Shown here one piece after another: positions 1-64,000 of a stretch of 64,000 nt of DNA (the first letter of the stretch is position 1; every line of letters begins with the position of its first letter). The notes beneath the pieces are model-generated. The model had not been told where the DNA came from and searched no databases. It worked only from the letters and a program-made list of their open reading frames with translations. The DNA is from Xanthomonas vesicatoria ATCC 35937 (lineage in GTDB: Bacteria; Pseudomonadota; Gammaproteobacteria; Xanthomonadales; Xanthomonadaceae). The translations under genes were made by a program, and so were the position numbers. The DNA is taken from the NCBI RefSeq assembly GCF_001908725.1, contig NZ_CP018725.1, forward strand, positions 558,001-622,000, written 5' to 3'.

Positions 1-1457
1 GACAGCGCCACCCAGGGGTTATAACTGGCCACGCGCGTCGCGTCGGTGCCGGCGCCCACCGGCACGCCGGCGGCCAACATGTGGCGCACCGGCGGCGTGT
101 GCCGCGCGGCCTGCACGCCATAGCGCTCGACAAACGCTTCGCCCTGATACGCCATGCGGTGTTGCACGGCGATACCACCGTTCAATGCGCGGATGCGGTC
201 GATATTGCGCGGGGTGATGGTTTCGGCGTGGTCGATGAACCAATGCAGGCCATCGAACGGAATGTCGGCGTTGACCTTTTCGTACACATCGAGAATGCGT
301 CCAATGCTTTCGTCGTAGGTGGCATGGATACGGAATGGCCAACGCTTTTCGACCAGCAAGCGCACCACCTGCTCCAGCTCGGGCTCCAGTTCCGGCGGCA
401 GCTCCGGACGCGGCTCGCTGAACTGCTCGAAATCCGCAGCGGAAAACACCAGCATTTCGCCGGCGCCGTTGTGCCGCAGCAGATCGTCGCCCTTACGTAC
501 CGGCAGCATCTCGGTCCAGCCGCGGAAGTCGTCGACTTCCTTGCCCTTGTTCTGAGTGAACAGGTTGTAGGCGATGCGCACGCTCAATTGATCGGCTGCG
601 TGCAGCTGTTCGATGACCTGATAGTCCTCCGGATAATTCTGGAAACCACCGCCGGCATCGATTACCGAGGTGATGCCCAGCCGGTTGAGTTCGCGCATGA
701 AATGACGCGTGGAGTTGGCTTGGTATTCCAGCGGTAGCCGCGGGCCCTTTGCCAGGCTGGCATAGAGAATCAGCGCATTCGGCTTGGCCAGCAGCAAGCC
801 GGTGGGATTGCCCAGCTTGTCGCGCTCGATGCGCCCGCCGGGCGGGTCCGCAGTGGCCTTGTCATAGCCACAGGCGCGCAAGGCCGCGCGGTTGAGCAAG
901 GCGCGGTCGTACAGGTGCAACAGAAACACCGGGGTATCCGGCGCGATGGCATTGATCTCGTCCAGGGTCGGCAAGCGCTTCTCGACGAACTGATGCGCGG
1001 TGAATCCACCGACCACACGCACCCATTGCGGCGCGGGCGTGCGGTCAACCTGCGCCTTCAACATCGCCATCGCGTCGGCAAGCGAGCGCACGCCATCCCA
1101 GCGCAGCTCCAGGTTGTAGTTGAGCCCGCCACGAATCAAATGGGTGTGGCTGTCATTGAGGCCGGGCAGCAGGCGTCGGCCTTGTGCATCGATGCTGCGG
1201 GCACCGTTTGCCAGCGCCATGATCTGCACGTCGTCGCCCACCGCCACGATGCGTCCATCGGCCACTGCAATGGCAGTGGCGCTGGGCTGACGGGGATCGA
1301 GCGTGGTGATGCGTGCATTGCGAACAACAAGATCGACCATTGGAGACTTCCTTGAAGCAGACGACGCGCTAGGCAATGCGCCCAACGCAAGACCGGCCGC
1401 GGCGCCCTGCATCCACAGGCGCCGCCCGGCATCGTGATCGTTCGGTGCGCCGCTCAT
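1..1457 (-). CDS. Tat-exported amidohydrolase (YtcJ-like, amidohydrolase 3 family), 3' end outside window
   Basis: Metal-dependent amidohydrolase of the YtcJ/amidohydrolase_3 type; the substrate cannot be told. Visible are the N-terminal beta domain (VDLVVRNARI), the first metal site (LPGLNDSHTHL) and later metal/active-site segments (WFIDHAETITP, GAGTDATR). The start is set at 1457 because its ATG overlaps the stop of the DoxX gene (ATGA). It adds a 39-residue leader with twin arginines at residues 12-13 followed by a hydrophobic stretch and an Ala/Ser-rich end, a Tat signal. An internal ATG at 1340 with a good GGAAG site would give a cytoplasmic form and cannot be excluded. It is the last visible gene of the operon beginning with the AraC-type regulator. 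The C-terminus lies outside the window. Confidence 0.85.
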   Translation of the reverse strand, partial: MSGAPNDHDAGRRLWMQGAAAGLALGALPSASSASRKSPMVDLVVRNARITTLDPRQPSATAIAVADGRIVAVGDDVQIMALANGARSIDAQGRRLLPGLNDSHTHLIRGGLNYNLELRWDGVRSLADAMAMLKAQVDRTPAPQWVRVVGGFTAHQFVEKRLPTLDEINAIAPDTPVFLLHLYDRALLNRAALRACGYDKATADPPGGRIERDKLGNPTGLLLAKPNALILYASLAKGPRLPLEYQANSTRHFMRELNRLGITSVIDAGGGFQNYPEDYQVIEQLHAADQLSVRIAYNLFTQNKGKEVDDFRGWTEMLPVRKGDDLLRHNGAGEMLVFSAADFEQFSEPRPELPPELEPELEQVVRLLVEKRWPFRIHATYDESIGRILDVYEKVNADIPFDGLHWFIDHAETITPRNIDRIRALNGGIAVQHRMAYQGEAFVERYGVQAARHTPPVRHMLAAGVPVGAGTDATRVASYNPWVAL

Positions 1458-1891
1458 GCCGCACTACTCCTGCGCAGCCCATCCAGCGACCACGCGCCAC
1501 CGCCGGCGGCGGCCAAGGCCAGCAACACCAGCAGCCACATCGACGGGTATTCCATGCCACCGTGCATCCAGAACCAGCCCTTGGGCACGGCCACCACGAC
1601 GGTGGTGGCGATGAACACCGCTGCCAGCGCAGCACTGGCGCGCGTCCACAGACCCAGTAACACCGCCAGCCCCGAGAGCGTCTGCACCAACGCCAGCAGC
1701 AACGGCAATGGCGGTACAGACGGAAAGCCGAATTGCTGTAATTCAGCGGCAAACCCGGTCAGTCCCGGTCCACCGAACCATCCCAGCAACTTGCCCAGGC
1801 CATGCGGCAGCAGGAAGCCGCCGCCGGCAATGCGCAGCATCAATAACGCCGCTGCAAGGCCGGCGTGGCCGCGTGGTGCCGGTGCGTTCAA
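1454..1891 (-). CDS. DoxX family membrane protein
   Basis: Small integral membrane protein of the DoxX family, 145 residues, with about four hydrophobic helices. The first is preceded by the family-typical segment ALLMLRIAGGGFLLPHGLGK; later ones include LLLALVQTLSGLAVLLGLWT and LWLLVLLALAAAGG. DoxX proteins are inner-membrane proteins linked in other bacteria to redox or thiol metabolism; no enzymatic role can be read here. The start is taken as a TTG at 1891 that overlaps the stop of the isochorismatase-like gene (TTGA), since no ATG fits before the first helix. Its own stop overlaps the amidohydrolase start, so it is probably translationally coupled on both sides. Confidence 0.8.
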   Translation of the reverse strand: MNAPAPRGHAGLAAALLMLRIAGGGFLLPHGLGKLLGWFGGPGLTGFAAELQQFGFPSVPPLPLLLALVQTLSGLAVLLGLWTRASAALAAVFIATTVVVAVPKGWFWMHGGMEYPSMWLLVLLALAAAGGGAWSLDGLRRSSAA

Positions 1892-2544
1892 TGTCCGCCT
1901 TCCTGCGCGCCGAACATGGTCTTGGCGTATTGAATGCCGATGCCATAGCCGCCGGCATGCGCACGTGCGATGCCGGTGGTGAGGTCGTAGGTGTCGCTGC
2001 GGGCCCAATCGCGCTGCAGTTCCAGCAGGTACTGCACGCTGGTGATAGGCGCGGCACCGGCCTGCACCATCCGCGTCACCGCGCGCTCGTGCGCTTCGTC
2101 GCTCACATCGCCGCAGGCATCAGTGATGACGTACACCTCGAACCCCTGCTCAATCGCCGACAACGTCGGGCCGACAATGCACACGCTGGTCCAGAGCCCT
2201 GCAATCACCAGACGCTGCTTGCCGATGGCGTTGACGCGATCAATCACGCCCTGGTCTTCCCAGGCATTCATGCTGGTGCGGTCAAACACCGGTTCGCCGG
2301 CAAAGATCTCCGGCAGCTCGGGAAACAACGGGCCGGAGAACGACTTCTCTGCAACGGTGGTCAGAATCACCGGCACCTTGAAGCCTTTGGCGCCCTTGGC
2401 AATCAGCGACACGTTGTTGCGCAGCGCCGAGATGTCGATGGTGTGCGTGGCGAACGCCATCTGCGATTGATGGTCGATCAGGATCAGCGTGTGATCGCCG
2501 GGCGACAACAGGGACTTACCGGGGACGGCGGTGGCGGTGGTCAT
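1888..2544 (-). CDS. Isochorismatase-like cysteine hydrolase (YcaC type)
   Basis: Cytoplasmic hydrolase of the isochorismatase superfamily, 218 residues, closest in layout to E. coli YcaC. Visible hallmarks are the catalytic Asp (LILIDHQ, about residue 24) and the nucleophilic Cys in WTSVC (about residue 122) followed by a family-typical VYVITDACGD segment. The natural substrate of this subgroup is not established, so the gene is left unnamed. The start at 2544 has GGAG eight bases upstream and overlaps the stop of the AraC-type gene by ATGA. The next gene (DoxX) starts on this gene's stop. The three enzymes/membrane proteins therefore form one transcript headed by the regulator. Confidence 0.88.
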   Translation of the reverse strand: MTTATAVPGKSLLSPGDHTLILIDHQSQMAFATHTIDISALRNNVSLIAKGAKGFKVPVILTTVAEKSFSGPLFPELPEIFAGEPVFDRTSMNAWEDQGVIDRVNAIGKQRLVIAGLWTSVCIVGPTLSAIEQGFEVYVITDACGDVSDEAHERAVTRMVQAGAAPITSVQYLLELQRDWARSDTYDLTTGIARAHAGGYGIGIQYAKTMFGAQEGGH

Positions 2545-3014
2545 GCGTGATGCTCCAGGGAGGATGAATAAGAACCAGCGGGCTGCCGATGCGTACACGA
2601 TGCGGTGCGCGCGGCGCAGGGATCGTTGGCCACCTGCGCGGCAAAGCGCGCCGGTGTGCAGCCGGTGGCATTGCGGAAACTGCGGACAAAATGGCTTTGA
2701 TCGAAGAAACACAGATCGGTGGCGATCTGGCTGATGGTGTGGCGACCTTCGCGCAGCATGGCCTGGGCACGCTCGAGCCGGCGCCGCCGCAGGTACTCCA
2801 TCGGGCTGGCGCCCAGCGCATCGCGAAACACGCGTGCAAAATGGAAGCGGCTCATGCAGGCAGCACCGGCCAGTTGGGTCACTCCGATGGGCTCGTACAG
2901 ATGCGTGTCGATGTACTGCAACGCTCTTGCCACGGCACGTGCGCGTGGGGCGTGCAGTGCGTTGGCCCCGCGTGCATGCAGTTCGGGGCGACCAGCGGCA
3001 ATCAGACTTGCCAT
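2541..3014 (-). CDS. AraC family transcriptional regulator (DNA-binding domain only)
   Basis: Regulator of 157 residues consisting almost wholly of the AraC/XylS double helix-turn-helix: the first near IGVTQLAGAACMSRFHFARVF, the second near ISQIATDLCFFDQSHFVRSF, with the family segment GASPMEYLRRRRLERAQ between. There is no N-terminal ligand domain, only some 40 residues, so its signal input is not visible. The start at 3014 has GGAG seven bases upstream. It is the first gene of the operon and its stop overlaps the next start (ATGA), so it probably controls its own operon; inverted repeats 40-100 bases upstream are candidate sites. Confidence 0.88.
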   Translation of the reverse strand: MASLIAAGRPELHARGANALHAPRARAVARALQYIDTHLYEPIGVTQLAGAACMSRFHFARVFRDALGASPMEYLRRRRLERAQAMLREGRHTISQIATDLCFFDQSHFVRSFRNATGCTPARFAAQVANDPCAARTASCTHRQPAGSYSSSLEHHA

Positions 3015-3455
3015 GCGGCGTCTCCGGGGGGAATGGCGCCATGGTGGGGCGAGCATTCCGATTGCCCCACCCCTGATGGTGAGGCGGATTGCTCACTCTT
3101 TCGGGTGAGCTGCCAAGCGCAATGGCACCAGCGTCGGACTTCAGCCGCATCGATGCCGACACCCACCACGCATGCCCGCCAAGCCGTTATCGCGATCGCC
3201 ATCTCGGTGCTGCTTCGGTCAGCACCGATCATGCGGGGCCAACCACGCATGCACCGTCACGCGATCCCCGAGTTCGCAGCCACGAGTTCATCACTGCATC
3301 AAGCAACTTCACGGAGGCCACTTGACGCACACTGCGTTGCGGCGACTTGCCCCTGCCGTAACGCATCGACCCCGCGCCTATCCGATTTCCAGTCGGCGGT
3401 CCCTCCCCCGAAAGAGGTGGTGGTGCTTCCCTCGATCTCGTCGGACAATGCTGCG
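3015..3455. other. Intergenic region between divergent AraC operon and sensor kinase
   Basis: A 441-base non-coding stretch between two divergent transcripts, with no convincing gene. It must hold promoters for both. Visible structure is limited to the AraC-side inverted repeats listed separately. A GAGG at 3414-3417 precedes an in-frame GTG at 3423, an alternative start for the kinase. Confidence 0.5.
3051..3110. promoter_or_regulatory. Inverted repeats upstream of AraC-type gene (candidate operator)
   Basis: GAGCATTCCG at 3051-3060 faces CGGATTGCTC at 3085-3094 (9 of 10 positions pair). GCTCAC at 3091-3096 pairs with GTGAGC at 3105-3110. They lie 37-96 bases before the start of the AraC-type gene, where an autoregulatory site would be expected. 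Function is inferred from position only. Confidence 0.3.
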
Positions 3456-6400
3456 ATGCCGCATGCGCCCGCCTTCCGATTACACCTGCTGTGGCACCTG
3501 TGCGTGGCGGTGGTCGCTGTGATGTGCAGTTGCTGGTGGCCATGCTCGCCCGCGCGCGCCGAAGGCATCGCCGCGACGCGTGCCGGACTGCTGCAATTCC
3601 ACCACACTGCCTGGAGTACCGAGCGCGGCGCGCCGGCCGATATCTGGGATATCCAGCAAGCCGACGCCGGCCCGTTGTGGCTGGCGACCGGTTTTGGCCT
3701 GTTTCAGTTCGATGGCGACCGCTTCGCGCGGCAGGCGCCACCCGATGGCGAGGCCTATGCATCGCACAACATGACCGCGCTTGCCCTGGCACCGGACGAC
3801 ACCGCCTGGATCGGCTACTTCAACGCCGGCATTGATCGCCTCGCAGATGGCCACCTCACCCACTTCAGACCACGCAAGGATGTGCCCGACGGCATGGTGT
3901 TCCGCATCGAGCACGATGGCAGTGGGCGCTGGTGGGCCGCCATCGATGGAGGCCTGTGCTGGTTCGATGGGCAGCGCTGGCAACGCGCCGGTGCCGACTG
4001 GGGGTATCCGGCCGAGCGTGCACACTGGCTGCTGCGCGATGTACGCGGCACGCTCTGGGTTAGCGATGGAGCCCAGATCCTGTCGTTGCGGTCCGGCGCC
4101 AAACGCTTTGTACCGAGCGGCCAGCAGGTGGGTCTCTACGTCACCATGGCGGAAAGCCCGGACGGGGTGATCTGGGTTGCAGACCCGCACCGCGGCGTGT
4201 TTGCGTTGACCGATGTGCATGGCACTGTACTGCCCGCGGCGGCACGTGCCCGGCCGCAATTTCCCGGTTTGTACGCACGGCGCATCCGCTTCATGCGCGA
4301 TGGCGCGCTGTGGGGCAGCGACTACGCAGCGCATGGCCTGTTTCGTATCGCCTTGCCTACATCGCCCATGCCGGTGTTGGAGCGTTTTGGACCGGTGCAG
4401 GGCCTGACCTCGGCCACCGCCGGCCCCTTGGTCGAGGACCGCGAAGGCAATCTCTGGGCCGGCACTAACCTGGGCCTCAACCGGTTCCGGCATCGCGCCT
4501 TGCTCCCATTGGCGCCCTTGCTGCCGGGTCAGGCCATGGCCGTAGCGACGTTCAACCCGTCCCCGGGTCCCGCTGCGCGCCCGCTCCTGGCCAGCCTGCG
4601 CGATGGCCGGCTACTGGCGTTGAGTCGCGACCTCGTCGAACGTCTGCAGCATGGCGCGCCGGCCCGCATCCTGGATGTGCCATCGACCGCCAATGGTTGG
4701 GTGCTTGGCGAGCACGACCTGCTGCGCCTGCAGGCCGGCCGCGCGCAGGCAGTGGCGCTGCCGTTTGGCCTGTCGACCGGCGCCATCCGCGCCTTCGTCG
4801 TGGACAGCCGCAACCATCCCTGGGTCTGCCCGGATGCCGGCGGCCCCTCCGCCTTCGACGGCAGCGCCTGGCACCCGCTGGCCGATCTGCAGGACACCCC
4901 GTGCACGGTGCTCACCAATACGCGGCATGGCGGCGTCTGGATCGGCACCGTCAAAGGCGACGTCCGCCTGTTGCAGGGCCGGCAGTTGACGCATTACAGC
5001 GCCGACGATGGCCTGTCGGTGGGGCCGATCACCGCCATCTGGCAAAGCCCGTCGCTTACGCTCGTCGCCGGCGAAGCCGGGCTTGCGGCGCTGGGTGCCG
5101 ATGGCAGGTTCCGGCAGGTAGCCGATCAGACCAACCCGCTTTTGCAAGGCATCACCGGCATCGTGCAGGACCAGCACGGCGCGTTGTGGTTGAACGGCAA
5201 CCGCGGCGTTGTGCAGATCGCCCAACGTGCGCTGCTGGGCAGCGTGCAATCGGGCGTGATCAGCCCGGCACTGCGCCTGTACGACGTCATGGACGGGTTG
5301 CCCGGTGTCGCCCAGCAGGCTACGCCGGTACCCACGGCCATCGCCGCCGACGACGGCCTGTTGTGGTTCACCACCAACCAGGGCCTGGCCTGGCTGGATC
5401 CCGAGCAGACCTACCGCAACCCCACCGCGCCGGATGTCTTCATCACCGAAGTGGTTGCCAACGACCGTCCCTACCCGCGCACGACTGGGCTGCACCTGCC
5501 CAAATGGACCCATCGCCTGCGCATCGGCTACGACGCGGTGAGCCTGACCCGCCCCGAACGCGTGCGCTTCCGTTACCGGCTGGAAGGGGTGGACGCGCAA
5601 TGGCAGGACGCCGGCAATCGTAACGAGGCGTTCTATACCAACCTCTCTCCCGGCCGTTACCGCTTCCGGATTGCCGCTGCCAACAACGATGGCGTCTGGA
5701 ACGAACGCGGCGACACGCTGGACTTCGTCATCGAACCGGCCTTCGTGCAGACCTGGCAGTTCAAGGCGTGTGTCGTGCTCGCGCTGCTGCTGACACTTGC
5801 GATCATCTGGCGCATGCGCACCCGGCACGTTGCCGGACGCGTGCGTGCACGGCTGGAGGAGCGCTACCGCGAACGCGAACGCATTGCACGCGAGCTCCAC
5901 GACACCTTGTTGCAAGGTACCCAGGGATTGATCCTGCGGCTGCATGCTGCCAGCCGCTCGTTGCCGCATAACGACCCGCGCCGGCTGGAGCTCGAACAGG
6001 CGGTCGACCTGGCCGAAAATGCGCTGGTCGAAGGCCGCGACCGCGTCAATGGGCTACGCGACAGCTACTCGCTGCGCCAGGATCTGGCGGCCGCGCTGCA
6101 GCGTTCGCGTGAGGCCACCATGCCGCCACCGTCGGCCGAGCTGCAGGTGTCGGTGGAGGGCCGCCCGGTGGCGCTGCGCCCGATGGTGGCCGACGAACTG
6201 TTTCAGCTTGGCCGCGAAGCATTGGCCAATGCCGATCGCCATGCCGATGCCACGCGCATCGCGCTGGAACTGCGTTACGGTTCACGTGACTTCGTCCTGC
6301 GCATCCGCGACGATGGCTGCGGCCTGGATCCGGACGTGCTGCACGGCCACGCGCGCACCGGGCATTGGGGACTGACCGGCATGCAGGAACGCGCCAAACG

Positions 6401-6551
6401 CATCGGCGCCAAGATGCAGTTATGGTCGCGCCCGGGCAGCGGTACCGAGATCCAGATCATGCTTCCCGCCCGCATCGCCTATGCAACGCCATCGCGCTGG
6501 TGGTGGCCATTTTTTCGACCTGCACGATCTACGGAGAGCCCCAATGGCTGA
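3456..6551 (+). CDS. Periplasmic propeller/Y_Y_Y sensor histidine kinase
   Basis: Membrane sensor kinase of about 1031 residues. Order: signal peptide ending near ARAEG; a long periplasmic part with repeated short WxATGFGLFQFDG-type segments of the two-component regulator propeller (Reg_prop), residues about 30-640; a Y_Y_Y domain about 690-760 (VRFRYRLEGVD, NLSPGRYRFRIAA); one membrane helix about 764-785; a HisKA_3 dimerisation domain with phospho-acceptor His about 815 in ARELHDTLLQG; and an HATPase domain (EALANADRHA, DDGCGL, GLTGMQERA). This is the layout of hybrid sensors for extracellular carbohydrate in Bacteroidetes, but without a fused regulator: the NarL-type partner is the next gene, overlapping by 8 bases. 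The ATG at 3456 is chosen; a GTG at 3423 with a better ribosome site is possible. The ligand is unknown. Confidence 0.88.
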   Translation: MPHAPAFRLHLLWHLCVAVVAVMCSCWWPCSPARAEGIAATRAGLLQFHHTAWSTERGAPADIWDIQQADAGPLWLATGFGLFQFDGDRFARQAPPDGEAYASHNMTALALAPDDTAWIGYFNAGIDRLADGHLTHFRPRKDVPDGMVFRIEHDGSGRWWAAIDGGLCWFDGQRWQRAGADWGYPAERAHWLLRDVRGTLWVSDGAQILSLRSGAKRFVPSGQQVGLYVTMAESPDGVIWVADPHRGVFALTDVHGTVLPAAARARPQFPGLYARRIRFMRDGALWGSDYAAHGLFRIALPTSPMPVLERFGPVQGLTSATAGPLVEDREGNLWAGTNLGLNRFRHRALLPLAPLLPGQAMAVATFNPSPGPAARPLLASLRDGRLLALSRDLVERLQHGAPARILDVPSTANGWVLGEHDLLRLQAGRAQAVALPFGLSTGAIRAFVVDSRNHPWVCPDAGGPSAFDGSAWHPLADLQDTPCTVLTNTRHGGVWIGTVKGDVRLLQGRQLTHYSADDGLSVGPITAIWQSPSLTLVAGEAGLAALGADGRFRQVADQTNPLLQGITGIVQDQHGALWLNGNRGVVQIAQRALLGSVQSGVISPALRLYDVMDGLPGVAQQATPVPTAIAADDGLLWFTTNQGLAWLDPEQTYRNPTAPDVFITEVVANDRPYPRTTGLHLPKWTHRLRIGYDAVSLTRPERVRFRYRLEGVDAQWQDAGNRNEAFYTNLSPGRYRFRIAAANNDGVWNERGDTLDFVIEPAFVQTWQFKACVVLALLLTLAIIWRMRTRHVAGRVRARLEERYRERERIARELHDTLLQGTQGLILRLHAASRSLPHNDPRRLELEQAVDLAENALVEGRDRVNGLRDSYSLRQDLAAALQRSREATMPPPSAELQVSVEGRPVALRPMVADELFQLGREALANADRHADATRIALELRYGSRDFVLRIRDDGCGLDPDVLHGHARTGHWGLTGMQERAKRIGAKMQLWSRPGSGTEIQIMLPARIAYATPSRWWWPFFRPARSTESPNG

Positions 6552-7185
6552 GATGGTCAAACCGACTGATGTGCTGGTGGTAGACGATCATCCGCTGCTG
6601 CGCGACGGCCTCAGCGCCATGCTCGCCGCCGAACACGACATGCGTGTGGTCGGCGATGCCGAAGACGGTGAACAGGCGGTGGCCTGCTACGCCAGTCTGC
6701 GCCCGGACGTGGTGCTGATGGATCTGCAGATGCCACGCGTGGATGGTGTCGAAGCCATCCAGCGCATCCGCCGCGTCGATCCCGCCGCCAAGGTCATCGT
6801 GTTGACTACCTACACCGGCGATGTGCGGGCGGTGCGCGCGCTGCAGGCCGGCGCCTGCGGCTACCTGCTCAAGAGCGCGCTGCGCCGTGAGCTGGTCGAC
6901 ACCATCCGTGATGTGCGGCGTGGCCAGCGACGGCATGTTCCGGCGTCGGTGGCCGAAAACATCGCCGCCCACGTGCTCGACGACGCGCTGTCTGCCCGCG
7001 AGACCGAGGTACTGAGCCTGGTCGCTACCGGATGTTCCAACAAGCAGATCGGCAATGCCCTGAGCATCTCCGAAGAAACGGTCAAGGCGCATATGAAGAA
7101 CATCCTGGCAAAGCTCGGCGTGCGTGATCGTACCCACGCGGTCACGGTGGCCTTGCGCCGCGGGATACTGTCGCTGGAAACCTGA
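6544..7185 (+). CDS. NarL/FixJ family response regulator
   Basis: DNA-binding response regulator of 213 residues. The receiver domain shows the acidic pair VVDDHP (Asp14-Asp15), phospho-acceptor Asp60 in LMDLQMP, and Lys in GYLLKSAL. The C-terminal LuxR-type helix-turn-helix spans about 148-205 (LSARETEVLSLVATGCSNKQ, SISEETVKAHMKNIL). The start at 6544 has GGAGAG seven bases upstream and lies inside the end of the kinase gene, so the two are translationally coupled cognate partners. Targets are unknown; the divergent AraC operon is the nearest candidate. Confidence 0.93.
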   Translation: MAEMVKPTDVLVVDDHPLLRDGLSAMLAAEHDMRVVGDAEDGEQAVACYASLRPDVVLMDLQMPRVDGVEAIQRIRRVDPAAKVIVLTTYTGDVRAVRALQAGACGYLLKSALRRELVDTIRDVRRGQRRHVPASVAENIAAHVLDDALSARETEVLSLVATGCSNKQIGNALSISEETVKAHMKNILAKLGVRDRTHAVTVALRRGILSLET

Positions 7186-7541
7186 GCAGCCTGCAGCCAA
7201 GGGGCAAGGCCGGGCGGCGGCTCTTCTCACAACGCGTCATCCTGTCGCTGCTACTGCATGACAGCGACAGCACCGAGCTGCTTCGATTGCCCATGGGTCG
7301 CGCGCCAACGTCCCACCCGCGCCAACTTTTGTAAGCCGATCCACCATTCTTGAACGCAAGGCGCACAAGCGATCGAGGCGCGCTGTCAAATCGATCGGCT
7401 TGAGCTATCTTATGCACCGCCAAGCGGCATGGGGGCCGCTTCAGCATCTCGCATGGCAGCCGATAACGGCTACGTCCGACCGCCGCACTGCGCTGCGGCG
7501 GCACTCGATTCAATCATTTAAACGCGTTCAGGGGAATTGCG
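7186..7541. other. Intergenic region with inverted repeat
   Basis: 356 bases without a gene. CTGTCGCTG at 7242-7250 is inversely repeated as CAGCGACAG at 7262-7270 (9 pairs, 11-base loop), 57 bases after the regulator stop. There is no T-run, so it is at best a weak terminator or a dyad site. The right half should contain the promoter of the Cache-HAMP gene. Confidence 0.4.
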
Positions 7542-8669
7542 ATGCTTCGTCACTCTTTGCGGGTGCGCCTGCTGTTGCCGGTGCTGGCCTTGGTGCTGGT
7601 CGTGGTGGTGGCACTGACAGTCATTCTGGCCATTACCGAAGCGAACCGGGTCAAGTTCGAAGCCGGCGACGCCATCGAGCGCCAGTCGGTGTCCTTGCAG
7701 ACCTTGTTCGCGGTCACCCGCACCATGATGCTGGACCGCGTCAATTCTTCGATGCGCCAGCTGCGCAAAGAAGCAAACGCACAGGGCGCGCCCAGCATCG
7801 GTAGCGAAACGCGCGTCGCCGATCGCAACGCCAACGACCTGCTGCTGGGCCAGCGCCCGCAGGCCAACGCCTTCACCATGCTGGACGACGTCACCGCCAT
7901 CCACGAAGGCACCGCCACGCTGTTCTCGCGCACCGGCGACGACTTCGTGCGTATCTCCACCAACGTCAAGAAGGAAGACGGCAGCCGCGCCATCGGCACC
8001 GTGCTCGATCCCAACGGCCAGGCTGCCGCCAAGCTGCGCAACGGTGAAAGCTTCTATGGCGTGGTCGACATCCTCGGCAACCCGTACGTCACCGGCTACG
8101 AGCCGATCTTTGCCGGCAGCGACAAGCGCGTCATTGGCGCCTGGTACGTCGGCTACAAGGCCGACACCCAGGCCCTGGAAAACGTGGTCAGCAGCCGTCG
8201 CGTGCTCGATTCCGGCTTCATCGCCGTGTTCGACAGCAAGAACAAGCTGCGCTTCCAGTCCACCACCGGCGCCACCACCGACACCGCCACCATCGAGCGC
8301 ATCGTCAAGGACAGCCCGGACGACTGGGTCGTCACCAAGCAGGAAGTGCCGGACTGGGGTTTCACTCTGGTGTCTGCGTATCCCAAGAGCGACGTCAATG
8401 GTCTGATCGTGCGCCAGTCGTTGTGGATCGCCGGTATCGGCCTGTTGGTGTGCGCCCTGCTCCTCGGCCTGCAGTGGGCCCTGATCTGGAGCCGCGTGTT
8501 GCGCCCCATCCAGCATTTGACCACCGTGGCTGAAGAACTGAGCCTGGGCAAGTGGAACCACACCATCGAAGAGGTCAACCTCAAGGATGAAATTGGTACC
8601 CTGGCGCGCGCCATTTCCCGCCTGTCCAACAGTGTTCGGTTGGCCATGGAGCGCCTCAGCAAGCGCTGA
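7542..8669 (+). CDS. Cache-HAMP membrane sensor without signalling domain
   Basis: Inner-membrane protein of 375 residues built like the front half of a chemoreceptor: membrane helix about 9-31, periplasmic Cache 3/Cache 2-type domain about 35-285 (including FVRISTNVKKEDGSRAIGT and ESFYGVVDILGNPYVTGYEP), second helix about 288-310, and a HAMP domain about 312-365 (RPIQHLTTVAEELSLGKWNH, DEIGTLARAISRL). The protein stops just after HAMP: no methyl-accepting, kinase or GGDEF domain follows, and no in-frame continuation exists. Start has AGGGGAA upstream. The gene 44 bases downstream encodes a soluble protein that may be its output partner. The ligand is probably a small organic molecule, by family. 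Confidence 0.88.
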   Translation: MLRHSLRVRLLLPVLALVLVVVVALTVILAITEANRVKFEAGDAIERQSVSLQTLFAVTRTMMLDRVNSSMRQLRKEANAQGAPSIGSETRVADRNANDLLLGQRPQANAFTMLDDVTAIHEGTATLFSRTGDDFVRISTNVKKEDGSRAIGTVLDPNGQAAAKLRNGESFYGVVDILGNPYVTGYEPIFAGSDKRVIGAWYVGYKADTQALENVVSSRRVLDSGFIAVFDSKNKLRFQSTTGATTDTATIERIVKDSPDDWVVTKQEVPDWGFTLVSAYPKSDVNGLIVRQSLWIAGIGLLVCALLLGLQWALIWSRVLRPIQHLTTVAEELSLGKWNHTIEEVNLKDEIGTLARAISRLSNSVRLAMERLSKR

Positions 8670-8713
8670 GCCGACCGACCCGATTTCGTATCAGACGATG
8701 CTAGGAAGACGCC

Positions 8714-9340
8714 ATGTCCAATGAATTCCGTCCGCTGATCGATGTCCTGCGCGAGCTCAGGGCGTTGGCATTGAAGAAGGCGTCCGGCTTTCTGTTTGTC
8801 GTCACCGAAGAAAACCATTCCTGCATCGTCCGGCTCAACGCCGGACAGATCGAAGAAGTGGTCTTTCGCATGCTGCGTAATGATGAGGCGGTGCAACGTC
8901 TCACCATGGTCGGCGCCGCAAAGGCCCGCTTCCAGGTCGATCCGGGGGCCGGCATGGGCAAGCCGTCGTTGCTGAGCGACGACTCGCGCCAGTGGTTGAT
9001 GGGCGGCTTCGAACAGGATCTGGGCGGTGCCCCTGCCCCGGCGCGCGCCGCCGTGGCACCGGCACCGGTCGCCGCAAGTCCGGTGGCAATGGCCGCACCA
9101 GCAGCCGCGACGTCCGGCAATGCCAGTGCCGGCGCGCCGGACGAGCGCGTACGCGATGCACTGGAAAAGGTTGCGCTGAACTATCTCGGCCCCATTGCCG
9201 GCATGCTCTGCGATGAAGCCTGGGAAGCGTCCAGCGATATTGAGCAAGTGCTTAGTCAACTCGGCGCCAATCTTGCAACACCCCAGGAAGCCCAGAAGTT
9301 CATGGCCGATGCCCGCGTGGCTTTGTCCAAGGTGCGTTGA
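8714..9340 (+). CDS. Hypothetical protein, DUF4388-like N-terminus
   Basis: Soluble protein of 208 residues, not assigned a function. The first ~90 residues (LRELRALALKKASGFLFVVT, CIVRLNAGQIEEVVFRMLRN) resemble the DUF4388 type, a fold linked to regulatory proteins. Residues about 100-140 are an Ala/Pro-rich linker. The C-terminal ~65 residues (ALEKVALNYLGPIAGMLCDE) resemble a short helical domain found at the end of various bacterial signalling proteins. AGGAAG lies nine bases before the ATG. It follows the Cache-HAMP gene by 44 bases and is closed by a strong terminator, so the two form a bicistronic unit; a signalling partnership is inferred. Confidence 0.75.
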   Translation: MSNEFRPLIDVLRELRALALKKASGFLFVVTEENHSCIVRLNAGQIEEVVFRMLRNDEAVQRLTMVGAAKARFQVDPGAGMGKPSLLSDDSRQWLMGGFEQDLGGAPAPARAAVAPAPVAASPVAMAAPAAATSGNASAGAPDERVRDALEKVALNYLGPIAGMLCDEAWEASSDIEQVLSQLGANLATPQEAQKFMADARVALSKVR

Positions 9341-9364
9341 CGCAAGCGTCAACGCAGCGCCTGC

Positions 9365-9397
9365 AAACAAGCCGCGCAGTGCGCGGCTTGTTTATTT
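9365..9397 (+). terminator. Rho-independent terminator of the Cache-HAMP operon
   Basis: Perfect 13-base-pair stem (AAACAAGCCGCGC at 9365-9377, its complement at 9381-9393), 3-base loop and a T-rich 3' flank (TTTATTT), 25 bases after the stop at 9340. Confidence 0.9.
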
Positions 9398-9446
9398 ACC
9401 GCGGCATCTTGCGGCCTGATTGCCAAAGATGGAATTGCCCGACATG

Positions 9447-9468
9447 AAAAGGGCGCCGCGCGGCGCCC
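9447..9468 (-). terminator. Rho-independent terminator of guaA
   Basis: On the minus strand, a perfect GC-only palindrome (GGGCGCCGC at 9451-9459 and its complement at 9460-9468) is followed by TTTT, 30 bases beyond the guaA stop. Confidence 0.85.
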
Positions 9469-9497
9469 TGTCGTTAGATCTCTCGATCAGAATCGAC

Positions 9498-11063
9498 TCA
9501 CTCCCACTCGATCGTCGCCGGTGGCTTGCCGGAGATGTCGTAGACCACGCGTGAAACACCGCGCAGTTCGTTGATGATGCGATTGCTAACCGTGCCGAGG
9601 AAGTCGTACGGCAGGTGCGCCCAATGCGCGGTCATGAAGTCGATGGTCTCCACCGCGCGCAGGGCGATGACCCATTCGTAGGCACGTGCATCGCCGACCA
9701 CGCCAACCGACTTCACCGGCAGGAACACTGCAAATGCCTGGCTGGTGGTGTCGTACAGGTCGGCCTTGCGCAGCTCGTCGATGAAGATCGCATCGGCCTT
9801 GGCCAGCAGTTCGGCGTATTCGCGCTTCACTTCGCCCAGGATGCGTACGCCCAGGCCCGGGCCGGGGAACGGATGGCGATACACCATCGTGCGCGGCAGG
9901 CCTAGTTCGACGCCGAGGCGACGCACCTCGTCCTTGAACAGTTCGCGCAGCGGCTCCACCAGGCCCAGCTTCATGTGCTCAGGCAGGCCACCGACGTTGT
10001 GGTGGCTCTTGATCACATGCGCCTTGCCGGTCTTGCTGCCGGCCGACTCGATCACGTCCGGATAAATCGTGCCCTGCGCCAGCCACTTGGCATTGGCCAG
10101 CTTGCCGGACTCTTCGTCGAAAATGTCTACGAACAGATTGCCGATGATCTTGCGCTTGGCTTCCGGGTCGCTCACGCCTTCAAGCTTGGCGAAATAGCGG
10201 TCGGCAGCATTGACGCGAATCACCTTGACGCCCATGTGCTCGGCAAACATCGCCATCACCTGGTCGCCTTCCTGCCAGCGCAGCAGGCCGGTATCGACGA
10301 ACACGCAGTTCAGCTTGTCGCCGATCGCCCTGTGCAGCAACGCCGCGACCACCGACGAATCCACACCACCGGACAAACCGAGAATCACTTCGTCATCGCC
10401 GACCTGCGCGCGTACGCGGGCGATCTGGTCGTCGATGATGTTGGCCGCCGTCCACAGGGTCTGGCAACCGCAGACATCGACCACGAAGCGGCGCAGCAAG
10501 GTCTGACCCTGCAGCGTGTGCGTCACTTCCGGGTGGAACTGCACGCCGTACCAGCGCTTGTCCTCGTTGGACATCGCCGCCACCGGAATGCGGTCAGTCA
10601 CGGCGGTAATCGTGAAGCCAGGCGGCACTTGCGACACATGGTCGCCGTGGCTCATCCACACGTTCAAACGCGACGCGCCGGCGTGATCGGTCAGGCCGGA
10701 GAACAACGCATCGGCCGCCACAACATCCACTTCGGCATGGCCAAACTCACGCTGATCGGCTGCTTCGGTGGCGCCGCCCAGCTGCGCTGCCAGGGTCTGC
10801 ATGCCGTAGCACATACCAAACACCGGCAAGCCGCTGTCGAACACTTCCTGCGGCGCGACCGGCGCACCCGGCAAGGTGGTCGATTCCGGCCCACCAGACA
10901 GGATGATGCCCTTGGCACCGAAGCCGGCAATCTCGGACGGATCATGATCCCAGGCCCAGATCTCGCAGTACACGCCGATTTCGCGAATACGCCGCGCGAT
11001 CAACTGCGTGTACTGCGCGCCGAAATCGAGGATGAGGATCTTGTCGTTATGGATGCTGGTCAT
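9498..11063 (-). CDS. guaA: GMP synthase (glutamine-hydrolysing)
   Basis: Converts XMP to GMP with glutamine and ATP, the last step of GMP synthesis, in the cytoplasm. 521 residues, normal full length. The N-terminal class I amidotransferase has the Cys loop [10 protein letters not shown] and the His/Glu segment FHPEVTHT. The ATP-pyrophosphatase domain has the P-loop [16 protein letters not shown]. The C-terminal dimerisation domain ends in the usual PPATIEWE. It lies downstream of guaB on the same strand, separated by 121 bases carrying a large inverted repeat. Confidence 0.98.
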
Positions 11064-11070
11064 TGAGAGC

Positions 11071-11183
11071 CGGGAATCGAGAATCGGGATTGGGGAATCG
11101 CAACAGCAAATGCGGCGCTAGCCGCTATCGGACGAGGAAGCGGCGGGCTCTTACGATTCCCGATTCGCGATTCCCCACTCCCG
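11071..11183. repeat. Inverted ATTCCCG-type repeat between guaB and guaA
   Basis: A 30-base arm rich in GGGAATC/GGGATT units (11071-11100) is inversely repeated at 11154-11183, which ends one base before the guaB stop codon. The arms differ at a few positions; the spacer is 53 bases. In the guaB-guaA transcript it would form a long hairpin that could lower or protect guaA message. Related tracts occur at 50217-50321 and 60976-60994. Confidence 0.7.
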
Positions 11184-11184
11184 A

Positions 11185-12723
<1,539 letters not shown>

Positions 12724-12735
12724 TTACGCCGTTGC

Positions 12736-13620
12736 TCAACCGGCAGCGTCGGCCGCTTCCAGGGTGTTCTGCATCAGCGTGGCCACCGTCATCGGCCCCA
12801 CCCCGCCCGGCACCGGCGTGATCCAGGCCGCGCGCTTCACCGCCGCATCGAAGCCGACATCGCCCACCAGGCGACCGTCCTCAAGCCGGTTGATGCCGAC
12901 ATCGATGACCACCGCACCCGGCTTGACCCACTCGCCGGGGATCAGCCCCGGGCGACCCACCGCCACCACCAGAATGTCGGCGTTGCGTACGCTCGCCTCC
13001 AGCACATCGGCCGGGGTGAACTTGTGGCAGCTGGTCACCGTGCAACCGGCGATCAACAGTTCCAGGCCCATCGGCCGGCCGACGTGATTGCTCACGCCTA
13101 CAATCGTCGCGTTGCGCCCGCGCACCGGTTGATCGGTGTGACCGAGCAAGGTCACGATGCCGCGCGGCGTGCACGGGCGCAGCCCGAATTCGCGCAACGC
13201 CAGATGGCCCACGTTCTGCGGATGGAAGCCATCCACATCCTTGCGCGGATCGATGCGCTGGATCAGCCGGTTGGCATCGGGAATTCCCGGCAGCGGCAGC
13301 TGGATCAGGATGCCGTGGATCTTGGGATCGGTGTTGAGTTCATCGATCAACGCCGCCAGCTCGGCTTCGCTGGTGCCGTGCGGCAGGTCGTAATCGAACG
13401 CTTCGATGCCCACTTTTTCCGCCGCGCGCCGCTTGTTGCGCACATACACCGACGATGCCGGATCGCCACCCACCAGCACCACCGCCAACCCGGGCCGCGC
13501 CTTGCCCGCTGCCACGCGCGCATCCACACGCATCTTCAGCCCGTCGAGCAGGTCCTCGGCAATGCGGCGACCATCGAGAAGGCGGGCCGGAGCGGAGGCA
13601 GCTGGCGCGGAAGCGGTCAT
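12736..13620 (-). CDS. folD: Bifunctional methylenetetrahydrofolate dehydrogenase/cyclohydrolase
   Basis: Interconverts 5,10-methylene- and 10-formyl-tetrahydrofolate, giving formyl units for purine synthesis. 294 residues. Family signatures are visible: the catalytic region [17 protein letters not shown] (Tyr and Lys), GILIQLPLP, the Asp of DPRKDVDGF, the NADP-binding [11 protein letters not shown], and [11 protein letters not shown] near the end. An Ala-rich N-terminal ~12 residues is extra. It lies 93 bases upstream of guaB on the same strand, which fits the purine context, though that gap is long enough for a separate guaB promoter. Confidence 0.97.
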
Positions 13621-13669
13621 GGGGCGTCAGGTGTAGAGTCGAAGGCCGTCTATTGTCCCCGATTCCGTC

Positions 13670-13990
<321 letters not shown>

Positions 13991-14284
13991 TCGTTGATCA
14001 GGACGCGTGGCTGGCGTGATTGCTGTGCGTCCGCTGCGCCTGTCTTGAGACTGCGTGTCATTAGGCGGCGGCACCGCTCTTCGATGCGTTTCGCTGCGGT
14101 GGCTCGGGGCCACAGTGGTGTTGAGTGCACGGCCTCACGCGACTGCTTATTGCTAGCGATATCTTGTCGATCAGCTCAGGAGCTGGAGACTTCGGTTGCT
14201 CGGGAGCGTCGGGCGCAATGGGTCCACCTAGTGCAGAGCACATGATCTGCGGGCTGCCTGCCGGGCCCCTGCCCACCTGCCGCC

Positions 14285-14349
14285 GCGGGACACGCCGTGA
14301 ATCCATCCGTGGAGGCTCTTCTGCGGCATCCATGCCGCATGAGGTCCCA
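14285..14349 (+). repeat. Hairpin repeat module (type B)
   Basis: Outer arms GCGGGAC and GGTCCCA enclose about 50 bases; inside is the core TGCGGCAT-CC-ATGCCGCA. Internal sequence (ACACGCCGTGAATCC) matches module B of the 60-kb array nearly base for base. The flanking GGCGGGCAAG motif is also shared. Confidence 0.7.
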
Positions 14350-14523
14350 CGCCGGTAGGCGGGCAAGAGCCAATCGAGATGATTGGTGTGCACCGTTGCA
14401 GACAAAGCATGAGTACATCGTCTGACTGCTGACGCTTCATCGCAACATGAGGTGGAAGACGGCCAGCTGCTTACGTGGCTGTTACGTGGTCACCGACCAA
14501 CGTCCTGGCACGCTGTCCTCGCC

Positions 14524-14597
14524 GCTTGCGGGACCCTGTGGCGGCATGGATGCGCCACGGAGCGTCCATGGATGGACTCACAGCGTGTCCCGCAAGC
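14524..14597 (-). repeat. Hairpin repeat module, inverted copy
   Basis: Perfect 11-base outer arms GCTTGCGGGAC (14524-14534) and GTCCCGCAAGC (14587-14597) enclose a GTGGCG...CGCCAC core around CATGGATG. Same family as the module at 14285 but in the opposite orientation. Confidence 0.7.
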
Positions 14598-14752
14598 GAT
14601 GAGGACGCCGCGGGCTTGGAGACGCGACCTGGCCACCCCGCTGACGCACAGGGACACCAAACAGCTGCGCTGTCGAAAGACCGGGCGTGGCATGTATGAC
14701 CCGTACTCCGCTCCTGTGCAGCCCCCACCCACCTGACGATTGCGAGGTGTTG

Positions 14753-16609
14753 TCAGCCGCTCTTGGTCTCTGCCGCAGTTTCTTCACCAGCCTGCGGTAA
14801 TGCGTCGCGGTTGAGCGACCGGCTCTCCCGGCGCGGCGGTGTCAACGGCGTGGGCTTGGGCACCGTCGGCGTGATGTTGCCGAACATCAACCCTGCTCCG
14901 GCGCGCACATTCCCTGCAGCGATTTCCAGCTCCAGCCGCTCCGCATCGCGGCGGCGGATCTCGCGCGCAATCATGCTGGCCTCATCCTCATCCACGCCCA
15001 GCTCGACCAACGCCATCTGGCCAAAGGTCACCGCTGACTCGAAGGTTTCGCGGATCTGGTAATCCACACCGGCTGCGATCAACTGTAGCGAATGCTCACG
15101 ATCAAACGAGCGCACCAACAGGCGCGCGTGCGGAAACTCGCGCGTGGCCAACTCGACGATGCGGTTGGCCGCTTCGCGATTGTCGATGCACACCGCGATC
15201 GCCTGCGCAGTATGCGCACCGGAGGCATGCAACACGTCCAGCCGGGTCCCGTCGCCGTAATAGATCTTGAAACCGAACTCTTCCGCGCTCTGGATCATCT
15301 CGATATCGTTATCGATGATGGTCACGTCCACGTCGCGCGCCAGCAGCGATTGGCTCGCCACCTGGCCAAATCGCCCGAAGCCGATGACCAGCACGCTGCC
15401 GGTCTGCCCGTTGACCGCTTCCACTCCCTCCAGCGACACCGCCGCCGCAGGCGTCAAGCGCCGCTGTACCAGCACGAATAAAGGCGTCAGTGCCATCGAC
15501 AGCACCACGATGGCGGTGAGGGTGGCATTGACCTGCGCATCGATCACACCCGATGCCGAGGCCGCGGCAAACAACACAAAAGCGAACTCACCGCCCTGCG
15601 CCATCAACACCCCACGGTCCAGGGCCTGGCGATGATCGCTGCGCATCACCCGCGCCACCGCATAGATGCATACCGCCTTACCCACCATCAGCGCCAACAC
15701 GCCGACGAGAATGAGTTGCCAATCGGCCGCGACCACACGCAGGTCAAGGCTCATGCCCACGCCGAGAAAGAACAAGCCCAGCAAAATGCCGCGGAACGGC
15801 TCGATATCCGCCTCGATCTGATGGCGAAAGGTGGATTCCGATAGCAGCACCCCGGCCAGGAATGCCCCCATCGCCATCGACAGCCCACCGACCTGCATCA
15901 ACAGGGCTGCGCCTAACACCACCAGCAGCGCCGCGGCCGTCATCACCTCGCGCGCCTTGGACGCAGCCAGGATCCGGAACAGCGGATTGAGCAGCCAGCG
16001 CCCGGCCACCAACAAGCCGACGATGCAGGCCAGACCGATACCGACGTCATGCCAACGCTGCGATGCGGCTTGCGGGTCGCCACTGGAACCCATCCAGGCC
16101 ACGATCGCCAGCAACGGGACGATCAGCAGATCCTCAAACAACAGGATTGCCACGATCTTCTGCCCCGAGGGCAAGGCCACATCGCCGCGCTCGGCAAGCA
16201 ACTGCATCACCACTGCCGTCGAAGTCAGCACGAACCCGGACGCGGCCACGAACGCCACCGGCGGCGAAAAGCCCAGCAACCTGCCGATACCGGTCAGTAC
16301 CAGTGCGCACACGCAGATCTGCACGGTGCCCAGGCCAAAGATTTCCTTGCGCAGGCTCCACAGATGCGACGGCCGCATCTCCAGGCCGATCACAAAAAGA
16401 AACATCACCACACCCAGTTCGGCGACGTGCAGGATTGCCTGCGGATCGTTGAACAGACCTAATCCGAATGGCCCGATCGCCAGCCCCGCGGCCAGGTAGC
16501 CGAGCACCGAGCCCAGGCCTAACCGGCGGAACAACGGGATCGCAACCACCGCAGCGCCCAGCAGCGCCACGACGTTGATCAGTTCACTGGAATGTGCAGA
16601 TTGACTCAT
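14753..16609 (-). CDS. Kef-type potassium/proton antiporter (monovalent cation:proton antiporter-2)
   Basis: Inner-membrane K+ efflux antiporter of 618 residues. Residues 1-390 hold about 12 membrane helices of the CPA2 exchanger domain, including the GPFGLGL and LFEDLLIVPLLA segments. Residues about 405-520 form an RCK/TrkA-N domain with the nucleotide-binding GFGRFGQVASQSLL and the Asp-rich IIDNDIEMI. A short helical tail follows. Family members are gated by glutathione adducts and protect against electrophiles; E. coli KefB/KefC are the models, but the paralogue cannot be decided. No KefF/KefG-type ancillary gene is adjacent. Confidence 0.92.
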   Translation of the reverse strand: MSQSAHSSELINVVALLGAAVVAIPLFRRLGLGSVLGYLAAGLAIGPFGLGLFNDPQAILHVAELGVVMFLFVIGLEMRPSHLWSLRKEIFGLGTVQICVCALVLTGIGRLLGFSPPVAFVAASGFVLTSTAVVMQLLAERGDVALPSGQKIVAILLFEDLLIVPLLAIVAWMGSSGDPQAASQRWHDVGIGLACIVGLLVAGRWLLNPLFRILAASKAREVMTAAALLVVLGAALLMQVGGLSMAMGAFLAGVLLSESTFRHQIEADIEPFRGILLGLFFLGVGMSLDLRVVAADWQLILVGVLALMVGKAVCIYAVARVMRSDHRQALDRGVLMAQGGEFAFVLFAAASASGVIDAQVNATLTAIVVLSMALTPLFVLVQRRLTPAAAVSLEGVEAVNGQTGSVLVIGFGRFGQVASQSLLARDVDVTIIDNDIEMIQSAEEFGFKIYYGDGTRLDVLHASGAHTAQAIAVCIDNREAANRIVELATREFPHARLLVRSFDREHSLQLIAAGVDYQIRETFESAVTFGQMALVELGVDEDEASMIAREIRRRDAERLELEIAAGNVRAGAGLMFGNITPTVPKPTPLTPPRRESRSLNRDALPQAGEETAAETKSG

Positions 16610-16723
16610 GCCTGGATTCTAGCGGCGCATGCATGCCGGTGCCTTGCATCTGCTTGCTTGTTGCGCGGGGTCAAGGCCCACCTCGCCACCGACGTCTACG
16701 GCACGGTCAGTAATGCCCAAACG

Positions 16724-16751
16724 ACGAACGACGCCGAATGGCGTCGTTCGT
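16724..16751 (-). terminator. Hairpin downstream of galU
   Basis: A 12-base-pair perfect stem (ACGAACGACGCC at 16724-16735 with its complement at 16740-16751) and 4-base loop, 22 bases after the galU stop. On the minus strand only a short TTT follows, so termination efficiency is uncertain. Confidence 0.6.
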
Positions 16752-16772
16752 AATGAAACAGCGGTGACGCGA

Positions 16773-17666
16773 TCAGCCGCGCGCGTCTGCCTGGGCCAAT
16801 GCATTGCGCAGAATTTCTTTCGCCGGCCCACCATGCTTCTCGTGCTCGAGCGCAAAGTGGACAGTCGCTTCGATCAAACCGATGTGAGCACCGCAATCGA
16901 AACGGCGTCCCTCGAATCGGAATGCATCGACCTGCTCTTTTTTCAGCAGCTCGGCAATCGCATCGGTCAGCTGGATTTCGCCACCGGCACCCGCGCCTGT
17001 CGCTTCCAACAATTCGAAAATCTTCGGGCTGAGCACATAGCGACCGACCACGGCCAGGTTGCTCGGCGCCACTTCCGGCTTGGGCTTTTCGACGATGGCA
17101 TTGATACGGCCCTTACGGCCGTCGAATGCGTCGGTAGACACGATGCCATAGCTTGCGGTCTTGTCGTGCGGGACGTCTTCCACGGCAATGACGCTGCCGC
17201 CGGATGCTTCGGCCACATCGGCCATCTGGGTCAACGCAGCGTCGCCACGGTTCCACATCAGATCGTCGGCCAGCAGCACAGCGAACGGCTCGTCACCGAC
17301 CACAGCCTTGGCACACAGCACGGCATGGCCCAGACCAAGCGCCTCGGCCTGCGTCACAAAAATGGCGCGAACGCCTTCCGGCAACGCATGGCGCACCAAT
17401 TCCAGCTGCTCCAGCTTGCCGGCGCGTTCGAGCTTCTGCTCCAGTTCGTAGGCCTTGTCGAAGTAGTCGGCAATGGAGTGCTTGTAGCGGTTGGTGACGA
17501 AGATCAGCGTATCGCAGCCAGCCTGGATGGCCTCGTCGACAGCGTATTGGATCAATGGTTTGTCGATGATTGGCAGCATTTCCTTCGGCACCGTCTTGGT
17601 GGCCGGAAGAAAGCGGGTCCCAAGACCTGCGACGGGGAATACGGCCTTGCGAATGCGCTGACTCAT
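16773..17666 (-). CDS. galU: UTP-glucose-1-phosphate uridylyltransferase
   Basis: Makes UDP-glucose, needed for xanthan, lipopolysaccharide and periplasmic glucans. 297 residues. The nucleotidyltransferase motif is GLGTRFLPATKTVPKEMLP at the N-terminus, followed by VDEAIQAG, FVTNRYKHSI, LLADDLMW and VEKPKPE. The ATG at 17666 shares its A with the TAA stop of the upstream WbpM-like gene (TAATG), so the two are coupled. It is the last gene of a surface-polysaccharide transcript. Confidence 0.97.
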   Translation of the reverse strand: MSQRIRKAVFPVAGLGTRFLPATKTVPKEMLPIIDKPLIQYAVDEAIQAGCDTLIFVTNRYKHSIADYFDKAYELEQKLERAGKLEQLELVRHALPEGVRAIFVTQAEALGLGHAVLCAKAVVGDEPFAVLLADDLMWNRGDAALTQMADVAEASGGSVIAVEDVPHDKTASYGIVSTDAFDGRKGRINAIVEKPKPEVAPSNLAVVGRYVLSPKIFELLEATGAGAGGEIQLTDAIAELLKKEQVDAFRFEGRRFDCGAHIGLIEATVHFALEHEKHGGPAKEILRNALAQADARG

Positions 17667-19573
17667 TACAGTCTTCTGACCTCACGTGCGGGGAATGGAA
17701 CGACCGTATCAGATCGCGTGTCGACTTTCCGTCGAGCAGCTGCAAAATCCGGCATCAGGCTGCCCAGGACAGTCTCCATGGCCTTGATGTCATATCGGTT
17801 AACTGCCTCGCGCAGACGCGTCACCAGCTGCAGCACCTGCTCGTGCGAGAACTCGCGCACACCGGCCTCCAGAATCTTGGGATGCGCAGTCGGACGATAG
17901 TCTTCGTCGGAATAGAACAGCGTCTCGTGCAGCTTCTCACCTGGGCGCAGACCGGTGTAGAGAATCGCCACATCCTTGCCCGGCTGCTTGCCGGCAAGAC
18001 GAATCATCTGCTCGGCAAGCAGACGGATCGGCACCGGCTCGCCCATGTCCAACGTATAGATCGCGCCATGCGACGCCGAGGCAGCTGCCTGGATCACCAA
18101 CTGGCAGGCCTCGGGGATGGTCATGAAATAGCGGGTCACATCCGGATGCGTCACCGTGACCGGCCCACCCTGGCGGATCTGTTCGCGGAACAATGGCACC
18201 ACGCTGCCAGCCGAGTCCAGCACGTTGCCGAAGCGCACGGTGATGAAGCGCGTCGGTGCATCGCGTGCGTCAAGACTCTGGCAGATCATCTCCGCGTAGC
18301 GCTTGCTGGCGCCCAGCACATTGACCGGCTCGACCGCCTTGTCGGTGGAAATAAACACGAAGGTCTCGATGCGTGCACGCTGACAGGCGCGCGCCACGTT
18401 CTCGGTCGCCAGCACGTTGTTGCGTACGGCTTCGCGCAGCTGCTCTTCCAGCAGGGGCACCTGCTTGTACGCGGCGGCATGGAACACGGCATCGGGGGCG
18501 GCGGTATTCAATGCATGCGCCACCACCGCCGGGTCGCCACAATCGCCGAGCACCCGCACAACTTCGATATCCGGGAACAGCCGGCGCAGATCCGAGTCGA
18601 TGGTCAGCAATGCCAGCTCGTCTATTTCCAGCAGGACGATGCGACGCGCCCCATGGCGCGCGCACTGACGGCAGACTTCCGAGCCGATCGAGCCGCCGGC
18701 ACCAGTCACCATCACGGTCTTGTTCGTCAGCCAATCGCGGATCAATCGCCAGTCCGGCGTCACCGGTTTGCGATTGAGCAGATCCTCGATGGCAACCTCT
18801 TTCAATTCGCCAGGCAGCGAGCGCCCTTCCAGCACATTGATCAGCTTGGGCACCATCCGGAACGGCAGACCGGTGCTCTCGCAGATCGCCACCACGCGCT
18901 GCATGCCGGATGCATCGAGCGAGGGAATCGCAATCACCAGCAGCTTCGCGGCGGTCTCCTTCGCAATCGATGCGGCCTGATCCAGATTGCCGAGCACGTT
19001 GAGGCCCTGGATCTTTGCACCATGCAGGTTGTTGGCATCGTCCAGAAAACCGACCGGCACGAACGTGCCGGAGCGGCGCAGATCGCGCACCAGACCTTCA
19101 GCAGCGCGGCCGGCACCCAGGATCAGCACGCGCTGCGCCGCGTCACCGGAGTGCGCAATCTGATAATCCTTCCAGGCGCGGTACAGCAGGCGCGGGGTCC
19201 CGAGCAGCGCCGACAGCGCGAACGGATAGACCACCAGGACCGATAGCGGCACACCGTCGAGGCGGTCGTAAGACAACGCCAGCACGATAGCCACTAGGCC
19301 GAGGAAGCTCGACTTAAAGATGTTCCAGAGGTCAGGCACAGACGCGAAGCGCCATAGCCCCCGGTACAGACCCATCTTCCAGAACACCAGCCCCTGCGCC
19401 ACCAGAACCACGGCGGTGCGCCAATCCCACAATGGCAGATCCGGCGCATCGCGCAGCATCGAGTAGCGGCCCGCATGCAGCAGCTGCCAGCACACCCAGA
19501 CCATCAGAAGGTCGTGCACCACGACTGCCACTTGCGGCAGCGCCTTGGTCAAACGGTCACGCCAGGAAATCAT
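17666..19573 (-). CDS. Nucleotide-sugar 4,6-dehydratase, membrane-anchored (WbpM/PglF/CapD family)
   Basis: Probably dehydrates a UDP-N-acetylhexosamine to a 4-keto-6-deoxy sugar for O-antigen or another surface glycan. 635 residues: about four N-terminal membrane helices (residues ~15-130), a CoA-binding-like Rossmann segment (VLILGAGRAAEGLVRDL, ~148), and the catalytic SDR domain from ~285 with GAGGSIGSEVCRQ, FHAAAYKQVPLLE, STDKAVEPVNVLGASKR and RFGNVLDSAGSVVPLF. As in long WbpM/PglF enzymes, the usual SDR Tyr is absent: the position before GASK is Leu. It lies 13 bases downstream of the WbpL-like transferase and overlaps galU by one base. Confidence 0.92.
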   Translation of the reverse strand: MISWRDRLTKALPQVAVVVHDLLMVWVCWQLLHAGRYSMLRDAPDLPLWDWRTAVVLVAQGLVFWKMGLYRGLWRFASVPDLWNIFKSSFLGLVAIVLALSYDRLDGVPLSVLVVYPFALSALLGTPRLLYRAWKDYQIAHSGDAAQRVLILGAGRAAEGLVRDLRRSGTFVPVGFLDDANNLHGAKIQGLNVLGNLDQAASIAKETAAKLLVIAIPSLDASGMQRVVAICESTGLPFRMVPKLINVLEGRSLPGELKEVAIEDLLNRKPVTPDWRLIRDWLTNKTVMVTGAGGSIGSEVCRQCARHGARRIVLLEIDELALLTIDSDLRRLFPDIEVVRVLGDCGDPAVVAHALNTAAPDAVFHAAAYKQVPLLEEQLREAVRNNVLATENVARACQRARIETFVFISTDKAVEPVNVLGASKRYAEMICQSLDARDAPTRFITVRFGNVLDSAGSVVPLFREQIRQGGPVTVTHPDVTRYFMTIPEACQLVIQAAASASHGAIYTLDMGEPVPIRLLAEQMIRLAGKQPGKDVAILYTGLRPGEKLHETLFYSDEDYRPTAHPKILEAGVREFSHEQVLQLVTRLREAVNRYDIKAMETVLGSLMPDFAAARRKVDTRSDTVVPFPAREVRRL

Positions 19574-19586
19574 AGGAATCCATTAC

Positions 19587-20561
19587 TCAGGAATTGCGCA
19601 ATCCATCGCGCAGAAAATACCAGCTGGCACTAGCGCCCAGGCCCCAAACCACTCCGGCCCAGACTTGCTGACCCAACACATCATGACGAGTTAACACGTA
19701 TAAGCAGACTGCAGTGAGGCTGAAAGCGAAATAAACAGCAGTTACCGGAACGTGCGTCTCAAGTTGGCGTGCCAGACGCTGGTAGACATGCTGGGCGTGA
19801 GGTTCCCACCAACGCTGTCCGGCAAACATGCGAAACACGAGCGTGAAGCCGGCGTCCACAAGGAATGCGGTCAACGGCATCCAGGCGATCCACCAGCTTA
19901 GCTGCCCGCCCGTCACGCTCAATGCAAGCAACGCAGCCAGCACGTAGCCCAGCGCACCGCTGCCGCCATCGCCAAGGAAGATTCGCGCGCGCGGAAAATT
20001 GAACGGAAGAAACCCCAAACATGCTGCCGCCACCGCTAGACCGGCCAAGGACCAGCCCGCCGGAACTACCGCAGCGAATGCCAGTGCGGCCAGCGCGGCT
20101 TGACTCGCGGCCAGGCCGTTGATGCCATCCATGAAATTCCAGACGTTGATCAACACCACTGACGCGACCGCGCTGAGAACGCCATCTGTTACGTCGCCTG
20201 TGCAATAGATGACCAACGATCCCAGTGATGCCGAGGCAGCCAGATGAATCGCAAACCGTAGTCTGGCCGATAAAGGTCGATGGTCGTCCCACCAACCCAC
20301 ACCCGCCACCAGAATCAAGCCGATTGCGAACCAGCCGACAACCACGCGCGCCTCGGGCCAAAGCAGGCTAGCGGCGCTGCACCCCAGCAAGATCGCTGCA
20401 ACAATCGCCATGCCTCCACCGCGCGGGGTGGCGACCACATGGCTGCGTCGCTCGCCGGGTTGATCGAGCAGACGACGATGCAAGGCGTAACGTCGCAGCA
20501 GCCACGTCCCAAGCGCCGCCACGAACACATGCAAGGCGCACCAGAGCCAGATCTGAGACAT
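19587..20561 (-). CDS. Undecaprenyl-phosphate sugar-1-phosphate transferase (WecA/WbpL family)
   Basis: Polytopic inner-membrane enzyme of 324 residues that would transfer a sugar-1-phosphate to undecaprenyl phosphate, starting a surface glycan. About ten hydrophobic segments; signature pieces are the N-terminal TPRGGGMAI, the Asp pair GWWDDHRPLSA, the catalytic NVWNFMDGINGLAAS, the FLGDGGSGALGY loop and the HxxH-like HAQHVYQRL. The donor sugar is unknown; context with a WbpM-like dehydratase favours an N-acetylated 6-deoxy sugar. An ATG at 20561 is preferred over in-frame GTG/TTG just upstream. Confidence 0.9.
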   Translation of the reverse strand: MSQIWLWCALHVFVAALGTWLLRRYALHRRLLDQPGERRSHVVATPRGGGMAIVAAILLGCSAASLLWPEARVVVGWFAIGLILVAGVGWWDDHRPLSARLRFAIHLAASASLGSLVIYCTGDVTDGVLSAVASVVLINVWNFMDGINGLAASQAALAALAFAAVVPAGWSLAGLAVAAACLGFLPFNFPRARIFLGDGGSGALGYVLAALLALSVTGGQLSWWIAWMPLTAFLVDAGFTLVFRMFAGQRWWEPHAQHVYQRLARQLETHVPVTAVYFAFSLTAVCLYVLTRHDVLGQQVWAGVVWGLGASASWYFLRDGLRNS

Positions 20562-20827
20562 CAACACGGATCACCGTTCTGGAAACCCCGACCGCACGAT
20601 TGACGCATGCTCGACGCAAGTAACGAAAAGAAACACGGCGGCAAGCCTGCCCGGCTGAGCACGAACTCCGTGGGGAGATCACGGCCTACCGATCCCGACT
20701 GTGCCTGCTCAGCTGCGGGCCTGTGACCCACGACGCAGTGTGATCGACGCCGATACACCCTGCCAGGACGCGCCATGCTGGCGTCGATTGGACTCACTAC
20801 AGCTTGCCGAGAAGACACAGACACGCC

Positions 20828-22006
20828 TTAGACCACCGCGTAGTTCAACAGCGGCTTGACGGTGCCCCACTCCTTGCAGCTCGGGCATTGCCAATGGTGG
20901 GTCTTTGCGCCGAACCCGCATCGGGTGCAACGGTAGCTGGGGTTACGCACCAACAGCTGGTCGGTGATGTGCTTGAGATCGTTCAAGGTGCCGACCGGGT
21001 CGCTGCCTTCGGCAAGCGTCAGGTCGATGAGCGCCGACTCGCCGCGCACCGATGGCCGATCCTTGAGCTGACGACCGAGATAGGCCAACGCGGGCGCCAC
21101 CCCGTCCTGCGCTTCCATCAACTGGGTCAGCGCCAGCACCGGTGCGATACCGCGATAGTGCTCGGTCATCTCCGACAGGAAATTACGAGCGCCAGCAATA
21201 TCGCCAACCCGCCGATAGGCGGCCATCAAGGCAGGAATGATTTCCGGCAGGTACTCCGGGTCGTGACGTGCGGCGCGCTCGAAGGCGCGCACGGCGGCTT
21301 CGTCGTGGCCGCGCTCGGCTTCGATGCGCCCCTCCAGAATGCCGGCGCGCACCGACGTACCGTCGGCCTGATACGCCCGCGCGATCGCCTGCAAGGCTTC
21401 ATCAGCCTTGCCCAGGCCGCGGTATCGATCGGCCAGCTCGCATTCGAATTGCGAGATCAGCTTGCCCATCGGCTCGCCGGTGACTTCTTCGTAACAGGTG
21501 GCATTGTCGATCGCCTTTTCCCAGTCGCGCTCTGCCTGGTAAATGCCGATCAAATGACGCAACGCCTGCGGCGCACGCTGATCCAGTTGCGCAAGCTCGG
21601 TAAAGACCGTTTCGGCGCGATCCAGCAGGCCGGACTTCATATAGTCCTCGCCCAGCGCCAGCAAGGCCTGGACCCGCTGCTGGTCGGTCAGGTCAGCGCG
21701 CTGCACCAGGCCTTGATGCAGGCGGATGGCACGATCGACTTCGCCGCGGCGGCGGAACAAATGGCCTAGCGCGACCTGCGTCTCGAAGGTTTCCTTATCC
21801 AGCTCGGCAATATGCAGAAACAGCTCGATCGCCTTGTCCGGCTGCTCGTTGAGCAGGTAGTTCAGACCACGGAAATAGGTGCTGGACAGTCGGCTGACCT
21901 GGGTATCGCCATGGCGCTGACCACCACGGCGGCCGACGATCCATCCACTGAGTGCCGCCAGCGGTAAAAACAGGAAAAACCAGAACCACTCGGTCAGGAA
22001 GTCCAT
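20828..22006 (-). CDS. lapB: Lipopolysaccharide assembly protein B
   Basis: Inner-membrane-anchored regulator of LPS synthesis; in E. coli LapB (YciM) works with FtsH to control LpxC turnover. 392 residues against 389 in E. coli. N-terminal helix TEWFWFFLFLPLAALSGWIV, then about nine TPR units (e.g. YFRGLNYLLNEQPDKAIELF), and a C-terminal rubredoxin-like metal knuckle, YRCTRCGF ... WQCPSCKEWG. It follows lapA by 6 bases and sits upstream of the polysaccharide genes. Confidence 0.95.
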   Translation of the reverse strand: MDFLTEWFWFFLFLPLAALSGWIVGRRGGQRHGDTQVSRLSSTYFRGLNYLLNEQPDKAIELFLHIAELDKETFETQVALGHLFRRRGEVDRAIRLHQGLVQRADLTDQQRVQALLALGEDYMKSGLLDRAETVFTELAQLDQRAPQALRHLIGIYQAERDWEKAIDNATCYEEVTGEPMGKLISQFECELADRYRGLGKADEALQAIARAYQADGTSVRAGILEGRIEAERGHDEAAVRAFERAARHDPEYLPEIIPALMAAYRRVGDIAGARNFLSEMTEHYRGIAPVLALTQLMEAQDGVAPALAYLGRQLKDRPSVRGESALIDLTLAEGSDPVGTLNDLKHITDQLLVRNPSYRCTRCGFGAKTHHWQCPSCKEWGTVKPLLNYAVV

Positions 22007-22012
22007 ACGTGC

Positions 22013-22318
22013 TTAGAGTCCATCGAGAGGGCGCGGCTCGACTGCGGCAGGCGTGATGGGCCTGGCGTCGGCGCGGCTGACCGCAGCAGCCTTGTTGGCC
22101 TGACGCAGCTTGGAATAGAGGGGAATGACCACACTGACCAGCACCATGCCGGCACCGATCAACACACCGACCAGCAGCGCGACGATGATCGCCACCCCGG
22201 AACTCGTGTGCACACTGGAAAACAGGAAATCGAGAGTGATGTCCTGGGAATTGACCGCACCGATAATCAGGCCGACCAACAGGAAAGCCAACATCACCAG
22301 CAAGCGAAACACCTTCAT
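22013..22318 (-). CDS. lapA: Lipopolysaccharide assembly protein A domain protein
   Basis: Small inner-membrane protein of 101 residues with two helices (VMLAFLLVGLIIGAVNSQ and AIIVALLVGVLIGAGMVLVS) and the LapA-typical segment QDITLDFLF between them; a short polar C-terminus faces the cytoplasm. Pairs with LapB in LPS assembly in E. coli. Located between ihfB and lapB, the order common in gammaproteobacteria. Confidence 0.92.
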   Translation of the reverse strand: MKVFRLLVMLAFLLVGLIIGAVNSQDITLDFLFSSVHTSSGVAIIVALLVGVLIGAGMVLVSVVIPLYSKLRQANKAAAVSRADARPITPAAVEPRPLDGL

Positions 22319-22385
22319 CGCGCGACTCCGTCGGGAAGGCGCCTAGCTTAACCGAGCCGACATAAACGCAGCGGTAGAGCCGTGA

Positions 22386-22697
22386 TCAGTCTGCGGTATC
22401 GGCCATATCGACCGGGACCACGGAGCTGACACGCTCACGCAATTCCTTGCCTGGCTTGAAATGCGGCACATGCTTGCCCGGCAACGCCACCGATTCGCCC
22501 GTCTTGGGATTACGGCCCAGGCGTGGCGGACGGTAATGCAGCGAAAAACTGCCGAACCCGCGGATTTCGATCCGATCACCATCGGAGAGCGCCTGCCCCA
22601 TCATTTCCAGCAGTGACTTCACCGCCAGATCCACGTCGTCCGACTTCAGATGCGCTTGGCGTCGCGCCAGGATTTCAATCAATTCGGACTTGGTCAT
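22386..22697 (-). CDS. ihfB: Integration host factor subunit beta
   Basis: DNA-bending nucleoid protein that pairs with IHF-alpha. 103 residues; start at 22697 ([10 protein letters not shown]) is the conserved N-terminus. The DNA-binding arm is [20 protein letters not shown] and [24 protein letters not shown]. It lies downstream of rpsA behind a GC-rich hairpin, the usual rpsA-ihfB order. Confidence 0.97.
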
Positions 22698-22733
22698 GGG
22701 AAGACTTGCTTTTTTCGACTGACACATCGGAAC

Positions 22734-22755
22734 CGGCCCGGGCAAGCCCGGGCCG
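22734..22755 (-). terminator. GC hairpin between rpsA and ihfB
   Basis: Perfect 10-base-pair stem CGGCCCGGGC / GCCCGGGCCG with only AA between, 31 bases after the rpsA stop. No T-run follows on the transcribed strand, so it may attenuate or stabilise rather than fully terminate, letting some transcripts continue into ihfB. Confidence 0.5.
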
Positions 22756-22785
22756 ATCCATCACACTCTTGCGAGCGCTACGCGC

Positions 22786-24474
22786 TTACTCGGACTTGTT
22801 GTTGTTCAACTGTGCACGCAGCAGCGCACCCAGCTGAGTCATACCGCCCGACGCTGCGGAGGAAGACTGGTAATCCTCCAGCGTTTCGCGCATTTCGGCA
22901 TCGTCCTTGGCCCTGATCGACAGCTGCAGGGTGCGGCCCTTACGGTCCATGCCCACGAACTTGGCTTCGATCTTGTCGCCGACCTTCAGGTGCTGGGTCG
23001 CATCGTCGACGCGCTCGTTGGCGATGTCGCGTGCAGCCACATAACCTTCGATGCCATCGGCCAGGTCGATCGTGGCGCCCTTGGCATCCACTTCACGCAC
23101 AACGCCTTCGACCTTCGAACCCTTCGGGTTGGACGCCATGTACTGACCGAACGGGTCCTGCTCCAGCTGCTTGACGCCCAGGCTAATGCGCTCGCGTTCC
23201 GGGTCCACTGCCAGCACGACGGCTTCCAGCGTGTCGCCCTTCTTGTAGTTGCGCACGACATCTTCGCCGGTGGTGTTCCAGCTGATGTCGGACAGGTGCA
23301 CCAGACCGTCGATGCCGCCGTCCAGACCGATGAAGATGCCGAAGTCGGTGATCGACTTGATCTGACCGGACACCTTGTCGTTCTTCTTGTGCGTGGCAGC
23401 GAAGGTTTCCCACGGATTGGCGGCGACCTGCTTCATGCCCAACGAGATGCGGCGACGCTCCTCGTCCACGTCCAGCACCATCACTTCGACTTCGTCACCA
23501 ACCTGCACAACCTTGGACGGATTGACGTTCTTGTTGGTCCAATCCATCTCGGAGACGTGCACCAGACCTTCGACGCCCGGCTCGATTTCGACGAATGCGC
23601 CGTAATCGGTGACGTTGGAGACCTTGCCGAACACGCGGCTGTTGGCCGGGTAACGACGCGCGATGTTGTCCCACGGATCTTCGCCCAGCTGCTTCAGGCC
23701 GAGGCTGACGCGGTTACGCTCGCGATCGAACTTCAGCACACGCACGTCCAGCTCGTCGCCGACGTTCACGACTTCGGACGGATGGCGCACGCGCTTCCAG
23801 GCCATGTCGGTGATGTGCAGCAGGCCGTCGATGCCGCCCAGGTCCACGAACGCGCCGTAATCGGTCAGGTTCTTGACGACACCCTTCAGAATCGCGCCTT
23901 CCTGCAGCTTGTCCATCAGCTGCTCGCGCTCTTCCGAATGCTCGCTCTCGACCACGGCACGACGCGAGACCACCACGTTGTTGCGCTTGCGGTCCAGCTT
24001 GATCAGCTTGAACTCGAGTTCCTTGCCTTCCAGGTAGGCCGGGTCGCGCACCGGGCGCACATCCACCAGCGAACCAGGCAGGAACGCGCGAACATCCTTG
24101 ATGTCCACGGTGAAACCACCCTTGACCTTGCCGCTGATGCGGCCGGTGATGGTTTCGTTCTTTTCCAACGCTTCTTCCAGCTCGTCCCACACCATCGCGC
24201 GCTTGGCTTTCTCGCGCGACAACACGGTCTCGCCGAAGCCGTTTTCGATGGAGTCCAGCGCAACCTTGACCTGGTCGCCCACACCCACATCGATCTCGCC
24301 AGCGTCGTTACGGAACTGCTCGATCGGCACGATGCCTTCTGACTTCAGGCCAGCATTGATCACCACCACGTCGCCGCGGACTTCCACGACGGTACCGGTG
24401 ACGATCGAGCCCGGCTTCAGCTTCGCCAGATTGGCTTGACTGGCTTCGAACAGTTCAGCAAAAGATTCTGTCAT
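22786..24474 (-). CDS. rpsA: 30S ribosomal protein S1
   Basis: RNA-binding ribosomal protein that helps mRNA bind the 30S subunit. 562 residues with six S1/OB repeats; recurrent units are [40 protein letters not shown] and [20 protein letters not shown]. Start at 24474 ([10 protein letters not shown]) is the conserved one; GAGT lies upstream. Located between cmk and ihfB as in other gammaproteobacteria. Confidence 0.98.
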
Positions 24475-24656
24475 TTGAATTTTACTCAGTTGAACACACG
24501 GGCGCCGGTCGTCGGTTGCGACAGAGACGGACCGCCCAGCCTGTTGGTCGACCCCAACAACGAGTCGGTTTAGAAGTAGTAGAACCGCCACGCAGGATGC
24601 GCGACGGAGCTTTGAAACGCCTTACGGTCGGCGGGACCTGCCCGCTTGCGGAACGC

Positions 24657-25340
24657 TTACGACGACGTGCGGGCGGACAACACCCCAACCACACGCTGGA
24701 CGACATCCTCGATCCCGATTCCGCTGGTATCGATCAGCACGGCGTCTTCGGCCGGCCGCAATGGCGCCACCACCCGCTGGGCATCCCTGGCATCTCGGGC
24801 CATGATCTCGCGCAGCAGGTCGTCAAAGATAACCGAAACACCCTTTTCCATCAACTGTTTATGGCGACGGCCCGCACGTTCTTCGGCACTGGCGGTCAGG
24901 AAAACCTTAAATGCGGCATCCGGGAAGATCACGGTCCCCATGTCGCGCCCGTCGGCGACCAGGCCCGGGGCGCGCCTGAATGCGCGTTGGCGCTCCTTGA
25001 GCGCGCTGCGCACCTCGGGAATCGCAGCAATCGCCGAGGCCAGGGCGCCAGTGGTTTCCAGGCGCAACTCACCGGTGGCGTCCACCCCATTGACCAGCAC
25101 CCGCAGGCCGGCTTCGCCAGCGTCGTCGAACTCGACCTTGGTATCGAAAGTGCAGCGGACCAACGCGGCCGGATCGGAGACATCCAGATCGGCCCAGCTC
25201 GCCGCAACCCCCACCGCGCGGTACAGCGCGCCCGAATCGAGGTAGTGCCAGCCCAGCCGGGCAGCCACGATGCGACTGACGGTACCCTTGCCGGCGCCGG
25301 AGGGACCATCGATGGTGAGGACGGGTGAAAGGTCGGTCAT
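24657..25340 (-). CDS. cmk: Cytidylate kinase
   Basis: Phosphorylates CMP/dCMP with ATP. 227 residues. P-loop [17 protein letters not shown], substrate region [29 protein letters not shown], and lid [14 protein letters not shown]. First gene of the cmk-rpsA-ihfB block, transcribed away from rpmJ. Confidence 0.97.
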
Positions 25341-25405
25341 TCAGGTTTCCGGAGGGTCATCAATCGGTAGTGTAGCGCCGCTCGCAGCGATTCCGATGCA
25401 ACCAC

Positions 25406-25435
25406 TTGAAAGCACGACGAAAAGCCGGTTAGAAT
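25406..25435 (+). promoter_or_regulatory. Sigma-70-type promoter of rpmJ
   Basis: TTGAAA at 25406-25411 and TAGAAT at 25430-25435, separated by 18 bases, about 78 bases before the rpmJ start. Both hexamers are one or two bases from consensus and the position is right. Confidence 0.7.
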
Positions 25436-25512
25436 TGCCGGCTTAATTCCGGGTGCAGCCTCGATTGCGGGCACTCTTCCATCGAATCCAACCGTTTACG
25501 CCGAGGTGTGCC

Positions 25513-25638
25513 ATGAAAGTCCTGTCCTCCCTGAAGTCTGCGAAGACCCGTCACCGCGACTGCAAGGTGGTCCGCCGCCGCGGCAAGGTCTTCGTGATCT
25601 GCAAGTCGAACCCGCGTTTCAAGGCGCGTCAGCGCTAA
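25513..25638 (+). CDS. rpmJ: 50S ribosomal protein L36 (zinc-free type)
   Basis: 41-residue large-subunit protein ([20 protein letters not shown] ... [13 protein letters not shown]). Canonical L36 has a Cys3-His zinc knuckle; here only two Cys remain (positions 17 and 30) and the first Cys and final His are replaced, so it is the C-minus, YkgO-like type. GAGG precedes the ATG. It is monocistronic, with its own promoter and terminator. Confidence 0.95.
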
Positions 25639-25665
25639 GCATTTGTTGCGCGTGCAAGACCCGAG

Positions 25666-25690
25666 AAAGCCGCCTCCGGGCGGTTTTTTC
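25666..25690 (+). terminator. Rho-independent terminator of rpmJ
   Basis: Nine-pair stem around loop TCCG (AAAGCCGCC with GGCGGTTTT, one G-T pair) running into TTTTTT, 27 bases after the stop. Confidence 0.92.
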
Positions 25691-25849
25691 TTGGCCGACG
25701 CCTGATGCGCTGCCGTCCTTGGCGCGCCGAGAAGCGGTCTGCAGCCACATATTGGCGCAGCCGCCCGACTGATATGCATGGCACCGGCGTTTGTCCTGGT
25801 TTTTTGCTGTAATCACCATCCGAATCTTGTCCACTGGGGAGTAGATGAC

Positions 25850-26191
25850 ATGCGCAACCGTTTGTTTGTGATGCCGCCGATCATGCTGACGATCGCGCTG
25901 ATGGGGATCAGTGCCGTCGCATCGGCCGAAACGCTGCTGGTCGATCGTGTGCAGCAAAAGCCTGCCGCCGCCCTGCCGTTGCGCGGCGACAGCATGAGCC
26001 AGGTCGAAAGCCGCTACGGTGCGCCGCAGGAAAAGCTTGACCCCCGCGGTGGCCAAAAACGCCAGTGGCCGACGATCCATCGCTGGGTGTATCCGGCATT
26101 CACGGTGTACTTCGAAAAGAGCAAAGTGATCGACGTGGTGGCCAATCAGGCCGACGCCAACGAGATCGGGCCGAAGCCGCCGATCAGGTAA
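25850..26191 (+). CDS. Small secreted protein, possibly BamE/SmpA-like fold
   Basis: 113-residue protein with a signal peptide (hydrophobic ~8-25, cut near VASAET) and no lipobox, so probably soluble in the periplasm. The mature part has LRGDSMSQVESRYGAPQEKL, then IHRWVYPAFTVYFEKSKVID, the pattern of a small alpha/beta domain as in BamE/SmpA (gate glycine, GxP turn, aromatic strand). This is a fold resemblance only; no function is claimed. GGGGAG precedes the ATG by ten bases. It stands alone between rpmJ and aguA. Confidence 0.75.
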   Translation: MRNRLFVMPPIMLTIALMGISAVASAETLLVDRVQQKPAAALPLRGDSMSQVESRYGAPQEKLDPRGGQKRQWPTIHRWVYPAFTVYFEKSKVIDVVANQADANEIGPKPPIR

Positions 26192-26310
26192 TCCGCTGCG
26201 TTATCCCGGCCAAACGGGCAGACATCGCTCGCCGCACGTCCAGCCCAACGTTCGCATCACTTTCGCGGGTTCGTCAGCACGGACATGCGTTGCTGCGAAT
26301 CTGCATCCAC

Positions 26311-26406
26311 GCCTGGCACAGCAACATGCGCCAGGCTCGCAAGAGCCTGCACGCGCGTGCGGGGTATCGATGAACGTCCGGGTCGCTGCCCGGACACCAA
26401 GGTGAG
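26311..26406 (+). promoter_or_regulatory. Structured leader before aguA
   Basis: GCCTGGC (26311-26317) pairs with GCCAGGC (26330-26336), and GTCCGGG (26376-26382) with CCCGGAC (26389-26395). The second hairpin ends three bases before the AAGGTGAG ribosome site of aguA. Such placement can modulate translation, but no known riboswitch is recognised. Confidence 0.3.
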
Positions 26407-26417
26407 TATTGCTTCGC

Positions 26418-27455
26418 ATGACCGACCGTCTTCGCTTTCCCGCCGAATGGGAACCCCAATCCGCCGTGTTGCTTGCCTGGCCGCATGCCGGTACCGACTG
26501 GGCCGAGCGCCTGGCCGATGTGGAGGAGACCTACATCGCGCTGGTCACGGCGATCTGCCGCTTCGAGCCAGTGGTCATCTGCGCGGCCGATGACGATCTG
26601 CAGATCTATGCCGAGGCGCGACTACGTTCGGCGCGGGTGGACATGACGCGCGTGCGTTTTGTCATCGCCGCCTACAACGACACCTGGCTGCGCGATTCCG
26701 GCCCGATCACGCTGCGCCAGCAGGATGATGAATTCCGCTTGATGGATTTCCGCTTTACCGGCTGGGGCGGCAAGTTCGAGGCCAGCCTGGACGACCAATT
26801 GGTGAGCTCGCTGGATGCGGCGCAGGTGTTCGTGCCCGCCTCGGTGCAGACGGTGGATTTCGCATTGGAAGGCGGTGCGATCGAGACCGATGGCGCCGGC
26901 ACCTTGCTGACAACCTGGACCTGCCTGCACGAACGTCACCCGCAGCGCACCCGCGAGTCTTTGAGCAGCGATCTTGCTGCGTGGCTGTCGCAGGATCGGG
27001 TGCTGTGGCTGGACCATGGCTACCTCGAAGGCGACGACACCGACGCGCACATCGATACGTTGGCCCGTTTTGCCGGGCCGGATGCAATCGTCTATCAGGG
27101 CTGCGATGTGCAGGGCGATTCGCATTACGCCGAGTTGCAGGCAATGGGCAACGAACTGGCAGCGCTGCGCACCGCCGACGGGCGGCCGTACCGCCTGTTC
27201 GTGCTGCCGTGGGCCGAGCCGATCCTGGATCAGGGCCGCCGCCTCGCGGCGTCGTATGCCAACTTCCTGATCGTCAATGGCGCAGTACTGATGCCGGCGT
27301 ACGGCGATGCGGCCGATGTGACCGCGCAGGAAGTACTGGCCGAAGCGTTTCCGCAGCACGAAATCGTGCCGGTTCCGTGCCGTGCGCTGATCTGGCAGAA
27401 CGGCAGCCTGCATTGCCTGACCATGCAGTTGCCGGCCGGCCTGCTCGCCGCCTAA
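26418..27455 (+). CDS. aguA: Agmatine deiminase
   Basis: Hydrolyses agmatine to N-carbamoylputrescine and ammonia, first step of the plant/bacterial agmatine route to putrescine. 345 residues of the PPAD guanidino-group fold: FPAEWEPQSAVLLAWPH at the start, NDTWLRDSGPI, FTGWGGKF, LEGGAIETDG, HIDTLARF and a C-terminal Cys near SLHCLTMQLP. The ATG at 26418 is used; a TTG at 26409 sits too close to the ribosome site. The next gene supplies the following step. Confidence 0.95.
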   Translation: MTDRLRFPAEWEPQSAVLLAWPHAGTDWAERLADVEETYIALVTAICRFEPVVICAADDDLQIYAEARLRSARVDMTRVRFVIAAYNDTWLRDSGPITLRQQDDEFRLMDFRFTGWGGKFEASLDDQLVSSLDAAQVFVPASVQTVDFALEGGAIETDGAGTLLTTWTCLHERHPQRTRESLSSDLAAWLSQDRVLWLDHGYLEGDDTDAHIDTLARFAGPDAIVYQGCDVQGDSHYAELQAMGNELAALRTADGRPYRLFVLPWAEPILDQGRRLAASYANFLIVNGAVLMPAYGDAADVTAQEVLAEAFPQHEIVPVPCRALIWQNGSLHCLTMQLPAGLLAA

Positions 27456-27569
27456 ACGTTGCGTTCGACGCGGCTGCGCACGCAGCGCGTCGGTTCTTGT
27501 TCCGGCCGGCAGGCCGGTGTTATGCCATGGCGCGCTACCTTAGTGCGCACCTTTGCAGGATGAGATGCC

Positions 27570-28454
<885 letters not shown>

Positions 28455-28457
28455 CGC

Positions 28458-28985
28458 ATGCCTGTCGAGCTGCGTGCAGTCCGCGAGGCGGACATCCCGG
28501 CAATCACCGCGATTTATGCGGAGCAGATTGCCGGGTTCAACACTTACGAATACACCGCGCCATCGAGCGCGGAAATGTATGCGCGCATGCGCGCGATCGT
28601 GGATGCCGGCTATCCGTATCTAGTGGCAGAACATGCCGGCGCGGTTGTCGGCTACGCCTATGCAAGCGCCTATCGCGCGCGTGCAGGCTACCGCTGGACA
28701 GTGGAAAATTCGATCTATCTTGCCGCCGACATGCAGGGCCGTGGGATTGGCAAGGCGCTGTTGGGCGAGCTGATCGCACGCTGCGAGCAGCGCGGTGATC
28801 GGCAGATGATTGCGGTGATCGGCGATGCCAGCAATCAGGCATCGCTGCGGCTGCATGAACGTTTTGGATTTCGCACGGTCGGAGTGTTCACCGGTATCGG
28901 CCGCAAACAGGGTCGCTGGTTGGACGGCGTGCAGATGCAACGCCAACTCGGCTCCGGTAACACCGCCCCTCCTTCTGATGAATGA
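28458..28985 (+). CDS. GNAT family N-acetyltransferase (phosphinothricin acetyltransferase-like)
   Basis: Acetyl-CoA-dependent N-acetyltransferase of 175 residues. N-terminal AVREADIPAITAIYAEQI, the GFNTYEYTAPS loop typical of the PAT/MddA group, a central YRARAGYRWTVENSIYLA strand, and the CoA-binding MQGRGIGKALLGELI. Members act on methionine sulfone/sulfoximine-like amino acids or glufosinate; with aguAB alongside, a polyamine substrate is also conceivable. Starts three bases after aguB. Confidence 0.88.
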   Translation: MPVELRAVREADIPAITAIYAEQIAGFNTYEYTAPSSAEMYARMRAIVDAGYPYLVAEHAGAVVGYAYASAYRARAGYRWTVENSIYLAADMQGRGIGKALLGELIARCEQRGDRQMIAVIGDASNQASLRLHERFGFRTVGVFTGIGRKQGRWLDGVQMQRQLGSGNTAPPSDE

Positions 28986-30210
28986 CCTCATGACTGAGCA
29001 GACCCCCAACGTTCTGGACGATGCGCTGTCCGGCCAGCCGCACCGCATCGTCGAACGCGATGGCGTGCGCTACACCCTGCTCGGCACCGCGCACGTCTCG
29101 CTGGCAAGCGTTGCCGCTGTGCAGCGAGCGATTGGCAGCGGCCGCTACGACGCGGTGGCGGTGGAGCTGGATACGCAACGCCTGCAGGCGCTGAGCGACC
29201 CCGATGCCCTCGCCCGCCTGGATCTGGTGCAGGTGATCCGCAAGGGGCGCGTGGCGCTGTTTGCCGCCAATCTGGCGTTGGCTGCCTATCAGCGCCGGCT
29301 GGCCAAGCAGCTCGGCATCGAGCCCGGCGCCGAGTTGAAGGAAGCGGTGAATCTTGCGCGGGCGCAGGGTCTACCGGTGCACCTGATCGATCGCGAGGTC
29401 GGGCTGACCTTCAAGCGTGCATCCGGGCGGCTGGGATTCTTCGGCAAGATGAAACTGGCTGGTGGTCTACTGGGTGGCCTGTTCGCCGCCGACGAAGTGG
29501 GCGAAGAGGAGATCGAAAAGCTCAAACAAGGCGACATGCTGGAAGCGAGCTTCGGCGATTTTGCCAGCGAGAGCCCGGAGCTTTACGAGACGGTGATTGC
29601 CGAGCGCGATCGCTACATGGCCACGCGCCTACGCGAGGAAGCCAACGGCGGCCAGCGCGAGGTGTTGGCGGTTGTGGGCGCCGGCCATCTGGCCGGGCTG
29701 GCGCGACACTTGGAACAGGACACCGAGGCTCCCGGCCCGCTGCGCGAGTCGCTGGAATACGTGCATCAGCGCAAGCGCGTGCCCTGGATCACGTTGGGCA
29801 TTCTGGCGGTGATCATTACCGGCATCGGCATCGGCTTCTGGCGCGGGGGTCTGAGCATGGGCGCCGACCTGTTGCTGCAGTGGGCGATGTACACCGGCGG
29901 GCTGGCCGCACTGGGCTGTCTGCTGGCCGGCAGCCACCCGTTGAGCATTCTGACCGCGGCGGTGGTGGCCCCGTTCAAGCCGTTCCGCCTGAGCGTGCCG
30001 ACCGGCGCCTTCGCGGCGCTGGTCGAGGTGCACATGCGCAAGCCGGCTTATGGAGATTTCCTGTCGCTGCGCGACGATGCGCAGACCCTGCGCGGCTGGT
30101 ACCGCAATCGTGTGTCGCGGGTGGTGCTGACGTTCTTGCTGACCAACTTCGGCAGCATGGCCGGGGTGTGGCTGGCCGGCGTGCAGATCTTCAATCGCCT
30201 GCATGGTTGA
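28978..30210 (+). CDS. TraB family membrane protein
   Basis: About 410 residues. The N-terminal ~260 residues form a TraB/GumN-type domain (VRYTLLGTAHVSLASVAAVQ, VAVELDTQRL, VLAVVGAGHLAGL, where the GxH motifs are the putative metal sites). The C-terminus has about four membrane helices (ITLGILAVIITGIGIGFW onward). Homologues in pheromone plasmids and eukaryotic mitochondria are thought to act as membrane-bound proteases or modulators, but this is not proven. The ATG at 28978 overlaps the GNAT gene by 8 bases; 28990 is an equally plausible start. Confidence 0.87.
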   Translation: MNDLMTEQTPNVLDDALSGQPHRIVERDGVRYTLLGTAHVSLASVAAVQRAIGSGRYDAVAVELDTQRLQALSDPDALARLDLVQVIRKGRVALFAANLALAAYQRRLAKQLGIEPGAELKEAVNLARAQGLPVHLIDREVGLTFKRASGRLGFFGKMKLAGGLLGGLFAADEVGEEEIEKLKQGDMLEASFGDFASESPELYETVIAERDRYMATRLREEANGGQREVLAVVGAGHLAGLARHLEQDTEAPGPLRESLEYVHQRKRVPWITLGILAVIITGIGIGFWRGGLSMGADLLLQWAMYTGGLAALGCLLAGSHPLSILTAAVVAPFKPFRLSVPTGAFAALVEVHMRKPAYGDFLSLRDDAQTLRGWYRNRVSRVVLTFLLTNFGSMAGVWLAGVQIFNRLHG

Positions 30211-30322
30211 TTGAGCCCGTCAACGAAAGGCGGTGTCTCTACGCCTTGTAGGAGTGCACCTTGGGCGATGGGCGTTACCGGTCATGCCAGTCGCGCCCGG
30301 GTGCGTTTCTATGCGGTTGGTG

Positions 30323-31300
30323 TTACGGAGCGGCTGGCTGATCCGGCGCGAGTTGCAAGCGTACCCACACACCGTAGTGATCCGATGCCCAACGGCCTTC
30401 GGCGTAAGGCGTATCGAACAGGATGCGGGCTTCGCGGGCGAGCAGGCGGTTTTGCTGGAAGAACACGTGGTCGATCCGTGCCGGCTTGTCGAAGACATGC
30501 AGATTCAAGGTGCTGACGGTGGCATCGCTGTTGCGGTGCACGCTGCCATAGCTGTCGCCATAGCCCCTGCGTAGCGCCTCCAGATCCAGCGCATCGGCAG
30601 CGGTATTGAAATCGCCGGCGATCACTACCGGCGCCTGCACGCTGGTGGAGGCGATGAAGTCCAGCAGGTCGCCGATCTGGCGCGTGCGCGTTGCAGTGCC
30701 ACGCGCATCGGCGCGTTCGTTGAGGTGGGTGACGTAGACATTGACCGGCTGGCCGTCCACATCCACCTGCAGGTGCGCGGCAACGCGGTAGTCGTCCAGC
30801 GGTTGCAGCAGGCGCGCATGGCGCGCCAGCACCTTGCCCCGGCTCAGTAACGCATTGCCGTAGCGCTTGGGAGCACCGACAGGATCTGCCGAGGCAAAGA
30901 TCACCTCGTATCCCAGTTTGCGCGCCAACCAAGTGGCTTGGTTTTCCACGCTGCCCCGCCGTTCGATGACCTCTTGCAGGGCAATCACATCTGGCGCCAG
31001 TTGCTTGAGCTCCTTGGCGATATAGGTGCGGCGGGACGGCCAGTCTTCGCGGTCATGATGCAGGTTGAGCGTGACCAACGTCAGCTCGCGTGCAGACGGA
31101 GCCGGCGCTGCCTTCCCTGCTGGATCACTGACGGCCGTGAAGTCGCCTTGCTTGGACTGCACGGCGGCGGCTGGCTCTGTCTGACGCAGCCGTCCTGCCT
31201 GCGCTTGCGCGCAGCATAGAACCAGTACGACAACGGCCGCACACAGGCCAGCGCGCCGCCATTGTTGCCCTGCCCGTACCAGCCAAGGCATCACCATCAT
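30323..31300 (-). CDS. Secreted endonuclease/exonuclease/phosphatase (EEP) family protein
   Basis: 325 residues with an N-terminal export signal (hydrophobic AGLCAAVVVLVLCCAQAQA) and an EEP domain from ~70: LVTLNLHHD, IALQEVIERRG (metal Glu), THLNER, GDFNTAADALDL (Asp/Asn), and a C-terminal SDHYGVW (Asp-His). The fold hydrolyses phosphodiester or phosphomonoester bonds; the actual substrate is unknown. It is the last gene of the sugar-scavenging operon, its start overlapping the glycosidase stop by ATGA, which makes a role with a phosphorylated or glycerophosphorylated glycan thinkable. Confidence 0.88.
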   Translation of the reverse strand: MMVMPWLVRAGQQWRRAGLCAAVVVLVLCCAQAQAGRLRQTEPAAAVQSKQGDFTAVSDPAGKAAPAPSARELTLVTLNLHHDREDWPSRRTYIAKELKQLAPDVIALQEVIERRGSVENQATWLARKLGYEVIFASADPVGAPKRYGNALLSRGKVLARHARLLQPLDDYRVAAHLQVDVDGQPVNVYVTHLNERADARGTATRTRQIGDLLDFIASTSVQAPVVIAGDFNTAADALDLEALRRGYGDSYGSVHRNSDATVSTLNLHVFDKPARIDHVFFQQNRLLAREARILFDTPYAEGRWASDHYGVWVRLQLAPDQPAAP

Positions 31301-34300
31301 TGCGTGGCGCGCTCGGCCCGCCGCACTGCACTGGGAACATCGATCTGCACGGTGGCCGGCATCTGCTGGATCCGCAGTTCACCGTTCTGCCAGTCCACGG
31401 TTTCACCGTTGACGCTGGCTTTGCCAGGTTCGCCCTGATACGGCCAGACGAACACCACACCACCAGGCGGCATCAGCAGGCCGGGCTGCAGCTGCAGCGA
31501 CAGCTGTTTTTCGGTGCGCTGCAAGGTGTAGTTAAGGCGGCCGTACGGGGTGCGCAACTCGGCGATGCCGATGCCTTTACCTTCGAACCAGCGTGTCGGC
31601 GTGCCGGCGGCGATCACGATGCTTTGGTCGAATTCACGGGTGTAGGCAAACATGTCGAGCACCGAGCGGACGAAATCCGACGCCACCCAGGCATGCGGCA
31701 GGTCGCCGACGAAGAAAGGAGTACGCGGCGTACGCGAAACCACTTCGGCCCACTGATTCCAGGGCTGCGGTGCGCGATCCTTGAAGAAGAATGCCGTCGC
31801 ATCCCAGGCGCGCTCGCGCCAGCCCAACCGCACGAACGCGGCGACATTGCGCCATTCGTATGGAGTGTAGTCCTTCCACTCGCGTTTGCCGTCGCGGCGG
31901 TCGGAGAACTCTTTCCAATAGCGCTCGAAGGTGTTGGTCAGCAGGTCCTGCGGCAGGCGCTGCTGCTCGCCGCCCGGCGTCAGCGCGATGGTGGTCGAGG
32001 TCGCATCGAAATCGCCGAGCTCGGCCGAGCCGGGCAGGAAATCGATCTTGTGCTCGCGCACTGCCGCACCCAGCGAGGCGATCAGATCGCCACTGAATTC
32101 GTCGCGTGCAGCGCTGAAACGGGCGACATCCTCCGGCTTGTCGAGCGCACCGGCCAGCAGGGTGGCATCCTTGTAACCGCGCAGCGCCCAGAAGTTATCC
32201 CAGTACGAATGCACCGGCTTGGCCGAATAGCCTTCGTGGCTGATCGATACCGGCATCATTCCGTAGAAGGCCGGGCTGCGCATGAAGTTGTCTTCGGTGC
32301 GCTCGCTGGCGCGCAGCTTTTCCATGTAATCGAACGCGCCGGCGACATGCGGCCACATCTTTTCCAGGAAAGGCCTGTCGCCGGTATAGCGGTAGTACTC
32401 CGCGATGTTGTAGATCAGCTCGCCATGGCTGTCGTTTTCCGGCACCGGGTCGCTGCCGCGGTCATCCACGCAGCACGGCACCATGCCGTCGGCAAATTGA
32501 TAAGGCGCGAACCAATCCACGTAGTCGCGCACCACGTCTTCGCGGCCGAGCCGCAGCAGGCCTTCGGAAATCATCGCGCCGTCGCGGATCCAGCTACGCG
32601 AATACGAGCGCGTGCCCGGCTGCAGGCGCGGGCCGATGCGCGAGATCAGCATGTGCGCCAACGCGGTGCGCAGCGTATCGACCACCGGCTTGCCTTCGGC
32701 CGGCACGTTGATGCGCACGCGATCGAGCTTGCCGCGCCATTGCTGGGCCACCTGCTGCTGGGCTTTGTCGGCATCGAAGCCGGCGGGCAGTTGCGCCGCG
32801 CCGGTCTGGGGGATCACCAATGCCACCTCGCGTTTCTGGCCGGGCTCCAGCTTCCAGCGATACAACAGCACGCCCGAAGCCAGGCCGGTTTCGTCCTTGA
32901 CCTGAGTGACGGTGGGCGGCGTGGCAGCAGTGAGATGGCTGACATCCATGCCACTGTCGAAGGCGCTGGCGAAGCCCGCGTCGGGCCGCTGGGCGGCAAA
33001 CACGCGCGGCTTGCCGTTGACGCTGACCTGGCTGCCGTCCACCGCCAGTTGTTCGATACGGCTGACGCCGCCCAAGGTATTGAGAAACTGCGCCGGCGGG
33101 TTGACCTGGAACGGGCGCACCGCCAGGGCCAGGGTGAAATCGCGCGTCTCCTTGCCGGTGTTGTGCAGCTGATAGCGCGCGACCAATTGCGCCTGATCGG
33201 GTGTGCCCTGCACGAACGCGGTGACGCGCAGATTCATCAGGTCGTGATGCCAGTCGACGCTGGGGATGGGCAGGTAATCGTCCTGCAGGCTCTGCTCGCT
33301 GCTGACATCGGACCAGTGCAGCACCTTGCCGCCGGTGACCACGAACGGCTCGATGCTGAAACCGCCCTTGCCCACCTCCACTGCACCGTCTTCGCCGATC
33401 AGGCCCTGCTCGGTGCCGCCGTCCAGGCCGAGGATGGTCCAGTACGGCTGCTCGCCGGAAAACCCCCGTGGATAACTGCCACGCGGCAGCTGGCCGGCCA
33501 GCGACTTGATGAAATCGTTAGGCGTTGCCGCAAACGCCAGCGCTTGCAGCTGTACCTCTTTAATGCCGTAGCGCCAGTTCGGGCCATCTTTCAGGTCGAA
33601 ACGCAAATAGCGGGCTTCGGTATCGGGCAACGCCAGCCAGTCAGTGCCGCCCGCACCGGCAGTGACGGTGCGCAGATCCCGCCAACTGCGGCCATCGGCC
33701 GATGCACGCACCGCGTAGTGCGATGCCTGCAGGCCGGGCACCCACTGCACCACCGCGCCGCCAAATTCGCGCACCTTGCCCAGATCCAGCGTGACGGTCT
33801 GTTGCTTGACCGCGCCACTGAGCCAGAAGGTCTCCGGCTTGCCGTCGGCCAGGCGTTGTTCCAGTGCAGGCGCGGTATCGGTGATCGCCTCGGCCTTCAA
33901 CGGCGAGGTGTCCTCCGGCGGCAGCGGCGTGAGCGTCAGGCGGTCGAAGCACACTGTGCCCTTGCCGCCGACCTTGTTGTAGATGGTGAACTCGACATCC
34001 GCGCTGCTGCGCAGTTGCTTGTCCGCACCGGGGCCCCAGGCCTTTTCGATGTTGCGCTTGCGGTAGTTGAAGGTGGTCCAGTTCTTCGGGACATTGAAAC
34101 CCGGCCGGTTGACCCACCATACGTTGTCGCCGCTGGCATCGATCAGCTTGAGCTGCAGATCGTTGGACGGCGATTCGCCACGCAGCGAAAACCCGATGCG
34201 GTAGTTCTCGGGATACTCAAGCGGCAGCGCACGGCGGATGCCGACGTAACCGGAGACGCCATTGAAGTTGTAATCCAGGCACAGCGCGTGTCCACCGGAG

Positions 34301-34464
34301 GACGTTGCCACCGGCCGCAGCGAGCCGCTGACCTGGTTGGACACCACCAGGCGCCAGGCGCCGATATCGTTGAAGCCGTCGAGCACGCGCTCCTGCGCCT
34401 GCGCCGCGCCCGCAGACGTGACGAAAGCGGCCATGGCACACAGTCGCAGGAACACCGGTTTCAC
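31297..34464 (-). CDS. Secreted glycoside hydrolase with discoidin domain and (alpha/alpha)6-type catalytic region
   Basis: About 1055 residues with a signal peptide (FLRLCAMAAFVTSAGAAQAQ). Residues ~25-170 look like a carbohydrate-binding beta sandwich (DGFNDIGAWRLVVSNQVSGS), ~185-310 a discoidin/F5-8-type module (LDLGKVREFGGAVVQWVPGL, ARYLRFDLKDG). A central beta-sandwich precedes a helical barrel from ~640 with SYSRSWIRDGAMISEGLLRL, DGMVPCCVDDRGSDPVPEND, SHGELIYNIAEYYRYTGDR, resembling GH15/GH65-like glucoamylase-type enzymes. Family and bond specificity are not assignable by eye. The start is a GTG at 34464 overlapping the permease stop (GTGA); the next gene overlaps by ATGA. Confidence 0.88.
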   Translation of the reverse strand: MKPVFLRLCAMAAFVTSAGAAQAQERVLDGFNDIGAWRLVVSNQVSGSLRPVATSSGGHALCLDYNFNGVSGYVGIRRALPLEYPENYRIGFSLRGESPSNDLQLKLIDASGDNVWWVNRPGFNVPKNWTTFNYRKRNIEKAWGPGADKQLRSSADVEFTIYNKVGGKGTVCFDRLTLTPLPPEDTSPLKAEAITDTAPALEQRLADGKPETFWLSGAVKQQTVTLDLGKVREFGGAVVQWVPGLQASHYAVRASADGRSWRDLRTVTAGAGGTDWLALPDTEARYLRFDLKDGPNWRYGIKEVQLQALAFAATPNDFIKSLAGQLPRGSYPRGFSGEQPYWTILGLDGGTEQGLIGEDGAVEVGKGGFSIEPFVVTGGKVLHWSDVSSEQSLQDDYLPIPSVDWHHDLMNLRVTAFVQGTPDQAQLVARYQLHNTGKETRDFTLALAVRPFQVNPPAQFLNTLGGVSRIEQLAVDGSQVSVNGKPRVFAAQRPDAGFASAFDSGMDVSHLTAATPPTVTQVKDETGLASGVLLYRWKLEPGQKREVALVIPQTGAAQLPAGFDADKAQQQVAQQWRGKLDRVRINVPAEGKPVVDTLRTALAHMLISRIGPRLQPGTRSYSRSWIRDGAMISEGLLRLGREDVVRDYVDWFAPYQFADGMVPCCVDDRGSDPVPENDSHGELIYNIAEYYRYTGDRPFLEKMWPHVAGAFDYMEKLRASERTEDNFMRSPAFYGMMPVSISHEGYSAKPVHSYWDNFWALRGYKDATLLAGALDKPEDVARFSAARDEFSGDLIASLGAAVREHKIDFLPGSAELGDFDATSTTIALTPGGEQQRLPQDLLTNTFERYWKEFSDRRDGKREWKDYTPYEWRNVAAFVRLGWRERAWDATAFFFKDRAPQPWNQWAEVVSRTPRTPFFVGDLPHAWVASDFVRSVLDMFAYTREFDQSIVIAAGTPTRWFEGKGIGIAELRTPYGRLNYTLQRTEKQLSLQLQPGLLMPPGGVVFVWPYQGEPGKASVNGETVDWQNGELRIQQMPATVQIDVPSAVRRAERATQ

Positions 34465-35297
34465 CCCTTCACACTCCCCAGCAGAAGACCTTGGATGTAG
34501 TAACGCTGCAGCGCCAGGAACAATAGCAGCACCGGAATCACTGTCACCACCGCACCGGCCATCATCAGTTCCACGTCCATGATGTGCTCGCGCGACAGCG
34601 CCGCCAGCGCCACCGGCAAGGTGTATTGCTCCTGGTCGGTCAGCACGATCAGCGGCCACATGAAGTCGTTCCACGAGCCCATGAAGGTGAAGATGGTCAG
34701 GGTGACCAGCACCGGCTTGAGCATCGGCAACACGATCTGGAAGAAGATCCGCATCTCGCTGGCGCCATCGATGCGTGCGGCTTCGATCAACTCATCGGGA
34801 ATGCTGCGCGCGTACTGACGGACCAGGAAGATGCCAAACACCGTGGCCAGCGCCGGCACCACCACCCCGCCGATGTTGTTGACCAGATGCAACTGCTTCA
34901 TCAACAGGAATAGCGGCAGCATCGCGACCTGCGCCGGGATCACCAACGCCGCCATCAGGATCTTGAAGATGCGCTCGCGGCCGACGAACTGCAGCTTGGC
35001 GAAGGCATAGCCGGCCATCGTGTTGATCAGCAACGAACCGAGCGTGATCAGCCCGGACACCAGCAGGCTGTTGGCGAAGTTGCGCGCCATGCCGGTGCGC
35101 GCGAACAGCTCGTGATAGTTGGCCAGGGTGAACGCCGACGGCAGCATCGGCGGCGGGAAGCGGCTGGCCTCGCCGGTGGGCATGAACGACACCGACAGCA
35201 TCCACAGCAACGGCGCCAGGCTGATCAAGGCCAGCACCAGCAAACCGCCGTTGATCAGCACGGCATTCCACCGCGATTCGCCGACATCACGACTCAT
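34461..35297 (-). CDS. Sugar ABC transporter permease (MalG type)
   Basis: Inner-membrane permease of 278 residues, six predicted helices, with the ATPase-contact EAA loop ELIEAARIDGASEMRIFFQI. CUT1 family, oligosaccharide importer half. Start at 35297 overlaps the MalF-type stop by ATGA. No ATPase gene lies in the operon. Confidence 0.95.
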   Translation of the reverse strand: MSRDVGESRWNAVLINGGLLVLALISLAPLLWMLSVSFMPTGEASRFPPPMLPSAFTLANYHELFARTGMARNFANSLLVSGLITLGSLLINTMAGYAFAKLQFVGRERIFKILMAALVIPAQVAMLPLFLLMKQLHLVNNIGGVVVPALATVFGIFLVRQYARSIPDELIEAARIDGASEMRIFFQIVLPMLKPVLVTLTIFTFMGSWNDFMWPLIVLTDQEQYTLPVALAALSREHIMDVELMMAGAVVTVIPVLLLFLALQRYYIQGLLLGSVKG

Positions 35298-36178
35298 ATC
35301 AGGTCCTTCTTGCGGCCAAAGCGCAGCATGACGGTGGTCACTGCCAGGATGATCAGGAACAACAGGAACGCCACCGCCGACGCGCGGCCGAGGTTCCACC
35401 ATTTGAAGCCTTCTTCGAACATGAAATACAGCACGCTGACAGTGCTCTGCAGTGGGTCGCCGCGGGTCATCACGTACGGTTCGGCGAACAGCTGGAAGTA
35501 GCCGGAGATGGTGATCACCCCGACCACCATCAGCACCGGGCCGAGCATCGGCAGGGTGATGTGCAGGAACTGCTTCCAGCGTGAGGCGCCATCGATGCGT
35601 GCAGCTTCGTAGAGGTCTTGCGGAATCGCCTGCAGGCCTGCCAGGAAGATCACCATGTTGTAGCCGAAGTTCTTCCACACCGCGAACAGCATGATGGTGG
35701 GCATCGCCCAGCGCGGGTCACCCAGCCAGTCGATCGGGGCGATGCCGAGATGGCTCAGCCCGAAGTTGACCAGGCCATATTTGATATGGAACAGGTAGCG
35801 CCAGATCACCGCCACCGCCACCAGCGTGGTCACCACCGGTGCGAACAGTGCCGTGCGGAACAATGCCTTGAACCGCGAGGCTTTCGCATTGAGCAGCAAG
35901 GCCGCACCGAGCGACACACCGATCGACATCGGCACGCCCAGCAACACGAAGTAGGTGGTATTCCACAACGACTTCCAGAACAGCGGCGTTTGCAGCAGCT
36001 CGATGTAATTGCCCAGGCCGACGAAGCGCAAGTGGCTGCTATCGGCCAGCGCATACAGGTCGAAGTCGGTGACACTGAGCACCAGCGCAGCGAACACGGG
36101 CACGCCGAAAAACATGCCAAGCACCATGATCGACGGCGCGGCGAACACCCAGCCAGCGACGGAATTGCGTTTCATCAT
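35294..36178 (-). CDS. Sugar ABC transporter permease (MalF/UgpA type)
   Basis: Inner-membrane permease of 294 residues with about six helices and EAA loop DLYEAARIDGASRWKQFLHI; the partner of the MalG-type permease. It overlaps the binding-protein gene upstream and the second permease downstream by ATGA, so subunit production is coupled. Confidence 0.95.
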   Translation of the reverse strand: MMKRNSVAGWVFAAPSIMVLGMFFGVPVFAALVLSVTDFDLYALADSSHLRFVGLGNYIELLQTPLFWKSLWNTTYFVLLGVPMSIGVSLGAALLLNAKASRFKALFRTALFAPVVTTLVAVAVIWRYLFHIKYGLVNFGLSHLGIAPIDWLGDPRWAMPTIMLFAVWKNFGYNMVIFLAGLQAIPQDLYEAARIDGASRWKQFLHITLPMLGPVLMVVGVITISGYFQLFAEPYVMTRGDPLQSTVSVLYFMFEEGFKWWNLGRASAVAFLLFLIILAVTTVMLRFGRKKDLI

Positions 36179-37527
36179 TGTGCCGCTCCCTTGCCGCTCA
36201 CCGTGGCGGGTGCAGGCGCATCGAGCGGCGCACCCGACTCACCAGCCGGGCCCACATGCCCGCCTTCCTGCGCAAAGATCCAGCGCCGTTTGGCAAGAAT
36301 CTCGTCCACGCGTTTATCCAGTTCCTGCACCGCAGCCTCGTGCGATTGACCGCCACGCACCACGCGCTCGGTCACCAGGCGCATTTCCTGCACGATGCGC
36401 TCCCACTCCAACACCTTGGGCGTGGCCTTGACCCGCTCCAGCTGGTCGCCGAAGGCATGCGCCAGTTCGTCGTTGGCCAACGACGGCAGCTTCCAGGTAC
36501 TACGTCGCGGCGGAAGGTCGCCGATGATGGCGTGGAAGCGCGCCTGCACCGTGGGCTGGGACAGGTATTCGATCAACTTCCAGCTGGCCTCCTTGTGTTG
36601 CGAGGACTTGAAGATCACCAGGCTGGAGCCACCGGCGATGCCGGCGCCTAAGCCATTGGGGCCGGGTAACGCCGCAGTGCCCCACTTGCCTTCCATGCCC
36701 GGTGGCTGGCGCAGCTTGAACTCGCGCACGTTCCAGGGCCCGGACAGGTAGAAGGCGTAATAGCCGTTGAAGAATTCGTACCAGACGTTGGACACCTGGG
36801 TTTCGGACACCTTCGGCGCCCAGCCCTTCTGGTACATGCCGTCGTAGAACGCCAGCGCCTTGCGGAAGCCTTCACCGCGGAAGTTGCCGTAATTATCGTG
36901 GTCGCGCAGCAAGCGGTCGTCCTGCTGCAGCGCGAAGGACAGCTGCTGCTCGAACTCGTTGAGCGGCATCAAGATGGCGTAACGGTCGGGGCCGACCTTG
37001 CGCTTGATCGCGGCCATCACCTGCTCCATCTCGGCCCAGGTCTTGGGCATTTCGCTATAGCCGGCCTCGCGCAATAGATCCTTGCGGTAGAACAGCAGCC
37101 GGGTGTCCACATACCACGGCACCCCGTACAGGGTGCCATCGACCATGTTGGTATCCCAGACGCCGGGGAAATAATCGGCCGGGTCGACGATGGTCGAGCG
37201 CGCCACGTACGGCTGCATCGGCTCCAGCGTGTCCAGCAAGGCGAATTCCGGCAGCCAGGTATTGCCGAGCTGGCACACGTCCGGCAAGCCATCGGCGGCG
37301 AACGCGGTCAGCAGTTTTTCGTGTGCCGCGGTCATCGGGATGTTCTGCACATCGACCCGGATGTCCGGGTTCTGCTTCTCGAAATCGGCCACGAGCTCGG
37401 CCACCACTTCGGCCTCCTTGCCCATGGCCCAGAAGCGCACGGTGGTCTTGGCGGGGTCGGAGCGGTCACATCCCGCCGCGCCTGCACACAGGGCGGCGGC
37501 CAACATCAACAGTTTCAAAAGGCGCAC
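36175..37527 (-). CDS. Extracellular sugar-binding lipoprotein of ABC transporter
   Basis: Family 1 solute-binding protein of 450 residues; lipoprotein signal LLMLAAALCAGAAGC with lipobox AAGC, so attached to the membrane. The body has TTVRFWAMGKEAEVVAELVA, FEKQNPDIRVDVQNIP, ADGLPDVCQLGNTWLPEF and NVWYEFFNGYYAFYLSGPWN. GTG start at 37527, three bases after the GH144 gene. A ~35-residue Pro/Ala-rich tail is unusual. Delivers a short glucan or other oligosaccharide to the two permeases. Confidence 0.93.
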   Translation of the reverse strand: MRLLKLLMLAAALCAGAAGCDRSDPAKTTVRFWAMGKEAEVVAELVADFEKQNPDIRVDVQNIPMTAAHEKLLTAFAADGLPDVCQLGNTWLPEFALLDTLEPMQPYVARSTIVDPADYFPGVWDTNMVDGTLYGVPWYVDTRLLFYRKDLLREAGYSEMPKTWAEMEQVMAAIKRKVGPDRYAILMPLNEFEQQLSFALQQDDRLLRDHDNYGNFRGEGFRKALAFYDGMYQKGWAPKVSETQVSNVWYEFFNGYYAFYLSGPWNVREFKLRQPPGMEGKWGTAALPGPNGLGAGIAGGSSLVIFKSSQHKEASWKLIEYLSQPTVQARFHAIIGDLPPRRSTWKLPSLANDELAHAFGDQLERVKATPKVLEWERIVQEMRLVTERVVRGGQSHEAAVQELDKRVDEILAKRRWIFAQEGGHVGPAGESGAPLDAPAPATVSGKGAAQ

Positions 37528-37530
37528 GGA

Positions 37531-39168
37531 TTACTCGGGTTTGGGGCGTTGCGTGGAGTTTTGGCGTTGCGACGGGTCTTGCTGGGCCTGGGCAGCGGCG
37601 GCACGCGACTCGGCCATGCCCAGCGAGCGTGCAGCGGCTTTTTGCTCATCCTTTTGCGGCAACGGCTGCGGCTCACCTTCGGGCGTGAGCCAGCCTCCGG
37701 TGAAGCCGGCGCGTTCCAGACCGGCGCGGATGTAGGGATTCTTCTTCATCACCGTCCAGACGAATTCGTTCTGGTAGTTGGCGATCATTGCGAGGATCGG
37801 GCCCTGATCGATGGCGATGTAATCGCTGGCCACCCAGCCACGGTCCGGCACCATGCGCCCGGTCTTGAGCGGGATGTCGTAGTTGAAGCTGGGGTTGAAT
37901 GAATCCAGAAAGCCATAGCTGGAATACAGGAAGTCGCCATAGCGCTTGTGCATTTCCTCGGTGGCCGGGATCACCACTTCCGGGGCGAACACGATCGAGG
38001 AGATTGCTGCGGTCGGGGCGATGGTGCCGTCGTCGAAGTTCTCGCGCAGGCCCGCGCCGCGCGAGGAGTAGTGCCGGAATTGGCGCTGCTCGCCGCGGTA
38101 TTCCTGGCTGGTGTTCTGCGGGCCGTCGCCGGCGGTCAGGCCCCAGACGTTCTCGCCGTAGTCCTTCCACTTCATCGGGTTGTCGATGGCGTAGTCGCGC
38201 TGCGCCAGGGTGGCGCGACGGCTGTTGAGGAAATAGTCGATACCGCGCTCGCGCATGTACTGGTCCTGGATATCGCGGAAGTCGATCCAGACATGGCTGT
38301 ATTGGTGGCCGAACAGTGGCCCGAAGGACAGGTATTCCTGGCCCTGGTAGACGCCCCAGTCGTTGTTGTAGGTGCGGGTCCAGCTGGTCCACGCTTCCGG
38401 GTCGACTCCGTGGGTGGGCGAGCCCAGCGCGAGGATGTACAGCATCATCGCCTCGTTGTAGCCCATCCAGTCATGGTCGATGAAGCCACTCTCCGGGAAC
38501 CAGCCCATCGAGATCAGTGGCGCACGCTGTTGCAGCCAGCGCCAGTCCACGCGCTTGTACAGCGTGTCGGCGATCTGGCGGATTTCCTTTTCGCGCGGGT
38601 CGTCGCCGTCGTAATACGACTGGGTGAACAACACGCCCATCATCAGCAGCGCGGTGTCCACGCTCGACAGCTCAACCCAGCTGTCGTAACGGTTTCCCTG
38701 CTGCATATCCAGAAAGTGATAGTAGAAGCCCTTGTAGCCAGCCCTACCGGTCCGCTGCGGCCCCATCGGCGCATCGCGGAAGAATTTCAGTGTGGTCAAG
38801 GTGCGGTCGATTGCCTGATTGCGGCTGACCCAGCCGTTTTCGATGCCGATCGGATACGCAGTCAGCGCAAACCCGACCGAGGCGATGCTGGCGAACGGAC
38901 GCGACGGAAACCGGTCCGGAGCCAATCCATTGAGCTCGTTGGTAGTGTCCCAGAAGAACTGGAAGGTGCGGCGTTCGATGTCCGAAAACAGCGGCGGGAG
39001 CGGCGGCTTGACCGGCTTGGGCGGCAACTGCGCCTCGATCAGGATTACCTTCACCGGTGCCTTCTTTTCGGCCACCTTGGGTTCCTCGGCCTGTTTGCAG
39101 GACGCCAGCACCAGCGCGCCCAGCAAGAGTGGAATCGTCAACCAACCCGACGTGTTGCCCCTGTTCAT
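37531..39168 (-). CDS. GH144-type glucoamylase-family lipoprotein (probable endo-beta-1,2-glucanase)
   Basis: 545 residues. Lipoprotein signal with lipobox LASC, then a Pro/Lys-rich linker and an (alpha/alpha)6 domain of the 'Glycoamylase' family (PF10091, CAZy GH144): DIERRTFQFFWDTTNELNGL, IASVGFALTAYPIGIENGWV, FYYHFLDM, SVDTALLMMGVLFTQSYYDG, GFIDHDWMGYNEAMMLYILA, IAIDQGPILAMIANY. Characterised members cleave beta-1,2-glucan (sophorooligosaccharides). A ~50-residue Gln/Ala-rich tail follows. First gene of a six-gene operon (GH144, binding protein, two permeases, glycosidase, EEP) with a perfect 14-base palindrome just upstream. Start 39168 with GGGGGG before it. Confidence 0.9.
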   Translation of the reverse strand: MNRGNTSGWLTIPLLLGALVLASCKQAEEPKVAEKKAPVKVILIEAQLPPKPVKPPLPPLFSDIERRTFQFFWDTTNELNGLAPDRFPSRPFASIASVGFALTAYPIGIENGWVSRNQAIDRTLTTLKFFRDAPMGPQRTGRAGYKGFYYHFLDMQQGNRYDSWVELSSVDTALLMMGVLFTQSYYDGDDPREKEIRQIADTLYKRVDWRWLQQRAPLISMGWFPESGFIDHDWMGYNEAMMLYILALGSPTHGVDPEAWTSWTRTYNNDWGVYQGQEYLSFGPLFGHQYSHVWIDFRDIQDQYMRERGIDYFLNSRRATLAQRDYAIDNPMKWKDYGENVWGLTAGDGPQNTSQEYRGEQRQFRHYSSRGAGLRENFDDGTIAPTAAISSIVFAPEVVIPATEEMHKRYGDFLYSSYGFLDSFNPSFNYDIPLKTGRMVPDRGWVASDYIAIDQGPILAMIANYQNEFVWTVMKKNPYIRAGLERAGFTGGWLTPEGEPQPLPQKDEQKAAARSLGMAESRAAAAQAQQDPSQRQNSTQRPKPE

Positions 39169-39182
39169 CCGCCCCCCACTTG

Positions 39183-39196
39183 TGTAATCGATTACA
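39183..39196. promoter_or_regulatory. Perfect palindrome, candidate LacI-family operator
   Basis: TGTAATCGATTACA is a perfect 14-base dyad with a central CG, the classic layout of LacI-family operators. It lies 15-28 bases before the GH144 start, where bound repressor would block the six-gene operon. Its TGTAA half-site recurs in the pair upstream of lacI at 43419 and 43465. Confidence 0.75.
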
Positions 39197-39232
39197 TCTC
39201 GCACGCCAACCTACCCTATCCAAGCGCCGAGT

Positions 39233-39265
39233 TCGACCGCCCTGACGTCATGCCAGGGCGGTCGA
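39233..39265 (-). terminator. Hairpin after the TonB receptor gene
   Basis: 12-base-pair perfect stem (TCGACCGCCCTG at 39233-39244, complement at 39254-39265) with a 9-base loop, 5 bases after the receptor stop. No T-run follows on the minus strand, so it may stabilise the receptor message or only partly terminate. Confidence 0.5.
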
Positions 39266-39270
39266 GTACC

Positions 39271-42249
39271 TCACCAGTTCAGGCCAAAGGCCAGACGGAA
39301 GGTACGCATCGGCGACGCCAGCACACCGGTCGGTGTGCCGTAAGCCGTGTTCAAGTCGTCTAGTGTCCCGGTATCGCCGTTAAAGTTGGCGTAGTTCACC
39401 CAATTGAACACGTTGAGGATATCCGCACGCACATTGAATTTGACACCTGCACCGGTATCCCATTCTTTGTTGGCGGCAATGCTGAACTCCTTGTAGCCCA
39501 ACGTGCCATCCGGCTTGAACTGGATGATGTCGCACTGGTCGTTGCCGGCAAGGCAATTTTGACCATAGCGCGCGGTCTGGCTTGCCAGCGACAACTTGCC
39601 GGACAGCTTGACCTCGTAGGGCAGCTCGTAGATGCCGGTGACCACCAGGCGGTTCTTCGGGATGCCGCCGGCCTCGCGCCAGCCGTAATCTTCGATGCGC
39701 TCGCGATCCAATGCGTAATGCTCGCCGAACTGGCGGTTTTCCTTGGCATCGGAATAGGTGTAGGCCACCGTCAGGCCCCAACCGGATTCTTCATCGAAGG
39801 GCTTTTCGACCTGCAACGCGAGTTGGTTGTTGCGGGTCTCCACCCCATTGGTGCCGAGCACGATGGCGCTATAGCCGTCCGGTCCGTCGGTGGGTACGCC
39901 CGAGGTGGTGCCGGGCTGGAAGAACGCGCCGTTCGGCAGGCGGTTGCCGCGCACGAACGCAAAGCCGTCATGGCTCTCGATGCGGCTCAGGGTCACGTCG
40001 GTGAACCAGTCCTGGCCCCACAGCGGCACCATGTTGCGCATGCCGATGCTGAATTGATCGGAGTACGGGGTCTTGATGTTGTTGTCGATCAGATAGATTT
40101 CACGCCCGCCGCCGCCGGCGCTGGTCGCCGCCAGCGCATCGAGCCCTTCCTGGCTGGCGAAGGACGGATTCCATGCCGTGCACGGGTCGCCCAGGCAGGC
40201 CGGGTTGTTGGCGCTGGTGAAGTAGTAGCTATAGGACTTGAAGGAGTTGTTGAGCTGCTCCAGGGCCAGGTAATCGAAGATGTTGCGGTCGTAGGCACGG
40301 CCGGCGCCACCGTAGATCACGTGGGCCTGGTCGCCGAACAGGTCGTACGAGGCACCCAGGCGCGGCTGCCAGGCATTCTTGAACGCCTTGCGGTTGTTGC
40401 CGGTGCTGATGAAGTTGTTGATGTTGTAGTTGGCGTTTTGCAGGTTGGGCCAGTTCTGCAACGCACCGGCCACATCGGACGGCGTGACGAAGTCCAGGAA
40501 TGCCGGGGTTTCTTCGTAGTCATAGCGCACGCCCAGGTTGAGGGTCCAGTGCTCGTTGACCTCCCAGTCGTCCTGCAGATAGATACCGTACTGCTTGTTC
40601 TTGGATACCACCGAGCCGCCACCTTCGGTCAATGGCGCGCCAAAGCGCACGCGGTACGGCGTTTCGACATCGGTAAGGATGTTGTAGTAGTACTGCGGAT
40701 TGGCCGGGTTGAACTGGGTCGAGTCCAGATCGATGCTCTTGAACTTCACGCCCATCTTGACGGTGTGCGCGCCGTGCCATTCCAGGCTGTTCAAGGTCAG
40801 ATCGTCCTGGAACGTCCAGCCTTTCTGGCCCTTGCGCTGGAAGCTGCTGCCGGCACCGGCGGCCAGCACGTCGGTCTCGTTACCGCGCACCGGCGTGTAG
40901 CTCAGCACGTATCCGCTGCCGTTGTTGAGCGGCGCCTGGTTCCAGAACGCACTCTCGTAGCTCAGGTTGGCTTCGTTGAGGAAGTTGGCACCGCTGTACT
41001 GCCAGCGCAGGTTGGCGCGCTTTTCTTCCTGGCCGTTGACGCTGCCGTGCTCATAGGTCGAGGTCTGGCCGACGTCGTTGAGCTCGTCTTCCTTGCGGTA
41101 CTTGCCGGTCAGTTCGAACAGGTTGTTGTCGCCGATGGTCCAGTCGATCTTGCCGAAGTACAGGTCTTCCTTGAACGGGGTGCTGTAGGTGGCCACCAGC
41201 GGCTGCAGCTGTGCCGGCAACTGGTCCACGCGGTCGGAATAGATCGAGCCGGGGATCACCACGTTGGGGGTGGTGTATTCCTTGGCTTCATAGGCGATGA
41301 AGAAGTGCGCCTTGTCCTTGAGGATCGGGCCGCTGAAGGTGGCGCCGTACTGGGTTTCCTCGAAGTCATCGCGCACGCCGGCCTTCTTCTCCAGCGGGCT
41401 TTCTTCGCGCCAGCCATCATTGCTGGTATCCCAGAAGAAGCTGCCGTGGAAATCGTTGGTGCCGGACTTGGACGAAGCCACGATGGCCGCGCCGCTGACC
41501 TGGTCGAACTCGGCCTTGTAGTTGGAGGTGATGACCTTGTATTCGCCGATCGCCGACTGCGGGAACGGATTGCCACGGCTGGAATCCTGGCCAGCGACGC
41601 CGCCGGTCAGCACGTAGTTCTTCTGGCTCACGCCATCGATATAGACGTTGGTGCCTTCGGCCGAGGTCGCGCCCGAGCGCACCTTGGTGGTGCCGTTGGC
41701 GTCGCGGGTGAACTGCACGTTCGGCACGGTGTCGGCCAGCTCCAGGAAGTTGCGCGTGGCACGCGGCAGGTTCTGGATCTGCACATTGGAAATGTACGTG
41801 GCGTTCTCGGAGGTGCGCGTCTCCACCAGCACCGGCGGCGCCTTGACCTGCACGGCGTCCAGCGTGGTGGCGTTACCACCTTCGGTCGTGGCCGGCTCGC
41901 CGCCGACGCCCAGGTTCAGGGTCGCGGTCTGGCCGACCTGCACGGTGACGTTCTGCGAGCTGGTCTCGCCGTTGGCGGTGACGTCGATGCGGTACGAACC
42001 CGGCGGCAGGCCGCCGACCGAGTAACTGCCGTTGTTGACTTGCACGGTGCGGGTCAGGCCGGTCGCGAGATTGGTCGCAGTCACCTGGGCCTGCGCCGCG
42101 GGCGCCGAGTCGACGCTAACCTGGCCGCGGATGGTTGCGGCAGTGCTCTGCGCAAATGCAGGTGCGGCGCCTAGCAGCAGGCAGCTGGCCAGGGCGCAGC
42201 TGAGGAGCTTGCGCGCCGGACGGGCGGAATGGGGGTGGTGGTGGCGCAT
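39271..42249 (-). CDS. TonB-dependent receptor (Oar-like, carboxypeptidase-regulatory N-terminus)
   Basis: Outer-membrane receptor of 992 residues. Signal peptide ends near APAFAQS; residues ~30-120 form a CarboxypepD_reg/CNA-like domain (ATIRGQVSVDSAPAAQAQVT, GLPPGSYRIDV); then a plug (LPRATRNFLELADTVPNVQF, SSKSGTNDFHGSFFWD) and a large beta barrel ending FRLAFGLNW with the terminal aromatic. A canonical TonB box is not obvious. GGAGGGACCA before the ATG is a strong ribosome site. It lies 103 bases after the LacI gene and before the GH144 operon, so it probably imports the glucan fragments used by that operon. Confidence 0.93.
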   Translation of the reverse strand: MRHHHPHSARPARKLLSCALASCLLLGAAPAFAQSTAATIRGQVSVDSAPAAQAQVTATNLATGLTRTVQVNNGSYSVGGLPPGSYRIDVTANGETSSQNVTVQVGQTATLNLGVGGEPATTEGGNATTLDAVQVKAPPVLVETRTSENATYISNVQIQNLPRATRNFLELADTVPNVQFTRDANGTTKVRSGATSAEGTNVYIDGVSQKNYVLTGGVAGQDSSRGNPFPQSAIGEYKVITSNYKAEFDQVSGAAIVASSKSGTNDFHGSFFWDTSNDGWREESPLEKKAGVRDDFEETQYGATFSGPILKDKAHFFIAYEAKEYTTPNVVIPGSIYSDRVDQLPAQLQPLVATYSTPFKEDLYFGKIDWTIGDNNLFELTGKYRKEDELNDVGQTSTYEHGSVNGQEEKRANLRWQYSGANFLNEANLSYESAFWNQAPLNNGSGYVLSYTPVRGNETDVLAAGAGSSFQRKGQKGWTFQDDLTLNSLEWHGAHTVKMGVKFKSIDLDSTQFNPANPQYYYNILTDVETPYRVRFGAPLTEGGGSVVSKNKQYGIYLQDDWEVNEHWTLNLGVRYDYEETPAFLDFVTPSDVAGALQNWPNLQNANYNINNFISTGNNRKAFKNAWQPRLGASYDLFGDQAHVIYGGAGRAYDRNIFDYLALEQLNNSFKSYSYYFTSANNPACLGDPCTAWNPSFASQEGLDALAATSAGGGGREIYLIDNNIKTPYSDQFSIGMRNMVPLWGQDWFTDVTLSRIESHDGFAFVRGNRLPNGAFFQPGTTSGVPTDGPDGYSAIVLGTNGVETRNNQLALQVEKPFDEESGWGLTVAYTYSDAKENRQFGEHYALDRERIEDYGWREAGGIPKNRLVVTGIYELPYEVKLSGKLSLASQTARYGQNCLAGNDQCDIIQFKPDGTLGYKEFSIAANKEWDTGAGVKFNVRADILNVFNWVNYANFNGDTGTLDDLNTAYGTPTGVLASPMRTFRLAFGLNW

Positions 42250-42352
42250 TGGTCCCTCCAGGGATCGGTACAGATTGTTGTTGTGGCATTGCGAACTAGC
42301 AGGAACGACCGCTGCGGGGGAGCAGCGGGAGCGGACAGAACGTCCGCGAAAG

Positions 42353-43375
42353 TCAGGGGCCGGGCTCGCCGGCACCGCAGGAAGCACGTATCACCAGCTC
42401 GGGCGTGAGCAATTGGCGGATACCGTCGTCATGGCCGGGCAGTTCCACCAGCCGCATCAATCGGGACATCGCCTGCTCGCCCAGGCGCGCGATGCTGACC
42501 CGCATGGTGGTCAGCGCCGGATGGACGAAGCGTGCCAGCGGGATGTCGTCGAACCCGGCCAATGCCACATTGCCAGGCACCGACACCTCGGCCTGCGCAA
42601 ATGCGTACAGGCAGCCGAGCGCGGTCATGTCGTTGGCGGCAAATACCGCATCGGGCAAGGTCCCGGCGGCCAGCATTGCCAGTCCGGCACGGTGACCGGA
42701 GGCTTCGTCGAAGTCGCCGGCGTATTCGATCCCCTGCGCCTGGTCGCCGAAACCGGCAATCGCGTCGCGGAAACCGCGCAGGCGTTCGCGCGCATCGAAA
42801 TTGAGCGCCGGCCCTCCGATAAAAGCGATGCGCCGGTGGCCGGCACGCAACAGGTGCTCGGTCATGGCCATGGCACCGGCATGGTCATCGATGCTCAGCA
42901 CTGGATAACCGGCGCCGGGCAGATGCGCATTGATCAGCACCGTCGGCAGCGACTGCGGCAGATTGTCGGTAAGAAATCCCGGCTGCTCGGCGTAGGGAGA
43001 GAGCACCAGCAAGCCGTCTACGCGCCCGCGCATGGACCGCAGCGCCCTACCCTGCGCCTCCGGGTCGCCGTGATAACTGGACACCAGCAGGTGCTGACCG
43101 GCGGCACGCGCGGCACCGTCGATGCCGCGGATCAATTCGGAAAAGAACTCGCCATACAGGTCCGGCAGCACCACACCCAGGGTCTGGGAACGCCGGCTGC
43201 TCAGGCTGCGGGCAGCCGCATGCGGGCTGTATCGCAGCCGCTCGGCCACGTCCATGACCTGCTGGCGCACTGGCCCGGCGACGTTGTCATGTCCGTTGAG
43301 CGCACGCGACACGGTGGCCACAGAGACCTGTGCCTCCCGCGCCACATCTTTGATGGTGACCGCACCCTTGGCCAT
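42353..43375 (-). CDS. LacI family transcriptional regulator
   Basis: DNA-binding repressor/activator of 340 residues. N-terminal helix-turn-helix VTIKDVAREAQVSVATVSRA with the hinge YSPHAAARSLSSRRSQTLGV, then a periplasmic-binding-like sugar domain (LPDLYGEFFSELIRGIDGAA, GVPGNVALAGFDDI-like segment VPGNVALAGFDDIPLARFV). Start 43375 with GGAGGG upstream. It heads the locus; an inverted pair of operator-like sequences lies before it, suggesting autoregulation and control of the receptor and GH144 operon. The inducer is likely a sugar released by the locus. Confidence 0.93.
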   Translation of the reverse strand: MAKGAVTIKDVAREAQVSVATVSRALNGHDNVAGPVRQQVMDVAERLRYSPHAAARSLSSRRSQTLGVVLPDLYGEFFSELIRGIDGAARAAGQHLLVSSYHGDPEAQGRALRSMRGRVDGLLVLSPYAEQPGFLTDNLPQSLPTVLINAHLPGAGYPVLSIDDHAGAMAMTEHLLRAGHRRIAFIGGPALNFDARERLRGFRDAIAGFGDQAQGIEYAGDFDEASGHRAGLAMLAAGTLPDAVFAANDMTALGCLYAFAQAEVSVPGNVALAGFDDIPLARFVHPALTTMRVSIARLGEQAMSRLMRLVELPGHDDGIRQLLTPELVIRASCGAGEPGP

Positions 43376-43821
43376 TCGTGTCGCCCTCCGCGACCCACTT
43401 CGCAAAACTGGCGCGGACTGTAAGCGTTTTCATAAGCGGGCGTAAACCCCCATCTTCACGCCTGTGAAAACGCTTACAGATCAAGCATCTGCAGGTGATG
43501 AATACGTGAATGAACGTGCTGCGTCGCAACAAATGGCGCCCGCGCGCCACAAATGAAGCGGAACGCCGGTCACGGCCGGGGCCACGTCGACTGGTGCGTT
43601 GACCAGTGGAAACGCGACTCCCGGTCTACAGGCACGTGGCGCCGCTCGGATCGCGACGTTAAAACGTATGTGATGGTCTTCGCCGATATCAGAGACTGAC
43701 TTTCTGGGACCGAGCAACGCCAGAGCGGCTGCAGCGTTCTCGGTGCGACGGGGGTTGACGGCACTGCCCGTCGCCCCCGAATGCGCTCCTGCAACCGCGG
43801 CTCGGTCGTCCGGGCTTCGGT
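43376..43821. other. Intergenic region between lacI-type gene and bolA
   Basis: 446 bases without a gene. The LacI-proximal third holds the paired operators; the remainder shows no gene, no clear terminator for bolA and no recognised repeat. Confidence 0.5.
43419..43478. promoter_or_regulatory. Inverted operator pair upstream of the LacI-type gene
   Basis: TGTAAGCGTTTTCA at 43419-43432 is exactly inverted as TGAAAACGCTTACA at 43465-43478 (15 bases each if the outer C/G is counted), 32 bases apart. Each is itself an imperfect LacI-type dyad around CG, with half-sites TGTAAGC and TGAAAAC, matching TGTAATC of the GH144 site. Spacing of 46 bases between centres could allow looping or cooperative binding over the lacI promoter. 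Confidence 0.75.
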
Positions 43822-44091
43822 CTACCCCGCCTCGCCCGGTGCGATTGCCTCGATCGACAAGGCATGGATGTCGGTCTGCATCATCTCCCCAACCGCGGCA
43901 TAGACCGCCCGGTGGCGCGCTAGCGGCGGCTTGCCGGCGAAGACGGCGCTGACCACGCGCACATTGAAATGGCCGCGGCCATCACGGGCACCGGCGTGGC
44001 CGGCATGCCGGTGACTGTCGTCCACCACGTCCAGCTCAGTAGGCGCCAACGCCGATTGCAGCGCGTCGCGAATCCGCTCGACCCGGCTCAT
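43822..44091 (-). CDS. BolA family protein
   Basis: 89-residue BolA-like protein ([60 protein letters not shown]). Family members bind monothiol glutaredoxins and take part in iron-sulfur handling or stress control; here the conserved His residues are present. Start 44091 overlaps the YciI-type stop by ATGA. Confidence 0.93.
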
Positions 44092-44387
44092 GGCAGCACC
44101 CGGCGGAACGGCCGGACGTCGGTGCGCACGTAGACGCCAGCGGCCACATAGGGATCGGCATCGGCCCAGGCACGTGCCTCTTCCAGTGCGTCGAACTCGG
44201 CAATCACCACGCTTCCGCTGAAACCGGCCGGACCCGGATCCTCGGCGTCGATAGCCGGGCACGGGCCTGCCACCAGCAACCGCCCAGCCGCAGCCAGCGC
44301 CTGCAGGCGTGCCAGATGTGCCGGTCGCGCCTGCTGCCGCGCGTCCAGTGCATCGGCCCCGTCATACCCTTCGATTACGTACCACAC
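44088..44387 (-). CDS. YciI family protein
   Basis: 99-residue protein of the YciI/YCII family ([40 protein letters not shown]), a ferredoxin-like fold with conserved His/Asp; function in general unknown. The GTG at 44387 ([10 protein letters not shown]) is chosen: it has GAGG at correct spacing and matches the usual N-terminus. Coupled to bolA by ATGA overlap, as often seen in proteobacteria. Confidence 0.88.
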
Positions 44388-44753
44388 ATGCCACCTCACT
44401 CAGGACTTGAAGATCAACGCAGGGATTCTAGCCGCGTCGGCGCTGGACACCGCCCCCGCGCACGCATTACCCTTGGCGCCACTGCACACGCAACCGGACG
44501 CAGCGGCCCGTCGGCCCAGGCATCACACCTCACTCGACGACCGATTCGCTGCCCACCGCCGGCTCGCGTAGACGACCTCCTCGCTGTTCCGTCGCCGCCT
44601 GCCACGCGGCGCCCGATGGTACGCGGACCGGCGTTTGTGGATTTGTGGGATCGTGCCGAAGCAGGCACGACATTGATCGCAATAACTCAAGGCAAAGCCC
44701 TGCAGGCGCGGCTCAGACCGTGGCCGGCGACCGTAAGACCCGATGTCGACCTG
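44388..44753. other. Intergenic region between yciI and scpA
   Basis: 366 bases between divergent genes. An open frame continues upstream of the chosen scpA start (in-frame ATG at 44616), but its residues do not resemble ScpA. No repeat or clear promoter was seen. Confidence 0.4.
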
Positions 44754-45659
44754 ATGAATTCCGAACTCGCGCACGTCGCGACTCCGCCAGCCGCAAGCGC
44801 TCACCCACAGCAGCAGGAAATGCCGCTGGCGGTGGTGCATGGGCAACCAGTGCTGCAGATCCCGCAGGATCTGTATATCCCGCCGGATGCGCTGGAAGTG
44901 ATTCTGGATGCGTTCGAAGGCCCGCTGGACTTATTGCTGTACCTGATCCGCCGTCAGAACCTGGACATCCTGGATATCCCCGTCGCCGAGATCACCCGGC
45001 AGTACGTGGACTACATCAATGTGATGCAGGAGCTGCGCTTCGAACTGGCAGCCGAATATCTGGTGATGGCTGCGATTCTGGCCGAGATCAAATCGCGCAT
45101 GCTGTTGCCGCGGCCACCCAGTCAGGAAGGCGAAGAAGAAGACCCGCGCGCAGAGCTGGTGCGCCGCTTGCAGGAATACGAGCGTTTCAAGCAGGCCGCC
45201 GAAGACTTGGACACACTGCCCCGCATGGGCCGCGACAGCGCTCCGGTGCAGGCGCATCTGCCCGAGCGCGCAGCGGTCAAGCTGCCGCCGCCGGTGGAAT
45301 TGAAAGAAATGCTGATGGCGCTGTACGACGTGCTCAAGCGCGCTGAGCTGTTCACCGGTCATGCGATCAAGCGCGAGGCGTTGAGTGTGCGCCAGCGCAT
45401 GGGCGATGTGCTGAGCCGCCTGGACGACGGAAAGTTCTACCGCTTCGAATCGCTGTTCACGGCCGAAGAAGGCAAGCTCGGCGTGCTGGTCACCTTTTTG
45501 GCGCTGCTCGAATTGGCCAAGGAGCAGTTGCTGGACATCGTGCAGGAAGCGCCGCTGGCGCCGATCTACGTGAAGTCGCTGGCGTTGGGCAACACCAATG
45601 CGCCGCTGCAATTCTCCAGCGAATTCGATGACAGCGATGCTGCCAACGAACCTATCTGA
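44754..45659 (+). CDS. scpA: Segregation and condensation protein A
   Basis: Kleisin subunit of the SMC-ScpAB condensin, bridging SMC heads. About 301 residues. The conserved start of the domain is LEVILDAFEGPLDLLLYLIR, followed by LDILDIPVAEITRQYVDYIN, AAEYLVMAAILAEIKSRMLL, and C-terminal winged-helix EEGKLGVLVTFLALLELAKE. The exact start is uncertain: 44754 is used, with 44820 and 44616 as alternatives. scpB begins 14 bases after its stop. Confidence 0.93.
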   Translation: MNSELAHVATPPAASAHPQQQEMPLAVVHGQPVLQIPQDLYIPPDALEVILDAFEGPLDLLLYLIRRQNLDILDIPVAEITRQYVDYINVMQELRFELAAEYLVMAAILAEIKSRMLLPRPPSQEGEEEDPRAELVRRLQEYERFKQAAEDLDTLPRMGRDSAPVQAHLPERAAVKLPPPVELKEMLMALYDVLKRAELFTGHAIKREALSVRQRMGDVLSRLDDGKFYRFESLFTAEEGKLGVLVTFLALLELAKEQLLDIVQEAPLAPIYVKSLALGNTNAPLQFSSEFDDSDAANEPI

Positions 45660-45672
45660 AGCCGATCACCGA

Positions 45673-46878
45673 ATGGATCAAGCGCTGATCACCCGCATCA
45701 TCGAAGCCGCCCTGCTGGCCAGCAGCCAGCCGCTGACGCTAGCGCAGCTGCAGGGGCTGTTTCCGGAAGAAGAGCCGGCCCCGCCCGGCAGCGTCGAGCG
45801 CGCGCTGGAACTGTTGCGCGAAGGCTGCGCCGAGCGCGGCGTGGAGCTGGTCGAGGTGGCCTCCGGCTTCCGCTTCCAGGTCAAGGCCGATGTGCATGGC
45901 TGGGTTGCCCGGCTATGGACCGAGCGTCGCACCAAGTACACCCGCGCCACGCTGGAGACCCTCGCGCTGATCGCCTACCGCCAGCCGATCACCCGCGGCG
46001 AGATCGAACAGGTGCGCGGCGTGGCGGTCAGCAGCAACATCATCCAGGCCCTGGAAGAACGCGAATGGATCCGCGTGGTGGGTCACCGCGACGTGCCCGG
46101 CAAGCCGGCCCTGTTCGGCACCACCAAGGGCTTTCTGGATTATTTCGGGCTCAAGCGATTGGACGAGCTGCCGCCATTGTCTGAGTTGAAGGACATTGCC
46201 GAGCTGGAACCGCAGCTGCCGCTGGACCGCGATGGTCAGCTGGATGGCGCAGTGCCGGCATCGGCGGCGATGGATACGGCACAAGGCCAGGACGGTGCGG
46301 ACGCGTCCGATGCAGCTGACGGCAGCACCGCTGCCGGTGTCGCCGCCGATGCCGATGGATCGGAGACGACTGCCACGCCTGACGCTGCGCGCGCCGCAAC
46401 TGCGGACGCCGGCGCTGACGGAAGCACTGATGCGCCAGACGACAGCCAGGACGATGCAGACGTTGCAGCGGATGCGCAGCGTGCGAACGCAGCAGATCAA
46501 GACATCGCCTCCGACACCGATAGCGGTGGCGATGTTGGCATCGACAGCAACGACGACGACCACGCATCAATCGACGATGCCGACACCGACGCCGATACGG
46601 CAACACCCCACGCTGGCATGGCAGACGACACCGCCGACACGCCGAGCGACGACACACCGCGGCACTCCGAGGTTTCCTCGGCGCAGCACACGCACCAAAC
46701 GCAAGACCCAGACAGCGCCCGCGAGGGCGACCCCGACACCGCGCCGGGCACGCGCGCGGATGCAGTGAACGAAGACGAAGACAACGCCGTCGCGACGACG
46801 ACCGTGGCTGTTGACGAAGCCGATTCCGACCCAGAGGCCGACCCGCAACGCGTCGGCCGGAGCCAGACACATGAGTGA
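45673..46878 (+). CDS. scpB: Segregation and condensation protein B with long acidic tail
   Basis: 401 residues. The first ~190 are normal ScpB, two winged helices (ITRIIEAALLASSQPLTLAQ, TRATLETLALIAYRQPITRG, EEREWIRVVGHRDVPGKPAL, FGTTKGFLDYFGLKRLDELP). Residues ~195-401 are a low-complexity tail of Asp, Ala, Thr, Ser and Glu with no predicted fold and strong negative charge. ScpB dimers support ScpA and SMC in chromosome segregation. Start 45673 gives the usual N-terminus (MDQALITRII). Overlaps rluB by 8 bases. Confidence 0.94.
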   Translation: MDQALITRIIEAALLASSQPLTLAQLQGLFPEEEPAPPGSVERALELLREGCAERGVELVEVASGFRFQVKADVHGWVARLWTERRTKYTRATLETLALIAYRQPITRGEIEQVRGVAVSSNIIQALEEREWIRVVGHRDVPGKPALFGTTKGFLDYFGLKRLDELPPLSELKDIAELEPQLPLDRDGQLDGAVPASAAMDTAQGQDGADASDAADGSTAAGVAADADGSETTATPDAARAATADAGADGSTDAPDDSQDDADVAADAQRANAADQDIASDTDSGGDVGIDSNDDDHASIDDADTDADTATPHAGMADDTADTPSDDTPRHSEVSSAQHTHQTQDPDSAREGDPDTAPGTRADAVNEDEDNAVATTTVAVDEADSDPEADPQRVGRSQTHE

Positions 46879-48508
46879 CACTCCCCGCAAGCTGTCGTTG
46901 AACAAGCTTTCCCTCAAGCGCGACAGCGCGCCCGAAGCGCCCAAGCTGGAAGAGCGCCTGCACAAGGTGCTGGCCCAAGCCGGCCTGGGTTCGCGCCGCG
47001 CGCTCGAACAGCGTATTGCCGATGGCCTGATCAAGGTCAATGGCGCCGTCGCGCAGACCGGCATGTCGGTGCGTAGCGGCGACAAGATCGAGCTGGACGG
47101 CCGCAGCTTCGTGGCCAGCGCGCTGACCGAACCTTCGCGTGTGCTGATCTACAACAAGCCCGAAGGCGAAGTGACCACGCGCGAAGATCCCGAAGGCCGC
47201 CCGACCGTGTTCGAGTCGCTGCCGGCATTGAAGGGCTCGCGCTGGATCGCGATCGGCCGGCTGGACATCAACACCACCGGCCTGCTGCTGCTGACCACCG
47301 ACGGTGAGCTGGCCAACGCGATGATGCACCCCTCCTATGAGGTCGAGCGCGAGTACGTGGTGCGCGTGCGCGCCCCGGAAGGCGAGGAAAAGGTCTCCGA
47401 CGCGATCATCGAGCGGCTGTCGCGCGGCGTGCTGCTGGAAGACGGTGGCGCCAAGTTCGACGAGATCGAACGCATCGGCGGCACCGATTCGCACGACTGG
47501 TTCCGTGTGGTGGTCAAGGAAGGCCGCAACCGCGAAGTGCGCCGCTTGTGGGAATCGCAGGGCTGCCAGGTCAGTCGCCTCAAGCGCAGCCGCTACGGCA
47601 AGATCTCGCTGCCGCGCGAACTGCTGCGTGGGCAGTCGATCGAAGTGGCGCAGGACAAGGTCGACGCTCTGCGCGCCGAACTCAAGCTGGAAGAAGGCGC
47701 GCCGTCTGCATTGACCTTGCAGCCGGTGATCGGCCAGCGCCGCGCCGCCAAATCCACCGTGCACGTTTCGCGCGATGGCCGCAGCAATGCCTACGTCAAC
47801 GGCCAGACCTCCGGCGCCGATGAAGGCCGCGAGCTGCGTCGCTTCGACAATCTGCGTGAAGATCGCGGCCGCGGCGGTCGCGGCAAGCCCGGCGGTTTCA
47901 AGGGTGGCCTGACGGTCAGCGGCGAAGCTGCTGCCAAGCAATCGCAGCAGCGCCCGTTCAAGCAGCGTGGCCCGGCCAAGGGCGATCGTTCGTTGCCGGA
48001 CGGTAACCCGGCCGCGTTCCGTAGCTGGTATGTGCCCGATGGCGTGAGCACCGGCCCGAGCGGTCACCGCAACGCCGGCCCCAGCGGTCCCGGCACCGGC
48101 CAGGCGCGTCCTTACGCCAAGAAGGGTCCGGGTGGTGCACGCCCAGGCGCTGGCGGCCCAGGCAATGCACGTCCCGGTGCAGGTGGTCCAGGGCGTGGCG
48201 GTGCCGGTGGTGGACAGGGCCAGTCGCAGGGCCAGGGGCAGCGCAAGCACCCGTACGGGCATCCGGGCAATGCACCGAGCTTTCCATCCGATCACGCCAA
48301 TCCGGGTTTCAGTCCGTATGGTGCAGCACGTCCGACAGGTCGCCCGACTGGCGCACGCGCAGGCGGCCCCGGCGGCAACCGTGGGCCGGGCGGCAATCGC
48401 GGTCCCGGTGGTCCGGGCGGTGCACCGCGTGGTGCCGGTGGCCCGGGTGGACGCCCACCGGGCGGCGGCAATCGTCGCCCGCCCGGCGGCGGTAATCGCG
48501 GTCGCTAA
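46871..48508 (+). CDS. rluB: 23S rRNA pseudouridine synthase B with Gly/Arg-rich tail
   Basis: 545 residues. S4 domain (LEERLHKVLAQAGLGSRRAL), then the RsuA/RluB catalytic domain with the active-site Asp in AIGRLDINTTGLLLLTTDGE and LIYNKPEGEVTTRED, and EGRNREVRRLWESQG. RluB makes pseudouridine 2605 of 23S rRNA (E. coli numbering). Residues ~330-545 form a basic Gly/Pro/Arg-rich tail with RGG- and GGPGG-like units, much longer than in E. coli (291 residues total). Overlaps scpB; followed by a strong terminator. Confidence 0.94.
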   Translation: MSDTPRKLSLNKLSLKRDSAPEAPKLEERLHKVLAQAGLGSRRALEQRIADGLIKVNGAVAQTGMSVRSGDKIELDGRSFVASALTEPSRVLIYNKPEGEVTTREDPEGRPTVFESLPALKGSRWIAIGRLDINTTGLLLLTTDGELANAMMHPSYEVEREYVVRVRAPEGEEKVSDAIIERLSRGVLLEDGGAKFDEIERIGGTDSHDWFRVVVKEGRNREVRRLWESQGCQVSRLKRSRYGKISLPRELLRGQSIEVAQDKVDALRAELKLEEGAPSALTLQPVIGQRRAAKSTVHVSRDGRSNAYVNGQTSGADEGRELRRFDNLREDRGRGGRGKPGGFKGGLTVSGEAAAKQSQQRPFKQRGPAKGDRSLPDGNPAAFRSWYVPDGVSTGPSGHRNAGPSGPGTGQARPYAKKGPGGARPGAGGPGNARPGAGGPGRGGAGGGQGQSQGQGQRKHPYGHPGNAPSFPSDHANPGFSPYGAARPTGRPTGARAGGPGGNRGPGGNRGPGGPGGAPRGAGGPGGRPPGGGNRRPPGGGNRGR

Positions 48509-48839
48509 GATGCGGCAAGCGCAATAGAAAAACGGCCCTGCAAGGGGCCGTTTTTGTTTGTACAACAGATCACGCCGAACATCGCACTCGATTGCGGCTG
48601 CAGTGGAAGCGACGAACTCGCGCTACCCAGCGGCGATCAAACTTCCAAGGCGCAATGGATCCAGGCCATCAGGAGCTAGGCACGACGCACCAGCAATTGC
48701 TACGCGACTGCGTGACCTGGTCGACAGCACATCGGGCAACGGTTGAACGGCCACGATGGCAGGACGAATCCCAAGTCAACGCCGGCCCTGCGCAGTTGCT
48801 GCACCCACCTGACAACGAGCGCAGCACTCTCCCGGTTGC
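48509..48839. other. Non-coding stretch between rluB and a convergent gene
   Basis: 331 bases. Apart from the rluB terminator, nothing gene-like or repeat-like is visible. Confidence 0.4.
48528..48555. terminator. Rho-independent terminator of scpA-scpB-rluB
   Basis: 11-base-pair perfect stem AAAAACGGCCC / GGGCCGTTTTT around TGCAAG, 20 bases after the rluB stop. The A-run and T-run make it work in both directions. Confidence 0.93.
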
Positions 48840-49277
48840 TTACTTACGGCGCTCGATCACAAAGTTACCGACGTTGACGCCCAGATCGATACCCTCGCCC
48901 GTCCCCGCCAGGGCCAATGAGATATCACCCTTGGTGACCACTTGTGCGGTACTGGACTTGACCACGCCGGCATGCGCTTCGGCAGCGGCGTAGGTACCGA
49001 ACAGGTCATTCAGACTGTAGGCGCCGGAGAACGAACCGCGGCCACCGGTGATCTTGGACTTGCCCACGGTCAGGCCGCCGCCCTTGCTGGAAATCTTGAC
49101 CGGAATGACCGCACCGTTATCGCAGGTAATGGTGCCGGTGCCGCTGGCGGTCTTGTAGAACACCGACCAGCCGGAAAGGTTGAACTTCAACTGGCAATCG
49201 ATATTGCCGGCGGCCTGCGCCTGCGGAGCCAGCGCTGCCGCGCCAAGCAGGGCAAAAAGAGACAGTGACTTGATCAT
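48840..49277 (-). CDS. Secreted hypothetical protein
   Basis: 145 residues with a signal peptide (SLFALLGAAALAPQAQA). The mature part is Gly/Ser-rich beta sequence: IDCQLKFNLSGWSVFYKTAS, GTITCDNG, KGGGLTVGKSKITGG, and VTKGDISLALAGTGEGIDLG. Two Cys (in CQLKF and TCDNG) could form a disulfide. The family is not recognised with confidence; the pattern is of a small periplasmic lipid- or envelope-associated domain. Transcribed divergently from the glutaminyl cyclase gene. Confidence 0.78.
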   Translation of the reverse strand: MIKSLSLFALLGAAALAPQAQAAGNIDCQLKFNLSGWSVFYKTASGTGTITCDNGAVIPVKISSKGGGLTVGKSKITGGRGSFSGAYSLNDLFGTYAAAEAHAGVVKSSTAQVVTKGDISLALAGTGEGIDLGVNVGNFVIERRK

Positions 49278-49439
49278 GTGTGCGTTGCCGGTGGTAGACG
49301 TGGCGCGAGACTAGCAGCGCCGATGTAGCAGCCGCGACAAGGTGATTGCAGCTCTCCAACGCGCGTTCAGCGAAGGATTAGCTGGGCGCGCCCATGGCAG
49401 CGCGCTGCACAAACAGCCCCGGCGTGGGATCATCCGTAC

Positions 49440-50210
49440 ATGTCACGCATCGCCCACAGCCTGCTGTTCGCCGCCCTGTTGCTGCCGTCGCTCGCGCATT
49501 GCGGCGAGGCGATTCCGACCCGGGGCTATACCGTCGTCAACAGTTATCCGCACGACACCGCCGCCTTTACCGAGGGCCTGTTCTATCTCGACGGATACCT
49601 GTACGAAAGCACCGGCCAGCTGGGTAACTCCAGCGTGCGCAAGGTCGAGCTGGAAACCGGCCGCGTGCTGCAGCAGGCCGATACGCCTGCGCCCTACTAT
49701 GGCGAAGGCATCGTGGCCTGGGGCGATCGGCTGATCCAGTTGACCTGGCGCAACCAGCAGGGCTTCGTCTACGACCTCGCTACGCTGACACCGCGTTCGC
49801 ACTTCGCGTACGCCGGCGAAGGCTGGGCGTTGACCAGCGATGCGCGCAATCTGTACATGAGCGATGGCACCGCCCGCGTCCGCCGGCTGGACCCGCAAAC
49901 GCTGCAGCAGACCGGCACCATCCAGGTCACCGCACGCGGCAAGCCGTTGGACAATCTCAACGAGCTGGAATGGGTCAAGGGCGAACTGTGGGCCAATGTC
50001 TGGCTCACCACCCGCATCGCGCGGATCGATCCGGCCAGCGGCAAGGTGATCGGCTGGATCGATTTGAAGGCGCTGGTTCCCGATGCCGACACGCTGACCG
50101 ACCCCACCAACGATGTCCTCAACGGCATCGCCTACGATGCCAAACAGGACCGTATATTCGTCACCGGCAAGCGTTGGCCGAAGATCTATGAGATCAAGTT
50201 GGACGAGTAA
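49440..50210 (+). CDS. Glutaminyl-peptide cyclotransferase, plant type
   Basis: Periplasmic enzyme converting N-terminal Gln to pyroglutamate. 256 residues with signal peptide (LLFAALLLPSLAHCG) and a five-bladed propeller typical of plant-type glutaminyl cyclase: PHDTAAFTEGLFYLDGYLYE, GEGIVAWGDRLIQLTWR, AYAGEGWALTSDARNLYMSD, LNELEWVKGELWANVWLT and DVLNGIAYDAKQDRIFVTGK. The X. campestris homologue has a known structure of this type. Monocistronic. Confidence 0.94.
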   Translation: MSRIAHSLLFAALLLPSLAHCGEAIPTRGYTVVNSYPHDTAAFTEGLFYLDGYLYESTGQLGNSSVRKVELETGRVLQQADTPAPYYGEGIVAWGDRLIQLTWRNQQGFVYDLATLTPRSHFAYAGEGWALTSDARNLYMSDGTARVRRLDPQTLQQTGTIQVTARGKPLDNLNELEWVKGELWANVWLTTRIARIDPASGKVIGWIDLKALVPDADTLTDPTNDVLNGIAYDAKQDRIFVTGKRWPKIYEIKLDE

Positions 50211-50216
50211 CCGGCC

Positions 50217-50321
50217 GGGATTCGTGATCCGGGACTGGGATTTGACGCAGGCGCGGGCCACTACCGCTCAGATGCCCGCCCGCTCCTGCGAATCCCAAAT
50301 CTCGAATCACGACTCCCTGAT
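50217..50321. repeat. Inverted ATTCCC-type repeat between convergent genes
   Basis: GGGATTCGTGATCCGGGACT and onward (50217-50245) is inversely and imperfectly repeated at 50289-50321. The arm overlaps the last codons of the omega-amidase gene (stop at 50307). Between two convergent genes it may act as a bidirectional terminator. Related to the guaB-guaA repeat. Confidence 0.65.
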
Positions 50322-51122
50322 TTCAAAGACATCGGCATCCAGCATTGCGGGGAAACGGGCACGGTGCTCGGCCAATGCCGCGGCGCTGATGGTGGTCGTG
50401 ACCACCTGCTCGCGTTCGCGGATTTCCACTTGCGGTTGGCCAAGAAAATCGATCACCGCGCTGTCTCCGGCGTAGTGCAGTTGGTTGCCGTCGATGCCGA
50501 TACGGTTGACCGCGGCCACGAAGCATAGGTTTTCTATCGCGCGGGCACACAAAAGCGTCTTCCATGCGTACGCACGTGCGGACGGCCAGTTGGCGACGAA
50601 CAACTGCAGATCGAAATCCAGCTGACCCGGCCGCTCGACATCGAAGCGGTTGCGGCAGAACACCGGAAACCTCAGGTCGTAGCAGACCTGCGGATTGATC
50701 CGCCAGCCCTTCCATTCCACGCAGAGGCGTTCGCGACCGGCGGCGTAGCGCAGATGCTCGTTGCCGAAGCGGAACAGATGGCGCTTGTCGTAATACTGCA
50801 ACGCCCCGTCCGGTGTGGCCCACAACAGACGATTGAACACGCCGTGCTCGGTGCGCAATTGCACGCTACCGGTCACCGCCGCCCCCAGCCGCGCGGCCTG
50901 CGCGCACACCCAGTCCACGGTCGGCCCGTCCATGCCTTCGGTCTTGTCGATGGCCTCGTTGGAGAACCCGCTGGTGAAGGTCTCCGGCAGGATCACCAGA
51001 TCGGTCTGCCCGGCCAGCCGCTCCAGCAGCGTACCGTAATACTCGCGATTGCCGGCCGGATCATGCCAGCGGGTGTCGCCTTGGATCAGCGAAACCCTCA
51101 AATCTTGCGTTACGTGCGTCAT
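50307..51122 (-). CDS. yafV: Omega-amidase (YafV/Nit2-like carbon-nitrogen hydrolase)
   Basis: Nitrilase-fold amidase of 271 residues, hydrolysing alpha-ketoglutaramate/alpha-ketosuccinamate. Catalytic Glu (LVILPETFTSGFSNEAI), Lys (YYDKRHLFRFG) and Cys (NPQVCYDLRFPVF) are visible; LFVANWPSARAYAWKTLLCA is family-typical. The ATG at 51122 overlaps the stop of a small membrane protein (ATGA). With the YbdL-type aminotransferase upstream it completes glutamine-dependent transamination of ketomethylthiobutyrate. Confidence 0.92.
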   Translation of the reverse strand: MTHVTQDLRVSLIQGDTRWHDPAGNREYYGTLLERLAGQTDLVILPETFTSGFSNEAIDKTEGMDGPTVDWVCAQAARLGAAVTGSVQLRTEHGVFNRLLWATPDGALQYYDKRHLFRFGNEHLRYAAGRERLCVEWKGWRINPQVCYDLRFPVFCRNRFDVERPGQLDFDLQLFVANWPSARAYAWKTLLCARAIENLCFVAAVNRIGIDGNQLHYAGDSAVIDFLGQPQVEIREREQVVTTTISAAALAEHRARFPAMLDADVFEIRES

Positions 51123-51427
51123 CTCCAACGTGCTCCGATGCAAAGCGTGCCGACCAGGCACAACAAACCCAGTGTGGGTGTCACCCAGGGCAAGTGGCGA
51201 ACCAAGCGATTGGCAGTGGTACGCCGTTCCTCTGAAGTGAGCAAGGACAGATAGCGTGCCACGTAGCGATCTCTTCGGAACGGCACCACGCTGAAATCCA
51301 TACCCACGCGCTGCCCCCGGTCGACCAGTCCAGTCATGACATGGCAATAAAAAAGTGCGCTGTCGACAACGCCGCAGACAAAAGCCAAGCCGAAGGTAAT
51401 GCCGAAATAGATTTCCGTAATCGACAT
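51119..51427 (-). CDS. Small hypothetical membrane protein
   Basis: 102 residues, one N-terminal helix (EIYFGITFGLAFVCGVVDSA), a polar middle (SVVPFRRDRYVARYLSLLTS) and one C-terminal helix (PTLGLLCLVGTLCIGA). No family recognised. GGAAG six bases before the ATG supports translation, and its stop overlaps the yafV start, so it is probably a true coupled gene. Confidence 0.72.
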   Translation of the reverse strand: MSITEIYFGITFGLAFVCGVVDSALFYCHVMTGLVDRGQRVGMDFSVVPFRRDRYVARYLSLLTSEERRTTANRLVRHLPWVTPTLGLLCLVGTLCIGARWR

Positions 51428-51489
51428 TACCGTCTTCCTTCACTCGCGATGGCTACGACTTGCTGTCCCTCACTGCCGGTCCGATCGCC

Positions 51490-52638
51490 CTAGAGCTGTT
51501 GCAATCGTGTGATCGCCGCATCCAACGTTGCATCGTTCTTGGCGAAGCACAGTCGTGCCAGGCGCTGACCAGACGGCGCATGTTCGTAGAATGGCGATAG
51601 CGGGATCGCGGCCACGCCCTTCTCGATCGTCAGCCACTTCACGAATTCTGTGTCGGGCAGGTCGCTGATCGCCGAGTAATCCACCAGCTGGAAATAGCCC
51701 CCCGGCACCGGTAGCGGCTTCAGGCGAGTGGTCAGCAGCTGTTCGCGGAAGCGGTCGCGCTTGGCTTGATAGAACGCGCCAAGCTGCTCGTCGTGTTCGG
51801 GCTCGTCGCGAATCATCGCGGCGAAGGCGTGCTGGGCCGGGCCGAAGCTGGTGAAAGTGTTGTACTGGTGTACCTTGCGGAATTCGGCGGTGAGCGCCGG
51901 CGGTGCGATGGCATAGCCGATCTTCCAGCCGGTGCAGTGGTAGGTCTTGCCAAAGCTCGAAATCACAAACGCGCGCGCGCGCAGTTCCGGCCAGCGCAGC
52001 ACCGATTCGTGGCGGCGGCCGTCGAACACGATGTGCTCGTAGACCTCGTCGGACAGCAAAAAGATGTCGGTGCCACGCAACAGCTCGGTCAGCGCCTGCA
52101 TGTCATCGGCCGAGAGCATCGCGCCGGACGGGTTATGCGGCGAGTTGATCATCAGCAGGCGCGTCTTCGGCGTGATCGCCGCGCGCAGGGCCTGCCAGTC
52201 GACCGCAAAGGTCTGCGGATGCAGCGCCACGTGCACCGCGCGCGCGCCGGCCAGATCGATCGCCGGCTCGTAACAGTCGTAAGCCGGGTCCAGCACGATC
52301 ACCTCTTCGCCCGCGCGCACCACCGCGTGGATGGCGTTGAAGATGGCCTCGGTGGCGCCGCTGGTGACGGTGATTTCGGTGTCGGCATCGACCTGCGCGG
52401 CGTAGCAACGCTGCGCCTTGCCCGCGATGGCCTGACGCAGCGCGGCCACGCCGGTCATCGGCGGGTACTGATTGTGGCCGGCACGCATGGCCGCCTCCAG
52501 TTCATCGACCAGGCGCTGCGGCACAGAGAAATCGGGGAAGCCCTGGCCCAGGTTGACCGCGCCGTGCTCGGCTGCCAGCTGCGACATGACGGTGAAGATG
52601 GTGGTGCCCACCTTGGGCAGCTTGGTCGTGAGGGGCAT
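51490..52638 (-). CDS. ybdL: Methionine aminotransferase (YbdL-like, PLP-dependent)
   Basis: Class I/II PLP aminotransferase of 382 residues with PLP-binding Lys in [17 protein letters not shown] and family segments [41 protein letters not shown]. YbdL/glutamine transaminase K members prefer methionine or its keto acid. The neighbouring omega-amidase removes the alpha-ketoglutaramate made when glutamine is the donor, so together they form the last step of methionine salvage. Start 52638 ([13 protein letters not shown]). Confidence 0.93.
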
Positions 52639-52883
52639 CGCGCCAGTCCGGTCAGCAATCGGGGACCGCGAGTGTACGCAAAGCGGCCCGACCGGTGCGC
52701 CGGGCGCGATGCAAAACAGCGTTCCCGGACACATCGCGCCGCGCGCATGCGCCCCCGGCAGCGGCCATCGTCGTTACAATGCGCGCCCTGCTTCACAGCG
52801 TGTCGCGCCGGTTGCCTATTGGCAATGGCCCGACCCCCGCTCGCCCACCCCATGCCGTCCTGCGACGGGAGCCCGCTGCGCCG

Positions 52884-53528
52884 ATGATCGAACCGCTGCA
52901 CACTGCGCCCCCGCTGCTGGCGGCGCGCGCGCTGGCCTTCAGCCGCAATGAAGAGCCGGTCTTCGGCCCGCTGGATTTCCATGTCGATGCCGGCGAGGCC
53001 CTGCTGGTGCAGGGGGACAACGGCGCCGGCAAGACCACCTTGCTGCGGGTGCTGGCCGGCCTGCTGCATGTGGAGCGCGGCGAGATCCAGATCGACGGCA
53101 AGACCGCCCGGCGCGGCGACCGCAGCCGCTTCATGGCCTACCTGGGCCACCTGCCCGGCCTGAAGGCCGACCTCAGTACGCTGGAGAACCTGCACTTTCT
53201 ATGTGGCCTGCATGGCCGGCGTGCCAAGCAGATGCCGGGCAGCGCACTGGCCATCGTGGGCCTGGCCGGTTACGAGGATGCGCTGGTGCGGCAACTCTCT
53301 GCGGGCCAACGCAAGCGGCTGGCATTGGCGCGGTTGTGGTTGTCGCCTGCGCCGTTATGGCTGCTGGACGAGCCCTACGCCAACCTGGATCTGGACGGCA
53401 TCACCCTGGTCAACCGGATGATTTCCGCACATCTGCGCGGCGGCGGCGCGGCACTGGTCACCACCCACGGCGCCTACGCGGCGCCGCCGGTGCGCACCCG
53501 CATGCTCACCCTGGAGGCCGCAGCATGA
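52884..53528 (+). CDS. ccmA: Cytochrome c biogenesis ATP-binding export protein CcmA
   Basis: ATPase of the CcmAB transporter-like complex that releases holo-CcmE. 214 residues: Walker [18 protein letters not shown], signature [14 protein letters not shown], Walker [14 protein letters not shown], switch TTHG. First gene of the ccm operon; its stop overlaps ccmB (ATGA). Confidence 0.96.
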
Positions 53529-54220
53529 GCACCCCTTCGCCACAACCGTCGTTGCTGCAGGCCGCGCGCGCGCTGCTGCGTCGCGATCTGCAATTGCTAT
53601 GGCGCCGTCGTAGCGACGCGCTGCAGCCGGCACTGTTCGCACTGCTGATCGTGGTGCTGTTTGCGCTGGGCCTGGGCGGCCGCCCGGACCTGCTGGCGCA
53701 GGCAGCGCCGGCGGTGCTGTGGCTATCGGTATTGCTGGCCGGCCTGCTGTCGCTGGACGCGCTGTTCCGCAGCGATGTGGAAGACGGCTCGATGGAGCAA
53801 TGGCTGTTGGCACCGGTGCCGCTGGCGTGGCTGATCACCGTGCGCGTGCTGCTGCATTGGGCAACCAGCGCCTTGCCGCTGATCGCAGTAACCCCGTTGC
53901 TGGGCGAATTGCTGCACCTGCCGCATGACCAATTGCCGGTGCTGCTGGCATCGTTGGCGCTCGGCACCCCGTTATTGAGTCTGCTCGGCGCCGTGGTTGC
54001 AGCACTGACGGTGACGATGAAACGCTCTGGTATTCTCGTGGCGTTGCTGGCGTTGCCGCTGTACGTGCCGGTGCTGGTGTTCGGCGCCGGCAGCGTGGCG
54101 GCCAGCGGGCAAGGACAGGATGCGGTGGGTGCGTTGTTGTTGTTGGGCGCCGGATTGGTGATCGGCATTGTGCTGGCACCGTTGGCGGCAGCGGCGGCGA
54201 TCCGGATTTCGCTCAGCTGA
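53525..54220 (+). CDS. ccmB: Heme exporter protein CcmB
   Basis: Inner-membrane permease partner of CcmA, 231 residues, six helices; [20 protein letters not shown] at the start, [36 protein letters not shown]. Start 53525 overlaps ccmA. A 112-base gap to ccmC follows. Confidence 0.95.
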
Positions 54221-54290
54221 TCGATGTTGCAGATGCGCCATTGATGGGACACCGTAGGTCGTGCGGCGGTGTCGTACCGAGAGCTGTCTC

Positions 54291-54332
54291 CATGCAAAAA
54301 GCCATCGCCATGCCAAGAGCCATCGCCATCGC

Positions 54333-54335
<3 letters not shown>
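54291..54335 (+). repeat. Short tandem repeat before ccmC
   Basis: Two 18-base units (CATGCAAAAAGCCATCGC at 54291-54308, CATGCCAAGAGCCATCGC at 54309-54326; 16 of 18 match) and a partial third that contains the ccmC start. Unit length is a multiple of three and the frame is open, so copy number changes would only alter a possible N-terminal extension or the leader. Confidence 0.6.
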
Positions 54336-55704
<1,369 letters not shown>

Positions 55705-56022
55705 CGGGCGGAAGCCGTGGTGGCGGAGCGGATCACCGGCAGGCGCAGGCAATCGAGAGCGGTAACATCGGCGCGGGTCGTGCTGCGTTGCTGGCTTGCC
55801 GGTCCCGCTCGGTCCAGTTGCGTGCGACAGCACGCTGCGGCGCGGGAGCGAAGACCAAGAAACCTGACACGACGACAGGACCGGCGGGCTCCAATAATGG
55901 CCGTTGCACCGCGACAGGAAGTATGAGTTCCGGTCATGCCGCTGTGTCCGGCCTGCCCCGGTTCTTGATTGGTTCCAGACGACGACGCGCTGCGATTCTC
56001 CGCTCTCGATCCCGAGTTCCCC
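55705..56022. other. Gap between ccmE and ccmF
   Basis: 318 bases within an otherwise overlapping operon. No gene, repeat or terminator was recognised. It may carry an internal promoter. Confidence 0.4.
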
Positions 56023-57960
56023 ATGCTTCCTGAGCTCGGTACCTTTCTGCTGGTTCTGGCCTTGCTGGTCGCGTTGGTGCAGGCGGCATTGCCGCTGGCT
56101 GGCGCACAGCGCGGTCGCAGCAGCTGGATGGCGGTGGCGCGTCCGGCAGCGTTGGTGCAGTTGGGCCTGATCGCGTCGGCCTTCGCCCTGCTGACGCATG
56201 CGTTCTTGGTGCAGGATTTTTCGGTGCGCTATGTCGCCGAAAATTCCAACAGCCTGTTGCCGGTGATCTACCGCTATTCGGCGGTCTGGGGCGCACACGA
56301 AGGATCGCTGCTGCTGTGGACGCTGGTGCTGGCGCTGTGGACCGGTGCGGTGGCCCTGTGGTCGCGCCAGTTGCCGGCGCAAGTCATCGCACGCGTATTG
56401 GGAGTGATGGCGCTCATCAGCATCGGCTTCCTGGCGTTCTTGTTGTTCACCTCCAATCCGTTCGCGCGGCTGCTGCCGGTGCCGCTGGAAGGCGCCGACC
56501 TCAACCCGCTGCTGCAAGACCCGGGGCTGATCATCCATCCGCCGATGCTGTATTGCGGCTACGTCGGCTTTGCGGTGCCCTTCGCCTTCGCCATCGCTGC
56601 GTTGCTGGAAGGCCGCATGGATGCGCGCTGGCTGCGCTGGACGCGGCCGTGGACGAATGTGGCGTGGTCGATGCTCACCGTGGGGATCGCGCTGGGCAGC
56701 TGGTGGGCGTATTACGAACTGGGCTGGGGCGGCTGGTGGTTCTGGGACCCGGTGGAAAACGCCAGTTTCATGCCGTGGCTGGTCGGCACCGCGTTGCTGC
56801 ATTCGCAAGCGGTCACCGAAAAACGCGGCAGCTTTGCCAGCTGGACCTTGCTGCTGGCCATTGCCGCATTCGCGTTGTCGCTGCTGGGGACCTTTCTGGT
56901 GCGCTCGGGCGTGCTGACCAGCGTGCATTCGTTTGCCGCCGACCCTGCGCGTGGGCTGTTCATCCTGGTGTTCCTGCTGGCGGTGGTCGGCGGCGCGTTG
57001 TTGCTGTACGCCCTCCGCGCGCCGGGCATGTCCGCCGGCAACGACCCGCGCCGCGCCTTCGCCGGCAGCTCGCGCGAAACCTTGCTGCTGTTGAACAACC
57101 TGCTGCTCACCTGCGCCTGCGCAATGGTGCTGCTGGGCACGCTGTATCCGTTGCTGGCCGATGCGCTGGGCCTGGGCAAGCTGTCGGTCGGCCCGCCCTA
57201 CTTCGGCACCTTGTTCGTGGTGTTGATGGCGCCGCTGGTGGCGCTGCTGCCGTTCGGCCCGCTCACCCGCTGGCAGCGCGAACAGACCTCGCGGCCGCTG
57301 GCGCTGCTGGCGCCATGGGCAGGCCTGGCGCTTGCTACAGGCGTGCTGGCCTGGTTCATGGCGCCGCAGGGCCAGCTGAAAGCCGCCTTCGGCGTGGCCG
57401 GTGCGGCGTGGGTGATGCTTGGTACGGCGCGTTTCCTGTGGACCCGCCGCGCGGCCAAGGGACGCAAATTCACCGCCGAAATGCTGGGCATGGTGCTGGC
57501 GCACCTGGGCGTTGCGGTGTTTCTGGCCGGCGCCTTGTTGGTAGAGTCGCTGAGCCTGCAACGCGAAGTCGCGTTGGCGCCGGGCCAGCAGGTGCAGATC
57601 GGTCGCTACGCGCTGCACTTCGACACCGTGGAAGAATTGCGCGGGCCCAATTACGTCTCCGACCGCGCCAACCTGCAGGTATTCAAGGACGACGCGCCGG
57701 TGGGCCTGCTGCATGCAGAAAAACGCCGCTATGCCAGCGGCGGACAGACCTTGACCGAGGCGGCGATCCGCCCCGGCCCGTTCGGCGACTTGTATGTCGC
57801 GCTCGGCGAACCGCTGGGCAATCAGGCCTGGGCGGTGCGCGTCCACCTCAAACCGTTCGTCCGCTGGATCTGGCTGGGGGCGCTGCTGATGGCGCTCGGT
57901 GGCCTGGTCACGGCGGCCGACCGGCGTTTTCGTCGTTCTCCGGAGATCCAAGATGGTTGA
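56023..57960 (+). CDS. ccmF: Cytochrome c heme lyase subunit CcmF
   Basis: Inner-membrane heme lyase core, 645 residues, about 15 helices; WGGWWFWDPVENASFMPW is the heme-handling WWD motif, with conserved His in GAHEGSLLLW, LLHSQAV and SVHSFAAD. Start 56023 (MLPELGTFLL). Stop lies inside ccmG. Confidence 0.96.
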   Translation: MLPELGTFLLVLALLVALVQAALPLAGAQRGRSSWMAVARPAALVQLGLIASAFALLTHAFLVQDFSVRYVAENSNSLLPVIYRYSAVWGAHEGSLLLWTLVLALWTGAVALWSRQLPAQVIARVLGVMALISIGFLAFLLFTSNPFARLLPVPLEGADLNPLLQDPGLIIHPPMLYCGYVGFAVPFAFAIAALLEGRMDARWLRWTRPWTNVAWSMLTVGIALGSWWAYYELGWGGWWFWDPVENASFMPWLVGTALLHSQAVTEKRGSFASWTLLLAIAAFALSLLGTFLVRSGVLTSVHSFAADPARGLFILVFLLAVVGGALLLYALRAPGMSAGNDPRRAFAGSSRETLLLLNNLLLTCACAMVLLGTLYPLLADALGLGKLSVGPPYFGTLFVVLMAPLVALLPFGPLTRWQREQTSRPLALLAPWAGLALATGVLAWFMAPQGQLKAAFGVAGAAWVMLGTARFLWTRRAAKGRKFTAEMLGMVLAHLGVAVFLAGALLVESLSLQREVALAPGQQVQIGRYALHFDTVEELRGPNYVSDRANLQVFKDDAPVGLLHAEKRRYASGGQTLTEAAIRPGPFGDLYVALGEPLGNQAWAVRVHLKPFVRWIWLGALLMALGGLVTAADRRFRRSPEIQDG

Positions 57961-58555
57961 GTCACGTTCGCCCCGCCTGCCCACTGCCGTCCTCGTGGGT
58001 GCCATCGTGCTGCTGCTCGCACTTGCAGCGCTGCTGGTCTACGCGGTGGTGCGCTCCGGCCACGAAGATCGCGATGCCCTGCCCTCTGCGCTGATCGGCA
58101 AACCGGCACCGGAGTTCGCGCTGCCGCTGCTGCACGACCCCAGCATCGTGGTGCATGCCCGCGAGCTGCGCGGCGCGCCGTACATCATCAATGTGTGGGG
58201 CAGCTGGTGCCCGGCCTGCCGCGAAGAGCACCCGATACTGAGCCGCTTTGCGCTGACCAAGCGCGTGCGCGTGATCGGCTACAACTGGAAGGACGAACGC
58301 GCCGATGCCCTGCGCTGGCTCGAGCAGTTGGGCAACCCCTATCTGCTGGTGGTGGCAGACAAGGACGGGCGCACCGCCATCGACTTCGGCATCGCTGCCG
58401 CACCGGAAACCTTTCTGGTCGACGGGCGCGGCGTGGTGCGCTGGAAATACAGCGGCATGCTCACCCAATCGATCATCGACACCCAGCTGATTCCGATGCT
58501 CAGCAAGATCGAGCGCTCGCCCACCGCCGCACCGGACCTGCACGCCAAGCAATGA
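57953..58555 (+). CDS. ccmG: Thiol:disulfide interchange protein CcmG/DsbE
   Basis: 200-residue membrane-anchored thioredoxin-like protein with WCPAC redox motif (VWGSWCPACREEHP) and cis-Pro segment AAPETFLVDG. Reduces apocytochrome c. Overlaps ccmF by 8 and ccmH by 4 bases. Confidence 0.96.
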   Translation: MVESRSPRLPTAVLVGAIVLLLALAALLVYAVVRSGHEDRDALPSALIGKPAPEFALPLLHDPSIVVHARELRGAPYIINVWGSWCPACREEHPILSRFALTKRVRVIGYNWKDERADALRWLEQLGNPYLLVVADKDGRTAIDFGIAAAPETFLVDGRGVVRWKYSGMLTQSIIDTQLIPMLSKIERSPTAAPDLHAKQ

Positions 58556-58986
58556 TGCGCGCCTGGCTGCTCACGCTGCTGTTGCTGCCCTGGCTGGCCC
58601 TGGCCCAGCCGATAGGGGACCCATCGCCGCTGCAATACCGCTCGGCGGCCGAAGAAGTGCGCTTTCATGCGCTGACCGCCGAGCTGCGCTGCGTGCAGTG
58701 TCAGAACCAATCGCTGGCCGATTCCAATGCGCAGATTGCGCAGGACCTACGCCGCGAGGTCTTGGCCTTGATGCACCAAGGCCGCAGCGATGCGCAGATC
58801 CGGCAGTTCTTGGTTGCCCGCTATGGCGAGTTCGTGCTGTATCGCCCGCAGGTGGAATCGCGCACCTGGCTGCTGTGGTTCGGCCCGTTGCTGGTATTGC
58901 TGTTGGGCGGCGTGGCGGTGATGGTTGTGGTACGTCGACGCAGCGCGGCGGCGCCCGCCGTGCCCGCTGATGAGCAGGAGTGGTGA
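58552..58986 (+). CDS. ccmH: Cytochrome c maturation protein CcmH
   Basis: 144 residues, signal peptide, the LRCVQCQNQSLADSNA redox motif (C-x2-C) and a C-terminal helix. Works with CcmG in apocytochrome reduction. Two adjacent ATG codons; the first overlaps the ccmG stop. Stop overlaps ccmI by one base. Confidence 0.95.
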   Translation: MMRAWLLTLLLLPWLALAQPIGDPSPLQYRSAAEEVRFHALTAELRCVQCQNQSLADSNAQIAQDLRREVLALMHQGRSDAQIRQFLVARYGEFVLYRPQVESRTWLLWFGPLLVLLLGGVAVMVVVRRRSAAAPAVPADEQEW

Positions 58987-59999
58987 TGGTCGGCTTCGTC
59001 CTTGCGGTGACGGTTGTCGCGCTGCTCGCCTTCGCCGTGGCGCTGCGCCCGCTGTGGCGCCAGACGCGCGGCTTGGCGGCCAGTGTTGCGCTGCTGTTGC
59101 TGGCCGCAAGCGCGGCGTTGTACTGGCTGGTCGGCACGCCGTCGGCGATCGAACAGGCGGCCGACCACCCGGCCACGCCGCGCACCCTGGACGAGGCCAT
59201 CGTGCAGCTGCGCAGCGCCCTGGCGCGGAATCCCGATCAGGCCGAAGGCTGGGTATTGCTGGGGCGCTCGTTGTCCAGCCAGCAGAAATTCGCCGAGGCC
59301 AGCAATGCTTTCGCGCGCGCGGTGGCACTGCGCCCGGACGAGCCGGACGTACTGGTGGCGGCCGCGCAGTCGCGCATGCTCGCCGACGACAGCGGCCGCC
59401 CGGACCCGCAGGCCATGCGCCTGCTCGAACACGCGCTGGCGGTGCAACCGGACCATCAACGGGCCCGCTGGTTTCTCGGCGTGGTGCAGCGTCAGGCAGG
59501 TCAACCGGCCAAGGCCAGCGAAACCTGGGAACCGCTGCTGGGCGTGGTCGATGCTCCCACCCGGCCCGGCCTGCTCGAACAGATCAATGCTGCGCGACAG
59601 GAAGCCAAGCTGGCGCCGATCCAGGCACCGGCTGCAACCGCCACCGACGCAGTCAGCGGCAAACGCATCCAGGTGCATGTGACGCTGGATACCGAATTCG
59701 CCAAGCGCGCCGGGTTATCAGGCGATACCAGCGTATTTGTGATCGCACGCGCCGCCGACACGCCGATGCCGGTCGCGGTGGAAAAACATGCGCTGCGCGA
59801 GTTGCCGCTGAACATCACCCTGGACGATGGCGACAGCCCGATGCCGACGCGTGCGCTTTCATTGCTGGACACCGTGCAGGTGCTGGCACGGCTGTCGCGC
59901 AGCGGCAATGCGATGCGCCAGGCGGACGATGTCGAGAGCGTGCCGGTAACGGTTGAAGTGTCGGCAGGCGTGCCAGTGGAATTGGTCATCGGCCGCTGA
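58986..59999 (+). CDS. ccmI: Cytochrome c maturation protein CcmI (TPR)
   Basis: 337 residues; two N-terminal helices (MVGFVLAVTVVALLAFAVAL and SVALLLLAASAALYWL), a TPR region (~75-200, EGWVLLGRSLSSQQKFAEAS) and a C-terminal beta domain. Chaperone for apocytochrome c. CAGGAG sits five bases before the ATG at 58986. End of the operon; the following region is repeats. Confidence 0.93.
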   Translation: MVGFVLAVTVVALLAFAVALRPLWRQTRGLAASVALLLLAASAALYWLVGTPSAIEQAADHPATPRTLDEAIVQLRSALARNPDQAEGWVLLGRSLSSQQKFAEASNAFARAVALRPDEPDVLVAAAQSRMLADDSGRPDPQAMRLLEHALAVQPDHQRARWFLGVVQRQAGQPAKASETWEPLLGVVDAPTRPGLLEQINAARQEAKLAPIQAPAATATDAVSGKRIQVHVTLDTEFAKRAGLSGDTSVFVIARAADTPMPVAVEKHALRELPLNITLDDGDSPMPTRALSLLDTVQVLARLSRSGNAMRQADDVESVPVTVEVSAGVPVELVIGR

Positions 60000-60034
60000 T
60001 TGCTCGCTACCTTCGTTGCACGCCTGTGTTTGCC

Positions 60035-60917
60035 GAAGAACGAAACCACCGCGCCGTGAGGTCGTGGTTGCTGGTTGCTGTGCCGAAACCCTGGGCACCG
60101 ATCAACTCGACTGGTCCTTGCCCGCTCACCGTCGCGGGACCTTACGCGGCATGGATGCCGCGTAAGAGCTTGCAGGGACGTACTTGCAGCGTGTCCCGGG
60201 ATGGTGGGCGGGCAAGGGCCCCTGCAGCAAACGCGAAGCCTCGAGGGCGCGGTGCCCTCACCGCTCGCGGGACACGCCGTGAATCCGTCCCTGGAGGCTC
60301 GGTGGCGGCATCCATGCCGCCACACGGTCCCGCAAGCGGTGGGACACCGCGCCAGACCGTTTGCTGGTGGTTTTGTCGAAGAACGAAACCACCGCGTCTC
60401 GCAATTTGCTGGCTGCTGGTTGCTGTGCTGAAACCTCGCGCACCGACCAACTCGACTGGTCCTTGCGCGCCCACCGTCGCGGGACCTTACGCGGCATGGA
60501 TGCCGCGTAAGAGCTTACAGGGACGTACTTGCAGCGTGTCCCGGGATGGTGGGCGGGCAAGGGCCCTGCAGCAAACGCGAAGCCTCGAGTGCGCGGTGCC
60601 CTCACCGCTCGCGGGACACGCCGTGAATCCGTCCATGGAGGCTCGGTGGCGGCATCCATGCCGCCACACGGTCCCGCAAGCGGTAAGGACACCGCCCCAG
60701 ACCGTTTGCTGGTGGTTTTGTTGAAGAAAGAAACCACCGCGTCTCGCAGTTTGCTGGCTGCTGGCTGCTGTGCTGAAACCTCGCGCACCGACCAACTCGG
60801 CTGGTCCTTGCCCGCTCACCGTCGCGGGACCTTACGCGGCATGGATGCCGCGTAAGAGCTTACAGGGACGTACTTGCAGCGTGTCCCGCGAGGGTGGGCG
60901 GGCAAGGACCCTGCAGC
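60035..60917. repeat. 345-base tandem array of paired hairpin modules
   Basis: Three copies, start points 60035, 60378 and 60723 (unit 343-345 bases, the last partial). Each full unit holds module A and module B in opposite orientation. In copy 1, module A has arms CGGGAC (60135) and GTCCCG (60193) around a perfect dyad 60141-60166 with arms CTTACGCGGCAT and ATGCCGCGTAAG. Module B has arms at 60268 and 60327 around GTGGCGGCAT-CC-ATGCCGCCAC (60302-60323). The third copy contains only module A. Paired inverted modules resemble bacterial BIME elements. Single modules occur at 14285 and 14524. Confidence 0.85.
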
Positions 60918-60975
60918 CAAGCCGCAGACCCAGCGCTCTGAAGAGTGACATCACATCGCGCCAGGGCTCGAACCC

Positions 60976-60994
60976 ATTCCCGATTCCCGATTCC
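60976..60994. repeat. ATTCCCG heptamer tract
   Basis: ATTCCCGATTCCCGATTCC, the same motif as the arms of the repeats at 11071-11183 and 50217-50321, here in one orientation, 42 bases before the metX-type start. Confidence 0.65.
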
Positions 60995-61035
60995 AGTCCT
61001 GCACCGGCGCATGCCATGGCAGATAGAATTGCGAC

Positions 61036-62223
61036 ATGACTGAATTCATCCCTCCTGGCACGCTGTTCCATTCCCTGCCTTCGCCGTTTCCGATGAAGCG
61101 CGGTGGTGAGCTGCATCAGGCCCGTGTGGCTTACGAAACCTGGGGAACGCTGGCTGCCGATCGCAGCAACGCGGTGCTGATCGTCACCGGCTTGTCGCCC
61201 AACGCGCATGCGGCCGCAAATCAGGCCAATCCCGAGCCGGGCTGGTGGGACGCGATGCTGGGGCCAGGCAAGCCGATCGATACCGCGCGCTGGTTCGTGG
61301 TGTGCCTCAATTCGCTGGGCAGCTGCAAGGGCTCCACCGGGCCTGCATCCATCGACCCGGCAACCGGGCAGCTGTATCGCCTGACCTTTCCGGATCTGTC
61401 GATCGAAGATGTCGCCGACGCGGCAGCCGATGTGGTGCGTGCGCTGGGCATCGGCCAGCTCGCCTGCCTGATCGGCAACTCGATGGGAGGCATGACCGCG
61501 CTGGCACTGTTGCTGCGGCATCCTGGTATTGCGCGCAGCCACATCAACATCTCCGGAAGTGCGCAGGCGCTGCCGTTTTCGATCGCGATCCGCTCGCTGC
61601 AGCGCGAAGCCATCCGCCTGGATCCGCACTGGAACGGCGGCCACTACGACGACGCGCACTACCCGGAATCGGGCATGCGCATGGCGCGCAAGCTCGGGGT
61701 GATCACCTACCGCTCGGCGCTGGAATGGGACGGCCGCTTCGGTCGGGTGCGACTGGATTCCGAACAGGCGGCCGACGATCCGTTCGGCCTGGAATTCCAG
61801 GTGGAAAGCTATCTCGAAGGCCATGCGCGTCGCTTCGTGCGCTTCTTCGATCCCAACTGCTATCTGTATCTGAGCCGGTCGATGGATTGGTTCGATCTGG
61901 CCGATTATGTGGAGACGTCTTCGATCGCTGCCGCGCATGCCGCCGGCACCCAGGTCGACAGCACGCCGGCTGCAGACGTCTCCACCGAGGCTGAGGTGCT
62001 GGCCGGCCTGGCCAACATCCGCATCGAACGTGCGCTGGCGATCGGCGCCAACACCGACATCCTGTTCCCGGTGCAGCAGCAGGAACAGATTGCCGAAGGC
62101 CTACGTGCAGGCGGTGCGGATGCGCGCTTTATCGGCCTGGATTCGCCGCAGGGCCACGATGCGTTTCTGGTGGACTTCGCGCGCTTTGGACCGGCGGTGC
62201 GCAACTTTCTGGACGCCTGCTGA
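61036..62223 (+). CDS. metX: MetX-family O-acyltransferase (probable serine or homoserine O-succinyltransferase)
   Basis: Alpha/beta-hydrolase-fold acyltransferase of 395 residues. Nucleophile Ser in CLIGNSMGGMTALALLLRHP, Asp in ANTDILFP and His in SPQGHDAFLVD; typical YETWGTLAADRSNAVLIVTG start. MetX homologues normally acetylate homoserine, but Xanthomonadales members have been assigned as serine O-succinyltransferases for cysteine synthesis, so acyl donor and acceptor are uncertain. No clear ribosome site precedes the ATG. Confidence 0.9.
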   Translation: MTEFIPPGTLFHSLPSPFPMKRGGELHQARVAYETWGTLAADRSNAVLIVTGLSPNAHAAANQANPEPGWWDAMLGPGKPIDTARWFVVCLNSLGSCKGSTGPASIDPATGQLYRLTFPDLSIEDVADAAADVVRALGIGQLACLIGNSMGGMTALALLLRHPGIARSHINISGSAQALPFSIAIRSLQREAIRLDPHWNGGHYDDAHYPESGMRMARKLGVITYRSALEWDGRFGRVRLDSEQAADDPFGLEFQVESYLEGHARRFVRFFDPNCYLYLSRSMDWFDLADYVETSSIAAAHAAGTQVDSTPAADVSTEAEVLAGLANIRIERALAIGANTDILFPVQQQEQIAEGLRAGGADARFIGLDSPQGHDAFLVDFARFGPAVRNFLDAC

Positions 62224-62255
62224 TTTCCAGAGTTAGACCAGGCGCGCGCAGCCGA

Positions 62256-62594
62256 GTGCCGCGCAAGACACTGGCCGCACTGTTTGCGGTGAGCATGGCC
62301 AGCATTGTTGCAGCAGGCCTGCTGCCGGTCTCGGTGGCACTCTGGTACGCGGTTGCCAGCAGTGTGGCGCTAATCGCTTACCGGCGCGACAAGAGCGCGG
62401 CAACACGTGGCCAGCGGCGCACGCCGGAGGCCACCTTGCACGGCATGGCACTGCTCGGTGGCTGGCCGGGCGCGCTGTTGGCGCAATCGCTGTTCCGGCA
62501 CAAATACAGCAAGACCTCCTTCCAGGTGGCGTTCTGGGCCACGTCGATCGCGAACAGCGCGGTGCTTGCATGGGCGGTGTATCGCTCGATGTAA
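62256..62594 (+). CDS. DUF1294 family membrane protein
   Basis: 112 residues with GTG start, about three helices, and the DUF1294 core YRRDKSAATRGQRRTPEATL, HGMALLGGWPGALLAQSLFR, HKYSKTSFQ. Function unknown. Begins 32 bases after the metX-type gene; probably co-transcribed. Confidence 0.85.
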   Translation: MPRKTLAALFAVSMASIVAAGLLPVSVALWYAVASSVALIAYRRDKSAATRGQRRTPEATLHGMALLGGWPGALLAQSLFRHKYSKTSFQVAFWATSIANSAVLAWAVYRSM

Positions 62595-62658
62595 TGGGGG
62601 CCCTACAAACGCATGTCACACGGGCCGCCACGACACCCCTCGCTGATCCAGGCAGGTC

Positions 62659-64000
62659 TCACGGCAGCGGCTCCAGCACGCCGGCACGCATCCGGTAGCG
62701 CCGCTGCACTACGCCGGCAGGCACGCTGTCGTGGGTGATCATCACCAGGCTGCGCTGGCCGAGTGCGGCGGACAGATCGAGCAGCAAGGCGTGTGCGGTA
62801 TCCACGTCCAGGCCGTCGGTGGGTTCGTCGAGCAGCAGCATAGGAGCATCGCGCAACAGCGCACGCGCGAGGGCAAGGCGGCGCGCCTGGCCTGCGGAAA
62901 GCGTGGCGCCGTTTTCGCCCACCCAGGTGTCCAGACCGTGTTGCGCGCTGGCCCAGTCGTGCAGGCGCACCTGCTCCAATGCCTGCCACATGGCGGCATC
63001 GTCGGCATCGGCATCGCCGATGGCCAGGTTCTCGCGCACGCTACCGGCAAACACCGGCGCGTTCTGCGGCAGCCAGGCGATGCGTCGATGCCATTGTGCC
63101 TGGGCGCAGTGACGCAGATCGATGCCGGCGTAACTCACCTGCCCGGCCTGCGGATCCCAGAGCCGCAGCAGCAAGGCCGACAACGTGCTCTTGCCGCTGC
63201 CGCTATCGCCGCTGATGGCGATGCGTTCGCCAGGCGCTAGCGTAAGATCGAGCGCGTGCAGCACCGGCCGCACCCCACCGGGCCACGTAAACGACACCTG
63301 CTGCAGGTGCAGTGTGCCCATGTGTGGCAGGTCGATCGCACGCACTGGGTCGCTGGCCGACGGGGCTTGATCGACGATAGCCTGCAAGCGCCGGGCCGCG
63401 ACGCGCGCGCTCTGCAACGCCTGCAACGCCAGTCCGGCACCGGCCCACACCTCCAGCAGCGCCATGGTCAGAAACACCAAGCCTGCAGCCATCTCCGCTG
63501 AAATCAGCGCACGCTCGGCGGCGCGCAGTGCGAGCCACAGCATGCCGGCCAGACCGAAGGCACCGCACACCGCGTGCACCAGGTTGCCGGCGATCAGTCG
63601 ACGACGCTGCAGGCGATCCCCGTGCACCACGTCCGTCGCAGCGGCATCGAGCCGGTGCAGCCAGGTGCCTTGCGCATCGACCGCAGCCAGGTCGGCCGCA
63701 CCTTCCAGACCTTCGAACGCCTGCGTGCGCAACGCCGTGCGTTGCTGCGCACGCAGCTGCTCGCGCTGCGCGCCACCACGTGCGACCTGCCAGGGCACCA
63801 GTCCGCCAATCAACACGCCCAGCACCAGCAACAACAGGGCCGCAGGCGGATAGATCGCTGCAGCGGCAATCGCGCCGGCCAACCAGATGCCGAGCAGCGC
63901 GGTCAGCGGCGCAAGCGCGCGCACGCTCAGGCCATCGACTTCGCCGATGTCGGACATCAGGCGCGCCAGCAGATCGCCGGTGCGTGTTGCCGACAACCGG
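62659..64000 (-). CDS. cydC: Thiol reductant ABC exporter subunit CydC, N-terminus outside window
   Basis: C-terminal ~447 residues of the CydDC half-transporter that exports cysteine/glutathione and supports cytochrome bd assembly. The membrane part carries RTGDLLARLMSDIGEVDGL; the ATPase has Walker A SGDSGSGKSTLSALLL, Q-loop WLPQNAPVFAG, signature LSAGQARRLALARALL and Walker B MLLLDEPTDGLD. About 110 N-terminal residues lie outside. CydC versus CydD rests on the family pattern only. Confidence 0.88.
   Translation of the reverse strand, partial: RLSATRTGDLLARLMSDIGEVDGLSVRALAPLTALLGIWLAGAIAAAAIYPPAALLLLVLGVLIGGLVPWQVARGGAQREQLRAQQRTALRTQAFEGLEGAADLAAVDAQGTWLHRLDAAATDVVHGDRLQRRRLIAGNLVHAVCGAFGLAGMLWLALRAAERALISAEMAAGLVFLTMALLEVWAGAGLALQALQSARVAARRLQAIVDQAPSASDPVRAIDLPHMGTLHLQQVSFTWPGGVRPVLHALDLTLAPGERIAISGDSGSGKSTLSALLLRLWDPQAGQVSYAGIDLRHCAQAQWHRRIAWLPQNAPVFAGSVRENLAIGDADADDAAMWQALEQVRLHDWASAQHGLDTWVGENGATLSAGQARRLALARALLRDAPMLLLDEPTDGLDVDTAHALLLDLSAALGQRSLVMITHDSVPAGVVQRRYRMRAGVLEPLP

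What the first reader, a model, noticed from the sequence alone, without database searches (positions are those of the whole stretch)
30323..43375. Complete glucan-scavenging locus, probably for beta-1,2-glucan
LacI regulator, TonB receptor, GH144-type lipoprotein, binding lipoprotein, two permeases, a 1055-residue discoidin glycosidase and a secreted EEP protein lie on one strand. The six genes from GH144 onward overlap or are three bases apart. Characterised GH144 enzymes act on beta-1,2-glucan. X. campestris makes a cyclic beta-1,2-glucan closed by one alpha-1,6 bond. The large glycosidase has a glucoamylase-like barrel and could act on that bond or on released oligosaccharides, making this a recycling or competitor-feeding system. 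Substrate and glycosidase role are inference.
Basis: partly seen in the sequence, partly recalled or inferred. Interest (0 to 1): 0.7.

Follow-up and report, generated by a model that had tools for sequence, protein, structure and literature searches.

The report
Bacterial beta-1,2-glucan uptake and breakdown operon
A Xanthomonas chromosome carries a tightly packed, widely conserved gene set that very probably captures and digests beta-1,2-glucan, the kind of sugar ring these bacteria make, and it includes one large enzyme of no close known family that may cut the ring's odd linkage.

Summary
Eight genes lie on the minus strand (30323-43375): LacI, TonB receptor, GH144, binding lipoprotein, two permeases, a 1055-aa glycosidase (here GHX) and a secreted EEP protein. 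From GH144 onward they are 3 bp apart or overlap by 4 bp. The GH144 product is nearly identical to XcSGL (XCC2207), shown in print to be a specific beta-1,2-glucanase, so that part is already known. The binding protein is close to 'Xac-MalE' (ligand unknown); its next closest solved relative binds beta-1,2-glucooligosaccharides. 'Complete' needs correcting: an ABC ATPase gene lies about 76 kb away, where a matching LacI-type operator sits between it and zwf-glk-pgl. The GH144-SBP-permease-permease-GHX core is kept in 78 of 78 related loci whose contigs reach GH144. GHX also sits beside GH186 (opgG/D), GH94/SOGP or GH144 genes in 5 of 7 other families. GHX has a GH15-like fold and no close relative of known structure. 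An alpha-1,6 role (about 0.4) has partial support: the OpgD ring-closing signature is in 7 of 9 GHX genomes against 1 of 32 MdoG genomes without GHX in one sample, but a second sample gives clear exceptions both ways.

The parts
30323..31300 (-). secreted EEP-family (endonuclease/exonuclease/phosphatase) protein, accessory
   Evidence: PF03372 E 9e-24; motifs TLNLH, QEV, GDFN, RIDHVF, SDH present (that these are the EEP catalytic motifs is recalled); found in 45 of 80 related loci; no PDB sequence match at E 1e-5
31297..34464 (-). GHX: 1055-aa secreted protein with discoidin/CBM32-like domain, beta-sandwich and (alpha/alpha)6 barrel; candidate exo-glycosidase
34461..35297 (-). ABC permease 2 (MalG/UgpE type)
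   Evidence: PF00528; NCBIfam UgpE/GlcU/MalG matches below cut-off; start
35294..36178 (-). ABC permease 1 (MalF/UgpA type)
   Evidence: PF00528; NCBIfam UgpA/GlcT matches below cut-off
36175..37527 (-). solute-binding lipoprotein, SO-BP-like
   Evidence: PDB 3UOR (932 bits), next 5YSB Lin1841 (229 bits), then 119 bits
37531..39168 (-). GH144 lipoprotein, endo-beta-1,2-glucanase (orthologue of XcSGL/XCC2207)
   Evidence: PF10091 E 9e-91; 8XUL 1217 bits, near-identical alignment; clan residues E239, F286, Y367 kept
39183..39196 (.). LacI-type operator TGTAATCGATTACA, 14 bp before the GH144 ATG
   Evidence: pattern before GH144 in 62 of 78 loci
39271..42249 (-). TonB-dependent receptor (carboxypeptidase-regulatory plus barrel type)
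   Evidence: PF25183, PF00593, PF13620; in 72 of 80 loci
42353..43375 (-). LacI-family regulator
   Evidence: PF00356, PF13377
43419..43432 (.). LacI-type operator TGTAAGCGTTTTCA before lacI
   Evidence: pattern before LacI in 70 of 70 testable loci
43465..43478 (.). second LacI-type operator TGAAAACGCTTACA before lacI

Best explanation
The locus is a LacI-controlled utilisation system for beta-1,2-glucan, including the alpha-1,6-closed ring type that this genome's own OpgD should make. The GH144 lipoprotein cuts the glucan internally (shown for the orthologue on beta-1,2-glucan; action on the ring is inferred). The TonB receptor, where present, brings fragments into the periplasm (inferred). 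GHX trims or linearises fragments in the periplasm, most likely as an inverting exo-glucosidase on the alpha-1,6 joint that GH144 cannot cut (inferred, about 0.4). The SO-BP-like binding protein and two permeases import beta-1,2-oligosaccharides, using the UgpC/MalK-type ATPase encoded about 76 kb away (inferred). The released glucose feeds zwf-glk-pgl, which share the operator with the ATPase gene (inferred from sites). Binding of an oligosaccharide or glucose by LacI would lift repression (inferred).
For: GH144: near-identical to assayed XcSGL, active on beta-1,2-glucan alditol and below 0.2% on the other substrates examined. Binding protein: best match outside its own orthologue is Lin1841/SO-BP, with nearly twice the bits of the next. 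Core kept in 78 of 78 loci not cut before GH144. Same gene order, receptor included, in 3 of 4 loci of a distant genus (L233-L235; L236 is cut), and in L237 with its own ATPase but no receptor. GHX beside GH186, GH94 or SOGP genes in three further families. GHX with MdoG in 9 of 9 class genomes (MdoG in 42 of 274), with PF10091 in 9 of 9 (30 of 274), and all 3 SOGP genomes have GHX. Operator pattern 182 against 0 control matches in 1.77 Mb; own-genome site between ATPase and zwf. GHX fold closest to dextran dextrinase.
Against: I saw no binding, uptake or activity data for this receptor or GHX, and the binding protein's ligand is listed as unknown. Fold cannot set anomer or linkage: GH116 beta-glucosidases, GH65, GH63 and GH94 SOGP score only a few Z units lower. 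In the phylum sample 10 cyclase-signature genomes lack full-length GHX and 5 GHX genomes have no MdoG match. Two distant GHX loci (L097, L099) show no beta-1,2-glucan gene among the neighbours examined. LacI-to-operator pairing is inferred from position; other LacI-family proteins may bind similar sites.
Confidence: 0.77

Rival explanations
1. A maltose or other alpha-glucoside uptake locus, as the name Xac-MalE given to the binding protein's orthologue suggests.
For: The 3UOR orthologue was named MalE / putative maltose-trehalose-binding; permeases are MalF/MalG-like.
Against: Ligand of 3UOR is listed as unknown or apo. XCC2469, in a different locus, was the only TonB receptor gene of X. campestris induced by maltose. 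GH144 orthologue below 0.2% on soluble starch. SO-BP is the closest solved relative with a known ligand.
Confidence: 0.04
2. Mainly recycling of the cell's own periplasmic glucan, not scavenging from outside.
For: Own genome has a cyclase-type OpgD. The TonB receptor is missing or only a remnant in 6 of 80 loci not explained by contig ends (L013, L020, L023, L050, L058, L059; L020, L050 and L058 also lack a LacI match) while GH144-SBP-permeases-GHX stay. GHX occurs with MdoG in 9 of 9 class genomes.
Against: The receptor is found in 72 of 80 loci. The cassette occurs in genomes without a detected MdoG, though cyclic glucan synthase was not sought in them.
Confidence: 0.35
3. GHX acts on another bond: beta-1,6 side chains of linear glucans, beta-1,2 ends, or as a phosphorylase or transferase of the GH94 type.
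Against: None of the 12 phylum-sample genomes whose best OpgD, among the 30 fetched, has Pro at position 76 has GHX. The best Z and coverage are with dextran dextrinase. An exo-beta-1,2-glucosidase in the periplasm would destroy the oligosaccharides that the ABC system seems built to import (inference).
Confidence: 0.4

Closest known systems
XcSGL (XCC2207, PDB 8XUL), GH144
   Same: Near-identical protein; same clan residues; endo-beta-1,2-glucanase
   Different: A few substitutions only; the sequence comes from another Xanthomonas
Listeria innocua SOGP/SO-BP cluster (Lin1839-1841) and Streptomyces griseus SGR_2422-2427
   Same: Beta-1,2-glucan endo-enzyme or phosphorylase with an ABC importer whose binding protein is Lin1841 or its homologue
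   Different: Here a Gram-negative layout with TonB receptor, lipoprotein GH144, GHX and no beta-glucosidase or phosphorylase in the operon; ATPase elsewhere
Dextran dextrinase, glucodextranase and bacterial glucoamylase (GH15 by recall)
   Different: 12-13% identity over the aligned part; no sequence-level match of the catalytic part in PDB stronger than E 0.003 even with a 47-row profile
Xanthomonas CUT loci (TonB receptor carbohydrate loci, PMC1790865)
   Same: LacI regulator, receptor, enzymes and inner-membrane transporter together
   Different: Substrate is a bacterial, not a plant, glucan; the passages seen name XCC2208 only as a protein lacking a canonical plug

Membership tests
GH144 (endo-beta-1,2-glucanase) | PF10091 Glycoamylase domain and close similarity to a characterised member | tested here: met
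   PF10091 303.8 bits vs cut-off 27; 8XUL 1217 bits
GH144 (endo-beta-1,2-glucanase) | Clan residues E239, F286, Y367 of XcSGL | tested here: met
   window residues 251 E, 298 F, 379 Y (residues from PMC12102758)
GH144 (endo-beta-1,2-glucanase) | Hydrolysis of beta-1,2-glucan | not testable with these tools
   shown for the orthologue only (PMC12102758)
SO-BP-type beta-1,2-oligosaccharide-binding protein | Closest solved relative with known ligand is Lin1841 | tested here: met
   229 bits against 119 for the next; alignment over residues 28-413
SO-BP-type beta-1,2-oligosaccharide-binding protein | Ligand-contact residues of SO-BP conserved | not tested
   the paper describing them is not held
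GH15 | beta-sandwich plus (alpha/alpha)6 barrel fold | tested here: met
GH15 | Sequence recognisable by the NCBIfam oligosaccharide-amylase model (a GH15 model by recall) | tested here: not met
   TIGR01577 32.7 bits vs cut-off 820.7; GHX is therefore not filed as GH15
GH133 / amylo-alpha-1,6-glucosidase (GDE_C) | PF06202 above its cut-off | tested here: not met
Alpha-1,6-cyclising OpgD (GH186 clade 3) | W/Y76, D343, R477 and general acid D379 of XccOpgD | tested here: met
   own OpgD has W, D, R, D
Carbohydrate ABC importer | ATPase gene in the same operon | tested here: not met
   no ATPase in the operon; UgpC-subfamily ATPase at C1:511209-512297 beside a matching operator

The most novel reading that the evidence does not exclude
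GHX founds a glycoside hydrolase family of its own: a periplasmic inverting exo-alpha-1,6-glucosidase (acid and base candidates E744 and E907) that removes the single alpha-1,6 joint of cyclised beta-1,2-glucans after GH144 opens them, making a ring glucan linked to plant infection fully digestible, both by its maker and by neighbours that carry the cassette.
Probability: 0.33. Interest if true: 0.68.

Novelty: new variant of a known kind. Interest (0 to 1): 0.47.

Why it matters
The alpha-1,6-closed beta-1,2-glucan of X. campestris is reported to matter for plant infection, and its closing enzyme is known (PMC11228985, abstract in a listing and passages). I found no description of an enzyme for breaking its alpha-1,6 bond in what I saw (searches; passages of PMC12102758, PMC11228985, PMC11842490, PMC12369401). 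GHX is a concrete, widely conserved candidate. The locus also suggests that a solved 'maltose-binding' protein (3UOR) is misnamed.

Tried and rejected
Maltose locus: rejected as main reading (passages; starch result). GHX as plain GH133 or as TIGR01577 by sequence: below cut-offs. GHX profile against PDB sequences: CBM32-type and other discoidin domains score well, the catalytic part does not exceed E 0.003. A strict one-to-one link between GHX and the OpgD cyclase: rejected; the class sample alone looked tight (7 of 9 against 1 of 32), but the phylum sample gave 10 cyclase genomes without full-length GHX and 5 GHX genomes without an MdoG match. In that second sample only the 30 best OpgD loci, one for each of 30 genomes, were checked for the signature, out of 109 genomes with a match. 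Weak GHX-like matches were left out of the co-occurrence counts: six in the class sample (G146, G230, G247, G126, G080, and G009 with a discoidin-only match) and seven in the phylum sample (G383, G399, G431, G435, G447, G527, G599). G199, with a short partial match, is given separately, and G543, which has only a paralogue lacking the N-terminal part, is left out; counting G543 would make 12 GHX genomes in the phylum sample, 6 of them without MdoG. EEP function: no PDB sequence match and the homologue names given are generic; left open. One search used a wrong residue offset and some wrong frames; its table is void and was redone. One search scanned one frame on the wrong strand (L239:7927-11088 minus); the paralogue there is on the plus strand. 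The viral structure library was not searched. Fold families that the fold search does not list are not excluded by that. Literature searches for a LacI regulon in Xanthomonadales gave none or one unrelated paper.

Full report
Observation. Eight genes lie on the minus strand between 30323 and 43375 of the window. Pfam and NCBIfam give LacI regulator, TonB-type barrel, PF10091 (GH144), solute-binding lipoprotein, two permeases, a discoidin-bearing protein with only sub-threshold GDE_C and TIGR01577 matches (GHX), and an EEP protein. GH144 to SBP is 3 bp; the four later junctions overlap by 4 bp. Starts were corrected for PERM2, GH144, the receptor and LacI. The window is G000:C1:558001-622000 of a 5.35 Mb, three-contig genome, a Xanthomonas by its closest loci; no tool named its species.

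GH144. The product matches 8XUL (XCC2207, XcSGL) at 1217 bits, near-identical over the aligned 529 residues. PMC12102758 (abstract, passages, section 2.3 read) reports that XcSGL is active on beta-1,2-glucan alditol, with activity below 0.2% on the other polysaccharides examined (xylan was not examined for it). The three clan residues are kept.

Binding protein. The SBP is close to 3UOR, 'Xac-MalE' (932 bits), whose ligand is given as unknown or apo in PMC7676653 and PMC13084667 (passages). The next solved sequence is Lin1841 (SO-BP, 229 bits), then 119 bits. PMC12369401 (passages) describes Lin1841 as a Sop3-5-binding subunit, with a homologue in a Streptomyces cluster that holds beta-1,2-glucan enzymes. 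PMC1790865 (passages) states that XCC2469, in another locus, was the only TonB receptor gene induced by maltose. That XCC2208 is the receptor of this locus is inferred from its number beside XCC2207.

Conservation. A scan of genome contigs kept the 80 best of 356 loci. In these 80, tblastn finds GHX 80, both permeases 80, SBP 79, GH144 78, LacI 72, receptor 72 and EEP 45. L028 and L080 are contigs cut before GH144, and L036 and L053 are cut before LacI; so the GH144-to-GHX core is kept in 78 of 78 where it could be seen. The receptor is missing without a contig end in L020, L023, L050, L058 and L059, and only an 8% remnant matches in L013; L020, L027, L050 and L058 show no LacI match in the fetched DNA. 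In L020 the two operators sit directly before GH144.

Operators. TGTAATCGATTACA lies at 39183-39196, 14 bp before the GH144 ATG, and TGTAAGCGTTTTCA / TGAAAACGCTTACA at 43419 and 43465 before lacI. The looser pattern TGNAANCGNTTNCA was drawn from these sites. It lies before LacI in 70 of 70 testable loci and before GH144 in 62 of 78; in the 80 loci it occurs 182 times against 0 for the reversed pattern. Many of these loci are close relatives, so the counts are not independent, but Luteimonas and Pseudoxanthomonas loci (61-65% GHX identity) show it too. It was not found in the distant loci L097-L108 and L233-L237, where the regulator must differ in its site. In the whole own genome there are 19 sites against 3 control sites. 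One, at C1:512412, lies between an ATPase gene (UgpC subfamily, 480 bits vs cut-off 432) and zwf-glk-pgl. The ATPase is about 76 kb from the locus and could supply the missing part. In L057 an ATPase of the same subfamily lies about 8 kb downstream of GHX with an operator about 130 bp before its likely ATG. Control by this LacI is inference from position; the surroundings of four further own-genome sites were read only by eye.

GHX and its neighbours. It has 7029 homologues at E 0.001 among the 7999 candidates scored. In 274 genomes of the class, 16 match at 1e-10: 9 near full length, one short partial (G199) and six weak. MdoG (GH186) is in 42 of 274 and in all 9 full-length GHX genomes (p 2e-8). 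PF10091 is in 30 of 274 and in all 9 (p 7e-10); only 5 of those 9 are strong GH144-like matches (G000, G012, G165, G091, G174), the rest being weak or in very long frames that look like cyclic glucan synthase. SOGP_N is in 3 of 274, all GHX genomes (p 2.5e-5). Relatedness is not removed from these p values. None of the six weak-match class genomes has MdoG, but five of the seven weak-match genomes of the phylum sample do (G399, G431, G435, G447, G527), so weak relatives are not a clean negative control. Around distant GHX genes: two MdoG genes upstream in L098; ATPase, SBP, permeases, GHX and GH94 in a row with a divergent MdoG in L100; SOGP directly downstream in L101 and L102; none among the genes examined for L097 and L099. 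L233 and L234 hold the full LacI-receptor-GH144-SBP-permease-permease-GHX order, L235 the same with the LacI side cut, L236 is cut at GHX, and L237 has LacI-GH144-SBP-permease-permease-GHX-ATPase without a receptor. By family this is 5 of 7 outside Lysobacteraceae (f28, f62, f91, f203, f235 yes; f68, f136 no).

Link to the alpha-1,6-closed ring. PMC11228985 (passages) gives W76, D343 and R477 as marks of the ring-closing OpgD, with Tyr at 76 in some. The own OpgD has them. I fetched 67 further MdoG loci of the class sample (three fragments not fetched). The signature W/Y-D-R is in 7 of 9 GHX genomes (8 of 10 with G199) and 1 of 32 MdoG genomes without GHX (Fisher 1.2e-5; by family 4 of 6 against 1 of 25, p 0.002). 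The second sample (398 genomes, partly overlapping) is less kind: 11 full-length GHX genomes, 6 with the signature (all Lysobacteraceae) and 5 with no MdoG match; 10 signature genomes lack full-length GHX. Over both samples 4 families have both, 4 only GHX and 7 only the signature, of about 245 (p 1.4e-4; the 245 is my round figure). So the link is real but loose. Absence of MdoG does not show that those five genomes make no beta-1,2-glucan: cyclic glucan synthase was not sought there.

EEP. It has the usual metal-hydrolase motifs and is accessory. Removal of phosphate-linked substituents from glucans is a guess only.

Downstream. The own genome has 7 GH3 matches and one GH94 match; which enzyme splits imported oligosaccharides is not known. 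No beta-glucosidase is in the operon.

Verdict. A real, conserved beta-1,2-glucan utilisation locus; the GH144 part is known, the SBP identification and regulon are inferences made here, and GHX is a candidate enzyme for which I saw no characterisation. Whether it mainly recycles own glucan or feeds on others' is open, and both may hold.

Noticed in passing
L104, L106, L107 (GHX-like 750-aa genes): In three genomes from different families of the same class a weak GHX relative (about 750 aa) lies near an about 800-aa protein with a stretch resembling the window's EEP protein (E 4e-11, 7e-6, 1e-9). In L106, the one scanned, a GT4 gene lies between them and the EEP protein is a phosphodiesterase plus EEP fusion.
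   Followed up: partly
L238, L239, L240: Some Lysobacteraceae carry a GHX paralogue (32% identical to the window's, N-terminal part missing) outside the cassette, with a LacI-type operator close upstream.
   Followed up: partly
L260 (G000:C1:2756000-2765000): By eye: a paralogous LacI gene followed by another apparent TonB-receptor gene, with a similar operator (TGTAAGCGCTTGCA) near its start.
   Followed up: no
L258, site at 4325: By eye: a LacI-type operator just upstream of an apparent class I fructose-bisphosphate aldolase gene.
   Followed up: no
L035: A locus titled Bacillus subtilis carries the Stenotrophomonas-type cassette at 70% GHX identity, probably a mislabelled or contaminated assembly.
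   Followed up: no
window 39234-39264: A strong GC-rich inverted repeat (CGACCGCCCTG...CAGGGCGGTCG) lies between the receptor and GH144 genes, without a T run after it.
   Followed up: no
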